A DNA stretch of 64,000 nt, taken from an uncultured Pelagibacteraceae bacterium. GTDB lineage: Bacteria > Pseudomonadota > Alphaproteobacteria > Pelagibacterales > Pelagibacteraceae. The stretch is taken from contig CACHUN010000003.1 of the NCBI GenBank assembly GCA_902583075.1, forward strand, positions 208,202 to 272,201. The letters are read 5' to 3'. Position numbers and translations under genes: made by a program. Below are positions 1 through 64,000 of the stretch, piece by piece. Each line of letters begins with the position of its first letter. The first letter of the stretch is position 1. The notes below the pieces were generated by a model. The model made no database searches. It saw nothing but the letters and a program-made list of their open reading frames with translations, and was not told the origin of the DNA.

Positions 1-2
1 TT

Positions 3-50
3 AAATTCGGTGCCTTAACTTTAACAAATTCAATTAATAATTTAAACTAA
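3..50 (+). CDS. possible C-terminal end of an upstream gene (partial)
   Basis: Frame 3 is open from the first base of the window and closes with TAA at 48-50, one base before the PBP1A start codon. The visible tail is about 15 residues (ending TNSINNLN). The tight spacing would fit an operon with the next gene, but so short a fragment cannot be assigned to a family, and an open frame of this length is expected by chance. Confidence 0.25.
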   Translation, partial: KFGALTLTNSINNLN

Positions 51-51
51 A

Positions 52-2391
52 ATGAGTAAATATATAAAAAATCTTTTAATAGCATTAATGTTAATTTCAT
101 TACTGTCTATTATAGTAGTATTCTCAATACTTTGGTCTTATTCAAATAAATTACCAGATTATAAATTTTTGAAAAATTATAAGCCTCCAGTTTCAAGTAA
201 AGTTTATTCAGGAAATGGTATATTGATAAGTGACTTTTCGTCTGAAAAAAGAATATTTGTACCTTTTAATGCTGTTCCAAAAAAAATAATTAATTCATTC
301 TTGTCCTCAGAGGATAAGAATTTTTTTAAACATCCAGGCGTAGATGCAAAAGGGGTATTAAGAGCAATCAAAAATAACATTTTTAATTTAATAAAATCAA
401 ATAGATTAGAGGGAGCTTCTACCATTACTCAACAAGTGGCAAAAAATTTTCTTTTATCTAATGAAGTTAGTTTAGATAGAAAAATAAAAGAGGCTATTCT
501 AGCATTCAGGATTGAAAGAGCCTTGTCAAAAGAGAGAATACTAGAACTTTATTTAAATCAGATTTATCTTGGCGAAGGGTCCTATGGTATAGCCTCAGCA
601 AGTCTCAGATATTTTGATAAACCTATTGGTGAATTGAATTATTCAGAGGCTGCTTTGTTAGCTGCACTACCTAAGGCTCCTAGCAAATATAACCCATATA
701 AAAATAAAGAATTAGCAACCTATAGACGGGATTTAGTAATTAAAAACCTTTATGAAAACAAATATATCTCTAAAGAAAAGTACAATGATTTAATTAATTC
801 TGAAATCATTTTAAAAAAGAGAAAAAGAATTTTTTTAGAAGATACAAGATATTTTATAGAAGATATAAGAAAAAAAGTAATACAAAATTATGGATATGAT
901 AAAGTTCATAAACAAGGTTTTAATATAAAAAGTCCAATTAATTTAGAACTTCAGAATTTAGCTTCAGCTTCATTAAGAAAAGGATTATTAGAGTTTGATA
1001 AAAGGAAAGGATGGCGTGGCCCTTTAGATAATAGGAAAAATAAAGATTGGAATAAAAACTTGGAGAAGTTTGATTTAGAAAAAACAATTGGTTGGCAAGT
1101 AGCAATTGTAAAAAGGATAGATAAATTTGAGACTTTAATACAAACATCAAATAAGGAATATGGAATAATAAATTATGAGGATATTGATTGGACAAGGAAA
1201 AATTTCGATCAAATTTTCAAAGTTAATGATCTAATCTATGTAAAAAAAATTTCTGACGGTATTTTTAGTTTAAGACAGCTACCAAATGTTAATGGTGGAA
1301 TTGTTGTCATGGATCCTTACACCGGAAGAGTACTAGCAATGTCAGGAGGTTTTAGTTTTAAAAAAAGTGAATTTAATAGAGTATCACAAGCAAAGAGACA
1401 GCCTGGATCTGCTTTTAAACCTTTCATTTATGCTCTTGCGTTAGAAAATAATTATACCCCATCCTCTTTGATTTTAGATGCTCCAATTGTTCTTGATCAA
1501 GGAGAAGATTTAAAAGTGTGGAAACCAGAAAATTATGGTAAAAAATTTTATGGCCTTTCTACATTAAGAACGGGTGTCGAAAAGTCTAGAAATTTGATGA
1601 CTGTGAGGATTTCACAAGACTTAGGGATAGACAAAATTATAAATTTTTCAAAAAAACTTAATATCTACGATAATCCTGATGAATTATTATCAGTCGCATT
1701 AGGATCAGCAGAAACAACTTTATTGAACATAACTAGTGCATATTGTTCGTTTGTAAACGGAGGAAAATTAGTTACTCCTGTTATAATTGATAGAATTCAG
1801 GGAAGTGAGGGGAATACAATTTTTAATAATGAAAAAAGATTTTGTGAAAATTGTGATAAAATTTCTTTTGAAGGTAATAACATTCCAATAATTAAAAGTA
1901 ACTTTAAACAAATATTTTCTGCACAAACTGCTTATCAAATGACTTCTATATTGGAAGGAGTAATACAAAGAGGCACTGGAAAAAAACTAAATGACTTAAA
2001 TTTACAGCTTGGAGGAAAAACAGGGACAACTAACAATAATACTGATACCTGGTTTATAGGATTTACATCTAATCTTGTTGTTGGTGTTTATGTTGGATAC
2101 GACAGTCCAAAAAGATTAGGAAAATACGAGACAGGCTCTAAAACAGCACTTCCAATATTTAAAGAATTCATAAAAAAAGCGATAAATAATTATGATGCCA
2201 GACCTTTTAAAATTGCAAAAGGAATTAAAATGATGGTAATTGATGCTGAGACTGGAAAAAAAGCAGATTTTGGCTCAAAAAAAACGATTATTGAATCTTA
2301 TAAAAAAGAAAAAATTGAAAATCAGTTAATAATTAGTAATGTCGAAAATAATTCTGATAAATTAGAAAAAAATATTTTAAAATTTTATTAA
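52..2391 (+). CDS. mrcA: penicillin-binding protein 1A (bifunctional peptidoglycan glycosyltransferase/transpeptidase)
   Basis: Class A PBP that polymerises lipid II into glycan strands and cross-links the stem peptides in the periplasm. One N-terminal membrane anchor (about residues 7-30) is followed by a GT51 domain with its usual motifs: the catalytic-Glu motif EDKNFFKHPGVD near residue 87, then GASTITQQVAKN, RKIKEAILAFRIE and ILELYLNQIYLG. The transpeptidase domain has the SxxK nucleophile motif SAFK at about S453, an SRN motif, and KTGT at about 656. At 779 aa it has the usual length for the family. The stop codon TAA overlaps the prfB start (TAATG), so the two are probably co-transcribed. 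No clear Shine-Dalgarno precedes the ATG. Confidence 0.95.
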   Translation: MSKYIKNLLIALMLISLLSIIVVFSILWSYSNKLPDYKFLKNYKPPVSSKVYSGNGILISDFSSEKRIFVPFNAVPKKIINSFLSSEDKNFFKHPGVDAKGVLRAIKNNIFNLIKSNRLEGASTITQQVAKNFLLSNEVSLDRKIKEAILAFRIERALSKERILELYLNQIYLGEGSYGIASASLRYFDKPIGELNYSEAALLAALPKAPSKYNPYKNKELATYRRDLVIKNLYENKYISKEKYNDLINSEIILKKRKRIFLEDTRYFIEDIRKKVIQNYGYDKVHKQGFNIKSPINLELQNLASASLRKGLLEFDKRKGWRGPLDNRKNKDWNKNLEKFDLEKTIGWQVAIVKRIDKFETLIQTSNKEYGIINYEDIDWTRKNFDQIFKVNDLIYVKKISDGIFSLRQLPNVNGGIVVMDPYTGRVLAMSGGFSFKKSEFNRVSQAKRQPGSAFKPFIYALALENNYTPSSLILDAPIVLDQGEDLKVWKPENYGKKFYGLSTLRTGVEKSRNLMTVRISQDLGIDKIINFSKKLNIYDNPDELLSVALGSAETTLLNITSAYCSFVNGGKLVTPVIIDRIQGSEGNTIFNNEKRFCENCDKISFEGNNIPIIKSNFKQIFSAQTAYQMTSILEGVIQRGTGKKLNDLNLQLGGKTGTTNNNTDTWFIGFTSNLVVGVYVGYDSPKRLGKYETGSKTALPIFKEFIKKAINNYDARPFKIAKGIKMMVIDAETGKKADFGSKKTIIESYKKEKIENQLIISNVENNSDKLEKNILKFY

Positions 2392-3489
2392 TGGAACAGG
2401 AAATAGATAAATTTAAATCTGAAGTAATAAAGATAAATCAAAGAATCAAGGAGTTTCTTTGAAACACAAAATATAGAGAAAAAAAGAAATAAACTAAATG
2501 CCATTGCAGAAGATCCAAAATTTTGGAGTGATAGAAAACAAGCTGAAAAAATATTAAAGGAAAAAAAAAGTTACGATAATTTATTAGATTCCCACAAGCA
2601 TTCAGAGCAAGAGATTAATGATCTATATGATATTTTTCAATTAGCTAGTGAGGAAAATGATAAACAACTACTTCAAGAGACTTTAAAAAAATTTTCAAAT
2701 CTAAAAGAAGAATTAAAAAAATTAGAAATTAAATGTTTTCTTTCTAATGAAAATGATATTTTAGACAGTTATTTAGAATTTCATGCAGGAGCAGGTGGTA
2801 CCGAAAGTCAAGATTGGGCAGAAATGTTAAGAAGAATGTATATGAAATGGGCAGCTGTTAGAGATCATAAAGTAGAATTAATTAGCGAGCATAAAGGAGA
2901 CGAAGCAGGAATAAAATCTTCAGTAATAAAAATCTCTGGAGAATATATTTATGGCTTTTTAAAATCAGAGTCTGGGATTCATCGTTTAGTTAGAATTTCA
3001 CCTTTTGACTCAGGGGCTAGAAGACATACCAGTTTTGCTAGTGTTTGGGTTTATCCAGTAATTAGTGAGGATATAGATATAGAGATATTAGAAAAAGATT
3101 TAAGAATAGATACTTATAGATCAAGTGGAGCAGGTGGACAGCATGTAAACACAACAGATAGTGCTGTAAGAATTACACATATTCCAAGTAAAATTGTTGT
3201 TCAATGTCAAAATGAAAGATCTCAGCATAAAAATAAGGAAACATGCATGAATATGCTTAAAGCGAGACTCTATGAGCATGAAATCCAAAAAAGAAAAAAA
3301 GAGAACGATAGTATTGAAAATTCAAAATCTGAAATTGGTTGGGGACATCAAATTAGATCATATGTATTACATCCTTATAGAATGGTTAAAGATAATAGAA
3401 CAAATTATGAGAACTCTAATCCTGATAAAGTTTTAGATGGTGAGATTGATGATTTTTTAGAAAATTCTTTATATAAAATAAATGCGTAA
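2391..3489 (+). CDS. prfB: peptide chain release factor 2, expressed through a +1 programmed frameshift
   Basis: RF2 terminates translation at UGA and UAA. The track shows only 2824..3489, but the gene starts at ATG 2391 and reads 23 codons to an in-frame TGA at 2460-2462 inside CTT TGA. Skipping T2460 continues as ETQNIEKKRNKL and joins the rest of RF2, giving 365 aa, the normal length. An internal Shine-Dalgarno AAGGAG (2448-2453) lies three bases before CTT, the spacing of the E. coli RF2 frameshift site. The RF2 discriminator SPF is at about 203-205 and the peptidyl-hydrolase motif GGQ at about 248-250. The ATG overlaps the mrcA stop by one base and the 3' end overlaps the next gene by eight. 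This is an autoregulated intact gene, not a pseudogene. Confidence 0.95.
2448..2463 (+). promoter_or_regulatory. RF2 programmed +1 frameshift site
   Basis: AAGGAG-TTT-CTT-TGA: internal Shine-Dalgarno, three-base spacer, slippery CTT Leu codon and in-frame UGA. When RF2 is scarce the Leu tRNA slips onto UUU and translation continues at GAA. The mechanism is established for E. coli prfB, and the elements here match it in order and spacing. Confidence 0.92.
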
Positions 3490-6454
3490 AACTATTTTAA
3501 TTATAATTTCAATAATTTTAACAGTTTTATTTTTTTCTCTTATTTATTTAAGCACTTATGGAGTCAAGACAGACAATTTTAATACTTTTATAAATACCAA
3601 AGTTAACGAATATAATTCAAGATTAAATCTTAAACTTGAAGATGTATTTATTAAGTTAAATCTGATTCAAGGTTCTATAAATATTAATACTAAAGATTCA
3701 ATTTTGATTGCTGAAAATAATGAAATAAAAATTTTAAAAACAGATATAAATTTAAATATTATAAAATTTATTAAAAAAGAAAACTCAATTAAAAATATAA
3801 AGATACAGTCCTCAGAAAATTCTATAAAAAGAGTTACATCCATATTAAACTCTGTGAACTTTGACCTATCTAGATATGTAGTTTATAGCCAAATCAAAAA
3901 AGGATTGATTAAATTTAAATTAGAAGTTGATTTTGATAATATGAGTCAAAAACTATATTCATATAGCCTTTCTGGTTCTGTAAAAGAAGCTAAATTTAAT
4001 TTACTAGGCTATGACAGTATTGACGGAATAAATTTTAATTTTGATACTAAGGATAAATTGACAAAAATTTCTAATTTAAATTTTAGATATCAAAATTTAA
4101 ATTTTGTATCAGAAAGTATTGAAATTATCGACGAAAAATCAGACTTGTATTCTATAAAAGGAGATATTGAAAATTCAGAAGCATTAATAAATCCAAATGT
4201 ATTATTTAAACTAGCAAATATCAAACAGGATTTTTTATCCAACAAAGATATTCCAATTAAGAGCAAAAATTTTTTTTCATTTAAATTTAATAAATTAAAA
4301 AAAATAGAAAATATGAAAATTGATTCAATTATAAATTTTGATGAAATACACTTAGGTAAAAAGTACAAAAATTTAATTTTTCTAAAGGATGGTACAATTA
4401 ACTCTAGGTATGAAAATAGCCAATTGAATGCAGATTTAACATCAAATTTTGTATTCTATAATGACTTAAAATCACAAAATAATTATAAAGACAATAAATT
4501 AAAATTATTTTTAAAAAGTAAAAAAAATAAAAAAATCAGAATAAATGGAAATATTAGTAATAAAAAAATACTTCTAGATACCAAGATTTTTTTAAATTTT
4601 TTAGGATTAGATACCAATCTAATAGCTGATGAAAGTATAAATATTGAAACAGACAATCAATTCAAATTTGAAATTAATAACAGTAAAGTAGAAAATTACC
4701 TTATTAATTCAAAAATTGATTTTGATAAATTAGAGCTAAATAAAAAAATCCAAGATTTTCTGTATTTAAAAAATATTAAGACTGAATTAATCTTTGGAAA
4801 TGAAATACTAAAGCTTGATTTGAAAAGTAATTATTCATTTTTAAATCAAAACTATAATAATGAGTTAGATAATAATATTTTAAATTTAAAACTAGATAAA
4901 AATAGATCAAATATCAGTGATGTAGAAATCTTTTTAAAGACTAAAAACAATAATATCAATACAAAAGAATTTAAAAAATATTTTAATGTTCAAGAAATTT
5001 TATTAGAAGATCAAATTATCAATATAGATTCTGATTTTTTGATAAATTTTTCAATTGACGATAAATTTAATATAAACAAACTTAGTGTAAGCTCTGATTT
5101 AAATTTTGATAATCTAGATATTAATTTTAAATCTAATATCGTAAAAAAATATTTAGAAAATTATGAAAATAAAATATCTATCAAGGATCCAAAGCTTTCA
5201 TTTAAATACTCGAACGATTTAATTAATTTTCAATTAGATGGAAAATATTCATTAAACAACAAAAAAGATAATTTTTTTATTAAATTTGAGGGAAATCAAA
5301 ATAATTTTGAACTTTACACTTTACTGGATTTAGATAAAAGTGTTTTAAACTTAAAAGATATTCAATATTATAAAAAAAAAAATATACCTGCAAAATTAGA
5401 AATTATATTAAATAAATCTAAAAAAGGTTTTAATTTTAAAAAAATTATCTTTAATGAAAATAAAAATTTTATTTTAGCTCAAAATTTAAATATATCTCCT
5501 GACTTTAAGATACAGAGTGTAGAGGAAATTGATGTCAATTTTGTTAATACAAATAAAATTCTAAACAACTTCAAAATAAAAAAAAATTCAAATAACTATA
5601 ATTTTATTGGAAATCAAATTGATGGAGAACAATTTGTTGAAAGACTATTGAAAGGTAATAAAAAAAATAAAATTTCCAAATTATTTTACAATATTAATAC
5701 TTCATTAATATTGAACATAAATAAAATATATTTAGAAAAAAATACATACCTTGAGAAATTTTTAGGAGAATTTGATATAAAGGAAAATAAGTTATTCCTA
5801 GCTAAGGTTGATGCAGTCTTAGAAAACAATAAGAAATTCTCTTATTCTTACAGAACAACAATCAAAAATGAAAAAATTACAAATATATTTATTGATGGAC
5901 CCAAACCATTTATAAATAATTATAAATTTATTAAAGGTTTTAGCGAAGGCAAATTAAAATTTAATTCTATAAAGATTGATAATACTTCTAGATCAAATCT
6001 AAAAATTAATAATTTTAAAGTTAAGGAAGTTCCAGTTTTAGCAAAAATACTTACACTTGCATCTTTGCAAGGAATTGCAGATCTTCTAACAGGAGAAGGA
6101 ATAAGATTCGACGAATTTGAAATGGATTTCAAGACAAAAAATAATCTAATAGAAATCGATGAGCTTTATGCACTTGGGCCAGCTATATCGATAATGATGG
6201 AAGGTTACATTGAGATAGACAGAGTAACAAGTTTAAGAGGAACTTTAGTACCAGCAACAACAATTAATAAAACAATATCAAAAATTCCTTTACTTGGTAA
6301 CATCTTAGTTGGTAGTAAAACTGGTGAAGGTGTGTTTGGTGTAAGTTTTAAGATTAAGGGACCACCAAATAATTTAAAAAGTTCAGTAAATCCAATAAAA
6401 ACACTGACTCCAAGATTTATTACAAGGACTCTAGAAATTATTAAAGGTAATTAA
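3482..6454 (+). CDS. AsmA/YhdP-like inner-membrane protein
   Basis: A 990 aa protein with one N-terminal transmembrane segment (about residues 3-25) and a very long, Asn/Lys/Ile-rich periplasmic part of predicted beta repeats, as in AsmA-like bridge proteins. The C-terminal 150 residues hold the recognisable family signature: TLASLQGIADLLTGEGIRFD, then a segment ending GPAISIMMEGYIEID, then IPLLGNILVGSKTGEGVFG and the KGPPNNLKSSVNP tail seen in YhdP/DUF3971 proteins. Relatives are implicated in phospholipid traffic between inner and outer membrane, and I infer the same here. It overlaps prfB by 8 bp and converges on tyrS with a 4 bp overlap. The N-terminal 800 residues have strong AT-driven composition bias, so only the C-terminus is diagnostic. 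Confidence 0.78.
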   Translation: MRKTILIIISIILTVLFFSLIYLSTYGVKTDNFNTFINTKVNEYNSRLNLKLEDVFIKLNLIQGSININTKDSILIAENNEIKILKTDINLNIIKFIKKENSIKNIKIQSSENSIKRVTSILNSVNFDLSRYVVYSQIKKGLIKFKLEVDFDNMSQKLYSYSLSGSVKEAKFNLLGYDSIDGINFNFDTKDKLTKISNLNFRYQNLNFVSESIEIIDEKSDLYSIKGDIENSEALINPNVLFKLANIKQDFLSNKDIPIKSKNFFSFKFNKLKKIENMKIDSIINFDEIHLGKKYKNLIFLKDGTINSRYENSQLNADLTSNFVFYNDLKSQNNYKDNKLKLFLKSKKNKKIRINGNISNKKILLDTKIFLNFLGLDTNLIADESINIETDNQFKFEINNSKVENYLINSKIDFDKLELNKKIQDFLYLKNIKTELIFGNEILKLDLKSNYSFLNQNYNNELDNNILNLKLDKNRSNISDVEIFLKTKNNNINTKEFKKYFNVQEILLEDQIINIDSDFLINFSIDDKFNINKLSVSSDLNFDNLDINFKSNIVKKYLENYENKISIKDPKLSFKYSNDLINFQLDGKYSLNNKKDNFFIKFEGNQNNFELYTLLDLDKSVLNLKDIQYYKKKNIPAKLEIILNKSKKGFNFKKIIFNENKNFILAQNLNISPDFKIQSVEEIDVNFVNTNKILNNFKIKKNSNNYNFIGNQIDGEQFVERLLKGNKKNKISKLFYNINTSLILNINKIYLEKNTYLEKFLGEFDIKENKLFLAKVDAVLENNKKFSYSYRTTIKNEKITNIFIDGPKPFINNYKFIKGFSEGKLKFNSIKIDNTSRSNLKINNFKVKEVPVLAKILTLASLQGIADLLTGEGIRFDEFEMDFKTKNNLIEIDELYALGPAISIMMEGYIEIDRVTSLRGTLVPATTINKTISKIPLLGNILVGSKTGEGVFGVSFKIKGPPNNLKSSVNPIKTLTPRFITRTLEIIKGN

Positions 6455-7674
6455 ACTGTAATTTTGAAGTGCTTCTTCTTTCCTATGGATAACTTTACAA
6501 AACCTTTCTCAGAGAACAAGATAGGATCAACAATATATTTTTCATCATTTATATTTTTATTATCTATTTTAATAGCGTTTGATTTAATCAATCTTCTTAT
6601 TTCAGATTTTGAAATATCTTTATTAACAAATGAAATAAGCTCTATAATATTTTTTGATAAAATATCATTTTTGACTTTAATTCCTGGAAGATTTTCACCA
6701 GTAGAGTTTTCTTTAAAGGTATTTCTAGCAAGTTTTGCAGATCTTTCAGCTTCTTTTTTCCCATGAAGCATTTCTGTTGCATTATTGGCAAGTAAAATTT
6801 TTAATTCATTGATATCTTTATCTTTTAAATTATTTACTCTATCTAAAGATAAATCAGTGAACATTTTTAAAAACTTAAATACATCACGATCATCCGTATT
6901 TCTCCAAAACTGCCAATAGTCATATGGTGATAGCATATCTTTATTAAGCCATATTGCACCTTTTTCAGTTTTACCCATTTTAGCGCCTGATGCTAAAGTT
7001 ATAAGTGGTGTAGTTAAACCATATACATGATTTCCAGACTCTCTTTTAATAAGCTCAACTCCATTTACTATATTGCCCCATTGATCTGATCCACCAATTT
7101 GTAAACTACAGTTGTTTGATTTGTTAAGCTCATAAAAATCATATGCTTGTAGAATCATATAATTAAATTCCATGTAACTTAATGATTGTTCTCTTTCCAA
7201 TCTTAATTTTACACTATCAAATGTTAACATTTTATTGATTGTAAAATGTCTTCCTATATCTCTCAAAAAATTTATATAGTTAAGTTTGCTTAACCATTTA
7301 TAGTTGTTAACAAATAAAGGTTTTAATTTTGGATTATTTGTTCTTAGAAAAATTTTAAAAACTTTTTTTATATTATTAATATTACTCTCAATCTGTTTTT
7401 CAGATAATATCTTTCTAGTTTCTTCTTTTCCAGATGGATCCCCTATTCTTGTTGTTCCTCCGCCTAGAAGAATAATTGGTCTATGTCCATGTTTTTGTAA
7501 AAGCCTAAGACACATTATTTGTAATAAACTACCTACGTGAAGACTGGGAGCAGTACTATCAAATCCAATATAAGCATTAGTACTTTCTTTATTTAATAAA
7601 TTTGATAATTCTAATTCATTGGTACATTGATAGTAGTATCCTCTGTCTTTAAATTCTTTTAAAAAATTATTCAT
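6451..7674 (-). CDS. tyrS: tyrosyl-tRNA synthetase
   Basis: Class I aminoacyl-tRNA synthetase that charges tRNA-Tyr. The HIGH-type motif appears as HVGS (about residues 46-49, within GFDSTAPSLHVGS). The Tyr-binding region has YMILQAYDFYEL and QIGGSDQWGNI. The KMSKS loop reads KMGKT, as usual for bacterial TyrRS. An S4 RNA-binding domain (SKSEIRRLIKSNAIKID) ends the 407 aa protein. It is divergent from anmK across 47 bp and convergent with the AsmA-like gene. Confidence 0.96.
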   Translation of the reverse strand: MNNFLKEFKDRGYYYQCTNELELSNLLNKESTNAYIGFDSTAPSLHVGSLLQIMCLRLLQKHGHRPIILLGGGTTRIGDPSGKEETRKILSEKQIESNINNIKKVFKIFLRTNNPKLKPLFVNNYKWLSKLNYINFLRDIGRHFTINKMLTFDSVKLRLEREQSLSYMEFNYMILQAYDFYELNKSNNCSLQIGGSDQWGNIVNGVELIKRESGNHVYGLTTPLITLASGAKMGKTEKGAIWLNKDMLSPYDYWQFWRNTDDRDVFKFLKMFTDLSLDRVNNLKDKDINELKILLANNATEMLHGKKEAERSAKLARNTFKENSTGENLPGIKVKNDILSKNIIELISFVNKDISKSEIRRLIKSNAIKIDNKNINDEKYIVDPILFSEKGFVKLSIGKKKHFKITV

Positions 7675-7721
7675 AGGTTTATAGTCTTACAATATACATA
7701 TTTTAATAAAAAAAAATAAGA

Positions 7722-8816
7722 ATGGAAAAAATTTTATCAGCACTTGGGTTTATGAGTGGTACATCTGGTGATGGTGTAGACTCTTCAGTTATAAGCTCTA
7801 ATGGCAAGGACAGTATTTCTATCAAATATAATAGATTTGACACTTATCCATCAGAGCTTTTAAATAAAATTCATAGAATAAAAGAAAATATTTCAAAAAT
7901 GCAAGATCTGTTAAAATATTCTTCTAAAATTGAGGAATTAGAGAGAGAAATCACAGACTTTCATGTCGATATTGCAATTAAAATATCAAAACAAATTAAT
8001 TATGATCTTATAGGTTTTCATGGTCATACCATTTATCATAATTCAGGCGAAAAGATTTCTAAACAAATAGGTCTAGGTAATAGTTTATCAATAAAAACTA
8101 ATAAAACTGTAGTTTATGATTTTAGACAATATGATATCAAAAATGGGGGAGAGGGAGCGCCTTTAGCTCCAATTTACCACCTTGCACTTATAAAAAACTT
8201 ATTCAAAGAAAGTAAAGTAAGAGTGCCAATTTCAATATTAAATATTGGGGGTATAGCAAATATTACTGAAATTAATAAAAATTTTAAAATTAAAAGTAGA
8301 GATATAGGACCAGGAAATTGCTTAATTGACAAGTGGATGAGAAAAAATTCTAACAAAGCTTTTGACAAGGATGGGAATTTTGCAATGAAAGGAAAAATAG
8401 ACAAATTTATTTTTGATCAATATATCGATAACTATTATTATAGTAAAATTAATTCTAAGAGATCCTTGGATACAAATGATTTTGATATTTCCTTTGCAAA
8501 AGGTCTTTCGTTAGAAAACGGAGCAACTACAATTACTGATTTAACATCCGAATTGTTATCAAAAAAAACCGGAAAAAATAATATTTATATTTGTGGTGGT
8601 GGTCGAAAAAATAAATACTTAATTAATTCATTGAAAAATAAAATTAGAAATAAAATTTCCTTAATAGATGATTTAAATATTGATGGTGACTTTGTTGAGT
8701 CACAAGCATTTGCATTCCTTGCAATTAGATCTTACTTAGGACTGCCTATTTCATTTCCATCAACTACTAATTGTAAAATACCCACAGTTGGCGGTACTAT
8801 TATTAAAAATTCTTAA
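7722..8816 (+). CDS. anmK: anhydro-N-acetylmuramic acid kinase
   Basis: Phosphorylates and opens 1,6-anhydro-MurNAc from recycled peptidoglycan to give MurNAc-6-phosphate. Signature motifs are GFMSGTSGDGVDSS at the N-terminus (ATP-binding), then GFHGHTIYH, the region ending GGEGAPLAPIYH, ILNIGGIANIT, DIGPGNCLIDKWM and the C-terminal YICGGGRKN. The 364 aa length is typical. The gene ends directly against the stop of the opposite-strand hydrolase (8817). No obvious Shine-Dalgarno precedes it. Confidence 0.95.
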   Translation: MEKILSALGFMSGTSGDGVDSSVISSNGKDSISIKYNRFDTYPSELLNKIHRIKENISKMQDLLKYSSKIEELEREITDFHVDIAIKISKQINYDLIGFHGHTIYHNSGEKISKQIGLGNSLSIKTNKTVVYDFRQYDIKNGGEGAPLAPIYHLALIKNLFKESKVRVPISILNIGGIANITEINKNFKIKSRDIGPGNCLIDKWMRKNSNKAFDKDGNFAMKGKIDKFIFDQYIDNYYYSKINSKRSLDTNDFDISFAKGLSLENGATTITDLTSELLSKKTGKNNIYICGGGRKNKYLINSLKNKIRNKISLIDDLNIDGDFVESQAFAFLAIRSYLGLPISFPSTTNCKIPTVGGTIIKNS

Positions 8817-9482
8817 TTAATATAAAGCAGTTTCTTTTTTTATATATTTATTAAGTGATTTAATTAAAGCTAAATCATTTTTAGAGAAAAAATGATTTGC
8901 ATCCTGAACAGCCTCAAATTCAACTTTTATACCTTTTTGTTCGCTAAGTCTTTTATTTAAATCATTTATATGTTCTATTGGAACTAGCTCATCTTTTTTT
9001 CCATAAATCATTGTACCAGATGTAGGACATGGTGATAAAAAAGAAAAATCATAAACATTTGGTTGAGGCGAGACAACAACGAACCTATTTATTTCAGGTC
9101 TTCTCATTAATAATTGCATTGCAATCAAAGATCCAAAAGAAAAACCTGAAATCCAACATTGAGAGTTATCAAAGTTTTCTCTTTCTAACCAATCTAAGGC
9201 AGCTGCTGCATCTGCGAGTTCTCCTTGCCCGTTATCAAACTCACCATCGCTTTTCCCAACACCTCTAAAATTCACTCTACAAACTGAAAAATCATTATCG
9301 ATAAATGTTTGAAATATATTGACAACTATCTTATTGTTCATTGTTCCACCGTATTGAGGATGAGGATGTAAAACTAATGCAATTGGCGAAGTATTTTTTT
9401 TACTTTTATAATATTTAGCTTCTAGTCTTCCGGCTGGACCTGGTATAAATATTTCTACAATTTTATTATCTACTGATGTCAT
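8817..9482 (-). CDS. alpha/beta hydrolase (COG2945-like)
   Basis: A 221 aa single-domain hydrolase. Visible features are the oxyanion-region strand ending LHPHPQYGGTMNN, the NFRGVGKSDG segment, the nucleophile elbow GFSFGS (S115), a likely acid in the KDELVPIEH segment and the catalytic His in DANHFF. It resembles the small COG2945 group of dienelactone-hydrolase-like proteins, whose substrates are mostly unknown. It is divergent from iscR across 131 bp that hold the IscR operator, so it may share control with the suf operon, but nothing else ties it to Fe-S metabolism. Confidence 0.8.
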   Translation of the reverse strand: MTSVDNKIVEIFIPGPAGRLEAKYYKSKKNTSPIALVLHPHPQYGGTMNNKIVVNIFQTFIDNDFSVCRVNFRGVGKSDGEFDNGQGELADAAAALDWLERENFDNSQCWISGFSFGSLIAMQLLMRRPEINRFVVVSPQPNVYDFSFLSPCPTSGTMIYGKKDELVPIEHINDLNKRLSEQKGIKVEFEAVQDANHFFSKNDLALIKSLNKYIKKETALY

Positions 9483-9559
9483 TGATTATTAATCTCAAAA
9501 AAAAATAAGGTTTTTCTATCAAAATTGAGTGACAAAATGCAAGTTTTTATATATCAATT

Positions 9560-9584
9560 AATCTTGACTAAAATAGTCGGATAT
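9560..9584 (+). promoter_or_regulatory. predicted IscR type-1 operator overlapping the iscR-suf promoter
   Basis: The core GACTAAAATAGTC is an inverted repeat (GACTA-AAA-TAGTC) that fits the E. coli IscR type-1 consensus ATASYYGACTRWWWYAGTCRRSTAT at nearly all positions, including CTT before and GG after the core. A -35-like TTGACT (9564-9569) lies inside it, and an AT-rich TATAAG (9588-9593) could be the -10. This predicts that [2Fe-2S]-IscR represses its own operon, as in E. coli; the regulatory behaviour is inferred. Confidence 0.8.
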
Positions 9585-9593
9585 ATATATAAG
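9564..9593 (+). promoter_or_regulatory. iscR-suf promoter
   Basis: TTGACT (9564-9569), an 18 bp spacer and TATAAG (9588-9593); an ATATAA hexamer one base earlier gives a 17 bp spacer. It lies 20 bp before the iscR ATG, so the 5' leader would be short. The -35 is inside the IscR operator. Confidence 0.65.
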
Positions 9594-9613
9594 TCCCGTA
9601 AATTGCGGAAAAT

Positions 9614-10036
9614 ATGAAATTATCAAGTAAAGGTAGATACGCTGTAATGGCTTTAGCGGATCTAGCAAAATTTAATTTAAAAGAGCCAGTATCATTAAGA
9701 GATATATCTTTAAGGCAAGGTATATCGCTTGTTTACTTGGAACAGCTTTTTTCAAAATTAAAAAAGAACCAAATAGTTACAAGTGTTAGAGGTAATAAAG
9801 GCGGTTACATATTATCAAAACGAGCTTCTGAGATAAAAATTTCAGATGTATTTATTGCTGTAGACGAAAAAGTAAAAACAGTTGGGTGTGAAAAACATTC
9901 AGAGAACGGATGTAATGGTAAATCCTCTAAATGTATTACCCATGATTTATGGGATGAGCTAGAAGATTATATAAATAACTTTTTCCAGCAAAAAACGTTA
10001 AGTGATTTAATTAATAAAAGAACTTTAAATGGATAA
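9614..10036 (+). CDS. iscR: Rrf2-family Fe-S responsive regulator IscR
   Basis: A 140 aa Rrf2 winged-helix repressor ([18 protein letters not shown] start, typical for the family). The cluster-binding segment has C92, C100, C107 and H110; E. coli IscR uses C92, C98, C104 and H107, so the ligand set is conserved with slightly wider spacing. It probably senses [2Fe-2S] status and represses the downstream suf genes through the palindrome just upstream. It overlaps sufB by 8 bp. It is the only recognisable transcription factor in the window. Confidence 0.93.
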
Positions 10037-11471
10037 CAGACAAAAAGAAATTGATAATCTAAAAGATTATAAATACGGTTTTACAACTGATATTGAAAAC
10101 ACAAGAGCGCCCAAGGGATTAAACGAAGATGTGATAAAATTTATTTCTAATGTTAAAAAAGAACCACAATGGATGCTTGATTTTAGATTAAAAGCATATG
10201 AAAGATTTAAACAGTTGAAAGAACCTGATTGGCAAAAACCAAAATATCCAAAAATAGATTATCAAGATTTATATTATTATTCAGCTCCTAAAAGTATGAA
10301 AGATAAACCAAAAAACTTGGATGATTTAGACCCTAAACTTTTAGAAACTTACAAAAAATTAGGTATACCACTGCAAGAGCAAAAAAGACTTAATGGTATT
10401 GCAGTTGATGCAGTATTTGACTCTGTTTCTGTTGCAACAACATTTAGAGAAGAACTTACAAAACAGGGAATTATTTTTTGTCCAATTTCAGAAGCTATAC
10501 AAAATCATCCTGAATTAGTTAAAAAATATTTAGGTTCGGTTATACAAGTCACTGACCATTTCTTTGCAACTCTAAACTCTGCAGTTTTTACTGATGGATC
10601 ATTTGCCTACATACCTGAAGGCGTACGTTGCCCAATGGAGCTTTCAACATACTTTAGAATTAATGCATCTAATACAGGACAATTTGAAAGAACATTAATT
10701 GTTGCTGATAAGGGAAGCTATGTAAGTTATTTAGAAGGTTGTACAGCTCCAATGCGAGATGAAAATCAGCTACATGCAGCAAATGTAGAATTAGTTGCAT
10801 TGGATGATGCAGAGATAAAATATTCTACAGTTCAGAATTGGTATCCTGGTGATAAAGATGGAAAAGGTGGAATTTATAATTTTGTTACAAAGCGTGGATT
10901 GTGTAAAGGAAAGAACTCTAAAATCTCTTGGACACAAGTCGAAACTGGTTCTGCCATTACTTGGAAATATCCAAGTTGTATTTTAAAAGGTGATAATTCT
11001 GTTGGAGAATTTTACTCTATCGCTATTACAAATAATCACCAAAAAGCAGATACTGGAACTAAAATGATTCATTTAGGAAAAAATACTAAAAGTAAAATAA
11101 TATCAAAGGGTATTAGCGCTGGTTACTCAGATATGACTTACAGAGGGTTAGTTGACATCTCACCAAAAGCTTCTGATTCCAACAATTATACTCAATGTGA
11201 CTCTTTATTAATGGGCAACAAATGTGGGGCACATACAGTTCCGTATATCAAAAATAAAAATTCAGAATCGAATATTGCTCATGAAGCAACAACATCAAAA
11301 ATTAGTGAAGAGCAATTACATTACTGTCAACAGAGAGGCTTGAGTGCTGAAGAGGCAGTAGGATTAATTGTTAATGGATTTTGCAAAGAAGTATTACAAC
11401 AATTACCAATGGAATTTGCTGTTGAGGCTCAAAAGCTAGTTGGTATCAGCTTAGAAGGAAGTGTTGGCTGA
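10029..11471 (+). CDS. sufB: Fe-S cluster assembly scaffold SufB
   Basis: Core subunit of the SufBC2D scaffold on which Fe-S clusters are built in the cytoplasm. The 480 aa protein has the SufB signatures [46 protein letters not shown] and the C-terminal [20 protein letters not shown]. Cys and Glu/His residues in these blocks are those implicated in cluster assembly in the family. It overlaps both iscR (8 bp) and sufC (1 bp, TGATG), indicating translational coupling. Confidence 0.97.
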
Positions 11472-12205
11472 TGTTAAAAATAAATAAATTAAACGCAAAA
11501 ATCGATAGCAAAGAAATTTTAAAGGGATTTTCTCTAAATATTAATCCTGGAGAGGTTCATGCTATTATGGGACCAAATGGATCTGGTAAAAGTACGCTAT
11601 CAAATATTTTGTCAGGTAAAAAAGGATATGAAGTTTCAGGAGAAGTACTTTTTGAGGAAAAAGATTTGTTTGAGCTTGAAACAGAGGAAAGAGCTCATAA
11701 AGGTATTTTTCTTGCCTTTCAATATCCATTAGAAATTCCAGGTGTTAATACAAATATATTTCTAAAGACTTCATTAAATGCAGTAAGAAAGGCAAGAGGT
11801 GAAAAAGAGCTTGATGCTATAGAATTTTTAAAATTAGTGAAGGAAAAGTCTAAAGAACTTAAATTTGATGAAGAAAAATTAAACAGACAACTGAATGTTG
11901 GTTTTTCAGGTGGAGAGAAAAAGAAAAATGAAATTTTACAAATGTCTTTATTGGCTCCAAAATTATCAATTTTGGATGAAACAGATTCTGGTCTAGATAT
12001 TGATGCATTAAGAATTGTAGCTGATGGAGTTAATACATTAAGGGATGATAAAAATTCGTTTTTAATAATTACACATTACCAAAGATTACTTGATTATATT
12101 AAACCTGATTTTGTTCATGTTTTAATGGATGGAAAAATCGTAAAATCTGGTGGTGCAGAATTAGCTTTGGAACTAGAAAAAAAGGGGTATGAAAATTTTC
12201 ATTAG
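11471..12205 (+). CDS. sufC: Fe-S assembly ATPase SufC
   Basis: ABC-type ATPase partner of SufB and SufD (244 aa). Walker A is GPNGSGKST, the signature is [14 protein letters not shown] (SufC-specific replacement of LSGGQ), and Walker B/D-loop is [12 protein letters not shown]. It is cytoplasmic with no membrane partner. Its stop codon directly abuts the sufD start. Confidence 0.97.
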
Positions 12206-13453
12206 ATGAAAGAGCAACTACAAAAAGATTTTGATAATACTATTAGAAATTTAACTTTATCTCAAAAAGACATTGAAATAAAAAAATTTTATTTAGATAA
12301 TTTTATTAATAAAGGTTTTCCAAACAGAAAAGAAGAAGACTGGAAATTTTCTGACCTTAACCAAATAATAAAAAGAAATATTGGAGAGCTAAGTTTTTAT
12401 AGTGACTATACATCTACAAATAAAGTTGATACTTCTGCATTTGTAGATGGTTTAGAGCATAACAAAGTAGTATTTATTAATGGAAGAATAGAAAAAATTG
12501 ATTTTGAATATGAAAAAAAAGATCAAATAGAAATAATTGATCAGTCAGAAACTATTAATAAATTTAATAATAATAGTTCTTTATCTGACTTAAATAGCGC
12601 CTTTACTAATAAGTCTTTTAAAATAGTGGTTAAAAAAGGTTATCAATTAATAAAACCATTGATTATTTATCATACAACAAACTCTAAAATTTGGTCTAAA
12701 AATATTAATTTAAGACTAAATTTTGAATTATATGAAAATAGCTCATTAAGATTAATTGATTTATTTAGGGACAATTCGGAAAAAAATTTTCTAAATATAT
12801 TTTACAACTTTGATTTAAAAGAAAACTCCGTTTTAAAAAATTACAAAGTAGATAAATTTGAAAATAAAAATATTAAGTACTCCTTCAATAATATTGAGCA
12901 AGATAAAAACAGTATTTCAGAAACTTTTATTTTATCATCAGGATCAAATTTTTGTAAGAATGAAATTAATTGTAACTTAAATGGAGAATATTCATCAGCT
13001 TTTGTTAATGGTATTTTCTCTATAAATAATAATAAACACCATGAAATTAGAACAATCATAAATCACTTAACAGAAAATACAAAAAGTTATCAACTTATAA
13101 AAAGTGTTTTAGAAGATAGTTCTAAAGCAGTATATCAAGGAAAAATATTTGTTAACTCTAAGGCACAAAAAACAGATGGTTATCAACTTAGTAAAGCAAT
13201 TTTATTAAATAAAGTTTCTGAGTTTAATGCTAAACCAGAGTTAGAAATTTATGCAGATGACGTCAAATGTTCACACGGTTCTGCATCAGGTAGTCTTAAT
13301 GAGGACTCGATATTTTACTTAATGTCTAGAGGATTAAATTATCAACAGTCAAGAGAACTTTTAATTAATGGTTTTCTGTTAGATGTTGTTGAAAAAATTA
13401 CTGACCCTGAAGTAAAAAATTTAATTAAAAATATGATTGGAATTAAGGAATGA
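12206..13453 (+). CDS. sufD: Fe-S assembly protein SufD
   Basis: SufB paralogue and third member of the SufBC2D complex, 415 aa. The N-terminus is divergent and Asn/Lys-rich. The conserved C-terminal block ELEIYADDVKCSHGSASGSL followed by FYLMSRGLNYQQSRELLING is diagnostic. ATG follows the sufC TAG directly, and the 3' end overlaps sufS by 4 bp (ATGA). Confidence 0.94.
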   Translation: MKEQLQKDFDNTIRNLTLSQKDIEIKKFYLDNFINKGFPNRKEEDWKFSDLNQIIKRNIGELSFYSDYTSTNKVDTSAFVDGLEHNKVVFINGRIEKIDFEYEKKDQIEIIDQSETINKFNNNSSLSDLNSAFTNKSFKIVVKKGYQLIKPLIIYHTTNSKIWSKNINLRLNFELYENSSLRLIDLFRDNSEKNFLNIFYNFDLKENSVLKNYKVDKFENKNIKYSFNNIEQDKNSISETFILSSGSNFCKNEINCNLNGEYSSAFVNGIFSINNNKHHEIRTIINHLTENTKSYQLIKSVLEDSSKAVYQGKIFVNSKAQKTDGYQLSKAILLNKVSEFNAKPELEIYADDVKCSHGSASGSLNEDSIFYLMSRGLNYQQSRELLINGFLLDVVEKITDPEVKNLIKNMIGIKE

Positions 13454-14670
13454 AAATAGAGAACATAAAAACAGAGTTTCCTATATTTGATGAAAAAATA
13501 CAAAATAATGATTTAGTCTATTTAGATAGCGCTAACTCATCACAAAAACCAAAAGTTGTGGCTGATAAAATAAATGAATTTTATACTAAACAATTTTCGA
13601 ATGTTGGAAGAAGTGTTCATTATTTAGCAGTTGCAGCGACAAACTTATATGAAAATACAAGGTCATCTGTGCAAAAATACATCAATGCTAAAGATAAAAA
13701 TGAAATAGTTTTTACCAAAGGAGCCACTGAAGCATTAAATTTAGTAGCCAATACTCTAGGGCAAAAATATCTGAATGAGGGAGATGAAGTTTTAATTACA
13801 GAGCTTGAGCACCATTCAAATTATGTGCCTTGGCATTTCTTAAGAAAATCAAAAAATATTAAAATCAATTTTGCAGAGGTAAATGAAGATGGTGACATTT
13901 CTCTAGAGGATATTGAAAAAAAAATAACATCTAAGACTAAAGTAATAGCAATTACTCATTTATCTAACGTGACGGGAGCAATATTGCCTATTAAAGAAAT
14001 AACAGATTTAGCTCATTCTAAAGGAATAATAGTTGTAATTGATGGTTGTCAGGGAGCTCCTCATCTCAAATTAGATATGCAAGACTTAGATTGTGATTTT
14101 TATGCAATATCATGCCATAAAATGTATGGACCTACTGGACTAGGTGTTTTGTATGGTAAAAAGAAGTGGTTAGAAGAACTACCACCCTATCAAGGTGGAG
14201 GTGGTATGATTAGAGAAGTAAAAAAAGATAAAATATCTTATGGTGATTTACCAAATAAATATGAGGCTGGGACCATGGCTACAGCTCAAGTTATTGCATT
14301 TGATCAGTCAATAAAGTTTATGGAGAGTATTGGTATTGAGAATATCATGAAACATGAAGCTGATTTAGTTGAGTATGGTCAAGATTTATTACAAAAAAAT
14401 AATTCAGTTAAATTAATTGGCAGTCCAAAAAACAAAGGTGGAGTTTTATCCTTCACATTGGAAGGTGTTCATCCACATGACATTGCAACAATACTTGATG
14501 AAGACGGAGTTGCAATAAGAGCAGGCCATCATTGTTGTCAAATATTACATGATAAATTAAATATACCTGCTAGTGCAAGAGCATCGGTTGGAATTTATAA
14601 TACTAAAGATGACTTAGATAAATTAAATGAGTCTATTAATAACTGTAAAAAAATATTTAATTTAAAATGA
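13450..14670 (+). CDS. sufS: cysteine desulfurase SufS
   Basis: PLP-dependent group II cysteine desulfurase that supplies sulfane sulfur for cluster assembly. Length 406 aa. The PLP lysine is in SCHKMYGPTG (K224). The catalytic Cys is in RAGHHCCQ (C362), in the position of E. coli SufS C364; the second Cys replaces the usual Ala. Other family blocks are TKGATEALNLVA and ELEHHSNYVPW. No sufE is present. The next gene, sufU, overlaps by 4 bp and is the likely sulfur acceptor. Confidence 0.96.
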   Translation: MKIENIKTEFPIFDEKIQNNDLVYLDSANSSQKPKVVADKINEFYTKQFSNVGRSVHYLAVAATNLYENTRSSVQKYINAKDKNEIVFTKGATEALNLVANTLGQKYLNEGDEVLITELEHHSNYVPWHFLRKSKNIKINFAEVNEDGDISLEDIEKKITSKTKVIAITHLSNVTGAILPIKEITDLAHSKGIIVVIDGCQGAPHLKLDMQDLDCDFYAISCHKMYGPTGLGVLYGKKKWLEELPPYQGGGGMIREVKKDKISYGDLPNKYEAGTMATAQVIAFDQSIKFMESIGIENIMKHEADLVEYGQDLLQKNNSVKLIGSPKNKGGVLSFTLEGVHPHDIATILDEDGVAIRAGHHCCQILHDKLNIPASARASVGIYNTKDDLDKLNESINNCKKIFNLK

Positions 14671-15131
14671 ACTTAAAAGAACTTTATCAAGAAATTATTT
14701 TAGAGCATGGAAAAAATCCAAGGAATCTTGGAAAAGTACATGAGTTTAATAAAGATGCAAAAGGTCATAACCCTTTATGTGGAGACAATGTTCATGTTTA
14801 TCTTAAATTAAATGGACAAAAAATAGTTGAGGATATTTCATTTGAAGGAAGTGGATGTGCTATTTCAATGGCGTCAGCTTCAATCATGACTGATTTAATT
14901 AAAGGCAAAAATGAACATGAAGCTAAAGAGATAGTTGAAGATTTTTTAGGAATGATTAAAGAAAATCCAGATTTAAAATCAGAATACTTAAAAGAAGATG
15001 AGAAAACTAAATTAATGTGTTTATCTGGTGTTAAACAATATCCAATGAGAGTTAAGTGCGCAACATTATCGTGGCATACTCTTACATCTGCAATGGACAA
15101 CTCAAAGGAAATCACTAATACCGAGTCATAA
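14667..15131 (+). CDS. sufU: SufU-type sulfur acceptor (NifU/IscU fold)
   Basis: A 154 aa IscU-like protein of the SufU kind. It has the zinc/sulfur-binding residues C38 (HNPLCGD), C64 (SGCAISMASAS) and the C-terminal VKCATLSWH, plus the extra loop between the second and third ligand (the GMIKENPDLKSEYLKEDEK region) that separates SufU from IscU. In SufS-SufU systems this protein accepts persulfide in place of SufE, which fits the absence of sufE here. Confidence 0.9.
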   Translation: MNLKELYQEIILEHGKNPRNLGKVHEFNKDAKGHNPLCGDNVHVYLKLNGQKIVEDISFEGSGCAISMASASIMTDLIKGKNEHEAKEIVEDFLGMIKENPDLKSEYLKEDEKTKLMCLSGVKQYPMRVKCATLSWHTLTSAMDNSKEITNTES

Positions 15132-15135
15132 CTTT

Positions 15136-15432
15136 ATGGAATTAAAAGAAAAAGTAATTCAAGAAATAAAAAAAATTTACGATCCTGAAATACCAGTTAA
15201 TATTTACGAACTTGGATTAATTTATGATATTAATGTAGATGGAAAAAATATCAGTGTAAAAATGACATTAACTACTCCAAACTGTCCAGTTGCAGAAAGT
15301 TTGCCAAAAGAAGTTAAAGATAGTATTATGCAATTAGAAGAGGTAGATAAAGTAGATTTAGATTTAGTTTGGGAACCACCATGGGACAAGTCCATGATGT
15401 CAGAGGCAGCAAAATTAGAATTAAACTTATGA
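15136..15432 (+). CDS. sufT: SufT/MIP18-family (DUF59) Fe-S maturation factor
   Basis: A 98 aa DUF59 protein with the conserved IYDPEIPVNIYELGLIY start, the reactive-Cys motif TTPNCPVAESLP and a VWEPPWDKSMMSEAAKLEL end. Such proteins assist Fe-S delivery to client proteins and are often found in suf operons. It follows sufU by 4 bp and overlaps sufA by 4 bp (ATGA). Confidence 0.9.
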   Translation: MELKEKVIQEIKKIYDPEIPVNIYELGLIYDINVDGKNISVKMTLTTPNCPVAESLPKEVKDSIMQLEEVDKVDLDLVWEPPWDKSMMSEAAKLELNL

Positions 15433-15764
15433 CAAAACAAGTTATATCATTAAGCGATCAAGCAGCAGATAGAATAAAAGAAATTATGTCCTCTGCTGAA
15501 AATGACTCTATTGGTGTTAGAGTTGGAGTAAAATCAGGTGGATGCGCAGGAATGTCATATATCATGGAATACACAAAGGAAATAAATCCTAATGATGAAG
15601 TTATTGAGGACAAAGGTGTGAAAGTTTACATAGATCCTGCCGCTGTAATGTACCTTTTTGGAACTGAAATGGATTACAAAAAAGAGGAATTTTCATCACA
15701 ATTTGTTTTTAACAATCCAAATGAAACTGAAAGGTGCGGTTGCGGAGAATCTTTTAAAGTTTAA
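15429..15764 (+). CDS. sufA: A-type Fe-S carrier SufA/IscA
   Basis: A-type carrier, 111 aa, with the three conserved cysteines: SGGCAGMSY and the C-terminal CGCGESF. I chose ATG 15429 (MTKQVISLSDQAADRIKEIM). The track's start at 15369 lies within sufT and its first 20 residues do not belong to the family. It is the last gene of the suf operon. The 227 bp beyond it hold only a weak 7 bp hairpin (15770-15795), a doubtful small reverse ORF and the glnA 3' stem-loop. Confidence 0.93.
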   Translation: MTKQVISLSDQAADRIKEIMSSAENDSIGVRVGVKSGGCAGMSYIMEYTKEINPNDEVIEDKGVKVYIDPAAVMYLFGTEMDYKKEEFSSQFVFNNPNETERCGCGESFKV

Positions 15765-15768
15765 TTAA

Positions 15769-15903
15769 TTATTGGTAATAGGAAATAAACCAATATTGGC
15801 CTCTTTTATTCATAGAATAAGTCTTATTTTTTCTCTTAGGTCTCCTAATTTCATGTCTTTTAAAACCAAATATATTCTTTATAGTTAATATGATTTTAGT
15901 CAT
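15769..15903 (-). CDS. doubtful small basic ORF (44 aa)
   Basis: Open frame between sufA and glnA on the glnA strand, absent from the track: MTKIILTIKNIFGFKRHEI at the start, then a very basic stretch and a YWFISYYQ end. AAAGG lies only one base before the ATG, too close for a normal ribosome-binding site. I recognise no family. It would sit downstream of the glnA stem-loop. It may be chance in AT-rich DNA. Confidence 0.2.
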   Translation of the reverse strand: MTKIILTIKNIFGFKRHEIRRPKRKNKTYSMNKRGQYWFISYYQ

Positions 15904-15942
15904 ACCTTTACTTAACAAAATTTAGTAAATTTAGAATTCTAA

Positions 15943-15979
15943 TATGGGAATACCTGCTATTACTACAGGTAATCCCATA
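15943..15979 (-). terminator. stem-loop 3' of glnA
   Basis: TATGGGAATACCTG and CAGGTAATCCCATA form a 14 bp stem with one internal mismatch around a 9-base loop. It begins about a dozen bases past the glnA stop codon. No run of T follows in either direction, so this may be an mRNA 3'-end stabiliser or a weak bidirectional terminator between convergent suf and glnA transcripts, not a canonical intrinsic terminator. Confidence 0.6.
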
Positions 15980-15991
15980 AAAATTAGCTTT

Positions 15992-17398
15992 TTAACAGCT
16001 ATAATACATGTCAAATTCAATAGGGTGCGGCGTATGTTCAAAATTATGAATTTCTTCATATTTAAGTTCAATGTACGCATCTATTTGATCATCAGTAAAT
16101 ACATTACCCTGAGTTAAGAAACCTCTATCTTTGTCCAATGACTCCATTGCTTCTCTCAAAGAGCCACAAACAGTTGGCACTTTTTTAACTTGCTTTTCTG
16201 ATAAAGCATAAAGGTCTTTGTCGAACGATTTACCTGGATCAATTTTATTTTTTATTCCATCAATTCCAGCCATAAGCATAGAAGCAAATGTTAAATATGG
16301 ATTTCCTGATGCATCTGGGAATCTTATTTCGCATCTTGCACCTTTTTTGCTTAAGGTGATTGGAATTCTGCATGATGCTGATCTGTTTCTAGCAGAATAT
16401 GCAAGTAAAACTGGAGCCTCAAATCCTGGTATTAATCTTTTGTAACTATTTGTAGTAGCATTAGCAAATGCATTAATTGCTTTTGCATGCTTTAATACTC
16501 CGCCAATATAGTAAAGAGCAGTTTGTGATAATCCAGCATATTTATTTCCAGAAAAAACCGGAGTTTTCCCTTTCCAAATTGATTGGTGAGTATGCATTCC
16601 AGAACCATTGTCTCCTTTAACAGGTTTTGGCATAAAAGTTGCAGTTTTACCAAAAGAGTGAGAAACCATCTGAACAACATATTTATATAGTTGAACGTTG
16701 TCTGCTTGATCAACCAAAGTTCCAAACAACATTCCAAGTTCATGTTGACTTGGAGCAACTTCATGGTGGTGTTTTTCTACAGTAATTCCAACATCTCTTA
16801 GTCCTTTAAGGTATTCACCTCTCATATCTTGGGCGCTATCTACTGGTGGTACAGGAAAATATCCTCCTTTTACTCCAGGTCTATGACCCATGTTTCCATT
16901 ATCGTAAGATTTTCCTGAATTATATGGACCTTCTGAACTATCAATTGAAAAACTTGTTTCATTCATATCGTTTTTAATTCTGACGTCATCAAAAACAAAA
17001 AACTCAGGTTCTGGACCAAAATAAGCTGTATCACCAATTCCTGTTTTCTTTAAATATGCTTCAGCTTTTTTTGCAATTCCTCTTGGATCTCTTTCATAGG
17101 GATCTCTCTTAACTGCATCTAAAATATCGCAAAATAAAATTAAAGTATTATGAGATGTATAAGGATCTATTACTTTTCTACTTAAATCAGGCTTTAATAT
17201 CATGTCAGATTCATTAATTGCTTTCCATCCTGCAATTGAAGATCCATCAAAAAATACACCGTCATTTAGCATTCCTTCATCAACGATTGTTGTATCCATT
17301 GTTAAATGTTGAAGTTTACCTCTTGGGTCCGTAAATCTAAGATCCACAAACTCAATATTCTTAGACTTCATCAATTTTAGTACGTCCTTAGCGCTCAT
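15992..17398 (-). CDS. glnA: glutamine synthetase type I
   Basis: ATP-dependent ligation of ammonia to glutamate. The 468 aa length equals the E. coli enzyme. Motifs: DGSSIAGW, GPEPEFFVFDD, the metal/ATP block GDNGSGMHTHQSIW, the region ending NSYKRLIPGFEAPVLLAYS, and SCRIP. The adenylylation loop is KDLYALSEKQ, with the Tyr at residue 397 as in E. coli; whether an adenylyltransferase exists cannot be told from this window. A strong AGGAG lies five bases before the ATG, unlike most genes here. A hairpin sits in the leader. Confidence 0.97.
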   Translation of the reverse strand: MSAKDVLKLMKSKNIEFVDLRFTDPRGKLQHLTMDTTIVDEGMLNDGVFFDGSSIAGWKAINESDMILKPDLSRKVIDPYTSHNTLILFCDILDAVKRDPYERDPRGIAKKAEAYLKKTGIGDTAYFGPEPEFFVFDDVRIKNDMNETSFSIDSSEGPYNSGKSYDNGNMGHRPGVKGGYFPVPPVDSAQDMRGEYLKGLRDVGITVEKHHHEVAPSQHELGMLFGTLVDQADNVQLYKYVVQMVSHSFGKTATFMPKPVKGDNGSGMHTHQSIWKGKTPVFSGNKYAGLSQTALYYIGGVLKHAKAINAFANATTNSYKRLIPGFEAPVLLAYSARNRSASCRIPITLSKKGARCEIRFPDASGNPYLTFASMLMAGIDGIKNKIDPGKSFDKDLYALSEKQVKKVPTVCGSLREAMESLDKDRGFLTQGNVFTDDQIDAYIELKYEEIHNFEHTPHPIEFDMYYSC

Positions 17399-17421
17399 AT
17401 TATCTCCTATAATTTTTCTAA

Positions 17422-17442
17422 TTTTCTTATCAGTTAAGAAAA
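17422..17442 (-). promoter_or_regulatory. hairpin in the glnA leader
   Basis: On the glnA strand TTTTCTTA-ACTGA-TAAGAAAA forms a perfect 8 bp stem with a 5-base loop, ending about 14 bases before the AGGAG ribosome-binding site. It is not followed by a T run. It could modulate translation or mRNA stability; AT-rich sequence also produces such stems by chance. Confidence 0.4.
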
Positions 17443-17540
17443 GATAAATAATGCCTATTAAATAGATATCACTTATGCTTTTTTTACATGTATATTAACC
17501 TTAAAAAATTGGAATTTTCAATCAATCCTAAGTTGCAATA

Positions 17541-18020
17541 ATGAGTTTATTAAATAAAGAGCCAGTTAAAAGAGCTGAAAAAGCTTTAAAAGAATTCGAT
17601 GAGACTTTATCAGTTACTGAATTAGAAAATACAGCAAGAACAGCCGTAGATGCGGCAAAATCTTTAAATTGTGAGGTGGGAGCAATTGTTAAGAGTTTAC
17701 TTTTTAAAAATGGTGATAATTATTTTTTATGTTTAGTCTCTGGTGACAAAAGATGTTCATTAAACAAATTAAAAAAGTTTTTTAATAGTAAAGATTTAAG
17801 TATGGCATCACCTAATGATGTGAAAGAACAAACTGGTTATACAATTGGAGGGGTATCTCCAATAGGACACACAAATAGCTTGCAAATATTAGTTGATAGT
17901 TCTTTGAAAAGATTTGAAGATTTATTTGCTGCTGCTGGACATCCAAACTGTATTTTTAAAATAAATTTTGCAGATCTTATAAAAATAACTAATGGATCAA
18001 TAGAAGATATAATTGAATGA
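17541..18020 (+). CDS. YbaK/EbsC-family aminoacyl-tRNA deacylase
   Basis: A 159 aa protein of the YbaK/ProXp editing-domain family, which hydrolyses mischarged tRNAs (for example Cys- or Ala-tRNA-Pro). The family elements seen are the AKSLNCEVGAIVKSLLFK segment with its conserved Lys, the GDKRCSLNKLKK segment, and the GxxPxGH loop in YTIGGVSPIGHTN. Exact tRNA specificity cannot be set from sequence alone. It overlaps the next gene by 4 bp. Confidence 0.87.
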   Translation: MSLLNKEPVKRAEKALKEFDETLSVTELENTARTAVDAAKSLNCEVGAIVKSLLFKNGDNYFLCLVSGDKRCSLNKLKKFFNSKDLSMASPNDVKEQTGYTIGGVSPIGHTNSLQILVDSSLKRFEDLFAAAGHPNCIFKINFADLIKITNGSIEDIIE

Positions 18021-18910
18021 AATCTCCAAACGCTACCGATTATTTCATTCTTACTTTTTTAGCCTTACTTTGGGCTTCAGCTTTTTTTAACATTAAAATT
18101 GCAACATATTCTTATGGACCAATAACAATAGCTTTTTTAAGAATTTTATTTGGAATGATACCATTATTATTACTTTGTTATTTCAAAAAAATAAAAATTG
18201 AAGCATTTTCTAAAGATTGGAAATGGTTTGCAGCAATTGGTATCATTAATTTAGTTATACCTTTCTTCCTAATAGCATACGGGGTTCAGAAAGTTCAAAG
18301 TAACTTAGCAGCAATTTTAATGTCAACTACACCTATAAGTGCAACAATACTCGCTCATTTCTTTACAGAAGGAGAGAAAATAAACATAATAAAAATATTT
18401 GGAATTGTATTAGGTTTTTCAGGAATTGTTTATTTATTCTCAGAAAATTTACTTATAAATAATGAAAATTTATTTTCTGCTCTTATGATTCTATTGGGAT
18501 CTACTTTTTATGTTATTGGAGGAATTTTAACATTAAAAATTAGTAATAAGAAAAATGAAAATGTAACTGCATCAATTCTTATTTGGGGAGCTATAATTGC
18601 TTGTCCAATATCTCTAATAATTGAGCAACCATGGAATTTAAATCCATCATTAGACTCCACATTATCTTTGATTTATCTTGGTATTTTTCCAACTGGAATT
18701 GCATGGTTATTAAGATTTATGATTTTAAAGAAAAATGGCTTAGTTTTTCAAAGTCAGGTCGCCTATCTAATACCGATTTTTGGAGTTATTTTAGGATATA
18801 TTTTCTTAAATGAATTAGTGACACCTAAAATTTTAATAGCTTTATGTGCTGTTGTCTTAGGAATTTACTTTGTAAAAAAAGCAGGAGATAAAAAAATACA
18901 AAGTATATAA
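18017..18910 (+). CDS. EamA/DMT-superfamily transporter
   Basis: A 297 aa polytopic inner-membrane protein with about ten hydrophobic segments in two EamA repeats. The first starts LTFLALLWASAFFNIKIA with the RILFGMIPLLLL loop; the second includes YVIGGILTL and FPTGIAWLLRFMIL. Members export amino acids or metabolites; the substrate is unknown. ATGA overlap with the deacylase gene suggests co-transcription. It ends four bases from the start of the catabolic island. Confidence 0.87.
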   Translation: MKSPNATDYFILTFLALLWASAFFNIKIATYSYGPITIAFLRILFGMIPLLLLCYFKKIKIEAFSKDWKWFAAIGIINLVIPFFLIAYGVQKVQSNLAAILMSTTPISATILAHFFTEGEKINIIKIFGIVLGFSGIVYLFSENLLINNENLFSALMILLGSTFYVIGGILTLKISNKKNENVTASILIWGAIIACPISLIIEQPWNLNPSLDSTLSLIYLGIFPTGIAWLLRFMILKKNGLVFQSQVAYLIPIFGVILGYIFLNELVTPKILIALCAVVLGIYFVKKAGDKKIQSI

Positions 18911-18914
18911 ATTT

Positions 18915-19931
18915 CTAATTTATTTTTAATTTTTCAAATTTTTTTGACTTAACTGATTTTTGTGCAGCTTCTGCTAACATAATAGACTTTCTTCCATCTT
19001 CAAAAACAGCTCTAGGTTTTATATTTTTTTTGCAAAATTTTGCAAGGTCAGATAGTTGCAACCTAAAAGCTTCTGCATATCTTTCTATAAAAAAATGAAG
19101 GAGTGGGGATTTATTATTTGTTGAACTTTTTAAAAAAAGATTAGCTTCAGTATCTCTTTTATTATCTGATATCATCATTCCTTTTGTTCCAAAAAGCTCA
19201 ACTCTTTGGTCATAACCAAAACTACAATGTCTTGAATTAGTTATAATGCATTGGACTCCTTTCTTCGACTTAAGCACTGTTGTTGCTAGCTCATAGTCTT
19301 TTAATTTATCAAATCTTTGGTCTGATATGTTACTTCCAGTAGCAAATACTGATATAAATTCATCTGAATTCAAGTAGTATCTTGCTAAATCAAAATCATG
19401 TATCATCATATCTTTAAAAATACCTCCAGAACTTTTTAAATAAGATAATGAAGGAGGAGCAGGGTCCCGACTAGTTATAATAATTTTTTCTAGTTTACCA
19501 ATTTTATTTTTTAACAGATTCTTTTTAAGTAAATTATGTCCAGGATCATATCTTCTATTAAATCCTATTTGCACTTTAGGATTAAGTTTTTTAATTTTCT
19601 TTAGAGATGAATTAATTTTTTTTAAATTTAAATCTAGTGGTTTTTCACAAAAGACTACTTTTTTATATTTTGCACCCTTTTCAATAAATTTTAAATGCGT
19701 AGAAGTAGAGGAGGCTATAAAAATACATCTAATTTCTTTATCTTTAAAAGCAATATCTGGATTATTTACTGAAATAGCATTAAATTTTTTTGAAATTTTG
19801 GTTGATAGATTTTTATTTAAATCAAAAACATATTTTAATTCAAATTCACTGTTTTTTCTTAAATTTTTAGCATGCATCTGGCCAATTCTACCAAGGCCAA
19901 ACAGAGCGGTTTTTATTTTATTTTTACCCAT
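18915..19931 (-). CDS. iolG: Gfo/Idh/MocA oxidoreductase, inositol 2-dehydrogenase-like
   Basis: NAD(P)-dependent dehydrogenase of about 338 aa. It has the Rossmann motif LFGLGRIGQMHA, the catalytic EKP (VVFCEKPLDLN), GFNRRYDPGH, and the substrate-binding GGIFKDMMIHDFDLARYY with the Asp-His pair of inositol dehydrogenases. It likely oxidises myo-inositol or a stereoisomer to the inosose that IolE dehydrates. I prefer the ATG at 19931 (MGKNKIKTALFGLG); the track's 19958 start lengthens the overlap with the upstream gene to 46 bp. Sequence type and the nearby iolE support the name, but scyllo-inositol or another polyol is possible. Confidence 0.75.
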   Translation of the reverse strand: MGKNKIKTALFGLGRIGQMHAKNLRKNSEFELKYVFDLNKNLSTKISKKFNAISVNNPDIAFKDKEIRCIFIASSTSTHLKFIEKGAKYKKVVFCEKPLDLNLKKINSSLKKIKKLNPKVQIGFNRRYDPGHNLLKKNLLKNKIGKLEKIIITSRDPAPPSLSYLKSSGGIFKDMMIHDFDLARYYLNSDEFISVFATGSNISDQRFDKLKDYELATTVLKSKKGVQCIITNSRHCSFGYDQRVELFGTKGMMISDNKRDTEANLFLKSSTNNKSPLLHFFIERYAEAFRLQLSDLAKFCKKNIKPRAVFEDGRKSIMLAEAAQKSVKSKKFEKLKIN

Positions 19932-21058
19932 CTTTTTTTTCTGTTCGAAACTTTGCATGCTTCAATAAATTTTGCAGTTTCCAGTCCTTCGTCCTCATTA
20001 GGGTAAAAATACCTTTTTTTTGCATTATTTTTCAAAGAATCTGCAAATTCACGATAAATATTTGCAAATGCATCTAAATAACCTTCAGGATGTCCAAATT
20101 TTAATCTAGAAAATTTTTTAGACAATTCAGCATTAAAAAAACCTCTTTCAATAAATTTAACAGCACCATTAGATGGATTAAATTTTAAATAGTTTGGATC
20201 GTTTTGAACCCATTCCAAACTTCCTTTCGTACCAAATATTCTTATTCGTAATCCGTAAACACCCCCTCTAGCCATCACACTTGTCCAAAAAATTCCTTTA
20301 GCTCCATTATTAAAATTAATCATTACTTGTGCATTGATATCCATTTTAACTTTATTTGAAACTTTTTTAATATCTGCAAAAATAGTTTCACCTTTTAAAC
20401 CTGATATATAAGTTGCCATATGATATGCATGGGATCCAATTTCATTCAGTACTGCTGACGCTCCAACAATATTTTTATCTATTTTCCATTTAAATTTTTT
20501 CTTTGCATTTTTTAGAGAGATATTTTCTCCATCTGACCAATCTTGAACATATTCAACATTTACATATTCAACTTTTCCAATTTTACCTTTTTCAACCAAT
20601 ACTTTTGCTTCTCTAACCATAGGATAAGCAGAATAATTATGTGTCAAAGCATACTTAATTTTTTTATTTGATTTTATTTTTTTAAATAATTTTTTAGCCT
20701 GTGTAAGATTTCCAGCAAATGGTTTATCAGAAATCACATGTATATTTTTATCAATAAATTTTTCTGCAATAATTTGGTGACTTGAAGGAGGTGTCATTAT
20801 TGCGACAACATTAATACCATCTTTTCTTGCTACTTCTCTTTCAGCCATTTCTCTAAAATTTGAATAGCATCTCGCTTTTAAAATACCTAGGCTTTGACCA
20901 AAGCTTTTAGATATTTTTGGATTTCTAGAAAAAACACCAGCAACTATCTCATATTGATTATCAAATCTTGATGAAATTCTATGAACATGACCAATCCAAG
21001 ATTTTGGACCACCTCCAACTACGCCAAGTTGGATTTTTTTTCCTTTAATTAATCTCAT
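19913..21058 (-). CDS. Gfo/Idh/MocA family oxidoreductase
   Basis: About 381 aa from ATG 21058 (MRLIKGKKIQLGVVGGGPKS). The track start at 21139 would run back into iolE and adds unrelated residues. The nucleotide-binding motif is GVVGGGPKSWIGHVHR and the catalytic region has DKP in place of EKP (HVISDKPFAGN). The C-terminal domain includes EIGSHAYHMATYISGL and the FGHPEGYLDAFANIYREFAD block seen in inositol/sugar dehydrogenase relatives. It is divergent from iolE by 31 bp and overlaps the downstream iolG-like gene by about 19 bp, so it likely acts in the same polyol route, for example as a second inosose or keto-inositol dehydrogenase. Confidence 0.82.
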   Translation of the reverse strand: MRLIKGKKIQLGVVGGGPKSWIGHVHRISSRFDNQYEIVAGVFSRNPKISKSFGQSLGILKARCYSNFREMAEREVARKDGINVVAIMTPPSSHQIIAEKFIDKNIHVISDKPFAGNLTQAKKLFKKIKSNKKIKYALTHNYSAYPMVREAKVLVEKGKIGKVEYVNVEYVQDWSDGENISLKNAKKKFKWKIDKNIVGASAVLNEIGSHAYHMATYISGLKGETIFADIKKVSNKVKMDINAQVMINFNNGAKGIFWTSVMARGGVYGLRIRIFGTKGSLEWVQNDPNYLKFNPSNGAVKFIERGFFNAELSKKFSRLKFGHPEGYLDAFANIYREFADSLKNNAKKRYFYPNEDEGLETAKFIEACKVSNRKKRWVKIK

Positions 21059-21089
21059 GATTAAATATATCTTAACAAATAAAAAATTT

Positions 21090-21992
21090 ATGTCAGTAAA
21101 ATTAGGTATAGCACCAATCGCTTGGAGTAATGATGACATGCCTGAATTAGGTGGAGATACTCCTCTTGAGCAATGTTTGTCAGAAGCAAGTCAGGCTGGA
21201 TATGTTGGCATTGAGTCAGGTGGTAAATTCCCAAAAACATCAAAAGAATTATTACCAAAGTTAGATAAGTATAACTTAAAACTATGTTCTGGTTGGTATA
21301 GTGGAAATCTTAGAAAAAATTCTGTTGAAAAAGAAAAAATTTTAATTCAAGAACAACTTAAATTATTTAAAGATTGCGAGGCTCCATGTATCGTTTTTGC
21401 TGAAGTTTTTGGTTCAATACAAGGCGATCCAACAGCAAAACTTTCAAGAAGGCCGAAGATGATGGACCAAGAATGGAAAGATTATTGCACAAAAATTTCT
21501 GAACTTGCAAAATATCTTGAAGATGAAGGTATGCCTTTAGCTTACCACCATCACATGGGCACAGTAATAGAAACAGAGGAAGAAACTATTAGATTACTAG
21601 AAAATACAAATGATAGTGTAAAATTAACTTTAGATACCGGCCACATGTTATTTGCTCAGGGAAATTCAATTAATATAATTAATAAATTTAAGGAAAGAGT
21701 AATCCATATTCACTGCAAAGATATTAGAGAAGAAGTATTAAAAAAAGCTCTTTCTGAGGATTTAAGTTTTAGAGATGCATTTTTAGAAGGTGCATTTACC
21801 GTACCTGGCGATGGGTGTATCGACTATAAACCTTTGTTTGATATTTTAAAAAAAAATAATTATCAGGGTTGGCTGGTTGTGGAGGCTGAACAAGATCCTA
21901 GAAAAGCTAATCCATTTGAATATGCTATTAAAGGTTACAAATATATTACAGATACTTTAAAAAAATCAAATTTAGAGATTAATAATCTATAA
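21090..21992 (+). CDS. iolE: inosose (2-keto-myo-inositol) dehydratase
   Basis: Xylose-isomerase-like TIM barrel that dehydrates 2-keto-myo-inositol to 3D-(3,5/4)-trihydroxycyclohexane-1,2-dione. The start SVKLGIAPIAWSNDDMPELG is the characteristic IolE N-terminus; YHHHMGTVIETEEE, LTLDTGHMLFA, VIHIHCKDIR and the PGDGCIDYKPLFDIL block hold the metal ligands. I use ATG 21090 (300 aa): the track's 21057 start is also ATG but overlaps the opposite gene's start codon and adds residues foreign to the family. The 3' end overlaps the convergent dehydrogenase by 6 bp. Confidence 0.92.
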   Translation: MSVKLGIAPIAWSNDDMPELGGDTPLEQCLSEASQAGYVGIESGGKFPKTSKELLPKLDKYNLKLCSGWYSGNLRKNSVEKEKILIQEQLKLFKDCEAPCIVFAEVFGSIQGDPTAKLSRRPKMMDQEWKDYCTKISELAKYLEDEGMPLAYHHHMGTVIETEEETIRLLENTNDSVKLTLDTGHMLFAQGNSINIINKFKERVIHIHCKDIREEVLKKALSEDLSFRDAFLEGAFTVPGDGCIDYKPLFDILKKNNYQGWLVVEAEQDPRKANPFEYAIKGYKYITDTLKKSNLEINNL

Positions 21993-22943
21993 TTTTACTT
22001 TTTTACTATATTCAAGTTTACCATCAAAAAAATCAAAAATATTTTGAATAGTTTCTTTTGCCATTCTTGTCATACATTCTTCAGTGAATGCAGCAGCATG
22101 AGGACTAAGGAAAACTTTATCATTTTTTAATAGAGGATTATCAGCTTCTGGAGGTTCTACCTCAAATACATCAATTCCTGCTCCAAAAATCAAATTTTCA
22201 TTCAAAGCCCTATCTAAATCTTTTTCATTTATAATACCGCCTCTTGCAGCATTTATGATGATGCAGTTTTTTTTCATCGTTTTAAGAAGCTCGTAATTTA
22301 TAATATTTTTAGTTTGATCAGTTAAGGGTATATGGAGTGAGATAGCATCCATATCTTTAATAGCCTCTGCTAAATCTTCAACTTTTTTACCACCCATTTT
22401 GTTTATTGTTTCTGAATCTATAAATGGATCGTAAACAAAAACATTCATTTCAAATCCTAAACATCTTTTAATCAATGCTTTTCCTATTCTTCCAAATCCA
22501 GCAATAAGAATGTTTTTATCCCAAATCTCAATAGTTTTTGGTAATTTATTTCGTTCAGTAAATTTTCCACTTTTGACTGAATGGTCATACATACTCTTTC
22601 TTTTTGAGATACTTAAAAGCATGAAAATAACATGTTCTGCAACTGCCACAGCATTTGCTGTTGCAGTTATTGCTACATCGATATTTCCTTTTTTACAGCT
22701 ATTTAAATCAATATTATCGTAACCAACTCCATGTCTTGAAATTATTTTAAGGTTTTTTGCATTCTCAATTGCCTCAGCAGGTAATATCGAAGTTCTTAAA
22801 GAAACTGCGTCTGCATCTACAATTCTTTGTTTCACGTTTTCAACACTTAAATCTTCAACAACTTCGTAACTATAGTCACTATTACTTTTTAATAATTCCA
22901 TACCTTTTTCATGAATAGGTTGAACAATGAGAATTTTTTTCAT
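21987..22943 (-). CDS. D-isomer-specific 2-hydroxyacid dehydrogenase
   Basis: A 318 aa NAD-dependent oxidoreductase of the phosphoglycerate dehydrogenase/hydroxypyruvate reductase type. Rossmann motif ILIAGFGRIGKAL; catalytic Arg in NAARGGIINEKDL, Glu in the VFEVEPPEADNPLL segment and His in LSPHAAAFT. It lacks the C-terminal ACT domain of serine-pathway SerA, so a catabolic substrate is more likely. It is the last gene of a four-gene minus-strand unit (PanE-like, two oxygenases, this gene). Confidence 0.85.
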   Translation of the reverse strand: MKKILIVQPIHEKGMELLKSNSDYSYEVVEDLSVENVKQRIVDADAVSLRTSILPAEAIENAKNLKIISRHGVGYDNIDLNSCKKGNIDVAITATANAVAVAEHVIFMLLSISKRKSMYDHSVKSGKFTERNKLPKTIEIWDKNILIAGFGRIGKALIKRCLGFEMNVFVYDPFIDSETINKMGGKKVEDLAEAIKDMDAISLHIPLTDQTKNIINYELLKTMKKNCIIINAARGGIINEKDLDRALNENLIFGAGIDVFEVEPPEADNPLLKNDKVFLSPHAAAFTEECMTRMAKETIQNIFDFFDGKLEYSKKVKL

Positions 22944-22959
22944 AATTTTAAAAAAGAAA

Positions 22960-23949
22960 TTATACTAGTCTAGCAAGATCTCTTTTACTATTTCTAAATG
23001 TTGGAAGGGGATATTTAAATGCATACTTTCTAGGAATACATTTATTCTTTGCTTTTTCCCACAAAGCAATCCATTGCTTATAGTTGTGGATGGTAATATT
23101 TTTTTTATTTTTACTTCTTACATAAAAATTGGGCAAAGGTTTCCTGCCAGATGGGGTTCCGGCTCTATTATATCTTAAATCAGCGCTAATTCTAAAATCA
23201 TTAGATTTATTAGGCAATGAACAGTGAATGGAGTGTTTGTGCAAAATAATAATATCACCAACATTAGCCTCTAGAAAAACTGGCTTGTAATTATCTAGTA
23301 GTTTACTATCTTTTATTTCGACTTGACCTCTATATCCCGATATATGATTCAATAATCCCAATTTATTAATTTCTTTTACTGTAATCATACATCCATTTTT
23401 TTTAGTAGTTTTAGTAAATGGAATCCAAACAGTTATCATATCAGTTAATCTTTGTCCCAAAGATGATAATACTGCTGCATCCTGATGCCATGGTGTTCTA
23501 CCTGAGAGACCATCGTGAACAGAATGTTTAGGTAATTTATTTTCAGGTTGTTTAATTCTTGTATTTTGAACTGGATTTGAAAGTATTTCTGGCCCTAATA
23601 ATTTTTCAACTACATCCAAGATTTTTTTGTGATTTATTAAATTCCATAAAGATTGAGATGCAAAATAATCACTATCTTTCTTCACGTGATCTCTTGGAAG
23701 TCTAGTATTAAAATATTGATCGAGATCATAAATTTTTAATTTTGAAACATATGTGTATTTTTTTCTAAAGTTATATTTAAAAACTTTTTCTTTCATATGT
23801 TCAGGTGCAAATTTATGAACTAAATTGTCCATTACATATTCCATATCATTTAAAATTGGTTTTAAATCTTTATCGAAGTTAAGAACATTTCTTACTCTTA
23901 AGAAGCCATCTCTATCTAAAATACTTTTTAATTTAGTCTTAATCTGCAT
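22960..23949 (-). CDS. phytanoyl-CoA dioxygenase (PhyH)-family Fe(II)/2OG oxygenase
   Basis: A 329 aa non-haem iron hydroxylase. The HxD iron ligands are in TPWHQDAAVL, the distal His is in HSIHCSLPNKS, and the 2-oxoglutarate-binding Arg is probably in RISADLRYNRAG. The family hydroxylates small molecules, including acyl-CoAs, ectoine and phosphonates; the substrate cannot be read from the motifs. It is two bases downstream of a second 2OG oxygenase, suggesting successive hydroxylations in one pathway. Confidence 0.82.
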   Translation of the reverse strand: MQIKTKLKSILDRDGFLRVRNVLNFDKDLKPILNDMEYVMDNLVHKFAPEHMKEKVFKYNFRKKYTYVSKLKIYDLDQYFNTRLPRDHVKKDSDYFASQSLWNLINHKKILDVVEKLLGPEILSNPVQNTRIKQPENKLPKHSVHDGLSGRTPWHQDAAVLSSLGQRLTDMITVWIPFTKTTKKNGCMITVKEINKLGLLNHISGYRGQVEIKDSKLLDNYKPVFLEANVGDIIILHKHSIHCSLPNKSNDFRISADLRYNRAGTPSGRKPLPNFYVRSKNKKNITIHNYKQWIALWEKAKNKCIPRKYAFKYPLPTFRNSKRDLARLV

Positions 23950-23951
23950 AA

Positions 23952-24815
23952 TTACTGATATTTTAGCAAATAATTTGAATCATGAAAAGATGTAAGCATT
24001 CTTTTTTTCGTCGCAACAATATGTGGATGATATTCAAAATTTTTATATTTCCATATCACTGGTTTGTTGAGAGCATAACTTCCATAAATAAAAAATCTTT
24101 TTGGACAGTTTTTTTCCTTAAATCTATTTACTCCGTGATAAGAATTAGGAGTAGATTTAAAGAAAATTACACTACCCTGTTTTGGAGTGAATTCCTTTAA
24201 TTTATCAAGTTCATTAATCTTAGGAAACCTTCTAAAGCTTTTTCCAAGGTTTTTGTTTACTTTTTTCTTATATAAAGTGAGAGATCCTCCATTTTTTTTT
24301 GGTATATCGGTTAAATAGATCAAAAAATTATATAACCTATTCACATCATCTCTATGTGGTCTCAATCTATATCCTCCTTTAGATACTGAGAAATCAATGT
24401 CTAAATTTAAATTTGGATTTTTATAATTTTTACCTATTAGTTTTTTTAGTTCTTTGGAATTTATTTTTCTTTTAACTGTATATTTTTTTTTATCAAATTT
24501 TTTTGGTTTAAATAAACTTTGCCATGTATTTGCCTTAAACTCTGTTTTAAATTTCTTATCAATTTTCTTATAAAATGATTGTGTATTGAAAGTAGCAAAA
24601 AGTTTTTTTGAGATTTTAGAACTTGAGATATATTTGTTGAAATTTTTTGATCCTTTGTTTATCCTACTTCTGCCACCCATAATCATATCATCAAAACTTT
24701 TTGAATTAGTTATTTCTTTAATTAAAGAATTACAGATTTTTTTACTGATTATTTGCTCTCCAATAATGACTGGGAAGTTTGATTTAATTTTCTTTAGTTT
24801 ACTAATTTTCAGCAT
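23952..24815 (-). CDS. 2OG-Fe(II) oxygenase, prolyl-4-hydroxylase-like fold
   Basis: A 287 aa basic protein. The iron-binding HxD is in LRPHRDDVNRLYNFLIYL, followed by the GGSLTLYKKK strand, GSVIFFKSTPNSYHGVNRF (distal His) and KRFFIYGSYAL. This order is typical of the 2OG-Fe(II)_Oxy/P4Hc superfamily. Small molecules, not proteins, are the likely substrates given its metabolic neighbours. The start codon abuts the stop of the PanE-like gene, and the stop is two bases from the PhyH gene. Confidence 0.8.
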   Translation of the reverse strand: MLKISKLKKIKSNFPVIIGEQIISKKICNSLIKEITNSKSFDDMIMGGRSRINKGSKNFNKYISSSKISKKLFATFNTQSFYKKIDKKFKTEFKANTWQSLFKPKKFDKKKYTVKRKINSKELKKLIGKNYKNPNLNLDIDFSVSKGGYRLRPHRDDVNRLYNFLIYLTDIPKKNGGSLTLYKKKVNKNLGKSFRRFPKINELDKLKEFTPKQGSVIFFKSTPNSYHGVNRFKEKNCPKRFFIYGSYALNKPVIWKYKNFEYHPHIVATKKRMLTSFHDSNYLLKYQ

Positions 24816-25760
24816 TTAGCTGTACATGCCTTCTTTTACTTTAATCATTTTGTACATAAGGTCATTTAATGGTGTGGATATACCATGTTTTTTTCCTATT
24901 TTAGATACGGCGCCACTTATGAAATCAATTTCAGTTTTTCTTTTATAAAGCACATCAAAAGCCATTGAAGACTTATTTGTTTGTTTTGAGTCAACAATTT
25001 TATTAAACATAAATAAACATTCTTTTTCAGAAACATTAACACCATCTGCTAAAGCAACGTCTCTTGTTTCTAATATTATCTCTTTTCCTAAACTTCTAGA
25101 AACATCGTTGGCATTATTATTTATGTAAAGATCAGTATGATGTAGATCAAAAATAGCTGAAAGTGGTCCTATTGCGGTTAAAGCAAAAAGTTTCATCCAT
25201 TTTCTTTTTTTTACATCCTCAGCTGCAATCATTTCTAAATTATGAGCAGTAAAGGTGTCTGCAATTTCGGTTATTCTATCTGTTATCCCACCATCATATT
25301 CTCCAATCCAAGAGGGTAGAGCAGCATGATTCATAATATGACCAGGGCCTAAGATATTTGATGCTTGAGTTGTTGTTCCTCCAATTACTTTTTCATCACC
25401 AACAATACTTTTAATTATAGCTTCATGTCCAATTCCATTTTGAAAAGACATAAAAACTGTTTTATCGTTAATAATGTTTTTAATACTTTTTAAAGCAGGT
25501 TCTAGAGCTGTTGCTTTACACATGACTATCACAGCATCAACTTTTCCAATTGTGGAGGGATCTGATGTTGCTGGTACTTTTATAAATCTATCACCACCAT
25601 GACCATCCATTTTTAGACCATTTTTATTTATTTCATCAACATGCTCTTTCCAAACGTCAATGAGCGTTACATTTAGACCTTTTTCCGCTAGTAGGCCTCC
25701 GAATAGACAACCCATTGCCCCTGCACCAAGAACTGCAACTTTTAAGTCTTTATTATTCAT
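24816..25760 (-). CDS. 2-dehydropantoate 2-reductase-family protein (PanE/ApbA)
   Basis: A 314 aa NADPH-dependent reductase of ketopantoate-reductase fold. N-terminal VAVLGAGAMGCLFGGLLAEKG, FQNGIGHE (catalytic/ligand Asn region), the conserved Lys in KRKWMKLFALTAIGP, and a C-terminal SSMAFDVLYKRKTEIDFISG block. I take ATG 25760; the track's 25772 start is TTG. PanE paralogues also reduce other branched 2-keto acids. It heads a minus-strand unit with two oxygenases and faces a divergent DUF1907-PanB-like pair, so a catabolic role is as plausible as pantothenate synthesis. Confidence 0.82.
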   Translation of the reverse strand: MNNKDLKVAVLGAGAMGCLFGGLLAEKGLNVTLIDVWKEHVDEINKNGLKMDGHGGDRFIKVPATSDPSTIGKVDAVIVMCKATALEPALKSIKNIINDKTVFMSFQNGIGHEAIIKSIVGDEKVIGGTTTQASNILGPGHIMNHAALPSWIGEYDGGITDRITEIADTFTAHNLEMIAAEDVKKRKWMKLFALTAIGPLSAIFDLHHTDLYINNNANDVSRSLGKEIILETRDVALADGVNVSEKECLFMFNKIVDSKQTNKSSMAFDVLYKRKTEIDFISGAVSKIGKKHGISTPLNDLMYKMIKVKEGMYS

Positions 25761-25821
25761 TTTTAAAATCAAAATATATTTATGTAAAAAAATTATGCAA
25801 TATATTATGTAACTAATTTAT

Positions 25822-26790
25822 ATGGAATTAAAAATAGAAAAAGGAATTTTCAAAAAATTTAAGTTAGAAGAAATATCAAACGCACTAGAAAAAGGTCTGT
25901 CAAAGAATTATGACATTGTAAAAGCAGAAGTAATTGATTGTCCAAATTTAAGAAAATGGGATTGTCCATCTGAAGGTATGAGTGGCAACCAAAGGATAAT
26001 CGATGTTGGAGGAGAGCCTTACATGCATGATCCTAAATATCTTGGAACTGAATTTGATTATTCAGAAATTTCAAAAATGATTGGATCAGAAAGATCCTAC
26101 GCGCTTGGTGCAGGATCTGGAGCAATGTCTTGCCTCGATGGACACTGTGGAGAATTGGTTATAAATGAAAACTTTATCACAAAAGAAAATAAATCTTTAA
26201 TTGCTAGAGTAGGAAAAGATAAAGAATGCATAGTAGAGGACTATACCACAAGCAAACATGGTGGGCTAGGTAATGTTTATTATTCCGATGGAGTTAAAGG
26301 AAAAGTTATATATTTAAAAATAAAAAAAAGAACTGGAAAACAAGGTTCATTACCTCAATCAATAAGAACAGCACTTTCAGAAAATCTTAAAATTGGGAAT
26401 AAAGATCATATTGCTCTTGCTGGTGTATTTAGAGTTTTGAATGGAAAAATAAGATCACACATACAACCAGATTATAAGGATATAAAACATGAATATTATA
26501 ATCCAAGTTTGATGAAATGCACAAAAGATTTTCTACAATTTTATGAGCCTGTTGGACCAAAATTACAATGCTATACTGTTTTATGGACTGGTGATCCAAC
26601 GGGGGGAGAATTAAATTTAAGGGAGTCTGGTGAGCATACTCACTTTCACTCATATGAGCACAAGAATGATGCTGGACATTACCATTTTGACGTATCTCCA
26701 GATGAAATTGAATATGAAGGATACTTTAATATTGCACAAGAAGTACATAGAGTGAATAATATCTATAAAGAATTAAAAAATATAATATGA
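25822..26790 (+). CDS. C11orf54/DUF1907-family zinc enzyme
   Basis: A 322 aa protein resembling animal C11orf54 (PTD012), an ester-hydrolase-like zinc protein of about 315 aa. The zinc motif HxHx9H is present as HFHSYEHKNDAGH (H274, H276, H286). Other family blocks are NLRKWDCPSEGMSGNQRIID, YALGAGSGAMSCLDGHCGE, HGGLGNVYYSDG and the VLWTGDPTGGELNLRESGEH run. My recollection, not verifiable here, is that the human protein was recently tied to 3-dehydro-L-gulonate decarboxylation in the uronate-to-xylulose route; that would suit a sugar-acid cluster. It overlaps the PanB-like gene by 4 bp and is divergent from the PanE-like gene by 61 bp. Confidence 0.85.
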   Translation: MELKIEKGIFKKFKLEEISNALEKGLSKNYDIVKAEVIDCPNLRKWDCPSEGMSGNQRIIDVGGEPYMHDPKYLGTEFDYSEISKMIGSERSYALGAGSGAMSCLDGHCGELVINENFITKENKSLIARVGKDKECIVEDYTTSKHGGLGNVYYSDGVKGKVIYLKIKKRTGKQGSLPQSIRTALSENLKIGNKDHIALAGVFRVLNGKIRSHIQPDYKDIKHEYYNPSLMKCTKDFLQFYEPVGPKLQCYTVLWTGDPTGGELNLRESGEHTHFHSYEHKNDAGHYHFDVSPDEIEYEGYFNIAQEVHRVNNIYKELKNII

Positions 26791-27602
26791 AAAAAATTTA
26801 TACTTGGGCTGCTCAACCTGCTAACAGAAATCTTACAGTTGATGATCTTAAAAAAGCAAAAGGAAAAAAAAAATTTACTCAAGTCACAGCTAATACAATA
26901 GATGAAGCTGAGGCTGCAGAGAAGGCTGGATTTGACATGATAATCTGCAATGCTTTTAATGTAAAACAGGTGAAAGAGGGATCAAAGAATCTTTTTTTAA
27001 CTGCTGCGCTAGTATTAAATAAGTTTGTCACTTCAGAAGATATAATGAGAGGAGCGTTTGAAGCCTTAGAAAATGGAGCTGATGCTGTCATGACACCTAG
27101 AAGTATGAAAATAGTAGAGATGTTGGCTAATGAAGATGTTCCAGTTATGGGACATCTTGGTTTAGTTCCGAGAAAATCTACATGGATTGGTGGTTTAAGA
27201 GCAGTAGGAAAAAATAGCGAAGAGGCACATGAGCTTTTTTTAAAATTCAAAAGATTAGAGAATGCGGGAGCTTTTTCTGCTGAATGTGAGGTTATCCCAG
27301 AAAATGTAATGGGAGAAATCTCTAAAAGAACAAATATAGTAACAGTTTCTTTAGGTTCAGGAAAAAAAGCAGATGTAATGTATTTGTTCATGGAAGATAT
27401 ATGTGGAGATACTTTAAATCCTCCAAGACATTCAAAAGCTTATGGAAATTTATTAAAATTAAAAAATGAAATAAAAATTGAGAGAGTTCGAGCTCTTAAG
27501 GCATTCAAAAAAGATTCTATGGCAGGAAAATTTCCAGGAAAAAAACAATCTTCAAATTTAAATAAAAAAGAGTTCGAGTCTTTTCTTGATAAGCTTGATT
27601 AA
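26787..27602 (+). CDS. ketopantoate hydroxymethyltransferase-like (PanB family)
   Basis: A 271 aa TIM-barrel protein of the PanB/PEP-mutase superfamily. It shows KKFTQVTANTIDEAEAAEKA at the N-terminus, VPVMGHLGLVPRKST (compare PanB GHVGLTPQ), AGAFSAECEVIPENVMG (catalytic Glu block) and VSLGSGKKADVMYLFMEDICGD. Canonical PanB transfers a hydroxymethyl group to 2-oxoisovalerate. Several motifs depart from typical PanB (for example SLGSG for GIGAG), so an aldol or retro-aldol reaction on another 2-keto acid is possible. It pairs with DUF1907 and a divergent PanE-like gene. Confidence 0.78.
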   Translation: MKKIYTWAAQPANRNLTVDDLKKAKGKKKFTQVTANTIDEAEAAEKAGFDMIICNAFNVKQVKEGSKNLFLTAALVLNKFVTSEDIMRGAFEALENGADAVMTPRSMKIVEMLANEDVPVMGHLGLVPRKSTWIGGLRAVGKNSEEAHELFLKFKRLENAGAFSAECEVIPENVMGEISKRTNIVTVSLGSGKKADVMYLFMEDICGDTLNPPRHSKAYGNLLKLKNEIKIERVRALKAFKKDSMAGKFPGKKQSSNLNKKEFESFLDKLD

Positions 27603-28390
27603 TAAGTTTCAGATTCTTTTTTGCTTATTGAGCCTTTCATTTTTTCAACAATTGCCTTAGCTCCAGCACTCATTGCTCTTTGATCTGCTCCAATAGTTAC
27701 AAAGTTAAATCCTTTATCGATCATTTTTTGTGCATACTCAGGTGTTCCATTATGAATTCCTGCAAAAATATTATTTTTTTTGGCATGCTCTAGTATTCTT
27801 AATATTTCTGAATAAGCTTTTGTATCCTCTGCTCTGTCAAACCCAGGTTTTTCTCCAATTGCTAAACTTAAATCAGCTGGACCAATATATATTCCATCTA
27901 CACCATCTGTAGACATGATCTCATCTAATTTATCTAAAGACTCTTTGGTCTCAATCATAGCTAACTTTAAAATTTCATCATTTGCATGATCGGCATAATC
28001 AGCTCCACCATAAATCAATCCTCTAACGGGACCAAAACTTCTATATCCTCTTGGAGGGTACATGCAGGCTTGTACAAATTTCTCTGCTTCTTCTTTATTG
28101 CTTACCATAGGACATATAATTCCATAACAACCAGCGTCTAAAATTTTCATGATTTGGCCTGACTCATTCCAATTTACTCTTGCAAGAGGAGTTACATCAG
28201 TTGATGAAATAGTTTGAAGCATCGGAAGCGCATTTGTGTAATCTACAAGTCCATGCTGCATATCTACTGTCAGAGAATCCCACCCTTGATGCGCCATAAC
28301 TTCTGCTGATACAGTGCTTGGAATTTGTAACCAACCATTTACTACAGGCTTGCCTTCAGCCATCATTTGTTTGACTTTATTTTTTCTCAT
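27599..28390 (-). CDS. HpcH/HpaI-family class II aldolase
   Basis: A 263 aa metal-dependent pyruvate aldolase. Motifs: LTVDMQHGLVDYTNALPML (base and metal region), PLARVNWNESGQIMKILDAG, GIICPMVSNKEEAEKFV, YPPRGYRSFGPVRG and IYIGPADLSLAIGE. Family members split 4-hydroxy-2-keto acids (2-keto-3-deoxy sugar acids, 5-keto-4-deoxyglucarate, HKHD) into pyruvate and an aldehyde. It overlaps the aldehyde dehydrogenase stop by one base, so the pair could cleave a keto-deoxy acid and oxidise the aldehyde product. Confidence 0.88.
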   Translation of the reverse strand: MRKNKVKQMMAEGKPVVNGWLQIPSTVSAEVMAHQGWDSLTVDMQHGLVDYTNALPMLQTISSTDVTPLARVNWNESGQIMKILDAGCYGIICPMVSNKEEAEKFVQACMYPPRGYRSFGPVRGLIYGGADYADHANDEILKLAMIETKESLDKLDEIMSTDGVDGIYIGPADLSLAIGEKPGFDRAEDTKAYSEILRILEHAKKNNIFAGIHNGTPEYAQKMIDKGFNFVTIGADQRAMSAGAKAIVEKMKGSISKKESETY

Positions 28391-29832
28391 TAATAATTGA
28401 GACCGAAGTGAGTGTACTTAACGTTCAAATAATCTTTTATAGCCATAGAGCCACCTTCTCTTCCATAGCCTGTCTGTTTTATTCCTCCAAAAGGCACTTC
28501 AGCAAAAGCAATTGTTGGATGGTTTACTGCACATGTTCCAGTTTCCATTTTTTCTGAGACTTTGTGCGCTTTTTCTAAAGAATTAGTGTAGATATAGCTC
28601 GCTAAACCAAGGTCATTATCATTTGCTCTTTCCACAACTTCATCTGTGTCTTTAAAAGTAAGCAATGGAACTAGAGGTCCGAATGGCTCTTCTTTAGCAA
28701 TTGTAAAATTATCTTTAACATTGTCAAAAATTGTTGGTTCGTAAAAATAACCTTTATTAAAACCAGCTGGTCTTTTTCCACCACATAAAACTGTTGCACC
28801 TTCACTTTTAGTTTTTTCTACTAATGCCTCTATTTCATTTAATCTTTTTTCTGTTGTTAAAGGTCCTAGAATTGTATCTTCATCCATTCCGTTACCAACT
28901 TTAAGCTTAGTGACTTTTTCAACTAATGTTTTAGCAAATTCATCTTTTTTACTTTCATGAATATAAAATCTTGCAGGTGATATACAAACTTGACCATTAT
29001 TTCTAAATTTAGCAGTGATTGCCATGTCGGTTACTTTATTAATATCTACGTCGTCAAAAACAATGAAAGGTGAGTGGCCACTTAATTCCATTGTAACTCT
29101 TTGGACTTTTTCAGCAGCTTGTTTTAAAATTAGTTTTCCAACTCTTGTTGAACCTGTAATAGAAACTTTTTTCACTATATCAGATGATATTAATTGAGAT
29201 GAGATTTTAGCTGGATCACCAGATAATAAATTTACTACTCCTGGAGGAACGCCCGCATCATTTATTATATTCATAAGTTCCATTACACTACCTGGAGTAA
29301 TCACATCAGGCTTACAAATTACTGAACATCCTGCAGCTAAAGCAGTGGAAATTTTTCTTGAGGACAAAACTATTGGAAAGTTCCATGGTATTAATCCAGC
29401 AACAACTCCAACTGGCTCATATTTTACATACATTCTTGTATGTTCAAATCTACTTTCAACTATCTGACCATAAATTCTTTTTGTTTCTTCTGAGTTCCAT
29501 TCAAAAATATCTGCAGCTCCTCCAACTTCACCTTTTGCTTCTGATAGTGGCTTTCCAACTTCTAATGTTAACCACTTAGCCAAAACATCAGTTCTCTCTC
29601 TCATAAGGTCGGCAATTTTTCTTATAATTTTTGATCTTTGCCAAGGTGGAGTATTTCTCCAAACTTCTAGACCTTTTTCTGCAGACTTAAGTGCTTTGTT
29701 TACATCTTCTTCACCTGCTTTAGATGCCTTGCCTAAAACTTCTTCTGTTGCAGGATTTAAAACATCATAAGTTTCATTATTTTGTGATGCTTGCCATTTG
29801 CCATCAATGAATTGTCCAAATTTGCTATACAT
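28390..29832 (-). CDS. NAD(P)-dependent aldehyde dehydrogenase
   Basis: A 480 aa ALDH with VAGLIPWNFPIVLSSRKIST, VSITGSTRVGKLILK, the general base in MELSGHSPFIVFDD and the nucleophile Cys in RNNGQVCISPARFY. Resembles succinate-semialdehyde, glycolaldehyde or 2-oxoglutarate-semialdehyde dehydrogenases; it lacks the CoA-dependent methylmalonate-semialdehyde (IolA) look. It is upstream of the HpcH aldolase and divergent from iolD by 55 bp, which suggests a semialdehyde or uronate aldehyde from the same pathway as substrate. Confidence 0.87.
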   Translation of the reverse strand: MYSKFGQFIDGKWQASQNNETYDVLNPATEEVLGKASKAGEEDVNKALKSAEKGLEVWRNTPPWQRSKIIRKIADLMRERTDVLAKWLTLEVGKPLSEAKGEVGGAADIFEWNSEETKRIYGQIVESRFEHTRMYVKYEPVGVVAGLIPWNFPIVLSSRKISTALAAGCSVICKPDVITPGSVMELMNIINDAGVPPGVVNLLSGDPAKISSQLISSDIVKKVSITGSTRVGKLILKQAAEKVQRVTMELSGHSPFIVFDDVDINKVTDMAITAKFRNNGQVCISPARFYIHESKKDEFAKTLVEKVTKLKVGNGMDEDTILGPLTTEKRLNEIEALVEKTKSEGATVLCGGKRPAGFNKGYFYEPTIFDNVKDNFTIAKEEPFGPLVPLLTFKDTDEVVERANDNDLGLASYIYTNSLEKAHKVSEKMETGTCAVNHPTIAFAEVPFGGIKQTGYGREGGSMAIKDYLNVKYTHFGLNY

Positions 29833-29887
29833 AATTTTTATTTTGTGGTTTATTAGTTGAATATTTGAGGAGAATATAACTAGAAAA

Positions 29888-31732
29888 ATGAAAAAAATAA
29901 AGCTTACTTGCGCTCATGCCTTAGTTAAACACTTAATTGCTCAGAAAATCTATATAGATGCTAAGGTTGAACCTTTGTTTCCAGGAGCTTTTGGTATTTT
30001 TGGACATGGAAATGTAGCATGTATTGGACAAGCTTTAGAGGAAAATAAAGACAAACTTCCAACATTTAGAGGTCATCACGAACAAAATATGGCTTTAACA
30101 GGTGTTGCTTATGCAAGAGCTAAAAGAAGAAAGCAAATTTTTATTGCAACAAGTTCGGTTGGACCAGGATCTACTAATCTTGTTACAGCATCAGCAGTAG
30201 CTATGAGTAATAGATTGCCAATTTTATTTTTACCTGGAGACACTTACGCAAATAGAATGCCAGATCCAGTTTTGCAACAGGTTGAACACTTTTCAAATCC
30301 AGGAATGACAGCTAACGACTCATTTAAACCAGTTACAAAATATTTTGATAGAATTACAAGACCAGAGCAAATATTACAGTCACTTCCTCAAGCAATTCAA
30401 ACCATGTTAGATCCAGCAGAGTGCGGTCCCGCATGTTTATCTTTATGCCAAGATGTACAAGGAGAAACATTTGAATATCCGGAAGAATTTTTTAAAGAAA
30501 GAATTCATAATATTAGAAGACCTAGACCTGACGATTTTCAAATAAAACAAGCAGTGGAAAAAATTAAAAATTCTAAAAACCCAATTATAATTTCAGGTGG
30601 AGGAGTATTTTATTCTGATGCCATGGATGAATTAGGAAATTTTGCAGTTAAACATAATATACCAGTTACTCAAACAGTTATGGGATACTCAACAATGAAA
30701 AAGGATCACTCTCATTTTGTAGGACCAATAGGGGGACTTGGAGGAAAGGCTGCAAATAATTTAGCTAAAGAGACTGATTTAGCAATTTGTATTGGTACAA
30801 AATTAGCTGACTTTACAACTGGATCATGGGCAAATTTTGAAAATCCAAATTTTAATCTAGTTTCAATCAATATTGCTAGACATGATGCCAATAAACATTT
30901 AGCAGAAGCAGTTATTGGAGATGCAAAAGTATCATTAATAGAATTATCAAATGCATTAGGAGATTGGAGATCATCTGATAGTTGGCATAAAAAATCACAA
31001 GATGAGCTTAATTCTTGGAATGAATATATAGATAAAGCGAGTGGTCCAACTAATCAAAAATTACCAAGTTATGCTCATACTGTTGGAGCAATTTATAGGA
31101 ATTCAGATCCAACTGATATAGCTGTTACAGCAGCTGGAGGTTTAGTCGGAGAAGTTGTTCAAGTTTGGCGGCCAAAAGAGTTAAATACACATGAGACAGA
31201 ATGGGGATTTAGCTGCATGAGTTATGAAATTTCTGGTGCCCTTGGAATTAAAATGGCAAACCCAGATAAAGATGTCATTGCATTTGTAGGCGATGGTTCA
31301 TATTTATTAAACAATTCTGATATATATTCTTCAGTATTAACGAATAACAAATTAATAATTATCCTGTGTGATAATGGAGGTCATGCTGTTATAAATAGAC
31401 TTCAATTGTTCAAGGGTGGAAAAGAATTTAATTGTTTATTTAATTCATCAAATGTTCAAAATTTAAAAGAAATTAATTTTGTTCAACATGCAGCGAGTAT
31501 GGGGGCAAAATCAGAACATGTTTCTAGTATTTCAGAATTAGAAGAGGCATTTAAAAGAGCAAAACAATCAGATGTAACTTATGTTATATCAATTAAAACA
31601 CATAGTTATGAATGGCTTGAGGGATCTGCTTATTGGGAAAGTCCTACGCTTGAAATACCAACATCAAAAGAAAATGAAGAAGCATTAAAACTCCACAAAG
31701 AAGGAAAATCAAAACAAAGACAAGGTGTTTAA
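29888..31732 (+). CDS. iolD: 3D-(3,5/4)-trihydroxycyclohexane-1,2-dione acylhydrolase
   Basis: ThDP-dependent ring-opening enzyme of inositol catabolism, 614 aa, forming 5-deoxyglucuronate. The N-terminal VEPLFPGAFGIFGHGNVACI is typical of IolD. FRGHHEQNMALTGVAYARA carries the ThDP-activating Glu. The ThDP/Mg site is in VIAFVGDGSYLLNNSDIYSS, followed by DNGGHAVINRLQLFKGG. With iolE and the iolG-like gene this gives the first three steps of inositol breakdown, but no iolB, iolC or iolJ is seen in the window. It leads a plus-strand run through a sugar ABC importer. Confidence 0.93.
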   Translation: MKKIKLTCAHALVKHLIAQKIYIDAKVEPLFPGAFGIFGHGNVACIGQALEENKDKLPTFRGHHEQNMALTGVAYARAKRRKQIFIATSSVGPGSTNLVTASAVAMSNRLPILFLPGDTYANRMPDPVLQQVEHFSNPGMTANDSFKPVTKYFDRITRPEQILQSLPQAIQTMLDPAECGPACLSLCQDVQGETFEYPEEFFKERIHNIRRPRPDDFQIKQAVEKIKNSKNPIIISGGGVFYSDAMDELGNFAVKHNIPVTQTVMGYSTMKKDHSHFVGPIGGLGGKAANNLAKETDLAICIGTKLADFTTGSWANFENPNFNLVSINIARHDANKHLAEAVIGDAKVSLIELSNALGDWRSSDSWHKKSQDELNSWNEYIDKASGPTNQKLPSYAHTVGAIYRNSDPTDIAVTAAGGLVGEVVQVWRPKELNTHETEWGFSCMSYEISGALGIKMANPDKDVIAFVGDGSYLLNNSDIYSSVLTNNKLIIILCDNGGHAVINRLQLFKGGKEFNCLFNSSNVQNLKEINFVQHAASMGAKSEHVSSISELEEAFKRAKQSDVTYVISIKTHSYEWLEGSAYWESPTLEIPTSKENEEALKLHKEGKSKQRQGV

Positions 31733-31741
31733 AAACTTTTT

Positions 31742-32899
31742 ATGAATAAGGTTTTTAAAATTGGTTTAATAGGTTGTGGACATATCGCTGAAACATATTT
31801 TAGAGCTGAAAAATATTTTAATAATATTAAAATAATTAAATGTGCAGATATTAATATGAAAGCTGCAAAACGCTGTGCATTAAACTATGGAATAAAATTT
31901 TTAACTGTAAATGAACTCCTAAAAGATACAGAGGTTGAAATTATTCTAAACCTTACAATTCCAAAAGCACATTATTCAATATCTAAAAAGGCTTTAACAA
32001 ATGGAAAACATGTATACTCTGAAAAGCCATTAGCAATAAATTTTAAAGATGGAAAAGATTTAATAAAATTTTCAAAGAAAAAAAAATTATATTTAGGAAA
32101 TGCTCCTGATACATTTTTGGGTGGTGGAATACAAAAGTCAAAAGAATTAGTTGAAGAAAATATAATTGGAAAAATAAAATTAGGCAATGCAGTTTTTGCT
32201 TTTCCTGGAATTGAGTCTTATCATCCTAACCCTGAACCTTGGTTTGCAAAAAATGAGGGAGGTCCTGTTATTGATATGGGACCATATTATATTACCGCTT
32301 TGGTAAATCTGTTAGGACCTGCAAAAAAAGTAAATAGCAACATCATTCAAGGTCAAAAATTTAGAACTATTGGTATAGGACCAAAAAAAGGCAAAAAATT
32401 TAGGGTAGAATGTCCAACTACTTATTTATCTACAATTACTTTTAAAAATAACTCAGTTATAAGATTAACATTATCATTTGATGTAATAGCCCATCAAAGA
32501 AATCACATTGAATTATATGGAGAAAAGGGCTCGATGATTGTTCCTGACCCAAATATGTTCGGTGGATCAGTGTTAACCTGTAATAAATTAGGGAAAAATT
32601 GGAAAGAATATAAGACTACAAAAATGTCTTTGGGACGTATTAATATTAGAACACAAAGTTCTAGAGCTAACGAAGCACCAACTAATGCAAATTATCGAGG
32701 AGCTGGATTATCTGAAATGGCATATTCAATTGAGAATAAAAAAAAACATTTATGTAATGGTGAGATATCTTTACATGTACTAGAAATTATAACTTCTATT
32801 ATGAAAGCAGCTAAATCTGGAAAATCTTTGTCAATTAATACTAACTGTACAAAACCAAAAAAGTTTTTAGAAATAGATGCAAAGAAATTACTTAAATAA
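31742..32899 (+). CDS. Gfo/Idh/MocA family oxidoreductase
   Basis: A 385 aa dehydrogenase. It begins FKIGLIGCGHIAETYFRAEK (Rossmann), has the catalytic EKP in HVYSEKPLAIN, and substrate-domain blocks AKNEGGPVIDMGPYYITALV and IELYGEKGSMIVPDPNMFGG. Resembles sugar and polyol dehydrogenases of the YrbE/LgdM kind. It lies 9 bp after iolD and 23 bp inside the next dehydrogenase, so oxidation of an inositol stereoisomer or related sugar is a reasonable guess. Confidence 0.83.
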   Translation: MNKVFKIGLIGCGHIAETYFRAEKYFNNIKIIKCADINMKAAKRCALNYGIKFLTVNELLKDTEVEIILNLTIPKAHYSISKKALTNGKHVYSEKPLAINFKDGKDLIKFSKKKKLYLGNAPDTFLGGGIQKSKELVEENIIGKIKLGNAVFAFPGIESYHPNPEPWFAKNEGGPVIDMGPYYITALVNLLGPAKKVNSNIIQGQKFRTIGIGPKKGKKFRVECPTTYLSTITFKNNSVIRLTLSFDVIAHQRNHIELYGEKGSMIVPDPNMFGGSVLTCNKLGKNWKEYKTTKMSLGRINIRTQSSRANEAPTNANYRGAGLSEMAYSIENKKKHLCNGEISLHVLEIITSIMKAAKSGKSLSINTNCTKPKKFLEIDAKKLLK

Positions 32900-33929
32900 A
32901 TTGACTGTGAAAAAACATATAGTTATTTCTGATCCATTTCCAAGAAGATTAGATTTAATCTTTTCAAAAAAAAAACTTAAGGAATTAAAATCAAAATACA
33001 AAATAATACCAGCTCCTAAGTTAAATAAAAAAAAATTTTATGAAAAAAATATTCATAAAGCTACTTTTATCATGGGTCAACCAGATCTGGATAAAAATCT
33101 TTTGTCAAAAGCTTCTAAGTTGAAATGTATTATAAATGTCGAAAGTAATTTTATTGATAATATTGACTATGATTATTGCTTTAAAAAAAAAATTGATGTC
33201 ATTGCTACATCACCTGTTTTTTCAAAGCCAGTTGCTGAAATAGCCTTAGGCATGACTTTGTCTATATTAAGAAATATACATAATGCTCATTTTGATTTTG
33301 TAAAAGGTAAAGAAAAATATGGTTTAAAGAGTAATTTGAATGCTTCCCTTTTGGCAAACAAAAAAATTGGTTTACTTGGTTTTGGAGATTTAGCTAAGGC
33401 GCTTTACCCATTGCTGCTACCATTTACAAAACATATAAATGTTTATGACCCCTGGGTCCCAAATAAAATAATTAAAAAAGCTGGTTTTAAGTCTATTAAT
33501 TTAAATAAAATGTTTAGTGATTGTGAGATTATTTATGTTCTAGCAACTATCACAACTAAAAACAAAAATTTAATTAACAAAAAATTATTAAATAAAATGA
33601 AGCCTAAATCAGTTTTTGTTTTAATGAGTAGAGCAGAAATCGTTAATTTTGTGGACCTAAAAAAAAGAGTCAAAAAGGGAGATATATACGTTGCAACAGA
33701 TGTATTTCCTGAAGAACCTGTAAAAAAAAGTGATCCAATTAGAAAGCTTAAAAATATATTATTTTCAGCTCATAGAGCTGGAGCTTTAGAACAGGCTTTT
33801 TTTGATATGGGTGATATTGTTCTAAAAGATATGAACTTAATTTTAAAAAAAATGCCTCCAAAATTCTGCAAAAGAGCTCAAAGAAAAACGGTAAATCTGT
33901 TAGCCTCAAAACCTGTTGCAATTAACTGA
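32877..33929 (+). CDS. D-isomer-specific 2-hydroxyacid dehydrogenase
   Basis: A Rossmann oxidoreductase of up to 350 aa. NAD motif KIGLLGFGDLAKALYPLL, catalytic-region VLMSRAEIVNF (Arg), TDVFPEEPVKKSDPI (Glu) and LFSAHRAGALEQ (His). The ATG at 32877 overlaps the previous gene by 23 bp; GTG at 32907 (VKKHIVISDPFPRR) is an equally reasonable start. It may reduce or oxidise a 2-keto acid of the neighbouring sugar-acid routes; closer substrate assignment is not possible. Confidence 0.8.
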   Translation: MQRNYLNKLTVKKHIVISDPFPRRLDLIFSKKKLKELKSKYKIIPAPKLNKKKFYEKNIHKATFIMGQPDLDKNLLSKASKLKCIINVESNFIDNIDYDYCFKKKIDVIATSPVFSKPVAEIALGMTLSILRNIHNAHFDFVKGKEKYGLKSNLNASLLANKKIGLLGFGDLAKALYPLLLPFTKHINVYDPWVPNKIIKKAGFKSINLNKMFSDCEIIYVLATITTKNKNLINKKLLNKMKPKSVFVLMSRAEIVNFVDLKKRVKKGDIYVATDVFPEEPVKKSDPIRKLKNILFSAHRAGALEQAFFDMGDIVLKDMNLILKKMPPKFCKRAQRKTVNLLASKPVAIN

Positions 33930-33951
33930 TTTTTTTATATTTTCTTCACTT

Positions 33952-34701
33952 ATGTCATCGATTAATCAATTACTTCTAGAAGCAAAAAGTGTAACAAAAT
34001 ATTTTGGAACCATAACAGCTCTTGAGAATGTCAATTTAAAGATACATGCAGGAGAATGTCTTGGTGTTGTGGGTGACAATGGAGCTGGAAAATCGACTTT
34101 AATGAAGGTTTTATCAGGTCTATACAAACCTAGTGCAGGCTCATTATTCTTTGATGGTAAAGAAAAGATTTTAGAAAGCCCTAAAGACTCTCAAAATTTA
34201 GGTCTTGAAATGGTTTATCAAGACTTGGCATTAGCTGGAAATCTTCCAATAGGTGAAAATATTTTTTTAGGGCGTGAACCAACTAAAAATCTTGGATTAC
34301 TTAAATTTCTAGATTATAAAAAAATTAAAGATCTTACTGATGCGCATCTTGGTAAATTAAAAATTAATGTCAAAAGCGCTGATCAAAAAGTAGAAGAACT
34401 TTCAGGTGGTCAAAGACAAGCAGTTGCAATTGCAAGATCAACAGCATTTAATGCTAAAGTTGTAATAATGGATGAACCAACTGCTGCACTTGCAATTAAA
34501 GAAGTTGGTAAAGTTCTAGACCTTATAAATAGTTTAAAACAAACAGGTGTTGGAGTAATAGTTATCAGTCATAGAATGGATGATATTTTTGCCGTGTGTG
34601 ATCGTGTGATGGCCTTATTCCAAGGAACAAATTTTGCAGAGTCTGAATTATCTAAAACTTCAAGAGATGAAGTAATAGGTTGGATTATGGGTAAAAAATA
34701 A
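33952..34701 (+). CDS. CUT2-type sugar ABC transporter ATPase (FrcA-like)
   Basis: A 249 aa single-domain ATPase with Walker A GDNGAGKSTLMKVLSG, signature LSGGQRQAVAIARS, Walker B VVIMDEPTAAL and the VIVISHRMDDIF His loop. Most CUT2 ATPases (RbsA, XylG, inositol IatA) have two fused domains; a single domain is typical of fructose-type FrcA. I use ATG 33952, since the track's 33916 start is TTG and adds non-family residues. Permease and binding protein follow. Confidence 0.9.
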   Translation: MSSINQLLLEAKSVTKYFGTITALENVNLKIHAGECLGVVGDNGAGKSTLMKVLSGLYKPSAGSLFFDGKEKILESPKDSQNLGLEMVYQDLALAGNLPIGENIFLGREPTKNLGLLKFLDYKKIKDLTDAHLGKLKINVKSADQKVEELSGGQRQAVAIARSTAFNAKVVIMDEPTAALAIKEVGKVLDLINSLKQTGVGVIVISHRMDDIFAVCDRVMALFQGTNFAESELSKTSRDEVIGWIMGKK

Positions 34702-34703
34702 TT

Positions 34704-35717
34704 ATGGAAGATAAAAATCAAGAAAAAAATTCACTGTATTTAAAAATAATGCCATACCTTGAAAAGTATGGAATATTATTGCTACTGGTAATAATGATTG
34801 TAGTAATGCACTTCCTTCAGCCAGATGTTTTCTTGTCGTGGAGAAATGTTACCAATGTATTCAAACAAATTTCTTGGCAATCGATGTTAGCATTAGGTGT
34901 GTTTATGGTGATAGTTACAGCAGGGATTGATCTATCGGTTGGATCAATAATGATGTTGTCGTTAATGATCCTTGCAATAGTTGCTAAAGCAGGGGCGCCT
35001 TGGTACATAGTAGTAATAACTCCTTTGATTGCAGGATTTCTATGTGGTCTATTTAATGGATTAGGAATAACCCTACTGAGGATGCCTCATCCTTTCATAA
35101 TGACTTTAGGAACATTGTATATCTTTAGAGGTACAGGAAATTTAATTTCAGGTGGAACACCAATAAGTGGTTTTACAGACGAAGTTAGATATCTTGGTCA
35201 TGGACGGATTGATTTAACTTGGCTTGGTTTAGAAAAATCACAATATTTACCAGTCAGTTTAGTTCTTATTGCAATTGTTTATATAATTTTTTGGATATTT
35301 ATGAATAAAACTCGAACAGGAAAATGGATTTATGCAATTGGAGGAAATCCTAATGCTGCAAGAGCCTCCGGTATAAACGTTAATAAAATTCTTGTAATAG
35401 TTTACTCACTTTGCGGGTTTTTATCTGGAATTGGAGCACTTATTTTAGCTGGACGAACAGACTCGGGATATCCTAATGCCGGATTACAATCTGAGTTAGA
35501 TGCAATAGCAGCATGCATTATTGGTGGAGCGAGTTTTTTTGGAGGAAGAGGTACAGTTCTTGGAGTTTTTGCAGGTGTAATGATCATGGGTATTTTAAGA
35601 AATGGTCTTAATCTGATGGATGTAAGTTCATTTTGGCAACAGGTTCTAATTGGATCTATTATAGTATTAGCGGTATATATCGACGTTCTTAGAAGAGATC
35701 TTGGGACAAGAAAATAG
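34704..35717 (+). CDS. CUT2-type sugar ABC transporter permease
   Basis: A 337 aa RbsC/FrcC-like inner-membrane protein with about eight to ten hydrophobic segments. Characteristic blocks are GVFMVIVTAGIDLSVGSIM, MPHPFIMTLGTLYIFRGTGN, YAIGGNPNAARASGINV and ELDAIAACIIGGASFFGGRG. It partners the ATPase two bases upstream. The binding-protein gene follows after a 108 bp gap with its own promoter-like sequence. Confidence 0.93.
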   Translation: MEDKNQEKNSLYLKIMPYLEKYGILLLLVIMIVVMHFLQPDVFLSWRNVTNVFKQISWQSMLALGVFMVIVTAGIDLSVGSIMMLSLMILAIVAKAGAPWYIVVITPLIAGFLCGLFNGLGITLLRMPHPFIMTLGTLYIFRGTGNLISGGTPISGFTDEVRYLGHGRIDLTWLGLEKSQYLPVSLVLIAIVYIIFWIFMNKTRTGKWIYAIGGNPNAARASGINVNKILVIVYSLCGFLSGIGALILAGRTDSGYPNAGLQSELDAIAACIIGGASFFGGRGTVLGVFAGVMIMGILRNGLNLMDVSSFWQQVLIGSIIVLAVYIDVLRRDLGTRK

Positions 35718-35764
35718 CACACCTAATAGTTGTAATTGTAAATTTGATTGTCTTTTATAAACAG

Positions 35765-35793
35765 TTGAATTTTTTTTAAAAATTTAATTAAAT
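35765..35793 (+). promoter_or_regulatory. predicted promoter of the CUT2 binding-protein gene
   Basis: TTGAAT (35765-35770), a 17 bp spacer and TTAAAT (35788-35793), 32 bp before the ATG. The same TTGAAT-N17-TTAAAT arrangement precedes the TRAP binding-protein gene at 56473. It would allow the binding protein to be made in excess over the membrane components. Confidence 0.45.
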
Positions 35794-35802
35794 TAAATTT
35801 TT
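35778..35802. promoter_or_regulatory. 25 bp AT palindrome over the -10 region
   Basis: AAAAATTTAATT-A-AATTAAATTTTT: perfect 12 bp arms around one central base, covering the proposed -10 hexamer. Placement suits a repressor operator or a leader hairpin. Pure A/T palindromes occur by chance more often in this genome, which lowers confidence. Confidence 0.4.
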
Positions 35803-35825
35803 ATAATTATTAAAGGGGTAAAAAT

Positions 35826-36758
35826 ATGAGAGAACTAAACAGAAAAATTGTTGTTTTCATTTCAGCGATTTTTTTATTGATTAGCATGGGGTCAGTATCT
35901 TTTGCTGATGGACATGGTAAAAAAATCTTATTCAGTATTAAAGGACCTGGTTCTGGAAACCCATTCTGGGCTTCTGTAACAAAAGGTGCTGAAGAAGAGG
36001 CAAAAAAATTAGGAGTAAAATTAATTTTAATTGCTCCTCCACAAGAAGGTGATGTACAAGCTCAGATAAACCAAGTTGAGGACCAACTTGCAAAAGGTGT
36101 TGATGCATTAGCACTTGCACCAGGAGATCCAAACGCTTTTGCACCAATTGTAGACGATGCTATTAAAAGTGGTGTTCCAGTTGTATTTGTTGATACAAAA
36201 GGAATTAATGAAGGTGTAACTTTCATTGGGACAAATAATATGAATGGTGCAGAATTAGCTGCAAAATTTATTTGTGATAAAACTCCAAAAGGATCTGATG
36301 TTGCAATTCTTACTGGAATTGAGTCTCAATCAACTGCATTACTAAGAAGAGATGGCGCAATTAAAGGATTTAAAAACTGTGGTTTAAACCTTGTTGCTAC
36401 TCAAACAGCCGAGTGGGATACTGCAAAAGGAAGATCAGTCACTGAGTCAATCATTTTGAAAAATCCTAACATCAAAGCAATTTTTGCTTCTAATGACAAT
36501 ATGGGATTAGGTGCAATGCAAGCACTAAAAGATGCGGATATGAATGATGTGATCGTTGTTGGTTTTGATGCTACTCCAGATGCAGCTACAAGCATCCTAA
36601 AAGGAGAGATGACTGCAACAATAGCTCAGTTCTCATACAACATGGGCGCGTATGGAGTTAAATATGCTCTCGAGCTAGCTAACGGTGGAAGTATTGATCC
36701 TAATATTGATACTGGTACACAATTAGTAACAACAGAAAACGCTAACGATTTTAAATAA
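35826..36758 (+). CDS. sugar ABC transporter periplasmic binding protein (RbsB/FrcB-like)
   Basis: A 310 aa type I periplasmic binding protein. A signal peptide ends near VSFADG; there is no lipobox, so it is soluble. Core blocks are SGNPFWASVTKGAEEEAKKLG, DALALAPGDPNAF, VVFVDTKGINEGVTFIGTNN, AIFASNDNMGLGAMQALKDA and VVGFDATPDAATSILKGEM. AAAGGGG lies seven bases before the ATG, far stronger than at most genes here. A strong terminator follows. The substrate could be inositol (iolD upstream) or a pentose/hexose (mutarotase and kinase downstream). Confidence 0.92.
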   Translation: MRELNRKIVVFISAIFLLISMGSVSFADGHGKKILFSIKGPGSGNPFWASVTKGAEEEAKKLGVKLILIAPPQEGDVQAQINQVEDQLAKGVDALALAPGDPNAFAPIVDDAIKSGVPVVFVDTKGINEGVTFIGTNNMNGAELAAKFICDKTPKGSDVAILTGIESQSTALLRRDGAIKGFKNCGLNLVATQTAEWDTAKGRSVTESIILKNPNIKAIFASNDNMGLGAMQALKDADMNDVIVVGFDATPDAATSILKGEMTATIAQFSYNMGAYGVKYALELANGGSIDPNIDTGTQLVTTENANDFK

Positions 36759-36771
36759 TCTTTAGAAAATT

Positions 36772-36811
36772 AAAAAAAAAAGGGTGAAATTTTATTTCAC
36801 CCTTTTTTTTT
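36772..36811 (+). terminator. intrinsic terminator after the CUT2 binding-protein gene
   Basis: A-run, GGGTGAAA, TTTTA loop, TTTCACCC, then eight or more T. The A and T runs extend the stem, so it could act in both directions. It lies 19 bp before the mutarotase start. Confidence 0.93.
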
Positions 36812-36829
36812 ATATATTATAGTTGCGAA

Positions 36830-37294
36830 ATGCTAATTAAAATTAATCCAATTTTAAGCCCTGAGCTCCTATATCAGTTAAGGGCAATGGGTCATGGTGA
36901 TAAACTTGTTTTAACTGATGCTAATTTTCCTGCATATTCTCACTCTTCAAATAATAGAGTAATTAGACTAGACGGAGTAGATATTTATGAAGCTACAAAG
37001 GCTATTCTATCTGTTTTTCCATTAGATAGTTTCATTGATTCAGCTGCAAATAGAATGCAGGTTGATAACAAACCTGATGAACTAACTGATTGTCATAAAG
37101 ATTTTATTAAAGCTGTAAAAGAAACTTCTGGAGAAAATTGGAAGATAGGTTCAATTGAAAGACAAGAATTTTATAAAGAGGCAAAAAAATCTCAATTAAT
37201 AGTATCAACCTCTGAAATGAGACCATATGGGTGTTTTATATTAACAAAGGGAGTAATTAAACCAGATGGTAGTGTTTGGGTTCTTGATAAATAA
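36830..37294 (+). CDS. RbsD/FucU-family sugar mutarotase
   Basis: A 154 aa member of the RbsD/FucU family, which interconverts sugar anomers or ring forms before phosphorylation. LLYQLRAMGHGDKLVLTDAN holds the catalytic His and Asp; the DANFPA run is closer to FucU than to RbsD. The C-terminal region has IVSTSEMRPYGCFILTKGV. One-base overlap (TAATG) with the kinase gene. It follows the importer terminator, so it needs read-through or its own promoter. Confidence 0.88.
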   Translation: MLIKINPILSPELLYQLRAMGHGDKLVLTDANFPAYSHSSNNRVIRLDGVDIYEATKAILSVFPLDSFIDSAANRMQVDNKPDELTDCHKDFIKAVKETSGENWKIGSIERQEFYKEAKKSQLIVSTSEMRPYGCFILTKGVIKPDGSVWVLDK

Positions 37295-38208
37295 TGAGCT
37301 CAATATGTGTCTTTGGAGTATTTGTAGCTGATCTTTGTTTTTTTGCTGACAAAATTCCAATCAAAGGTGAAACAGTTTTAGGTAAAAATCATATAGTTGG
37401 TCCAGGTGGAAAAGGGTCAAACCAAGCTATCGCTGCTGCAAGACTTGGCGGAAATGTAAATTTTATAACTAAGATAGGAGATGATCAAAATGCAAAGATG
37501 GCTCTTAAGTTGTATGAGGAGGCTGGAATTAATACAGATTCAATAATTCAAGATCCAAATCAGTCAACTGGTGTTGCTGGTATAATGATAAATGAAAAAA
37601 CAGGGGATAATGCAATTAATATTGTACCTGGAGCTGCTGGATCTATATCTAATGAAGATATTGACAACAATATTGAGTTTATAAAAAAATCAGAAATTTT
37701 TTTAACTCAACTAGAAACACCAAATGAAGTAACTAGTTATGCCCTCAATAGAGCAAAAGAGTCAGGATCTATTACAATTTTTAATCCGGCACCTGCATCA
37801 GATATAAAAGAAAGTGATTTTAAATGTATTGATTATTTTACTCCTAATGAAACTGAAGCAAGTTTTTATTTAGGTAAAAAGGTTGAGAGTAAAACAGAAA
37901 TTGAAGAGTCTGCAAAAACTTTTTTAGAAAAAGGAGTAAAAAATATTATCATTACATTAGGTCCAAAAGGCCTCTACTTTGCAAACTCTGAGGAGAGTTT
38001 TTTTATAGATGTTTTTTTTTTAAAGGATAAAGTTATAGATACCACTGGAGCAGGCGATGCTTTTAATGGAGCGTTTGCATATGCTTTATCCAATAAATTA
38101 AAAATTAAAGATGCTCTAGAATTTTCAAATAAAGTAGCTGCAATTTCCACAACAAAAGCAGGTGCAGCTAATGCAATGCCTAAATTAGATGAAGTAGAAG
38201 TTTATTAA
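37294..38208 (+). CDS. ribokinase-like PfkB-family sugar kinase
   Basis: A 304 aa PfkB kinase. N-terminal GPGGKGSNQAIAAARLGGNV and C-terminal DTTGAGDAFNGAFAYAL (anion hole and catalytic Asp) are the two family signatures; IFNPAPAS and FTPNETEASF match ribokinase closely. It likely phosphorylates the sugar imported by the CUT2 system after FucU mutarotation. IolC of the inositol pathway is also a PfkB kinase, but the motifs favour ribokinase. The stop abuts the opposite-strand dehydratase. Confidence 0.88.
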   Translation: MSSICVFGVFVADLCFFADKIPIKGETVLGKNHIVGPGGKGSNQAIAAARLGGNVNFITKIGDDQNAKMALKLYEEAGINTDSIIQDPNQSTGVAGIMINEKTGDNAINIVPGAAGSISNEDIDNNIEFIKKSEIFLTQLETPNEVTSYALNRAKESGSITIFNPAPASDIKESDFKCIDYFTPNETEASFYLGKKVESKTEIEESAKTFLEKGVKNIIITLGPKGLYFANSEESFFIDVFFLKDKVIDTTGAGDAFNGAFAYALSNKLKIKDALEFSNKVAAISTTKAGAANAMPKLDEVEVY

Positions 38209-39384
38209 CTATTCTATTATTTTAAAATCAGACTTAAATCTATCGGTAATTGTTAAACCTAGACCTGGTTTTTTATCATCTAAATCTATATATCCATTTT
38301 CAGGAGCAGGATCACCTTCAAAAATGTAATAAAATAATTCATTGCCAATTTCTACATCATGGACTGGAAAAAATTCAGATATTGGACAATTAAAATTTGA
38401 CATTGTTAAATGATAATTATGCATTTGACCGGCATGAGGAATAACTGGCACTTGATAAGCTTCTGCCAATGCATTTATTTTATTTGCAATTGTAAATCCG
38501 CCAACTCTATTATTATCATATTGAATATAGCTGACAGCTTTAATATCCAACAATTGTTTAAATCCAAATAAGTTGAATTCGTGTTCTCCACCAGAAATTG
38601 GAATTGCATTCATATTATTTAATTCTGCATAGCCATGAATATCATCTGCTATTACAGGTTCCTCCAACCATCTAGGGTTAAATTTTACTAATTTAGGGAT
38701 CATCCTTTTTGCATAATCTAAGTTCCAACCCATATAACATTCCATCATTAGGTCGGTATCATATCCAATAACTTCTCTAACTGCTTCAGCTAGCTCAATA
38801 TTTTTTTTCATACCATCAGGTCCATCTTTTGGCCCCCATCCAAATCTCATTTTAAACATTTTAAAACCTTGCTTAACATAGCTTTCAGCTTCTTTTTGCA
38901 AATCTTTAATTGGTTGGCTGTATAGTTTAGATGCGTAGACTGGTATCTTTTCTTTTGTTCGTCCACCTAATAGTTTAAAAACAGGTTTGTTTGTAATTTT
39001 TCCCATTATATCCCATAGCGCAATATCAATTGCAGAAATAGCTACCATCCCCAATCCTCTTCTTCCCCACGCATGCGTTCTTCTATACATTTTTTCCCAG
39101 ATATAAGAATAGTCAAAAGGATCTTCACCTATTACTAAAGGAGTTAAATAAGTATCGATTGTTTTTTTTACCAATTGAGGTCCTAGTGCCGCATTACCAA
39201 TTCCAATAATACCATCGTCTGTTTCGATTTCACATATTAACCATTCATGAAATCTAAATGAACCCATAGCATCTGATTTTTCAAACAAAAGGTCTGAAGC
39301 ATTTGTGCAAAAATTGTTTTGTGGAGGAACTGTTTTACCGTTCCATTGATATACCTTGGTACGAATACTTTTAATTTTAGACAT
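38209..39384 (-). CDS. enolase-superfamily acid-sugar dehydratase, L-rhamnonate dehydratase-like
   Basis: A 391 aa mandelate racemase/muconate lactonizing enzyme-family protein. The capping domain begins with SIRTKVYQW and includes [20 protein letters not shown]; the barrel has [20 protein letters not shown] (compare the RhmD WGPxDG segment), [10 protein letters not shown] (metal Asp/Glu), [16 protein letters not shown] and a [17 protein letters not shown] base-containing run. Resemblance to RhmD is from these segments only; a related C5/C6 aldonate is possible. Its start abuts the stop of the PdxA2-like gene. Confidence 0.83.
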
Positions 39385-40380
39385 TTAATTGTTTTTATTT
39401 TCTGCCATTGTTAATGCAATTTTGAATGAATTCAAAGTAGGTTCTAAATTTGCTTTATTTTTACCTGCAATATCAAATGCTGTTCCGTGAGCAGGAGTGG
39501 TTATAGGGATTGGCAAACCACCTTGTACGGTTACACCTCTATCAAATCCAAATGCTTTTAAACCAGATTGAAGTGCATCATGATACATACCAACAATACA
39601 ATCATGATTTCCATTTTTATAAGCTGTGATAAAAGAAGTATCACATGGCAAAGGTCCATCAGCATTAATACCTAGTTTTTTTGCTTCTTCTATTGCAGGT
39701 ATAATTTCGTCTTTTTCCTCTGTTCCAAATTCAGCATGAGGATTTAGTGCTTGAACTGCTACTCTTGGATTTTTAATACCATTTAATTTCATAGCTTCAT
39801 TTATAAGCCTAATTGGCTTAATAATTTTTTCCTTTTTTACATGTTCTGGTACTTCTTTTATTGGAATATGTGATGATACCCTTGCTGTCCAAAAATTATC
39901 AATAACATTAAACTCACAAAAAAAATTTTTAACCTCTAACTTTTCAGCCATTAAATGTAATTCATCAGAATATTTATTACCTCCAAGTTTAAGGCTTGTT
40001 TTGTTAAATGGTCCAAAGTTAATTGCATGAATTTTGTTTTCTTTAGCAAGATCTAAAGCTAAATCTAAAGAAGATAAAACACTTTCTCCTGCCTCTTTAG
40101 AGCATTCAGATAATTTATAATTATGATTTTTACCTTTAGAGATATCTAGAAAAAATTTATTACCCTTTGCAAAATCAATATTATCGAAATCTTCTACAAA
40201 ATTTAAATTATGTGATTTGCCTGAAATTTTATTTCCACTCTCTAAAATATTTTTTTCACCTATGATAATTACATTAGACTTGTCTGTTATTTCTTCAGAT
40301 AATAGTTTTGAGACTAATTCGGGTCCTATACCAGAGGGATCTCCTAAAAGAACTGCTATGTTAATTTTATTTTGAGCCAT
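39385..40380 (-). CDS. PdxA-family 4-phospho-hydroxyacid dehydrogenase (PdxA2-like)
   Basis: A 331 aa NAD-dependent metal enzyme of the PdxA family. LLGDPSGIGPELVSKLL at the N-terminus, AVQALNPHAEFGTEE, DGPLPCDTSFITAYKNGNHD, GMYHDALQSGLKAFGFDRGV and PITTPAHGTAFDIAGK carry the metal His/Asp residues. The catabolic context (operon with a rhamnonate-dehydratase-like gene, divergent from a TTT importer) favours a PdxA2 role such as erythronate/threonate-phosphate oxidation over vitamin B6 synthesis. No matching erythronate kinase is adjacent. Confidence 0.85.
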   Translation of the reverse strand: MAQNKINIAVLLGDPSGIGPELVSKLLSEEITDKSNVIIIGEKNILESGNKISGKSHNLNFVEDFDNIDFAKGNKFFLDISKGKNHNYKLSECSKEAGESVLSSLDLALDLAKENKIHAINFGPFNKTSLKLGGNKYSDELHLMAEKLEVKNFFCEFNVIDNFWTARVSSHIPIKEVPEHVKKEKIIKPIRLINEAMKLNGIKNPRVAVQALNPHAEFGTEEKDEIIPAIEEAKKLGINADGPLPCDTSFITAYKNGNHDCIVGMYHDALQSGLKAFGFDRGVTVQGGLPIPITTPAHGTAFDIAGKNKANLEPTLNSFKIALTMAENKNN

Positions 40381-40410
40381 TTTTTACTTTACGCTATGTA
40401 TCAGATTATG

Positions 40411-40424
40411 TTTAAATATTTAAA
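40411..40424. promoter_or_regulatory. AT palindrome in the pdxA2/tctC divergent region
   Basis: TTTAAATATTTAAA, a perfect 14 bp palindrome, begins at a possible -10 (TTTAAA, 17 bp after TTTACG at 40388) for the tctC-like gene. It could be an operator serving both divergent units; being pure A/T it may be chance. Confidence 0.3.
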
Positions 40425-40451
40425 TATAAATTAACTAAAAAAGAGGGAATA

Positions 40452-41426
40452 ATGAAAAAAAGTTTTAAATTATTTTTAGCTGCCGCATTTTTGGTAACTG
40501 AATTTTTTGTTGTTGCACTTCCACTTATGATTACTTCTGCAAAAGCAGATGGTCACCCAATTCAAGCTATTACACACGCTGGTTTTGGTGGTGGAACAGA
40601 CGTAACTACTAGAATGATGTTATTAAGAACTAGAAGGTATCTAAAACAAGATATGCAATTAGTTAACAAAAAAGGTGGTGGTGGAGCAGCATCAATGGAT
40701 TATATGATGACTTTACCTGCGGATGGTCAACATACTTTAACTTGGACAACAGGTCATGCTGTATCAATGGCATTGGGTAAAACTAAAGTTAAATTAAGTG
40801 ACATGCAACCATTAGCAAGAGGAACAGATGATCCTCAGTTATTTGTTGTAAATTGTAAAAATGAAATCAAAGACGCTAAGAAATTTATTAGCGCACAAAA
40901 ATCAAAATCATTAAAATATGGCACAACTCACGTCGGTGGTATTGATGATGTAAGCGCGATTGCTTTTACAAAAAAAGGAAAATTAACAGACCCGACAATT
41001 GTTCCATACAAAGGAGTTGGTCCTATTAAAACAAACCTAATCAAAGGAGATATTGATGTAGGTGTTTTAAACTTAGGTGAAGCAGTTACAGAAATTGAAG
41101 ATGGAACATTATGTGTTTCAGTTGTTCTTGCAAGTAACAGAATGGAAAAATTAAGTAATGTTCCTACTGCCACAGAGCTTGGAATACCAGTTGTGTTATC
41201 AACTGTTAGAGGATTTGTAACAAGAAAAGGAGTTCCAGCCGAAAGAAAGAAACAATTGGAAGATGCTATGATAAAAGCTATGGAGCATAAATATTTCCAA
41301 AGCTTTCTAACTGACATCGGACTTGATTCAACTAGTGTTGTTGGAGCTGATGAGTGGGGTAAGCAAATGGAAGTGATGCTTGCAGAAATGACTGCTCAAC
41401 TTAAAGCTTTGGGTTACATTAATTAG
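40452..41426 (+). CDS. tripartite tricarboxylate transporter substrate-binding protein (TctC/Bug family)
   Basis: A 324 aa periplasmic receptor. Signal peptide ends near TSAKADG. Family blocks: THAGFGGGTDVTTRMMLLR, VNKKGGGGAASMDYMMTL, the long VPYKGVGPIKTNLIKGDIDV run and LSNVPTATELGIPV. Substrates of TTT systems are carboxylates such as citrate, dicarboxylates or aldonates; the divergent dehydratase suggests a sugar acid. AGAGGG lies four bases before the ATG. A terminator follows, overlapping the start of tctB. Confidence 0.9.
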   Translation: MKKSFKLFLAAAFLVTEFFVVALPLMITSAKADGHPIQAITHAGFGGGTDVTTRMMLLRTRRYLKQDMQLVNKKGGGGAASMDYMMTLPADGQHTLTWTTGHAVSMALGKTKVKLSDMQPLARGTDDPQLFVVNCKNEIKDAKKFISAQKSKSLKYGTTHVGGIDDVSAIAFTKKGKLTDPTIVPYKGVGPIKTNLIKGDIDVGVLNLGEAVTEIEDGTLCVSVVLASNRMEKLSNVPTATELGIPVVLSTVRGFVTRKGVPAERKKQLEDAMIKAMEHKYFQSFLTDIGLDSTSVVGADEWGKQMEVMLAEMTAQLKALGYIN

Positions 41427-41449
41427 TCATAAGAAAGTACATTTTTTTT

Positions 41450-41956
41450 ATGAATAATGTACACAATAAAAAAAGGGCAAACAAAAGTTTGCCCTTTTTT
41501 TTTAAAGATGAATTTAAAGTATTTTTTGTAATAATTTTTTTTTCTACAATATTATTAATTTCAACTTTTACTTTTGATAAGGTTCCACCAATCTTAAACA
41601 GAGGTATCCAGCCTGCAACGTTTCCAAAAGGATTATTAATATTGATAATGTTTTTAACATCAATTATTTATTATCTATCATTCAAAAATCCCTGGAAAAA
41701 AGAAAAAAAACTTCCAAAACCATTTTTTTTAACAATCTTAAGTTTTATTTTATTTGTTATAATCTCTAAAACATTAGATTTTTTCTTAGCTATTTCAGTT
41801 CTTTCAATATTTGTCTCTTACAATTGGGGTGAAAAAAGAGTTTTTTATTTACTATTAGTTGGAATTATATTTCCACTAGTAGTTTTTATATTTTTCGAAA
41901 TGATACTGGGTCTTAGATTTCCTCCAGGAATAATTACAAACCTTTATTATTACTAG
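41450..41956 (+). CDS. TctB small membrane subunit
   Basis: A 168 aa membrane protein with about four hydrophobic segments, between receptor and TctA genes, as expected for TctB (low sequence conservation in the family). The PATFPKGLLILI segment is typical. ATG 41450 is the only in-frame ATG near the N-terminus: residues 7-18 (KKRANKSLPFFF) are encoded by the intrinsic terminator of the upstream gene. A start downstream of the hairpin would need a rare codon. So full-length tctB mRNA must come from read-through. Confidence 0.8.
   Translation: MNNVHNKKRANKSLPFFFKDEFKVFFVIIFFSTILLISTFTFDKVPPILNRGIQPATFPKGLLILIMFLTSIIYYLSFKNPWKKEKKLPKPFFLTILSFILFVIISKTLDFFLAISVLSIFVSYNWGEKRVFYLLLVGIIFPLVVFIFFEMILGLRFPPGIITNLYYY
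41468..41503 (+). terminator. intrinsic terminator embedded in the tctB 5' coding region
   Basis: A-run, GGGCAAAC, AAAA loop, GTTTGCCC, then nine T. The 8 bp GC-containing stem is perfect and extended by A/T pairing. It is 42 bp past the tctC stop and 18 bp past the tctB ATG, so it both terminates the receptor transcript and encodes part of TctB. Confidence 0.92.
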
Positions 41957-41957
41957 T

Positions 41958-43430
41958 ATGGATAATCTTTTATTAATGATGGCGCCTTTATTTAGTTCCA
42001 AGTTATTAATCGTTTTACTTTTTGGAACTTTATTTGGACTAATTTTAGGTGTTTTACCAGGATTAGGTCCTACAACTGGTGGAGCATTAATTTTACCATT
42101 TACTATGACTTTGGACCCTCTTTCTGCAATAGTTCTTTTAACATCAATTTATTGCGCCGGAACATATGGTGGTGCAATCACTGCAGTTTTAATAAATACT
42201 CCTGGAACTCCAGCAGCAGCAGCCACTTGTCTAGATGGTTATCCTTTAGCTCAAAAGGGAGAAGCAGGAAGAGCTTTAGGTATGGCAACAGTTTCAAGTA
42301 CAGTGGGTGGAATATTTAGTGTGATCGTTTTGGTATTTTTTGCACCTGTATTAGCTAAACTTGCCTATGAATTTGGCCAACCAGAATATTTTGCATTAGC
42401 TATTTTTGGTTTAACTATGCTCGCATCAATTGGTGAGGGAAGTCCAATTAAAAATTTAATAGCTGGTGCATTTGGAATTTTAATTTCTACTATTGGAAAA
42501 GATTTTATGACTTCAATTGATAGATTTACTTATGGAATTAATGAACTTTCGGTTGGTATTGGATTTATCCCAGTAGTAGTAGGCTTATTTGCTATAAGTG
42601 AAATGTTAACTCAGTCAACACTTCTTGATCAAGTGTTCAAAAGAGTTGCATTAAAAGCAGTAAAACTTCCATCTCTAGATGATTATAAGAAAACATGGAA
42701 AACAATTCTAAGATCAAGCGGCATAGGTTCTTTCATTGGTGTTTTGCCAGCAGAGGGTGGAACTGTTGCATCTTTAATTGGTTACTCAGAGGCTAAAAGA
42801 TTTTCTAAAGAGCCAGAAGAATTTGGCAGAGGATCAATAGAAGGAATTGCTGGAGCAGAGGCTGCCAATAATGCTGCTACTGGTGGCGCAATGGTTCCAA
42901 CTTTAGCGCTTGGAATTCCTGGGAGTGCTACAACAGCAGTAATATTAACTGGTTTAATTATTCATGGTGTCAGACCAGGTCCAGATTTATTTAGAGAACA
43001 GCCAGACTTTTTATATGGAATTTTTGGAGCAATGTTAATTGCAAATGTTTTATTTTTTATATTTGGATTCTTTGGTGCAAAATTATTTGCAAGAATAACT
43101 CTTGTTCCTAACAAAATTTTATGGCCTATGATTTTTGCTGTATCTGTATGTGGAACTTATTCTTTAAGTCAGTCTATAATTGATGTCTGGATAATGTTAT
43201 TCTTTGGTGTACTTGGATTTTTTATGAGAAGATTTGGTTTTTCAGTTGTTCCAGTAATTATAGGATTAATTTTAGGAGAATTAGTAGAAGGAACCTTGAG
43301 ACAATCTTTAGTAATTTTTGATGGAAATTGGCTGATGTTTTTAACAAGACCTATAGCTTTAACCTTTTTTATTTTATCTTTTATTGCATTGGCTTTTCCT
43401 TTATTAAGGTCAAAAAAACAAAAAAAATAA
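41958..43430 (+). CDS. TctA large membrane subunit
   Basis: A 490 aa inner-membrane carrier of the tripartite tricarboxylate transporter family with about eleven to twelve hydrophobic segments. The signature LGVLPGLGPTTGGALILPFT near residue 30 and its second-half counterpart SFIGVLPAEGGTVASLIGY are present, as is ATGGAMVPTLALGIPGSATT. It follows the tctB stop by one base and precedes an SDR gene by one base. Confidence 0.94.
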   Translation: MDNLLLMMAPLFSSKLLIVLLFGTLFGLILGVLPGLGPTTGGALILPFTMTLDPLSAIVLLTSIYCAGTYGGAITAVLINTPGTPAAAATCLDGYPLAQKGEAGRALGMATVSSTVGGIFSVIVLVFFAPVLAKLAYEFGQPEYFALAIFGLTMLASIGEGSPIKNLIAGAFGILISTIGKDFMTSIDRFTYGINELSVGIGFIPVVVGLFAISEMLTQSTLLDQVFKRVALKAVKLPSLDDYKKTWKTILRSSGIGSFIGVLPAEGGTVASLIGYSEAKRFSKEPEEFGRGSIEGIAGAEAANNAATGGAMVPTLALGIPGSATTAVILTGLIIHGVRPGPDLFREQPDFLYGIFGAMLIANVLFFIFGFFGAKLFARITLVPNKILWPMIFAVSVCGTYSLSQSIIDVWIMLFFGVLGFFMRRFGFSVVPVIIGLILGELVEGTLRQSLVIFDGNWLMFLTRPIALTFFILSFIALAFPLLRSKKQKK

Positions 43431-43431
43431 T

Positions 43432-44181
43432 ATGATTAATTTTGATTTAAAAGATAGAGTTGCAATAGTGACAGGAGGCGCACAAGGTTTTGGACTAGCA
43501 ATTACCGAGAGATTTATTGCTTCAGGAGCAAGCGTTGTAATTTGGGATATCGATGAAGAGGCAATTAAAACTGGAATAAAAAAAATTAATTCAGACAAGG
43601 TTTCATACCAAATTGTAGATGTTGGAAATTATGAAAGTATAGAGAAAAATTTAGTTGATGTTGAAAAAACTCACAAAAAAATTGATATTTTCATTAATAA
43701 TGCAGGTGTTGCAGGTAAAAATACCACGGTAGTTGATTACCCACTTGATGAATGGAAAAAAGTTATAGATCTAAATTTAAATGCAGTATTTTATTGCTGT
43801 AAAGCCGTAACACCTTACATGATCAAAAATAACTATGGAAGAATAGTTAATATTGCCTCTATTGCTGGAAAAGAGGGCAATCCTAATGCCAGTGCATATA
43901 GCACATCTAAAGCTGGAGTTATAGGTTTAACTAAATCGCTTGGAAAAGAGTTAGCATTAAAAAATATAGCTGTTAATTGTGTAACCCCTGCTGCTGCAAA
44001 AACAAGAATATTTGATCAAATGACTGAGGAACATATAAATTACATGTTATCTAAAATTCCTAGAAATAAATTTGCCAAAGTAGATGAATTAGCATCTCTT
44101 GTAACTTGGTTATCTAGTGAAGAAAATTCTTTTTCAACAGCTGCAGTATTTGATTTAAGTGGTGGAAGAGCAACTTATTAG
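43432..44181 (+). CDS. short-chain dehydrogenase/reductase
   Basis: A 249 aa classical SDR. Cofactor motif TGGAQGFGLAI, NNAGVAG, catalytic Ser in IVNIASIAGKEGNPNAS and YxxxK in AYSTSKAGVIGL. An Asp at the end of beta-2 (VVIWDID) suggests NAD preference. It lies one base after tctA and two bases before the ROK gene, so it may oxidise the compound imported by the TTT system. Confidence 0.88.
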   Translation: MINFDLKDRVAIVTGGAQGFGLAITERFIASGASVVIWDIDEEAIKTGIKKINSDKVSYQIVDVGNYESIEKNLVDVEKTHKKIDIFINNAGVAGKNTTVVDYPLDEWKKVIDLNLNAVFYCCKAVTPYMIKNNYGRIVNIASIAGKEGNPNASAYSTSKAGVIGLTKSLGKELALKNIAVNCVTPAAAKTRIFDQMTEEHINYMLSKIPRNKFAKVDELASLVTWLSSEENSFSTAAVFDLSGGRATY

Positions 44182-44183
44182 TT

Positions 44184-45086
44184 ATGCAAATAGGAATTGA
44201 TGTAGGTGCTACAAAAATAGAAAGTGTAATTTTAGATGAAAAAGGTAATGAAAGTAATCGTGAAAGAATTGATTGTCCAAAAGATTATTTCCAAATTGTT
44301 AAAACGATTAAAGATATTGACAAAAAATTAGAGAAAGAATTAAATAAAGCATTACCAATCGGTGTATGTCATCCTGGCATTCATTCACCTCAAACTGGAT
44401 TAGTTAAAAATGCGCCAAATTGTTATTGGTTGGAAAAAAAACCATTTCAAAATGATTTAAGAAAAGAATTGGGTAAAGAGGTATTTTGCGAAAATGATGC
44501 AAATTGTTTCGCTTTATCAGAAGCATTAGATGGTGCGGGAAAACATTATAAAATTGTTTATGGAATAATAATTGGTTCAGGTGTTGGTGGTGGTTTGGTA
44601 ATAGATAAAAAAATAGTTAGTGGACCTAATGGAGTAGCAGGAGAGTGGGGGCATAATCAAATTACTCATTTAATTGCAAAAAAAGAAAACTTCGAGTCTA
44701 CCAATTTAAGGGAGGGTGAGATTGAGAGTTTTATGTCAGGTTTAAGTTTAGCAAAAAAATTCAATAAAAAATTCAAAAAGAATTTAAAGACAAATGAAAT
44801 TTTTGATTCATATAGAAAGCATGATTTAGATGCTGAAGATTTAATAGATAATTTTAAAGTAAATTTAGCAATGTCCTTAGCGAATATAATTAATATTCTT
44901 GATCCTGATTGTTTTGTTTTTGGCGGGGGTGTTTCAAATGAAATTGATTTTTTAAGTGAAATTGAAACTATCGTAAGAAAATTTGTAACTGGCAGAGAGT
45001 ATGAAGGTGTGTTTCTTAAACCAAAGTACGGAGATGCTAGCGGCGTTAGAGGTGCAGCAAGATTAGGAAGAAAATCAATCTATTAA
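44184..45086 (+). CDS. ROK-family sugar kinase lacking the zinc-binding cysteines
   Basis: A 300 aa ROK protein with the phosphate motif IGIDVGATKIESVILDE, the sugar-binding VFCENDANCFALSEA (catalytic Asp), GIIIGSGVGGGLVIDKKI and AGEWGHNQITH. Typical ROK kinases follow the GEWGH motif with a CxCGxxGCxE zinc site; here that stretch reads STNLREGEIESFMSG with no cysteines. No DNA-binding domain is fused, so it is a kinase, not a NagC-type repressor. Probable substrate is a hexose brought in by the CUT1 importer that follows. Confidence 0.86.
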   Translation: MQIGIDVGATKIESVILDEKGNESNRERIDCPKDYFQIVKTIKDIDKKLEKELNKALPIGVCHPGIHSPQTGLVKNAPNCYWLEKKPFQNDLRKELGKEVFCENDANCFALSEALDGAGKHYKIVYGIIIGSGVGGGLVIDKKIVSGPNGVAGEWGHNQITHLIAKKENFESTNLREGEIESFMSGLSLAKKFNKKFKKNLKTNEIFDSYRKHDLDAEDLIDNFKVNLAMSLANIINILDPDCFVFGGGVSNEIDFLSEIETIVRKFVTGREYEGVFLKPKYGDASGVRGAARLGRKSIY

Positions 45087-45123
45087 TATTACAAATCAAT
45101 TAATAGTTGTATTTTTTTTTTTC

Positions 45124-45153
45124 TTGTAGTCTTTTAATAAATCAATCTATAAT
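45124..45153 (+). promoter_or_regulatory. predicted promoter of the CUT1 binding-protein gene
   Basis: TTGTAG (45124-45129), an 18 bp spacer and a perfect TATAAT (45148-45153), 44 bp before the ATG. It is the best sigma-70-like -10 seen in the window. Confidence 0.6.
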
Positions 45154-45161
45154 TGTTTTTT

Positions 45162-45175
45162 TTAAGTTAACTTAA
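45162..45175. promoter_or_regulatory. palindrome just downstream of the TATAAT promoter
   Basis: TTAAGTTAACTTAA, a perfect 14 bp palindrome, lies at about +2 to +15 from the expected transcription start, a classical repressor position. Candidate operator for the glucose-type importer. Confidence 0.45.
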
Positions 45176-45197
45176 TTTAACAAATAAGAGGGAAAAT

Positions 45198-46454
45198 ATG
45201 AAAAAAATGTTAATAGCTTTAATCGCTTTTGCATTCACTTCTACATCTTCTTTTGCAGGACCAAAAATTGAGGTTTTGCACTGGTGGACATCAGGTGGTG
45301 AAGCAGCAGCACTTAAAGTATTAAAAGATGATTTCGCTGCAAACGGTGGTGAATGGTTAGACATGCCTGTAACTGGTGGTGGTGGAGACGCTGCTAACGT
45401 TGCACTTAAAGCAAGAATAGTTGCAGGAGATCCTCCTTCAGCTTCTCAAATTAAAGGTCCAACAATCCAAGAATATGATCAAGAGGGAGTAGTAGCTCCA
45501 TACAACATTGATCCTATAGCTCAATCAGAAGGTTGGGATGGACTTTTAGATCCAATGATTGCCGCAGTTCACAAATGTCAAAACAATAGTGGGCCATACT
45601 GTGCTGCACCAGTAAACATCCATAGAATTGATTGGATGTGGGCTAACAAAGCAGTATTTGATGCTAATGGAATTTCAGTTCCAACAACTTGGGATGAAGT
45701 AAATGCAGCAGCAGAGAAACTTCAAGCAGCAGGAATAATTCCTTTCGCACATGGTGGTCAAGCTTGGCAAGATGCAACAGTCTTTGAAGCAGTTGCTATG
45801 GGTATTGGTGGAAATAACTATTACAAAAATTGCTATGTAGATCTTAAAGAAACATGCCTAAGAAGTGAGACGACAGTAAAAGTTTTTGATCAAATGAGAA
45901 AACTTCAAAGTTTTACTGACGAAGGTAGCCCAGGAAGAGACTGGAACGTTGCTACTGGAATGGTTATTGAGGGAAAAGCCGGTTTCCAAATTATGGGTGA
46001 CTGGGCAAAAGGTGAATTTACAGCTGCTGGAAAAGTTCCAGGAGTCGATTATTATTGTTCTCCAACACCTTCAAATAATGGTTACTTGTACAATGTTGAT
46101 AGCTTTATATTCTATAAAACAAATGATCCTGATAAACAAGAAGGTCAAAAGTTATTAGCGAAATTAATGATGGGTAAAAACTTCCAAAAAGTTTTCAACC
46201 TATACAAGGGATCAATTCCAGCACGTTTAGATGTTTCTATGGACGAATTTGATAAATGTGCAAAAACTTCGAATTCTGACATCAAAACTGCAGGTGCAGG
46301 TGGTGGATTAGTTCCGAGTTTTGCTCATGGAATGGCTCAAGGTAATACTATGAAGGCTGCTTTACAAGATGTGATTACAGAACACTTTAATTCTGACATG
46401 TCCTCTGTTGATGCAGCAAACGCTTTGGCTGATTCAGTTTTAGATAACATGTAA
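45198..46454 (+). CDS. CUT1-type sugar ABC transporter binding protein (glucose/mannose-type)
   Basis: A 418 aa periplasmic extracellular solute-binding protein, family 1. The signal peptide ends near SSFAGP. Family blocks include IEVLHWWTSGGEAAALKVLK, the QIKGPTIQEYDQEG segment, APVNIHRIDWMWANKAVFD and IMGDWAKGEFTAAGKVPG. The WWTSGGE start and ROK kinase context suggest glucose or a related hexose. It has several Cys that may form periplasmic disulfides. AGAGGG lies five bases before the ATG and a strong terminator follows. Confidence 0.92.
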   Translation: MKKMLIALIAFAFTSTSSFAGPKIEVLHWWTSGGEAAALKVLKDDFAANGGEWLDMPVTGGGGDAANVALKARIVAGDPPSASQIKGPTIQEYDQEGVVAPYNIDPIAQSEGWDGLLDPMIAAVHKCQNNSGPYCAAPVNIHRIDWMWANKAVFDANGISVPTTWDEVNAAAEKLQAAGIIPFAHGGQAWQDATVFEAVAMGIGGNNYYKNCYVDLKETCLRSETTVKVFDQMRKLQSFTDEGSPGRDWNVATGMVIEGKAGFQIMGDWAKGEFTAAGKVPGVDYYCSPTPSNNGYLYNVDSFIFYKTNDPDKQEGQKLLAKLMMGKNFQKVFNLYKGSIPARLDVSMDEFDKCAKTSNSDIKTAGAGGGLVPSFAHGMAQGNTMKAALQDVITEHFNSDMSSVDAANALADSVLDNM

Positions 46455-46466
46455 AATACAAAAATT

Positions 46467-46500
46467 AAGGCCACCTAAAGTTTAGGTGGCCTTTTTTTTT
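46467..46500 (+). terminator. intrinsic terminator after the CUT1 binding-protein gene
   Basis: AAGGCCACCTAAA-G-TTTAGGTGGCCTT followed by a T run (ten T in all). Perfect inverted repeat with a GC-rich base. It separates the highly expressed binding protein from the permease genes. Confidence 0.95.
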
Positions 46501-46524
46501 AATCAAAATTAGAAAATATTTATA

Positions 46525-47400
46525 ATGCTCAAGTGGTTAGAAAAAAACCTACCAAAAATCGTAATGGCTCCAGCTGTTGGATTAATTGGTTGGTTTGTCT
46601 ATGGTTTTGTGCTTTGGACCCTATATATATCTTTTACAAATTCTAAAATCTTGCCCAAGTATGAACTTTGGGGAGTGGGTCAATATGTTAAACTTTGGGG
46701 TTCTAGAAAATGGCTTATTGCAGTTGATAATCTTCTTATTTTCACAGCTTTATTTTTAATTTTTTGTGTTGTGATTGGAATTATTCTTGCAATATTTCTA
46801 GATCAAAAAATTAGGGCAGAAGGTGTCCTTAGAACTATTTACTTATATCCAATGGCTTTGTCTTTTATAGTCACTGGAACAGCATGGAAATGGATTTTAA
46901 ACCCAACCCTTGGTATCCAAAAAATGTTTATCGATTGGGGATTTGAAAACTTTACATTCGATTGGTTGGTCAATCGAGAAATGGCCATCTACACCATTGT
47001 CATTGCAGGTGTCTGGCAATCTGCTGGATTTGTAATGGCGTTATTTCTAGCTGGATTGAGATCAGTCGAAGATGAAATAGTTAAAGCAGCTAAAATAGAT
47101 GGTGCAAATTTATTTACAGTTTATTGGAAAATTCTACTTCCAATGATGAGACCAGTTTTTTTTACAAGTTTTGTAATTTTGGTTCATATTTCAATTAAAA
47201 GTTATGATCTTATAGTTGCGTTAACCCAGGGTGGTCCAGGCATATCTACAACTATGCCTGCATTATATATGACACAAACTGCATTCCACAAAAGTCAAGT
47301 TGGTTTGTCAGCAGCAAGTGCGATGATGATGTTTATGGCAGTAGCAGCTGTGATTATACCTTATTTATACTCTGAACTTAGGAGAGAAAATGCAAGATAA
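46525..47400 (+). CDS. CUT1-type sugar ABC transporter permease (MalF-like)
   Basis: A 291 aa inner-membrane protein with about six hydrophobic segments. The EAA loop reads EDEIVKAAKIDGANLFTVYW, contacting the ATPase. Conserved YLYPMALSFIVTGTAWKW and LTQGGPGISTTMPALYMTQT blocks match glucose-type permeases. It begins 24 bp after the terminator and overlaps the second permease by 11 bp. Confidence 0.93.
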   Translation: MLKWLEKNLPKIVMAPAVGLIGWFVYGFVLWTLYISFTNSKILPKYELWGVGQYVKLWGSRKWLIAVDNLLIFTALFLIFCVVIGIILAIFLDQKIRAEGVLRTIYLYPMALSFIVTGTAWKWILNPTLGIQKMFIDWGFENFTFDWLVNREMAIYTIVIAGVWQSAGFVMALFLAGLRSVEDEIVKAAKIDGANLFTVYWKILLPMMRPVFFTSFVILVHISIKSYDLIVALTQGGPGISTTMPALYMTQTAFHKSQVGLSAASAMMMFMAVAAVIIPYLYSELRRENAR

Positions 47401-48292
47401 AATACACTCTTCATACAAACAGCTTGAACAAAAATCAAAGTATACAAATATGTTCCTTAGATGGTTTTTATATTTTGTCTTAGTAGTTTTTGCATTTTAT
47501 TTTATTTTTCCATTATATGTGATGGTTGTTACTTCATTAAAAACAATGGAAGAAATCCGTCAAGGTACACTTTTAACTTGGCCAAGTGGATTAAATTTTG
47601 ACTCATGGTTAGTTGCATGGGGAGGTAGAGGATATGGTGCAGGTGATACTTTCTTAAAACCATATTTTTGGAATTCAATTAAAATGGTTGTTCCAGCAGT
47701 ATTTTTTTCTACCTTCATTGGTGCGATGGCTGGATATGTTTTAACAAAATGGAGATTTAAAGGAGACAAATGGGTTTTCCTTTTTTTATTATTTGGATGT
47801 TTTATTCCTTATCAAGCAATCTTATTACCCATGGCTAGAACCCTTGGAGTTCTTGGAATTTCGAATTCTGTAATTGGACTTGTTTTGGTCCATACAGTTT
47901 ACGGTATTCCATTTACAACTTTATTTTTTAGAAATTTTTATGTTTCTATTCCATCCGAATTAGTAAAAGCTGCGAGAATAGATGGAGCAGGATTTTTTAA
48001 AATATTTTTTAAAATTTTACTTCCAGTATCAACACCAATTATCGTAGTAACAATAATCTGGCAATTCACACAAATTTGGAACGACTTTTTGTTTGGCTCA
48101 ACATTTTCATTCGGAGAAGCAGCGCCAATACAAGTTGCTCTAAACAATATGGTTTTATCAAGTACTAGTGTTAAAGAATATAATGTTGATATGGCATCTG
48201 CTATTATTGCAGGAATTCCAACACTTATAGTATATGTCTTAGCAGGAAAATATTTTATTAGAGGATTAACTTCAGGAGCAGTAAAAGGTTAA
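47390..48292 (+). CDS. CUT1-type sugar ABC transporter permease (MalG-like)
   Basis: A 300 aa inner-membrane protein with about six hydrophobic segments. The EAA loop is PSELVKAARIDGAGFFKIFF. Also present are YVMVVTSLKTMEEI and PYQAILLPMARTLGVLGI. GGAGAGAAAATG around the start gives a reasonable ribosome-binding site inside the previous gene. The ATPase follows after two bases. Confidence 0.93.
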   Translation: MQDKIHSSYKQLEQKSKYTNMFLRWFLYFVLVVFAFYFIFPLYVMVVTSLKTMEEIRQGTLLTWPSGLNFDSWLVAWGGRGYGAGDTFLKPYFWNSIKMVVPAVFFSTFIGAMAGYVLTKWRFKGDKWVFLFLLFGCFIPYQAILLPMARTLGVLGISNSVIGLVLVHTVYGIPFTTLFFRNFYVSIPSELVKAARIDGAGFFKIFFKILLPVSTPIIVVTIIWQFTQIWNDFLFGSTFSFGEAAPIQVALNNMVLSSTSVKEYNVDMASAIIAGIPTLIVYVLAGKYFIRGLTSGAVKG

Positions 48293-48294
48293 AA

Positions 48295-49389
48295 ATGAAA
48301 ACATTAAAAATTGAAGAATTATCAAAGAACTTTGGATCAACTGAGGTTTTAAGGAAAATTAATTTAGAGATAGATGAAGGTAATTTCTTAGTTCTTTTAG
48401 GTCCTTCTGGATGTGGAAAATCTACACTATTAAATATTATTGCAGGATTAGAAACTATTAATGAGGGAAATGTTCACATAGATAATTATAATGTAAGTAA
48501 AGTAGAGCCAAAAGACAGAAATATTGCAATGGTATTTCAATCTTATGCTTTGTACCCATCAATGAATGTGCGTGAAAATATGATCTTTGGTCTTAAACAA
48601 GCTAAAGTTTCAAAGGAGAAAATCGAAGAGCAATTGGAAAAAGTATCAAAATTTTTACAAGTAGATGCTTTGTTAGAGAGAAAGCCATCACAATTATCAG
48701 GCGGACAAAGACAGCGCGTTGCAATAGGTAGAGCACTAGTTAGAGAACCAAGAATATTTTTATTCGACGAACCTTTATCAAATTTAGATGCAAAATTAAG
48801 AGTTGAGATGAGACGGGAAATTAAAAAACTTCATCAGCAACTTAAAACAACAGTAGTTTATGTAACGCACGATCAAACAGAAGCTATGAGTTTAGGTACA
48901 AATATTGCAATTATGAATCATGGTGTAATTCAGCAAAATGATACACCTGAAAATATTTATAATAAGCCTAGTAATACTTTTGTGGCAGACTTCATAGGCT
49001 CTCCATCAATGAATTTAATAAAAGGAAGTCTAAAAGAGAGTTCAAATAAAGTTTCATTCGTTACCCATGGATCAAATATTGAAATACCGATAAATAGATA
49101 TGATTTCAAAGAAAAATCTAATTTAGATAATAAAGAGGTTTTTTTTGGAATAAGACCAGAACATATATTTTTTAAAAAATCTAATGAAGAAGATTTTGAG
49201 ATTAATTTAAGAGCAGATTTAAGTGAATATATTGGACATGAACAGATAATGACCTTTAATTTTGAAAATCAAGAGGTGTTAGCTAAGTTTCCATCAACAG
49301 TAAAAATACATCTATCAAAAAATACAAAATTATTCTTTGATTTAACTCAAATTTCGTTGTTTGATGCTAAAACAGAGGAGAGAATTTAA
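48295..49389 (+). CDS. CUT1-type sugar ABC transporter ATPase (MalK/UgpC-like)
   Basis: A 364 aa ATPase: Walker A GPSGCGKSTLLNIIAG, Q-loop VFQSYALYPSMNVRENM, signature LSGGQRQRVAIGRALVREPR, Walker B FLFDEPLSNLDAKLR and the switch His in VYVTHDQTEAMSLG. A C-terminal TOBE-type domain (about residues 240-364) is present, typical of MalK-like proteins. The stop abuts the ATG of the next SDR gene, so importer and enzymes form one unit. Confidence 0.95.
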   Translation: MKTLKIEELSKNFGSTEVLRKINLEIDEGNFLVLLGPSGCGKSTLLNIIAGLETINEGNVHIDNYNVSKVEPKDRNIAMVFQSYALYPSMNVRENMIFGLKQAKVSKEKIEEQLEKVSKFLQVDALLERKPSQLSGGQRQRVAIGRALVREPRIFLFDEPLSNLDAKLRVEMRREIKKLHQQLKTTVVYVTHDQTEAMSLGTNIAIMNHGVIQQNDTPENIYNKPSNTFVADFIGSPSMNLIKGSLKESSNKVSFVTHGSNIEIPINRYDFKEKSNLDNKEVFFGIRPEHIFFKKSNEEDFEINLRADLSEYIGHEQIMTFNFENQEVLAKFPSTVKIHLSKNTKLFFDLTQISLFDAKTEERI

Positions 49390-50151
49390 ATGAAAGTAAA
49401 ATATTTTGACTTAAAAAATAAAAAAGTTTTTATTACTGGAGGTGGATCAGGAATTGGAGCTTCAATAGTTGAACATTTTTGTGAACAAGAATGTGATGTT
49501 TATTTTGTTGATATTAATAAGAAAGACTCAAATAAATTAATTAAAGATCTTAAAAAAAAAGGTCTTAAAGTACCTCATTTTATTGAATGTAATCTTATTA
49601 AAATTAAAAAATTACAAACTATCATTCAAAAAATAATTAAATCAAAAGGTCCTATCGATATTTTAATAAATAATGCAGCTAATGATGACAGACACTCCAC
49701 AGATCAAGTAGATGAAAAATATTGGAATAACAGAATGGATGTGAATTTAAAACATTTTTTCTTTACAATTAAAGCAGTTTTAAAAGGAATGATTAAAAAT
49801 AAAGGTGGAGCTATCGTAAATTTAAGTTCAGTTTCATGGATGTTGGGTGAGGGTGATAAAGTTGCTTACGAGACAGCAAAGTCTGCTGTTATTGGTCTGA
49901 CTAGATCTTTTGCGAGAGAATTTGGTAAATATAATATTAGATGCAACTCAGTTACTCCTGGATCAATTGCTACTGAGAGACAAATAAAGCATTGGCTAAC
50001 TCCAAAGTATAAAAAATTTATTCTTGATAAACAGTGCTTGAAGAGACAACTTAAACCCGATGATGTAGCAAGTTTAGTTGTTCATCTTTCATCCGATGTA
50101 TCGTCAGGATGTACGAAACAAAACTTTATTATAGATGCTGGCATCACTTAA
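49390..50151 (+). CDS. short-chain dehydrogenase/reductase
   Basis: A 253 aa SDR with ITGGGSGIGASIVEHF, NNAANDDR, NLSSVSWMLGEGD and YETAKSAVIGLT (YxxxK). NNAA in place of NNAG and the NDDRHSTDQV stretch recall sugar dehydrogenases such as galactose or arabinose 1-dehydrogenases. Located directly after the glucose-type importer, it could oxidise the imported sugar to its lactone. Confidence 0.86.
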   Translation: MKVKYFDLKNKKVFITGGGSGIGASIVEHFCEQECDVYFVDINKKDSNKLIKDLKKKGLKVPHFIECNLIKIKKLQTIIQKIIKSKGPIDILINNAANDDRHSTDQVDEKYWNNRMDVNLKHFFFTIKAVLKGMIKNKGGAIVNLSSVSWMLGEGDKVAYETAKSAVIGLTRSFAREFGKYNIRCNSVTPGSIATERQIKHWLTPKYKKFILDKQCLKRQLKPDDVASLVVHLSSDVSSGCTKQNFIIDAGIT

Positions 50152-50162
50152 AAATTATATAA

Positions 50163-51203
50163 GTGTCTAAGAAAATTAAAATATCTGTTGTTGGAATAGG
50201 TTTAATGGGACTGCAACATATTAAAGCTATACAAAAATCAAAATTTGCATCTCTTCACTCAATTGTTGAAATAAAAAAAAACGGGACAGAATTATCTAAA
50301 AAATTCAATGTACCACTTTATAAAAATATCAAAATTTTATTAGCAAAAGATAAACCCGATGCAGCGATAATCGCAACACCTAATGTACTACACGAAACTG
50401 ATACTGTTCGATTTTTGAAATCTAAAATTCCTGTCTTATTAGAGAAGCCAATTTCAGTTAATATTAAATCTGCAAAAAAAATTATTAATAGTGCACGCTT
50501 AAATAAAACTTCATTACTGATAGGATATCACAGACGCCATAATTCAATTGTTAATAATGTTAAAAAAATAATAGAAAATAAAAAACTTGGAAAAATTGTA
50601 TCTGCAAATATTTTATGCTGGCTATATAAACATAAAAAATATTTTAATGAAAAATGGAGAGTAAGAAAGGGTGGTGGACCATTAAGTATTAATTTAGTTC
50701 ATGATATTGATATGATTTGTTATTTACTTGGACCTATTAAATATGTTCAGGCGTTTAAATCAAATAATATTAGAAAATATAAGGTTGAGGATACAGCTTC
50801 AGTAAATTTATTTTTTAAATCTGGAACTTTATGTACTCTTAATGTATCCGATACCATAACTTCACCATGGAGCTATGAATTAACTGCTGGTGAAAATCCT
50901 GCTTATCCAATAACTGATCAATCTTCTTATTTTATTGGAGGGACTAGAGGTTCTGTTCAATTTCCCAATTTAAAGCTATGGTACTATAAAAAAGATAGAA
51001 GTTGGTGGAATAATATTTTTAATAATAAAATTGAAGTTCAAAAAAGTAACGAAACTCTTATAAATCAGATCGATCACTTTTCTAAGGTAGTTTTGAAAAA
51101 AGAAAAACCAAAAGTTACTGGTAAGGATGGGTTAAATTCTTTAATAATTTTTGATGCAATAAACAAAAGCTCTAAATCAGGTAAAAAAATAAGAATTAAT
51201 TAA
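50163..51203 (+). CDS. Gfo/Idh/MocA family oxidoreductase
   Basis: A 346 aa dehydrogenase starting at GTG (SKKIKISVVGIGLMGLQHIK). The catalytic EKP is in PVLLEKPISVN, followed by GYHRRHNSIV and the substrate block GGGPLSINLVHDIDMICYLL with its Asp/His. The acidic-His motif suggests a sugar or polyol dehydrogenase. It is 11 bp after an SDR in the importer operon and overlaps the convergent EamA gene by 8 bp. Confidence 0.84.
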   Translation: MSKKIKISVVGIGLMGLQHIKAIQKSKFASLHSIVEIKKNGTELSKKFNVPLYKNIKILLAKDKPDAAIIATPNVLHETDTVRFLKSKIPVLLEKPISVNIKSAKKIINSARLNKTSLLIGYHRRHNSIVNNVKKIIENKKLGKIVSANILCWLYKHKKYFNEKWRVRKGGGPLSINLVHDIDMICYLLGPIKYVQAFKSNNIRKYKVEDTASVNLFFKSGTLCTLNVSDTITSPWSYELTAGENPAYPITDQSSYFIGGTRGSVQFPNLKLWYYKKDRSWWNNIFNNKIEVQKSNETLINQIDHFSKVVLKKEKPKVTGKDGLNSLIIFDAINKSSKSGKKIRIN

Positions 51204-52080
51204 TTTTTTTAACCTTCTTTGTTCCCTCAACCCTAATAAACAAAACTCCAAAAATTATAATTCCAATAAGACCAATTATTTTGCTTATATCTGCCGGAAC
51301 CCCAAAAATTAAAAAATTAATTATTGTTGACCAAAGTAACTGAGAATACTGAAAATTAGTTACAAATGACAAATTAGATAATTGAATTGCATAAATAATT
51401 ATAAAATGACTTATAAAACCAAAAATTCCCATAGCAACTAAACCAATCCAATAAATATTATTTTCAATTGGCACCCAATTAAATGAAATATAAATTGTAA
51501 ATATCAAAGCTCCAGTAACTGCTGTATAAAAAACTGCTGAGAAAGGTTCATTGTTTCCTGAAATAAGTTTTGTAAAAAATTGATAAAGTGCCCAACATAG
51601 TGGTGGAACAATAGGAAAGATTAACTCTGGCGATAATACTTTCATACTGGGTCCTAGAGCATAAATAATTGATCCAAAACTTAGCAACATCAAAATTATA
51701 CCTTTGGGAGACAATATATCTTTTAAAAAATATGCTGATAAAAGTGAAACAATTAATGGAGCGCTAAAAAAAACTACGTATATGTCAACCAAATCAAATC
51801 TTTGTAATGAGTTAAACATAAAGAAAGTTGCAGTAACCATTAATAATGATCTAATAATTTGAATTTTAAAATTTCTAGTTAAATTTAGCTTAGGCTTAAA
51901 GATTAAGAAATAGACACAAAGAGCAACAAAGTGAAAAAAAAACCTTCCCCATACAGCTTGAGTAACTGGCATAACATTTCCTAAATATTTTGCAGTTGAG
52001 TCCATACAAACAAATAAAAAAAACCCTGAAGCAGATAGAAAAATAACCTTAATTAAAGAGGCTTTTTGATTTTTTGACAT
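51196..52080 (-). CDS. EamA/DMT-superfamily transporter
   Basis: A 294 aa membrane protein with about ten hydrophobic segments and two EamA repeats (FLFVCMDSTAKYLGNVMPV; then PPLCWALYQFFTKLISG). Residues AVWGRFFFHF in the first loop match the RxxxxF region of the family. Substrate unknown. It ends an opposite-strand pair with uxaA (28 bp gap), so export of a sugar-acid intermediate or uptake is possible. Confidence 0.86.
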   Translation of the reverse strand: MSKNQKASLIKVIFLSASGFFLFVCMDSTAKYLGNVMPVTQAVWGRFFFHFVALCVYFLIFKPKLNLTRNFKIQIIRSLLMVTATFFMFNSLQRFDLVDIYVVFFSAPLIVSLLSAYFLKDILSPKGIILMLLSFGSIIYALGPSMKVLSPELIFPIVPPLCWALYQFFTKLISGNNEPFSAVFYTAVTGALIFTIYISFNWVPIENNIYWIGLVAMGIFGFISHFIIIYAIQLSNLSFVTNFQYSQLLWSTIINFLIFGVPADISKIIGLIGIIIFGVLFIRVEGTKKVKKIN

Positions 52081-52108
52081 GATAATTTATGAAAAATTTA
52101 TCAAAAAG

Positions 52109-53614
52109 TTACATTACTACGCCTACTTGCCAAGGATTGAACTCCTCGTCACCGTAGCCATTAATTTCACTTTTCGATTTATTTCCTGAAGCAGTGTTTA
52201 CAACTAGATCAAATATTCTGTTTCCAACCTTTTCAATATCTTCTTTGCCTTCTGCAATAGTCCCACAATTTATATCCATATCTTCTTCCATTTTTTCATA
52301 CATCGCAGTATTTGTAGATAATTTTAAACTTGGAACAGGTTTGCATCCAAAACATGAACCTCTACCTGTTGTAAAACAAATTACATTTGCACCTGAAGCA
52401 ACTTGACCTGTAACAGACACTGGGTCATACCCTGGAGAATCCATAAAGTTAAAACCTTTATTTTTTAATGGTTCTGCATATTCAAGCACATCTTCTAAAA
52501 TTGATTTACCACCTTTTGCAACTGCACCCAGTGATTTTTCAAGTATAGTAGTTAAACCACCTCGTTTATTTCCAGGAGCAGGATTGTTATCCATTGTACT
52601 GTTATTAATTGATGTATAGTTTTTCCACCATTTTAATCTTTCTATTAATTTGTCAGCTGTTTCTTGGCTGTTCGCTCTATTAATTAGAAGATGCTCAGCC
52701 CCATAAATTTCAGGTGTTTCAGATAATATTGAACTTCCACCTTTTTTAACTAATAAATCAGCTGCAACACCTAAAGCTGGATTTGCAGTAATACCTGAGT
52801 ATCCATCTGATCCTCCACACTGAAGAGCTAATGTTAAATGACTTACAGACTGGGGAGTTCTTTTAATTTTGTTAGCTTCAGGTAATAAATTTTTTATTTG
52901 CGATAGAACTTTTTCGACAATTTTTTTTGTTCCACCTTCGTCCTGAATTGTTAAAAAATGAATTCTATTATGTTTTTTTATAGACTCATCAAACAAACTC
53001 ACTTGAGCACATTCACAACCTAAGCCAATAACAAATACATGGGAAAAATTTGGATGGTTTTTAAAACCATCAATTGTTCTTTGAAACATTTGCATTCCTT
53101 CGCTTACAGTATTCATGCCACATCCAGTTGAGTGAGTAATCGGAACTATGCCATCAATATTAGGATAATCATTTAAAATGTTAGAATATTTTATTTTTTC
53201 AACAATCATTTTAGTAACAGTTGCTGAACAATTGACTGTACTAACTATACCTATATAATTTCTGGTAGCTACTTGATCGTTATCTCTTAATATTCCATTG
53301 AAAAAGGTATCAACTTTTTCATCAACAATTGTTTTTTTATTTTTTACTTGAAATTCTCTATCAAATTCTTTGAATTCTAAATTATGAGAATGAACATGCT
53401 CACCAGCGGTAATATTTTTTGACGCAAATCCAATTATCTGATCATACTTAATTATAGGATCACCTTTGTTTATGGGTTTTAAACAAACTTTGTGTCCAAA
53501 CGGTATAGGATCAATAGTACTTATCTCTTGACCATTAATTTTCGTTTTTTCTGGTATAATAAATTGACTTACGCCTACATTATCATTTTTATTGAGTACA
53601 ATTAGACTATTCAT
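52109..53614 (-). CDS. uxaA: UxaA/GarD-family altronate or galactarate dehydratase
   Basis: A 501 aa iron-dependent sugar-acid dehydratase. An N-terminal SAF domain (about residues 1-90, with PIPFGHKVCLKPINKGD) is fused to the catalytic part, as in full-length UxaA. Catalytic blocks: ATRNYIGIVSTVNCSATV, THSTGCGMN, VIGLGCECAQ, ALQCGGSDGYSGITANPALG and TTGRGSCFGCKPVPSLKLS. Converts D-altronate to 2-keto-3-deoxygluconate, or acts on galactarate. It is divergent from a xylonate-dehydratase-like gene across 47 bp. Confidence 0.9.
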   Translation of the reverse strand: MNSLIVLNKNDNVGVSQFIIPEKTKINGQEISTIDPIPFGHKVCLKPINKGDPIIKYDQIIGFASKNITAGEHVHSHNLEFKEFDREFQVKNKKTIVDEKVDTFFNGILRDNDQVATRNYIGIVSTVNCSATVTKMIVEKIKYSNILNDYPNIDGIVPITHSTGCGMNTVSEGMQMFQRTIDGFKNHPNFSHVFVIGLGCECAQVSLFDESIKKHNRIHFLTIQDEGGTKKIVEKVLSQIKNLLPEANKIKRTPQSVSHLTLALQCGGSDGYSGITANPALGVAADLLVKKGGSSILSETPEIYGAEHLLINRANSQETADKLIERLKWWKNYTSINNSTMDNNPAPGNKRGGLTTILEKSLGAVAKGGKSILEDVLEYAEPLKNKGFNFMDSPGYDPVSVTGQVASGANVICFTTGRGSCFGCKPVPSLKLSTNTAMYEKMEEDMDINCGTIAEGKEDIEKVGNRIFDLVVNTASGNKSKSEINGYGDEEFNPWQVGVVM

Positions 53615-53661
53615 TTTTTAATTTAGGTTTTATATATCATTATAATATATTTTATTATTTT

Positions 53662-55437
53662 ATGAAAAAGAAGAATTTAAGAAGTAAACAATGGTTTGAC
53701 GACCCAAAAGATCCAGGTATGACAGCCATGTATTTAGAAAGATATCTAAATTATGGTCTTACAAGAAAAGAACTTCAATCAGGAAATCCAATAATTGGAA
53801 TAGCTCAATCTGGGAGTGATTTATCTCCGTGTAACAGACATTTTTTGGATTTAAGTAAAAGAATTAAAGATGGAATTAGAAGAGCAGGTGGTATTCCGAT
53901 GGAATTTCCTACTCACCCAATTCAAGAAACTGGAAAAAAGCCTACTGCAATGTTGGACAGAAACTTATCATATTTGTCTTTGGTTGAGATACTTTATGGG
54001 TACCCACTTGATGGAGTTATACTTACAACTGGATGTGATAAAACTACCCCAGCAGCGTTAATGGCAGCTGCAACAGTTAATATTCCTGCAATTGTTTTAT
54101 CTGGTGGTCCAATGCTTGATGGAAATTATAAAGGTAAGAAAGCTGGTGCAGGAACTATTATTTGGGAAGCAAGAAGATTACATGCTAAGGGAGAAATAGA
54201 TTACGAAGAATTTATGGATATGGCAGCAGCATCTTCACCAAGCCCTGGTCATTGTAATACAATGGGAACTGCTTCATCAATGAATTCTGTTGCTGAGGCA
54301 TTGGGAATGTCTTTACCAGGATGTGCAGTAATACCAGCTCCCTACAGAGAAAGAGAACAAATTTCTTTTGAGACTGGATCGAGAATTGTAAAAATGGTTC
54401 ATGAAGATTTAACTCCTTCAAAAATTATGACAAAGAAAGCATTTGAAAATGCAGTTATAGTTGCAAGTGCAATAGGAGCTTCAAGTAATTGTACTACACA
54501 TTTAATTGCTATTGCAAAACATATGGGTGTTAAATTTGATTTATCTAATTGGCAAAAGCTTGGGCACAAAATACCTTTATTAGCAAACTGCCAACCTGCA
54601 GGTGAACATTTAATGGAAGGTTTTTACAGAGCTGGAGGAATACCAGCAATCATGAAAGAATTAATGAAGAATAATAAAATTCACCAAAACTTAATTACTG
54701 TAACTGGCAAAACAGTTGCGCAAAATTTAAGAAAAAAAATCGACGTAGATAGAGATGTGATTAAAACATTTAAAGATAATTTGACTGATAAGGCCGGGTT
54801 TTTAGTTATGAAAGGAAATTTCTTTTCATCAGCAATTATGAAAACTTCAGTAATTAGTAAAGAATTTAGAGATAGATATTTATCAAACCCTAAACATCCA
54901 AATGTTTTTAAAGGAAAAGCAGTAGTTTTTGAAGGTCCAGAGGATTATCATGACAGGATCAATAGCAAGAAACTAAAAATAGATGAAAATTCTATTTTAA
55001 TTATAAGAGGTTGTGGGCCTGTTGGATACCCTGGTTCAGCAGAGGTAGTTAATATGCAACCACCAGATAGACTTCTAAAAAAAGGCATTAATGCACTTCC
55101 AACCCTTGGAGATGGAAGACAGAGTGGCACCTCTGAAAGCCCATCTATTCTTCATGTATCGCCAGAATCTGCCGTTGGTGGTGATTTAGCAATTGTTAAG
55201 ACAGGAGATAAAATGACAATAGATCTTAATAATAGAAGAGTTGATCTTCAAATAACAAAGTCTGAATTTATTAAAAGAAGAAAAAAGAAAAGGATAAAAA
55301 AACTTACAAACCAAACACCGTGGCAAGAAATATCTAGATCAAATGTTGGTCAACTTGAAGACGGTGCATGTATTATGTCAAGAGATCAATATTTAGATAT
55401 CACTAAAACAAAAGGTGTTCTAAGAAACTCTCATTAG
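53662..55437 (+). CDS. xylD: IlvD/EDD-family pentonate dehydratase (D-xylonate dehydratase-like)
   Basis: A 591 aa Fe-S dehydratase. Blocks such as DPGMTAMYLERYLNYGLT, IIGIAQSGSDLSPCNRH, LTTGCDKTTPAALMAAATVN, PSPGHCNTMGTASSMN and PDRLLKKGINALPTLGDGRQ match, from memory, the Caulobacter D-xylonate dehydratase group, not branched-chain IlvD. C in the SPCNR, TGCDK and GHCNT motifs are the cluster ligands. Product would be a 2-keto-3-deoxypentonate, a possible substrate of an HpcH aldolase. L-arabonate or a related acid may also be used. It directly abuts the next dehydrogenase. Confidence 0.88.
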   Translation: MKKKNLRSKQWFDDPKDPGMTAMYLERYLNYGLTRKELQSGNPIIGIAQSGSDLSPCNRHFLDLSKRIKDGIRRAGGIPMEFPTHPIQETGKKPTAMLDRNLSYLSLVEILYGYPLDGVILTTGCDKTTPAALMAAATVNIPAIVLSGGPMLDGNYKGKKAGAGTIIWEARRLHAKGEIDYEEFMDMAAASSPSPGHCNTMGTASSMNSVAEALGMSLPGCAVIPAPYREREQISFETGSRIVKMVHEDLTPSKIMTKKAFENAVIVASAIGASSNCTTHLIAIAKHMGVKFDLSNWQKLGHKIPLLANCQPAGEHLMEGFYRAGGIPAIMKELMKNNKIHQNLITVTGKTVAQNLRKKIDVDRDVIKTFKDNLTDKAGFLVMKGNFFSSAIMKTSVISKEFRDRYLSNPKHPNVFKGKAVVFEGPEDYHDRINSKKLKIDENSILIIRGCGPVGYPGSAEVVNMQPPDRLLKKGINALPTLGDGRQSGTSESPSILHVSPESAVGGDLAIVKTGDKMTIDLNNRRVDLQITKSEFIKRRKKKRIKKLTNQTPWQEISRSNVGQLEDGACIMSRDQYLDITKTKGVLRNSH

Positions 55438-56406
55438 ATGAAACCAAAAATTTTAGTTTCTCGAAAAATTTCTGATGGTGCTGAAGAAATATTAAAAAAA
55501 GAATTTGATGTAACTCTTAATTTAGATGACAAACCTTACACATATGAGGAATTAATAAAACTTTCTAATGAATATGATGGTTTAATATCTACAAGTTTTG
55601 ATAAATTAGATAAAAATTTTTTTGATAGTTTAAATGGAAAATTAAAAATTATTGGTCATGTTGGAGTTGGATACGACAATATTCATACACAATCAGCCAA
55701 AGAAAAAAATATCAAAGTTTCAAATACGCCAAATGTATTAAACGATGCTGTAGCGGAAATAACAATCCTTTTAATTTTAGCATCGTCAAGAAGAATTGGC
55801 GAGGCTTATAATTTAGTTAAGTCAAATACTTGGAAAGATCATAGACCAGATATAACTAAATTAATGGTTGGTAATGAAATTACTGGAAAAACTTTAGGTA
55901 TAATAGGTATGGGAAGGATTGGACAAATAGTTGCAGATAGGGCTAGAGCGTTTAAAATGAAAATAGTTTATTACAATAGAAATAAGTTATCTAATGATTT
56001 AGAAAAAGATGCAACTTATTATCCCGATTTAAAATCAATGCTTCCAAATTGTGATTATATAAGTTTACATACTCCTGCTACTTCAGAAACTAAAAATATA
56101 ATTAATTCAGAAATTTTAAAGCAGTTTCCAAAACATTCAGTATTTATAAATACTTCCAGAGGATCAACAGTAGATGATGATGCTTTAATTGAAGCTTTAC
56201 AAAGTAAAAAAATCTATGGAGCTGGATTAGACGTTTTCAATAATGAACCTAACCTTGATAAGAGATATCTAGAGTTAGAAAATTGTTTTGTTCTTCCTCA
56301 TGTAGGTAGTGCGACACATGAAACCCGATTAGCTATGAGCATGTTAGCTGTTGATAATCTAAAATGTTTTTTTTCTCAAAAACCTCTTTTATCAGAAGTT
56401 GTTTAA
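55438..56406 (+). CDS. glyoxylate reductase-like D-2-hydroxyacid dehydrogenase
   Basis: A 322 aa NAD(P)-dependent enzyme. KIIGHVGVGYDNIHTQ, LGIIGMGRIGQIVADRA, TSRGSTVDDDALIEAL (Arg), LDVFNNEPNLDKRYLEL (Glu) and VLPHVGSATHETR (His) are the GyaR/GhrB hallmarks. If the xylD-like product is split to pyruvate and glycolaldehyde, oxidised C2 units would pass through glycolate/glyoxylate, which this enzyme could interconvert. It starts directly after the xylD stop. Confidence 0.87.
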   Translation: MKPKILVSRKISDGAEEILKKEFDVTLNLDDKPYTYEELIKLSNEYDGLISTSFDKLDKNFFDSLNGKLKIIGHVGVGYDNIHTQSAKEKNIKVSNTPNVLNDAVAEITILLILASSRRIGEAYNLVKSNTWKDHRPDITKLMVGNEITGKTLGIIGMGRIGQIVADRARAFKMKIVYYNRNKLSNDLEKDATYYPDLKSMLPNCDYISLHTPATSETKNIINSEILKQFPKHSVFINTSRGSTVDDDALIEALQSKKIYGAGLDVFNNEPNLDKRYLELENCFVLPHVGSATHETRLAMSMLAVDNLKCFFSQKPLLSEVV

Positions 56407-56410
56407 ATGA

Positions 56411-56427
56411 TACAACTTTAAGTTGTA
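56411..56427. promoter_or_regulatory. palindrome between the glyoxylate reductase and TRAP genes
   Basis: TACAACTT-T-AAGTTGTA: perfect 8 bp arms, four bases after the upstream stop codon and about 45 bp before the proposed -35 of the TRAP receptor gene. Could be an operator or a weak end-of-transcript hairpin. Confidence 0.35.
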
Positions 56428-56472
56428 ATTATATAAATTAATTACCCTAAGAAATTTATTACTGTCTTTTGT

Positions 56473-56501
56473 TTGAATTTTTTTTCTCTTTATGTTTAAA
56501 T
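56473..56501 (+). promoter_or_regulatory. predicted promoter of the TRAP receptor gene
   Basis: TTGAAT (56473-56478), a 17 bp T-rich spacer and TTAAAT (56496-56501), 29 bp before the ATG; identical hexamers and spacing to the element at 35765. Confidence 0.5.
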
Positions 56502-56530
56502 TTAGAAAAACATAACCGAGAGGGAAAAAA

Positions 56531-57547
56531 ATGTTAAAATTAATAACAAAAATAACTGCTGCTATAGCTGTCGTCTCTATTGCTTTATTTGGTTCTGCAC
56601 ATGCAAAAACTTTAAAAATAGAAACTCACTTTACAGCTAGCTCACCAAATGGTGAAGTTGCAGCTCAATTCGCTAAAAACGTTGAAAAGTTTTCTGGCGG
56701 AAGCTTAAAAGTACAAATGTTCTACTCATCATCAGTTACAGGAAAGTCTGCTGAGGTATTTAACTCTGCACAAACTGGAATTATTGACTGTGATATGACA
56801 GGTGCTGGATACCAAACTGGTAAAAATGCAGCTTTTCAATTCGCAGGTGACGTTATGGGTGGATATGATAACCCGTATCAACAATATGATTTCTTAAAGT
56901 TCCCAGGAGCTCAAGAAGCTGTTGATGCACTATACAACAAATATGGAATGACTTTAATCGGTTGGTGGATACCAGGACATGAGTCTTTAATATCTAGCAA
57001 ACCAATTCCAGATGTTGCATCTATTAAAGACTTTAAATTTAGATCACCTCCAGGAATGGAAAGTATGATCTTTACAGCATTAGGTGCTAAGCCGATCGTG
57101 ATGGATTTTGGTGAAGTTCCAACTGCTTTACAAACTGGTCTAATTGACGGCGCCGACTATTCATCTTTAGCTACAAACTATGCAGGTGGACACTATGAGC
57201 AAAATAAATATGCTACATATCCAGGTTTCCACTCTATGCCTGCTGACCATTTAGCTTGTAATACAAAAGTTTGGAATAAGTTAAAGCCTCATGAAAAAGG
57301 TGCAATGCTAGCAGCAATCGAAATCTGCGGTAGAACAATCACTAGTTTAGTTGAGAGAAAAAATGCTGAAGCAGTTAAAGCTTTAACTGCTATGGGTGTT
57401 ACTCTTCATGACTGGTCTAGAGAAGATAGACTTAAGTTCAGAAATGCTGCACTCGGTGCTTGGGAAGAATGGAAGAAAAAATCTCCTGAAGCTGCTGCTC
57501 TTATTGAGATACACAAAGCTTACATGAAAGCTAACGGTATCCTATAA
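56531..57547 (+). CDS. dctP: TRAP transporter substrate-binding protein (DctP family)
   Basis: A 338 aa periplasmic receptor; signal peptide ends near GSAHAKT. The carboxylate-binding Arg is in KDFKFRSPPGMESMIF; KPIVMDFGEVPTALQTGLID and GADYSSLATNYAGGHYEQNK are typical of the TakP-like branch. The ligand is an organic acid, most likely a sugar acid given the five downstream enzymes. AGAGGG lies six bases before the ATG. A GC-rich hairpin follows the gene. Confidence 0.92.
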   Translation: MLKLITKITAAIAVVSIALFGSAHAKTLKIETHFTASSPNGEVAAQFAKNVEKFSGGSLKVQMFYSSSVTGKSAEVFNSAQTGIIDCDMTGAGYQTGKNAAFQFAGDVMGGYDNPYQQYDFLKFPGAQEAVDALYNKYGMTLIGWWIPGHESLISSKPIPDVASIKDFKFRSPPGMESMIFTALGAKPIVMDFGEVPTALQTGLIDGADYSSLATNYAGGHYEQNKYATYPGFHSMPADHLACNTKVWNKLKPHEKGAMLAAIEICGRTITSLVERKNAEAVKALTAMGVTLHDWSREDRLKFRNAALGAWEEWKKKSPEAAALIEIHKAYMKANGIL

Positions 57548-57571
57548 TTATTAGCAACATAAAAAAATATT

Positions 57572-57600
57572 GAAGGGCCTGAAAGGGCCCTTCTTATTAA
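57572..57600 (+). terminator. stem-loop after the TRAP receptor gene
   Basis: GAAGGGCC-TGAAAG-GGCCCTTC, a perfect 8 bp GC-rich stem followed only by TTATTAAA and, ten bases on, a run of seven T. Probably a leaky terminator or processing site letting some transcripts proceed to the membrane subunits. Confidence 0.75.
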
Positions 57601-57615
57601 ACAATTTTTTTGCCA

Positions 57616-58200
57616 ATGGACGATAAAGAGCTTCAAGATAAACAATTAAAAGAGCAAAGTGAAAAAGTTGCAAGTAAAGACGATTTTCCAATATTTTGGA
57701 TAGATAGAATTTCTCTATTTTTAAGCCATACAATAAAATATTTAATTCCGGTAATAGTACTTGTAATGATGTACGAAATTTTTATGAGATATGTTTTGTT
57801 TAAACCTACCCTATGGGCCAATGAATTATGCCTATGGTTGGCTGGTGTTTGTTATTTGGTCGGAGGCATATATGCAACAAGATTAAGAAGCCATATTAGA
57901 ATAGTATTATTATACGATTATGTTAGTAGACCAACACAGCGAATTTTTGATTTAATTAGTACTATAGTTATTGTTCTTTTTGCAGGGGCTGTAATTTATG
58001 GTGGTATGGAGGATGCTTACAGATCATTTGTAAACTGGGAGAGATTTGCAACATATTGGGACCCACCGATACCAGCTACTATGAAACCACTTACACTAAT
58101 ATGTGTATTCCTTATTGCACTTCAGTCTATTAACAATTTAATAATTGATTGGAGAAATCCTAAAGAAAGACAATACGATCCTGCTAAAGATTTGGAATAA
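57616..58200 (+). CDS. dctQ: TRAP transporter small membrane subunit (DctQ)
   Basis: About 194 aa with four hydrophobic segments; NELCLWLAGVCYLVGGIYAT and RLRSHIRIVLLYDYVSRPTQ match the DctQ core. I use ATG 57616 (MDDKELQDK); the track's 57610 is TTG. The dctM ATG begins two bases after its stop. Confidence 0.88.
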   Translation: MDDKELQDKQLKEQSEKVASKDDFPIFWIDRISLFLSHTIKYLIPVIVLVMMYEIFMRYVLFKPTLWANELCLWLAGVCYLVGGIYATRLRSHIRIVLLYDYVSRPTQRIFDLISTIVIVLFAGAVIYGGMEDAYRSFVNWERFATYWDPPIPATMKPLTLICVFLIALQSINNLIIDWRNPKERQYDPAKDLE

Positions 58201-58201
58201 T

Positions 58202-59524
58202 ATGGAATTTGAAATAGGAACACTCTCGATAATACTTATTGTTGGATTGCTAGCTCTTATAGCTATTGGTGTTCCAATGGGTTTTGCCTCAGGTTTTATG
58301 GGTGCTGTACTCGTATTTTTATATATAGGTGAGCATGCATTAGGAATTTTACTTTCAAGATATTATTCTCTTGTTGTAACGTATTCTTTCTTATCAGTAC
58401 CCTTATTTATATTCATGGCCTCCTTACTTGAACGCTCTAACATCGCGAGAGATTTATATGATGCATTAAATGCTTGGTTAAGAAAAACTAGAGGAGGGGT
58501 AGGTGTTGTAACTGCAATCATGGCAACAATTATGGCTGCCATGAGTGGAATTATTGGAGGAGAAATAGTTTTATTAGGGCTGATTGCGCTACCTCAGATG
58601 TTGAGATTGAAATATGATCAAGATATGTCGATTGGTATTATTTGTGCATCAGGTTCTCTAGGTACAATGATACCTCCATCTATTGTTTTAATTATATATG
58701 GATTAACGACAGAAACATCAATTACAATGTTATTCCAAGAAGCTATTGTTCCAGGTTTAATGATTTCAGGTTTAATAATTACTTACATTCTAATACGAAC
58801 AAGATTACAACCGCATCTTGCACCATTAAGTGATGAGCCAGCTTTAACTTTAAATGAAAAAATGTCTTACCTTCCAGGGCTTTTACCACCTATTGGTATT
58901 GTAATAATTGTTTTAGGTTCAATTTATTCTGGAATAACAGGCATCACTGAAGCAGCTGGAATGGGTGTAGTTGCAACATTAATTATAATAGGTGCAAGAA
59001 AAGAGCTTACATGGTTTTTATTTAAAGATGCACTTGTTAGAACTTTTAAAGCTTCAGGAACTATATTAACAATTACTTTTGGTGCTACAGTTTTAGCAGG
59101 AGCATATTCTCTTGCAGGTGGACCTACTTATGTCGCTGAAACAATTTTAGCTTACGATTTAAAACCAATGTATCTAATTTTTATGATGCAAATAATGTTT
59201 TTAATAATGGGTGCATTTATGGATTGGGTTGGAATAGTTCTATTAGCAATGCCAGTTTTTTTACCAATAGTTCTAGCTCTTGGTTTTGATCCTATTTGGT
59301 TCGGAATATTGTTCTGTGTAAACATGCAAGTTTCATTTTTAAGCCCACCATTTGGTCCTGCAGCATTCTATTTAAAATCAGTTGCTCCACCACACATTTC
59401 ACTAACTGATATTTTTAGAGGTTTTGCACCATTTATAGTAATTCAATTGATTGTTTTAGCTTGTGTTATGTTCTTTCCAGAAGCAATGACACAAAACTTT
59501 CACGATTTTGTCCCTAGAAAATAA
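58202..59524 (+). CDS. dctM: TRAP transporter large membrane subunit (DctM)
   Basis: A 440 aa carrier with about twelve hydrophobic segments. SVPLFIFMASLLERSNIARD, MAAMSGIIGGEIVLLGLIAL, CASGSLGTMIPPSIVLIIYG and FLSPPFGPAAFYLKSVAPP are the family landmarks. I use ATG 58202 (MEFEIGTLSIIL): the track's 58145 start is TTG inside dctQ and its first 19 residues are foreign. TAATG overlap with the next gene. Confidence 0.93.
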   Translation: MEFEIGTLSIILIVGLLALIAIGVPMGFASGFMGAVLVFLYIGEHALGILLSRYYSLVVTYSFLSVPLFIFMASLLERSNIARDLYDALNAWLRKTRGGVGVVTAIMATIMAAMSGIIGGEIVLLGLIALPQMLRLKYDQDMSIGIICASGSLGTMIPPSIVLIIYGLTTETSITMLFQEAIVPGLMISGLIITYILIRTRLQPHLAPLSDEPALTLNEKMSYLPGLLPPIGIVIIVLGSIYSGITGITEAAGMGVVATLIIIGARKELTWFLFKDALVRTFKASGTILTITFGATVLAGAYSLAGGPTYVAETILAYDLKPMYLIFMMQIMFLIMGAFMDWVGIVLLAMPVFLPIVLALGFDPIWFGILFCVNMQVSFLSPPFGPAAFYLKSVAPPHISLTDIFRGFAPFIVIQLIVLACVMFFPEAMTQNFHDFVPRK

Positions 59525-60399
59525 TGCAAAATATAGGTTTTATTGGTACTGGCCTTATGGGCTTTCCAATGGCAAAAAATATACTTAAAGCTGGATACAA
59601 AGTTAAAGCATTTAATAGATCTATAAATAAAGCTGAACCACTAAAAGACTTTGGTGCCGAAATTTCAAATTCAATAGGAGAACTTGTTAAAGCAAGCGAT
59701 GTAGTAATTACAATGTTAACGAATGATGATGCTGTGAATGAAGTTATAGGTAGTGATGAATTTTTAAATAATTTAAAACCTAATTCAATTGTAATTGATA
59801 TGAGCTCTGTAAAACAAACTACAGCAGTTAATCACGGGAAAAATTTAAAATCTCAAAAAATTAATTTCTTAGATGCACCAGTTTCAGGTGGAACGATTGG
59901 AGCCGAAGAAGCATCTCTTGCAATAATGATTGGTGGAGAACAAGTAGTTTTTGACTCAGTTAAAGATATTTTAAAATCAATGGGAAATCCAACTCTTGTA
60001 GGTCCAGTAGGATGTGGTCAGGTTTCTAAATTAGCAAATCAAATTATTGTTGGCTTAGCGATTGGAGCTGTTGCTGAAGCGGTTACTCTTTGTGAAAAGG
60101 CTGGCGCTGATCCAAAGAAAATGATTAAAGCTTTATCTGGAGGATGGGCTGATAGCAAAGTTCTTAGAACACATGGAAAAAGAATGATAGACAAAGACTT
60201 TAGTCCGAAAGGCAAAACTTCAAGTCAATTAAAAGATATGAATAATATATTAGAATGTGCAAATAATTATAATACTCAATTACCTATTTCGAATTTAGTT
60301 AAAGAAATGTATAAATCATTAGTTGAAAATGGACATGGCGAAACAGATCATAGTTCATTATATAAAGAAATTGAAAGGATAAATAATGGGAAGACTTGA
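59524..60399 (+). CDS. 3-hydroxyisobutyrate dehydrogenase-family reductase (GarR/tartronate semialdehyde reductase-like)
   Basis: A 291 aa beta-hydroxyacid dehydrogenase. IGFIGTGLMGFPMAKNIL (Rossmann), FLDAPVSGGTIGAEEASLAI (substrate motif), GPVGCGQVSKLANQIIVG with the catalytic Lys, and KDMNNILECA. It overlaps dctM by one base and the SDR by 14, so it belongs to the TRAP catabolic operon. Tartronate semialdehyde or another 3-carbon semialdehyde is likely. Confidence 0.88.
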   Translation: MQNIGFIGTGLMGFPMAKNILKAGYKVKAFNRSINKAEPLKDFGAEISNSIGELVKASDVVITMLTNDDAVNEVIGSDEFLNNLKPNSIVIDMSSVKQTTAVNHGKNLKSQKINFLDAPVSGGTIGAEEASLAIMIGGEQVVFDSVKDILKSMGNPTLVGPVGCGQVSKLANQIIVGLAIGAVAEAVTLCEKAGADPKKMIKALSGGWADSKVLRTHGKRMIDKDFSPKGKTSSQLKDMNNILECANNYNTQLPISNLVKEMYKSLVENGHGETDHSSLYKEIERINNGKT

Positions 60400-61126
60400 A
60401 GGAAAAGAAATAATCATTACTGCAGCTGGACAAGGGATAGGAAAAGCAACAGCTATAACTTTTCATAACGAAGGCGCAAATGTTACTGCTACTGATATTA
60501 ATGAAAATACTTTAAGTGAATTAAATAAAGAATACCCAAAAATTAAAGTAAAAAAACTAGATTCAACAAGAAACGAGGATATTAAAGAATTCATTAATAC
60601 ATTTAATAATATAGATGTATTATTTAATGCAGTAGGATTTGTTCATCATGGAACAATTTTAGATTGCGAAGAAAAAGATTGGGATTTTTCTTTTGATACT
60701 AATATTAAATCTATGTACTTTATGTGTAAAGCTACATTACCAACGATGATAAATAATGATGGAGGTAGTATTATTAATGTTGCTTCTGTAGCGTCTAGTA
60801 TTAAAGGACTTCCAAATAGATTTGTATATGGAGCAAGTAAAGCAGCGATTATTGGACTAACAAAATCAATCGCATCTGATTTTGTTAAGCAAAAAATTAG
60901 ATGTAATGCAATTGCACCTGGAACCGTATTCACACCTTCTTGGGAAGATAGAGTAAAACAAAGCCCGGATCCAGTTAAGGCAAAAAAAGATTTCATAGCA
61001 AGACAACCCATGGAAAGACTAGGAACTGCACAAGAAATAGCTGATTTTGCTATTTATTTAGCTAGTGATGAATCAACATTTACAACAGGAAATACTTTTT
61101 CTGTGGATGGTGGAATGACAATTTAA
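60386..61126 (+). CDS. SDR resembling 2-keto-3-deoxy-L-fuconate (or -rhamnonate) 4-dehydrogenase
   Basis: A 246 aa SDR. The opening MGRLEGKEIIITAAGQGIGK, the FNAVGFVHHGTILDCEEKDW run, SVASSIKGLPNRFVYGASKA (Ser and YxxxK) and ARQPMERLGTAQEIA closely follow the bacterial KDF/KDR dehydrogenase and animal DHRS6 group as I recall them. Oxidation at C4 gives a 2,4-diketo-3-deoxy acid, the substrate of FAH-type hydrolases such as the next gene product. Confidence 0.85.
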   Translation: MGRLEGKEIIITAAGQGIGKATAITFHNEGANVTATDINENTLSELNKEYPKIKVKKLDSTRNEDIKEFINTFNNIDVLFNAVGFVHHGTILDCEEKDWDFSFDTNIKSMYFMCKATLPTMINNDGGSIINVASVASSIKGLPNRFVYGASKAAIIGLTKSIASDFVKQKIRCNAIAPGTVFTPSWEDRVKQSPDPVKAKKDFIARQPMERLGTAQEIADFAIYLASDESTFTTGNTFSVDGGMTI

Positions 61127-61142
61127 ATATAAAGGAGACATA

Positions 61143-61985
61143 ATGAAACTATTAAGAGTCGGTGAAAAGGGAAAAGAAAAACCAGCAATATTAGATGGTG
61201 ATGGAAAAATAAGAGATATTAGTTCACATGTAAGTGATTTAAACCCACATAATTTAAATTTTGAAACAATTTCAAAAATTCAAAGCGTTGATACATCAAG
61301 TCTTCCTGAAATTTCACCAGGTCAAAGAGTAGGTTCATGTATTACCAGTCCTGGAAAATTTGTAGCAATAGGACTTAATTACTCAGATCATGCAGCTGAA
61401 GTCGGTGCTGATATTCCTAAAGAACCAATAATGTTTATGAAAGCAACTAGCTCAATGTGCGGTCCTAATGATGATGTAGAAATAGTCTCTGGATCAAAAA
61501 AACTAGATTGGGAAGTTGAACTTGGAATTGTAATTGGAAAAGAAGCAAAACATATTTCAGAAAGTCAATCACAAGATCATATTTTAGGGTATTGTTTAGT
61601 AAACGATGTCAGTGAACGAGAATGGCAAATTGAAAAAATGGGACAATGGGTTAAAGGAAAGTCTCATGACACTTATGGACCTACTGGGCCTTACTTGGTA
61701 ACTAAGGATGAAATTAAAGATATTAATAATTTAAAGATGATGTTGGATGTAAATGGTGAAAGAATGCAAACAGGAAATACAAGTACTATGATTTTTAATG
61801 TAGATATCATTGTATCTTATGTGAGTAAATTTATGTCATTACAACCTGGAGATATTATAACTACAGGCACCCCACCAGGAGTAGGCATGGGAAGAAAGCC
61901 TCAAGTATTTTTAAAAGCTGGTGATGAAATGAAATTATCCATAGAAAATTTAGGAGAACAGAACTCTAAAGTAGTTGCTGTTTAA
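61143..61985 (+). CDS. FAH-family hydrolase, 2,4-diketo-3-deoxy-sugar-acid hydrolase-like
   Basis: A 280 aa fumarylacetoacetate hydrolase-fold enzyme. FVAIGLNYSDHAAEVGADIP, DWEVELGIVIGKEAKHIS (metal Glu residues), NDVSEREWQ, KSHDTYGPTGPYLVTKDEI and GDIITTGTPPGVGMGRKP are present. In the fuconate/rhamnonate pathway this type releases pyruvate and lactate. AAAGGAG lies five bases before the ATG, giving a good ribosome-binding site. GTG of the next gene follows by 5 bp. Confidence 0.88.
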   Translation: MKLLRVGEKGKEKPAILDGDGKIRDISSHVSDLNPHNLNFETISKIQSVDTSSLPEISPGQRVGSCITSPGKFVAIGLNYSDHAAEVGADIPKEPIMFMKATSSMCGPNDDVEIVSGSKKLDWEVELGIVIGKEAKHISESQSQDHILGYCLVNDVSEREWQIEKMGQWVKGKSHDTYGPTGPYLVTKDEIKDINNLKMMLDVNGERMQTGNTSTMIFNVDIIVSYVSKFMSLQPGDIITTGTPPGVGMGRKPQVFLKAGDEMKLSIENLGEQNSKVVAV

Positions 61986-61990
61986 TAATT

Positions 61991-63163
61991 GTGAAGATCA
62001 GCTCAATCAAAAGTCATGTACTTAGATATGAGTTGGATAAAGAACTAGGATATTCTCAACAATATTACAAACACAGAACCGCTCACCTAGTAGAGATAGA
62101 AACTGATGAGGGTATTACAGGTTGGGGAGAATGTTTTGGCCCTGGAAATATAGCTCTCGCTAACAAATATATTGTAGAAAAAGTAATACAGCCTTTGATA
62201 ATAGGAGAAGATCCAATTAATAAAGAATATATTTGGCATAAAGTTTATAATTTACTTAGAGATAGCGGTCAGAAAGGAATGCCTATTCAGGCATTATCAG
62301 GAATTGATATAGCATTATGGGATATACTAGCGAAAAAAGCAAAATTGCCTCTTCATCAATTATTAGGGGGTAAAACTAATAACAAAATTCCAGTTTATGG
62401 TTATGGAATGATGCTGCAAAAAAAACCTGTCGAAGAATTATGTGAATTATTCAAAAAAGAGGCAAATCAAATAAAAGAAAAAAAATTCAAGGCGATGAAG
62501 ATGAAAGTTGGTTTAGGTCCAAAAGAAGATTTAATGTTAGTAAGCGCAGTAAGAGAAGCAATTGGCAACAATTTTAAACTAATGGTCGATGCCAATCATG
62601 CTTATAACAGAAATGATGCTTTGTATGTTGGTAAAGGATTGGATGAAATGGAAATCTATTGGTTTGAAGAACCTGTGGCACCAGAAGATTACGATGGATA
62701 CAAAGAATTAAAAGAAAAATTAAAAACAAATATTGCCGGTGGTGAAGCAGAGTTCACAAAATATGGTTGGAACCAATTAATTAAAAATAATTGCATTGAT
62801 ATAGCCCAACCAGAAGTTTGCGGTTTAGGTGGAATAACAGAATATTTAAAAGTATCAGCATTAGCTCAGTCGAATTTCATCCCAATTGTTAATCATGTAT
62901 GGGGTTCAGCTTTAAGTGTAGCAGTAAATTTGCATTTACTTACTTCTTTACCAGATATGCCAGGTGGACTATTTCCAACAAAATCAATGTTAGAATTCGA
63001 TACTACTGAAAAAAATATTTTTATTACAGATCTTGCTGAAGAAAAATTTTCAATTTTAGATCAGGTTAAAGATAAAGATGGATTTGCTTCACCATTAGAA
63101 AATATAGGAATTGGAATTAATCCAAAAAAAGATTTTATAAAAGAATACGAGTATAATGGCTAA
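61991..63163 (+). CDS. enolase-superfamily acid-sugar dehydratase (MR subgroup)
   Basis: A 390 aa dehydratase starting at GTG. Capping domain HRTAHLVEIETDEGITGWGE; barrel KFKAMKMKVGLGPKEDLMLV (KxK), metal ligands in LMVDANHAYNR, WFEEPV and IAGGEAEF, and the base His in IVNHVWGSALSVAV. The full KxK/His set predicts a functional sugar-acid dehydratase producing the 2-keto-3-deoxy acid for the preceding SDR and FAH enzymes. Exact aldonate unknown. It overlaps the lactonase gene by 8 bp. Confidence 0.88.
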   Translation: MKISSIKSHVLRYELDKELGYSQQYYKHRTAHLVEIETDEGITGWGECFGPGNIALANKYIVEKVIQPLIIGEDPINKEYIWHKVYNLLRDSGQKGMPIQALSGIDIALWDILAKKAKLPLHQLLGGKTNNKIPVYGYGMMLQKKPVEELCELFKKEANQIKEKKFKAMKMKVGLGPKEDLMLVSAVREAIGNNFKLMVDANHAYNRNDALYVGKGLDEMEIYWFEEPVAPEDYDGYKELKEKLKTNIAGGEAEFTKYGWNQLIKNNCIDIAQPEVCGLGGITEYLKVSALAQSNFIPIVNHVWGSALSVAVNLHLLTSLPDMPGGLFPTKSMLEFDTTEKNIFITDLAEEKFSILDQVKDKDGFASPLENIGIGINPKKDFIKEYEYNG

Positions 63164-64000
63164 GATTATAACTTCAAAACCTGAAGTTTTGTGGAATTTA
63201 AAATGTACATTAGGTGAAGGTACTTTGTGGGTCAAAGAGCATAACTCAATTTATATTACAGACATCAAAAAAAAAAGAATTCATATTTTAAATATAAAAA
63301 ATAAAAAAAAAGAAACTATTAAAGTAAATAAAGAAATAGGATTTTTAGCTCATATAAAAAATAATATATTTATATTAGGTCTCCAAGGTGAATTAAGAAT
63401 AGTAAATCTAAAAAGTAAAAAAAAAATTAAATCAATAGCCATTGAAAAGCCATTAAAAATGAACAGGATTAATGATGGCAAAACAGATCTAAATGGAAAA
63501 CTATGGTTTGGAACCATGGATAACCCCGAAAGAAATATCCCAAATGGAGCTCTTTATTGCCTAGATAAAAAATTTAATCTTAAAAAAGTAGATGACGATT
63601 ACATGATTACTAATGGACCTGCTTTTATTGATAAAAAAAACTTTTATCATACAGATAGTAGAAAAAGAATAATCTACAAAATTAAGATAGATAAAAATCA
63701 AGATATAATAAGTAAAAAAATATTTAAAAGATTTTCAAATAAGGAAGGAGTGCCAGATGGCATGACCTTAGATAAAGCTGGAAATTTATGGGTATGCCAG
63801 TATCATGGAGCTTGCGTAAGTGTTTTAAATAAATTTGCCAAACAGATACATAAGATCAATTTACCCGCTAAAAATGTTACTAATTGTGCTTTTGGTGGTC
63901 CAAAAAATTCAGATTTATTTGTCACATCTGCTTTAAAAGGCATGAAAAACAGTGAAATTAAAAAATTTAAATTTTCAGGAAGTTTATTTAAAATACAAAC
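63156..64000 (+). CDS. SMP-30/gluconolactonase-like lactonase (3' end outside the window)
   Basis: Open from ATG 63156 to the window end (281 residues so far), hence missing from the ORF track. A six-bladed propeller of the SMP-30/regucalcin family: metal-ligand Glu in KCTLGEGTLWV, Asn in RINDGKTDLNGKLWFGTMD, Asn in YMITNGPAF and Asp in GVPDGMTLDKAGNLWVCQY. Would open a sugar lactone to the aldonate used by the dehydratase just upstream. Typical length is about 290-300 aa, so only a short C-terminal part is missing. Confidence 0.87.
   Translation, partial: MAKIITSKPEVLWNLKCTLGEGTLWVKEHNSIYITDIKKKRIHILNIKNKKKETIKVNKEIGFLAHIKNNIFILGLQGELRIVNLKSKKKIKSIAIEKPLKMNRINDGKTDLNGKLWFGTMDNPERNIPNGALYCLDKKFNLKKVDDDYMITNGPAFIDKKNFYHTDSRKRIIYKIKIDKNQDIISKKIFKRFSNKEGVPDGMTLDKAGNLWVCQYHGACVSVLNKFAKQIHKINLPAKNVTNCAFGGPKNSDLFVTSALKGMKNSEIKKFKFSGSLFKIQ

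Follow-up and report, generated by a model that had tools for sequence, protein, structure and literature searches.

Among the described systems closest to the SAR11 locus analysed here are the PanE family, whose characterised members reduce 2-keto acids, and the mocDEF gene products, which demethylate 3-O-methyl-scyllo-inosamine. The mocDEF genes take part in rhizopine catabolism (PMC10107442). Human C11orf54, a DUF1907 protein, was reported in 2025 to be a 3-dehydro-L-gulonate decarboxylase (EC 4.1.1.34), and fusions of a dehydrogenase with DUF1907 are reported from rotifers (commentary PMC12435205). An earlier note on this DNA, made from the sequence alone, had held that a C11orf54-type zinc enzyme does not belong to pantothenate synthesis; with the beta-keto acid decarboxylase activity reported for the human member (PMC12435205), the DUF1907 family can no longer be called functionless. 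The human activity nevertheless leaves the substrate of the SAR11 protein unfixed.

All six genes that the earlier note had described as a tightly packed module were recovered at the coordinates given there by an ORF check of the window, i.e. the whole 64-kb stretch of DNA analysed, with Pfam profile assignments consistent with the named families (Table 1). Neighbouring genes are spaced by 0–16 bp or overlap by 4 bp, and six pairwise comparisons gave dN/dS values of about 0.03–0.22 for the six genes, indicating purifying selection. Five of them, encoding a PhyH-family oxygenase, a second 2OG oxygenase, a PanE-like dehydrogenase, a DUF1907 protein and a PanB-like protein, form a cassette of ~4.6 kb (22960–27602) inside a SAR11 inositol locus. 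The sixth gene of the proposed module, encoding a 2-hydroxyacid dehydrogenase, has to be assigned to the backbone of the locus, because cassette-free SAR11 relatives (loci L108–L113) keep it next to the HpcH aldolase gene.

Table 1. Positions of cassette, backbone and intergenic features within the window
Feature	Assignment	Position	Strand	Evidence
IolG-like inositol dehydrogenase	backbone	18915..19958	-	TIGR04380, 347 bits, just below 355 cut-off
IolE (inosose dehydratase)	backbone	21087..21992	+	TIGR04379, 408 bits, cut-off 290
D-2-hydroxyacid dehydrogenase	backbone, not cassette	21987..22943	-	2-Hacid_dh_C, 4e-52
PhyH-family Fe(II)/2OG oxygenase	cassette core	22960..23949	-	PF05721, 3.6e-17
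Second Fe(II)/2OG oxygenase, 2OG-FeII_Oxy_3 type	accessory	23952..24815	-	PF13640, 1.5e-10
PanE/ApbA-like dehydrogenase	cassette core	24816..25760	-	ApbA, 1e-39; ApbA_C, 3e-27
Divergent intergenic, presumed promoter region		25761..25821	none	61 bp, conserved among close relatives
DUF1907/C11orf54-family zinc enzyme	cassette core	25822..26790	+	PF08925, 5.5e-58
PanB-like protein, non-PanB clade	accessory	26787..27602	+	PF02548 (Pantoate_transf), 2e-35
HpcH/HpaI aldolase	backbone	27599..28390	-	PF03328, 9e-32; kept in cassette-free loci
Aldehyde dehydrogenase	backbone	28390..29832	-	PF00171, 1e-166; kept in cassette-free loci
IolD (THcHDO hydrolase)	backbone	29888..31732	+	TIGR04377, 783 bits, cut-off 715

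Conservation of this neighbourhood was followed through 80 SAR11 loci, with presence counted only where a contig reaches the gene in question (72–78 of the 80). Under this restriction, the genes for PhyH (72/72), the PanE-like protein and DUF1907 are always present, the latter two as an adjacent divergent pair in 78 of 78 loci, whereas the second oxygenase is missing from 6 of 73 loci and the PanB-like protein from 14 of 73, so the latter is not essential to the cassette. Taken together with the low dN/dS values, the constancy of the PanE-like/DUF1907 adjacency and of PhyH argues against a chance arrangement. As for function, gene order conserved in a single bacterial family might be passed on even if the genes did not serve a common pathway. 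With the PanE-like start moved to the ATG at 25760 (314 aa), which is more likely than the TTG at 25772 because most relatives start there, the divergent gap is 61 bp, in line with the ~60 bp noted earlier. It is well conserved in close relatives and presumably holds the promoters; a sigma-70 scan of this region and a terminator scan found no excess over shuffled sequences.

At the centre of the cassette, the DUF1907 protein matches PF08925 over the entire profile (1–285 of 285; 197 bits against a gathering score of 25) and the human structure PTD012/C11orf54 (PDB 1xcr) over its full length (E 3.6e-37). Its zinc-binding histidine motif, EHTHF...GHYH, aligns with 1xcr and is present in every SAR11 copy listed. 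Searches beyond SAR11, in 386 genomes of the class and 398 of the phylum, returned the source genome alone, and a search of plasmids and phages found none, so that there is no independent DUF1907 neighbourhood for comparison. By analogy with the human protein, the SAR11 enzyme is proposed to be a beta-keto acid decarboxylase.

The PanE-like protein scored 236 bits against TIGR00745 (cut-off 141.35) and stayed below every equivalog cut-off among the matches listed. It keeps the catalytic Lys (W-x-K) and Glu (TEID). At K+4 and K+8, however, each of the 86 SAR11 copies examined has Leu and Gly, where the five PDB family members aligned with it, Enterococcus 3wfi/2ew2 among them, all have Asn. These Asn residues belong to the substrate pocket, so that the substrate of the PanE-like protein is probably a different one. 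A role as beta-hydroxy acid dehydrogenase is proposed from the pairing with DUF1907, although the family members characterised so far act as 2-keto acid reductases.

Both oxygenases retain the HxD...H facial triad and the 2OG-binding Arg: the WHQD...H...R motif of PhyH occurs in every complete SAR11 copy checked, and H154-x-D156...H227...R240 of the second enzyme is invariant in alignments. NCBIfam and PDB searches returned no relative of the latter, and its AlphaFold2 model (mean pLDDT 35.8) was too poor for fold searching, as was that of the PanB-like protein (44.6).

Profile matches to IolG, IolE and IolD bear out the inositol and sugar-acid catabolic context that had been suggested for the region, and the discovery of cassette-free SAR11 inositol loci means that this backbone exists independently of the cassette. 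IolB (PF04962) was found in none of the 61 relatives' genomes and IolC (TIGR04382) above cut-off in none of the 11 IolD-bearing SAR11 genomes, both sets including incomplete genomes; MmsA exceeded its cut-off in 7 of these 11.

Our best explanation, held tentatively and at somewhat below even likelihood, is that the five genes constitute an accessory oxidative cassette of the inositol-catabolic locus. The PhyH-type oxygenase, sometimes joined by the second 2OG oxygenase, would hydroxylate or demethylate a sugar acid or a compound derived from a cyclitol; the PanE-like enzyme, using NAD(P), would convert the resulting beta-hydroxy acid into a beta-keto acid; and the DUF1907 zinc enzyme would decarboxylate the latter, in the manner reported for human C11orf54 and 3-dehydro-L-gulonate. 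Where present, the PanB-like protein might handle the one-carbon unit or branch arising from the oxygenase reaction, e.g. by retro-aldol release or formaldehyde capture, and the shortened product would enter the neighbouring inositol/sugar-acid route. The analysis establishes the gene content, synteny, motifs, clade membership and the oxygenase association of the PanB-like clade, and from these we infer the catalytic steps, their order and the substrate; in outline, the cassette probably serves to shorten a cyclitol or sugar acid that is oxidised or methylated. The literature searched holds no description of such a route. Of the earlier proposal, namely hydroxylation, reduction and cleavage of a 2-keto acid, the catabolic setting and the hydroxylation are retained, but the activity of human DUF1907 on a beta-keto acid makes oxidation followed by decarboxylation the likelier sequence.

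Somewhat unlikely, but the nearest rival to this oxidative cassette, is a plain L-gulonate or uronate branch in which the PanE-like protein stands in as a non-homologous L-gulonate 3-dehydrogenase and DUF1907 makes L-xylulose, with the oxygenases and the PanB-like protein just co-located and acting on another, unrelated substrate. Such a branch fits the activity reported for human C11orf54 and the rotifer dehydrogenase–decarboxylase fusion (PMC12435205), the intergenic region common to the divergent pair, and the persistence of this pair where the PanB-like protein or the second oxygenase is missing. Yet every contig that extends far enough carries the PhyH gene, a constancy that speaks for grouping it with the pair, and the window has no recognisable uronate reductase or inositol oxygenase gene beside the cassette.

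A narrower form of the best explanation arises from the PanB-like protein, whose motifs had already been called atypical. It reaches 99.3 bits against the PanB equivalog TIGR00222 (cut-off 207.55) and lacks the equivalents of D45, D84, E114 and K112, the metal-site residues of E. coli PanB, which are all present in 13 true PanB proteins. In a tree, it falls into a separate alphaproteobacterial clade, split from true PanB by a 100/100 branch; throughout this clade K112 and E114 are absent, D84 is absent in all but one member, and the E181-equivalent Glu is kept in all copies. Genes for PhyH, FA-hydroxylase/MocD, FA-desaturase, MocE ferredoxin, ferredoxin reductase or parts of a Rieske oxygenase lie at most two genes away in 22 of 30 PanB-like loci, the other 8 having no recognised oxygenase neighbour. 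Iron-oxygenase parts account for 28 of 118 near genes versus 10 of 157 farther ones (odds ratio 4.6, p 6.6e-5, an optimistic value since some seeds stemmed from loci counted in the test and since related loci lack independence). This suggests that the PanB annotation is wrong for a whole alphaproteobacterial clade and that the clade is tied to iron oxygenases.

In rhizobial plasmid loci, MocD hydroxylase, MocE ferredoxin and MocF reductase are encoded beside the PanB-like gene, and in one further genome (G175) this gene adjoins MocE within an iol cluster of canonical type, where IolG, an IolC–aldolase fusion and IolD score above cut-off. Such neighbours, the part of mocDEF in rhizopine catabolism (PMC10107442) and the inositol locus as host would fit the removal of methyl groups from methylated inositols, either O-methyl (pinitol, rhizopine-like) or C-methyl (algal laminitol/mytilitol), although we regard this version as unlikely. 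An oxygenase would oxidise the methyl group and the PanE-like enzyme would turn the adjacent hydroxyl into a ketone; the carbon would then leave either as CO2, through DUF1907, or as formaldehyde, through the PanB-like protein. The substrate is a guess, DUF1907 and the PanE-like enzyme would be superfluous for O-demethylation alone, and no protein for taking up or binding methyl-inositol was identified. About as unlikely is a more novel reading, in which SAR11 has an undescribed route that removes carbon oxidatively from methylated cyclitols or branched sugar acids through the joint action of a 2OG oxygenase, a PanE put to new use and a decarboxylase of the C11orf54 type. In this reading, a likewise repurposed PanB clade would serve non-haem iron oxygenases throughout the Alphaproteobacteria as their general partner for one-carbon units.

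More improbable still is an alternative lower inositol branch, in which the PanE-like and DUF1907 enzymes act on 5-deoxyglucuronate, the IolD product, in place of the missing IolB and IolC. Apart from that gap, it has in its favour that 5-deoxyglucuronate is a beta-hydroxy acid, its hydroxyl lying beta to the carboxylate. However, cassette-free SAR11 share IolG/E/D without IolB and must also process 5-deoxyglucuronate, so the same gap there makes the cassette an unlikely replacement; better candidates are three enzymes that both locus types possess, the aldehyde dehydrogenase, the HpcH aldolase and the 2-hydroxyacid dehydrogenase. Variant pantothenate synthesis by the PanB-like and PanE-like proteins, already doubted in the earlier note, has family names alone to recommend it and is rejected as scarcely credible on the clade, motifs and far-too-low score of the PanB-like protein, a true PanB (303 bits, all ligands) being encoded elsewhere in the genome. 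Neither clustering with pantothenate enzymes nor loss of the neighbourhood, which that note had named as counter-evidence to its reading, was thus encountered.

SAR11 bacteria rank with the most abundant in the ocean and have very small genomes; that they conserve ~4.6 kb for such a route suggests a substrate of importance in surface seawater. For the C11orf54 family, whose function has only lately been assigned, the locus provides a bacterial setting for tests, and an inositol locus without IolB and IolC calls for an explanation of its lower steps.

Compared with known systems, the cassette shares with human C11orf54/PTD012 a full-length family match with conserved EHTHF and GHYH histidines and, as in the reported rotifer fusions, a dehydrogenase partner (PMC12435205). 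That partner is 3HCDH/CRYL1 there, whereas in SAR11 it is of the PanE family and accompanied by 2OG oxygenases in an inositol locus, the SAR11 activity being a prediction. The PanE-like protein has the fold of the PanE/ApbA family, including Enterococcus 3wfi/2ew2, and its catalytic Lys and Glu, but carries Leu/Gly for the conserved Asn pair. The PanB-like protein is of the same superfamily as PanB and keeps the E181-equivalent Glu, yet differs in its lost metal ligands, separate clade and sub-threshold score. The likeness to the rhizopine mocDEF system lies in the inositol-type context and in the PanB-like orthologues elsewhere, which adjoin a MocE-family ferredoxin, a MocD-like hydroxylase and a ferredoxin reductase; in the SAR11 locus, no MocD, MocE or MocF is found beside the PanB-like gene and PhyH/2OG oxygenases take their place, together with DUF1907 and PanE-like genes not seen in the moc-like loci inspected. 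Finally, the SAR11 locus shares IolG-like, IolE and IolD proteins with the canonical iol pathway (IolG, E, D, B, C, J/A) but, instead of IolB and IolC, contains the aldehyde dehydrogenase, HpcH aldolase and 2-hydroxyacid dehydrogenase.

The inositol locus of this Pelagibacteraceae (SAR11) genome carries a cassette of five genes, encoding a PhyH protein, a second Fe(II)/2OG oxygenase, a PanE-like protein, a DUF1907 protein and a PanB-like protein, exactly between the genes for an HpcH aldolase and a 2-hydroxyacid dehydrogenase. In six SAR11 genomes that possess IolD and lack DUF1907, ALDH, HpcH aldolase and 2-hydroxyacid dehydrogenase are consecutive, with nothing separating the latter two. Since the five genes fill precisely this junction of the cassette-free loci, the 2-hydroxyacid dehydrogenase belongs to the backbone—the inositol-locus genes kept in cassette-free relatives—and the cassette comprises five genes. 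The earlier note had described a six-gene unit, which holds for the five genes but not for the dehydrogenase, as the latter is retained in all six cassette-free genomes. When the IolD proteins are arranged in an unrooted tree, all loci lacking the cassette fall on one side of a branch (support 97/95), meaning that a single gain or a single loss of the cassette suffices. The coordinates and family matches previously assigned to the six ORFs were confirmed, and dN/dS values of ~0.03–0.22 across all of them (six pairwise comparisons within SAR11) indicate that all six are functional genes.

Features of the window and of compared SAR11 loci (L numbers)
Feature	Position	Remark
2-hydroxyacid dehydrogenase	21987-22943	backbone
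Five-gene cassette	22960-27602	
PanE-like gene, probable start	ATG 25760	divergent gap then 61 bp
IolE	near the six genes	408 bits, cut-off 290
IolG-like dehydrogenase	near the six genes	347 bits, cut-off 355
IolD	near the six genes	783 bits, cut-off 715
Inositol locus	18915-33929	
Sugar-acid run, part 1	36830-63163	RbsD/FucU-like, ribokinase-like, enolase-superfamily dehydratases, PdxA-like
Sugar-acid run, part 2	36830-63163	tripartite and TRAP transporters, altronate dehydratase-like, IlvD/Edd-like, FAH-family protein
138-aa protein	L085:11507-11923; L086:9133-9549	L085 copy without Pfam match
~166-aa protein	L108:5975-6475; L109:14395-14895; L111:6612-7109; L112:4820-5323	L109 copy without Pfam match

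The surroundings of the six genes are an inositol-catabolic locus, in which a sugar-type ABC transporter comes after IolE, an IolG-like dehydrogenase and IolD (see table). None of 61 relatives yielded IolB (PF04962); among the 11 SAR11 genomes bearing IolD, IolC exceeds its cut-off in none and MmsA in seven. In the window as well as in the cassette-free loci L108–L113, IolG, IolE and IolD are present and IolB and IolC absent, their place being occupied by ALDH, HpcH aldolase and 2-hydroxyacid dehydrogenase. A possible route, which we infer from these genes, would begin with the oxidation of 5-deoxyglucuronate, both at its aldehyde group and at C2, followed by cleavage to hydroxypyruvate and malonate semialdehyde. 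Beside the 2-hydroxyacid dehydrogenase, cassette-free inositol loci encode a ~166-aa protein whose N-terminal stretch appears hydrophobic. The window additionally contains a long run of sugar-acid genes, assigned partly by reading the sequences.

Conservation of the cassette was assessed in 80 SAR11 loci, counting for each gene only those loci whose contigs reach it. PanE-like (78/78) and PhyH (72/72) genes were always present, followed by the second oxygenase (67/73) and the PanB-like gene (59/73); of the backbone genes, HpcH was found in 70/71 and IolD in 59/60 loci. The core of the cassette consists of PhyH, PanE-like and DUF1907. The latter occurs in four of the 61 relatives, each of these four having IolD, and, among 386 genomes of the class and 398 of the phylum, in none besides the window's own. 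In SAR11 loci L050–L062, the PanB-like gene is absent and DUF1907 diverged (in L054, dS is 0.99 for DUF1907 vs 0.12 for PanE-like), suggesting that recombination replaced the DUF1907-PanB end. Divergent SAR11 lineages encode a 138-aa protein between DUF1907 and PanB-like. In the assembly of locus L024, the cassette genes look inverted and oddly joined, probably reflecting a single-cell amplification chimera.

DUF1907 is the family of human C11orf54/PTD012, a zinc protein whose activity as a 3-dehydro-L-gulonate decarboxylase was reported in 2025 (cited through the commentary PMC12435205). The window's protein aligns with its human relative along its length (E 3.6e-37), and all SAR11 copies listed contain the EHTHF and GHYH segments. 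The PanE-like protein scored above the family-model cut-off and above none of the equivalog cut-offs shown. It retains the catalytic Lys and Glu but carries Leu and Gly at Lys+4 and Lys+8, where all five aligned PDB sequences have Asn, as does another PanE-family member of the same genome. The 12-residue motif with this Leu and Gly is identical in 85 of 86 PanE-like copies, the remaining one showing a single conservative change elsewhere within it.

The PanB motifs had been called atypical before, and this was borne out: in a clade of 34 alphaproteobacterial sequences including the window's protein, the E181 equivalent is retained, K112 and E114 are missing in every member and D84 in all but one. 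A family tree, as the earlier note had proposed, places this clade apart from 13 true PanB proteins (support 100/100), and elsewhere the genome encodes a canonical PanB whose set of ligands is complete. Oxygenase-related genes frequently accompany the PanB-like gene: PhyH is among its neighbours in three different SAR11 contexts; a MocD-like hydroxylase, Rieske ferredoxin and ferredoxin reductase lie nearby on rhizobial plasmids; in Phaeobacter, it neighbours one protein with an inositol oxygenase family annotation and another belonging to the sterol-desaturase family; and in genome G175, MocE is found near it inside a canonical iol cluster. Such parts lie within two genes of it in 22 of 30 loci and make up 28/118 near vs 10/157 farther genes (odds ratio 4.6, Fisher p 6.6e-5, which is optimistic because the loci are partly related and seeds were drawn from some of them). 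The G175 cluster (L177) comprises an IolC-aldolase fusion, IolD, the MocE ferredoxin, two TIM-barrel-like proteins and the PanB-like gene. Genome G219 has a pair of adjacent PanB-like genes facing a likewise adjacent pair of PhyH genes (L160), as well as further PanB-like copies.

Under the most economical reading, in which we infer each catalytic step, the cassette would hydroxylate its substrate, oxidise it to a β-keto acid and decarboxylate the latter, with the PanB-like protein handling a one-carbon product. Acids resembling L-gulonate, inositols that carry methyl groups or other branched sugar acids would be candidate substrates. The five-gene combination is not described in the literature searched on DUF1907, on inositol in SAR11, on pathways lacking iolB and on links between PanB-like proteins and rhizopine, which included few subscription papers. 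A survey of inositol clusters demanded three of iolB, C, D and E (PMC9430895) and would therefore have left out the SAR11 locus. The best-grounded step of the mechanism is the one that pairs DUF1907 with a dehydrogenase; dehydrogenase-DUF1907 fusions are reported from rotifers (PMC12435205).
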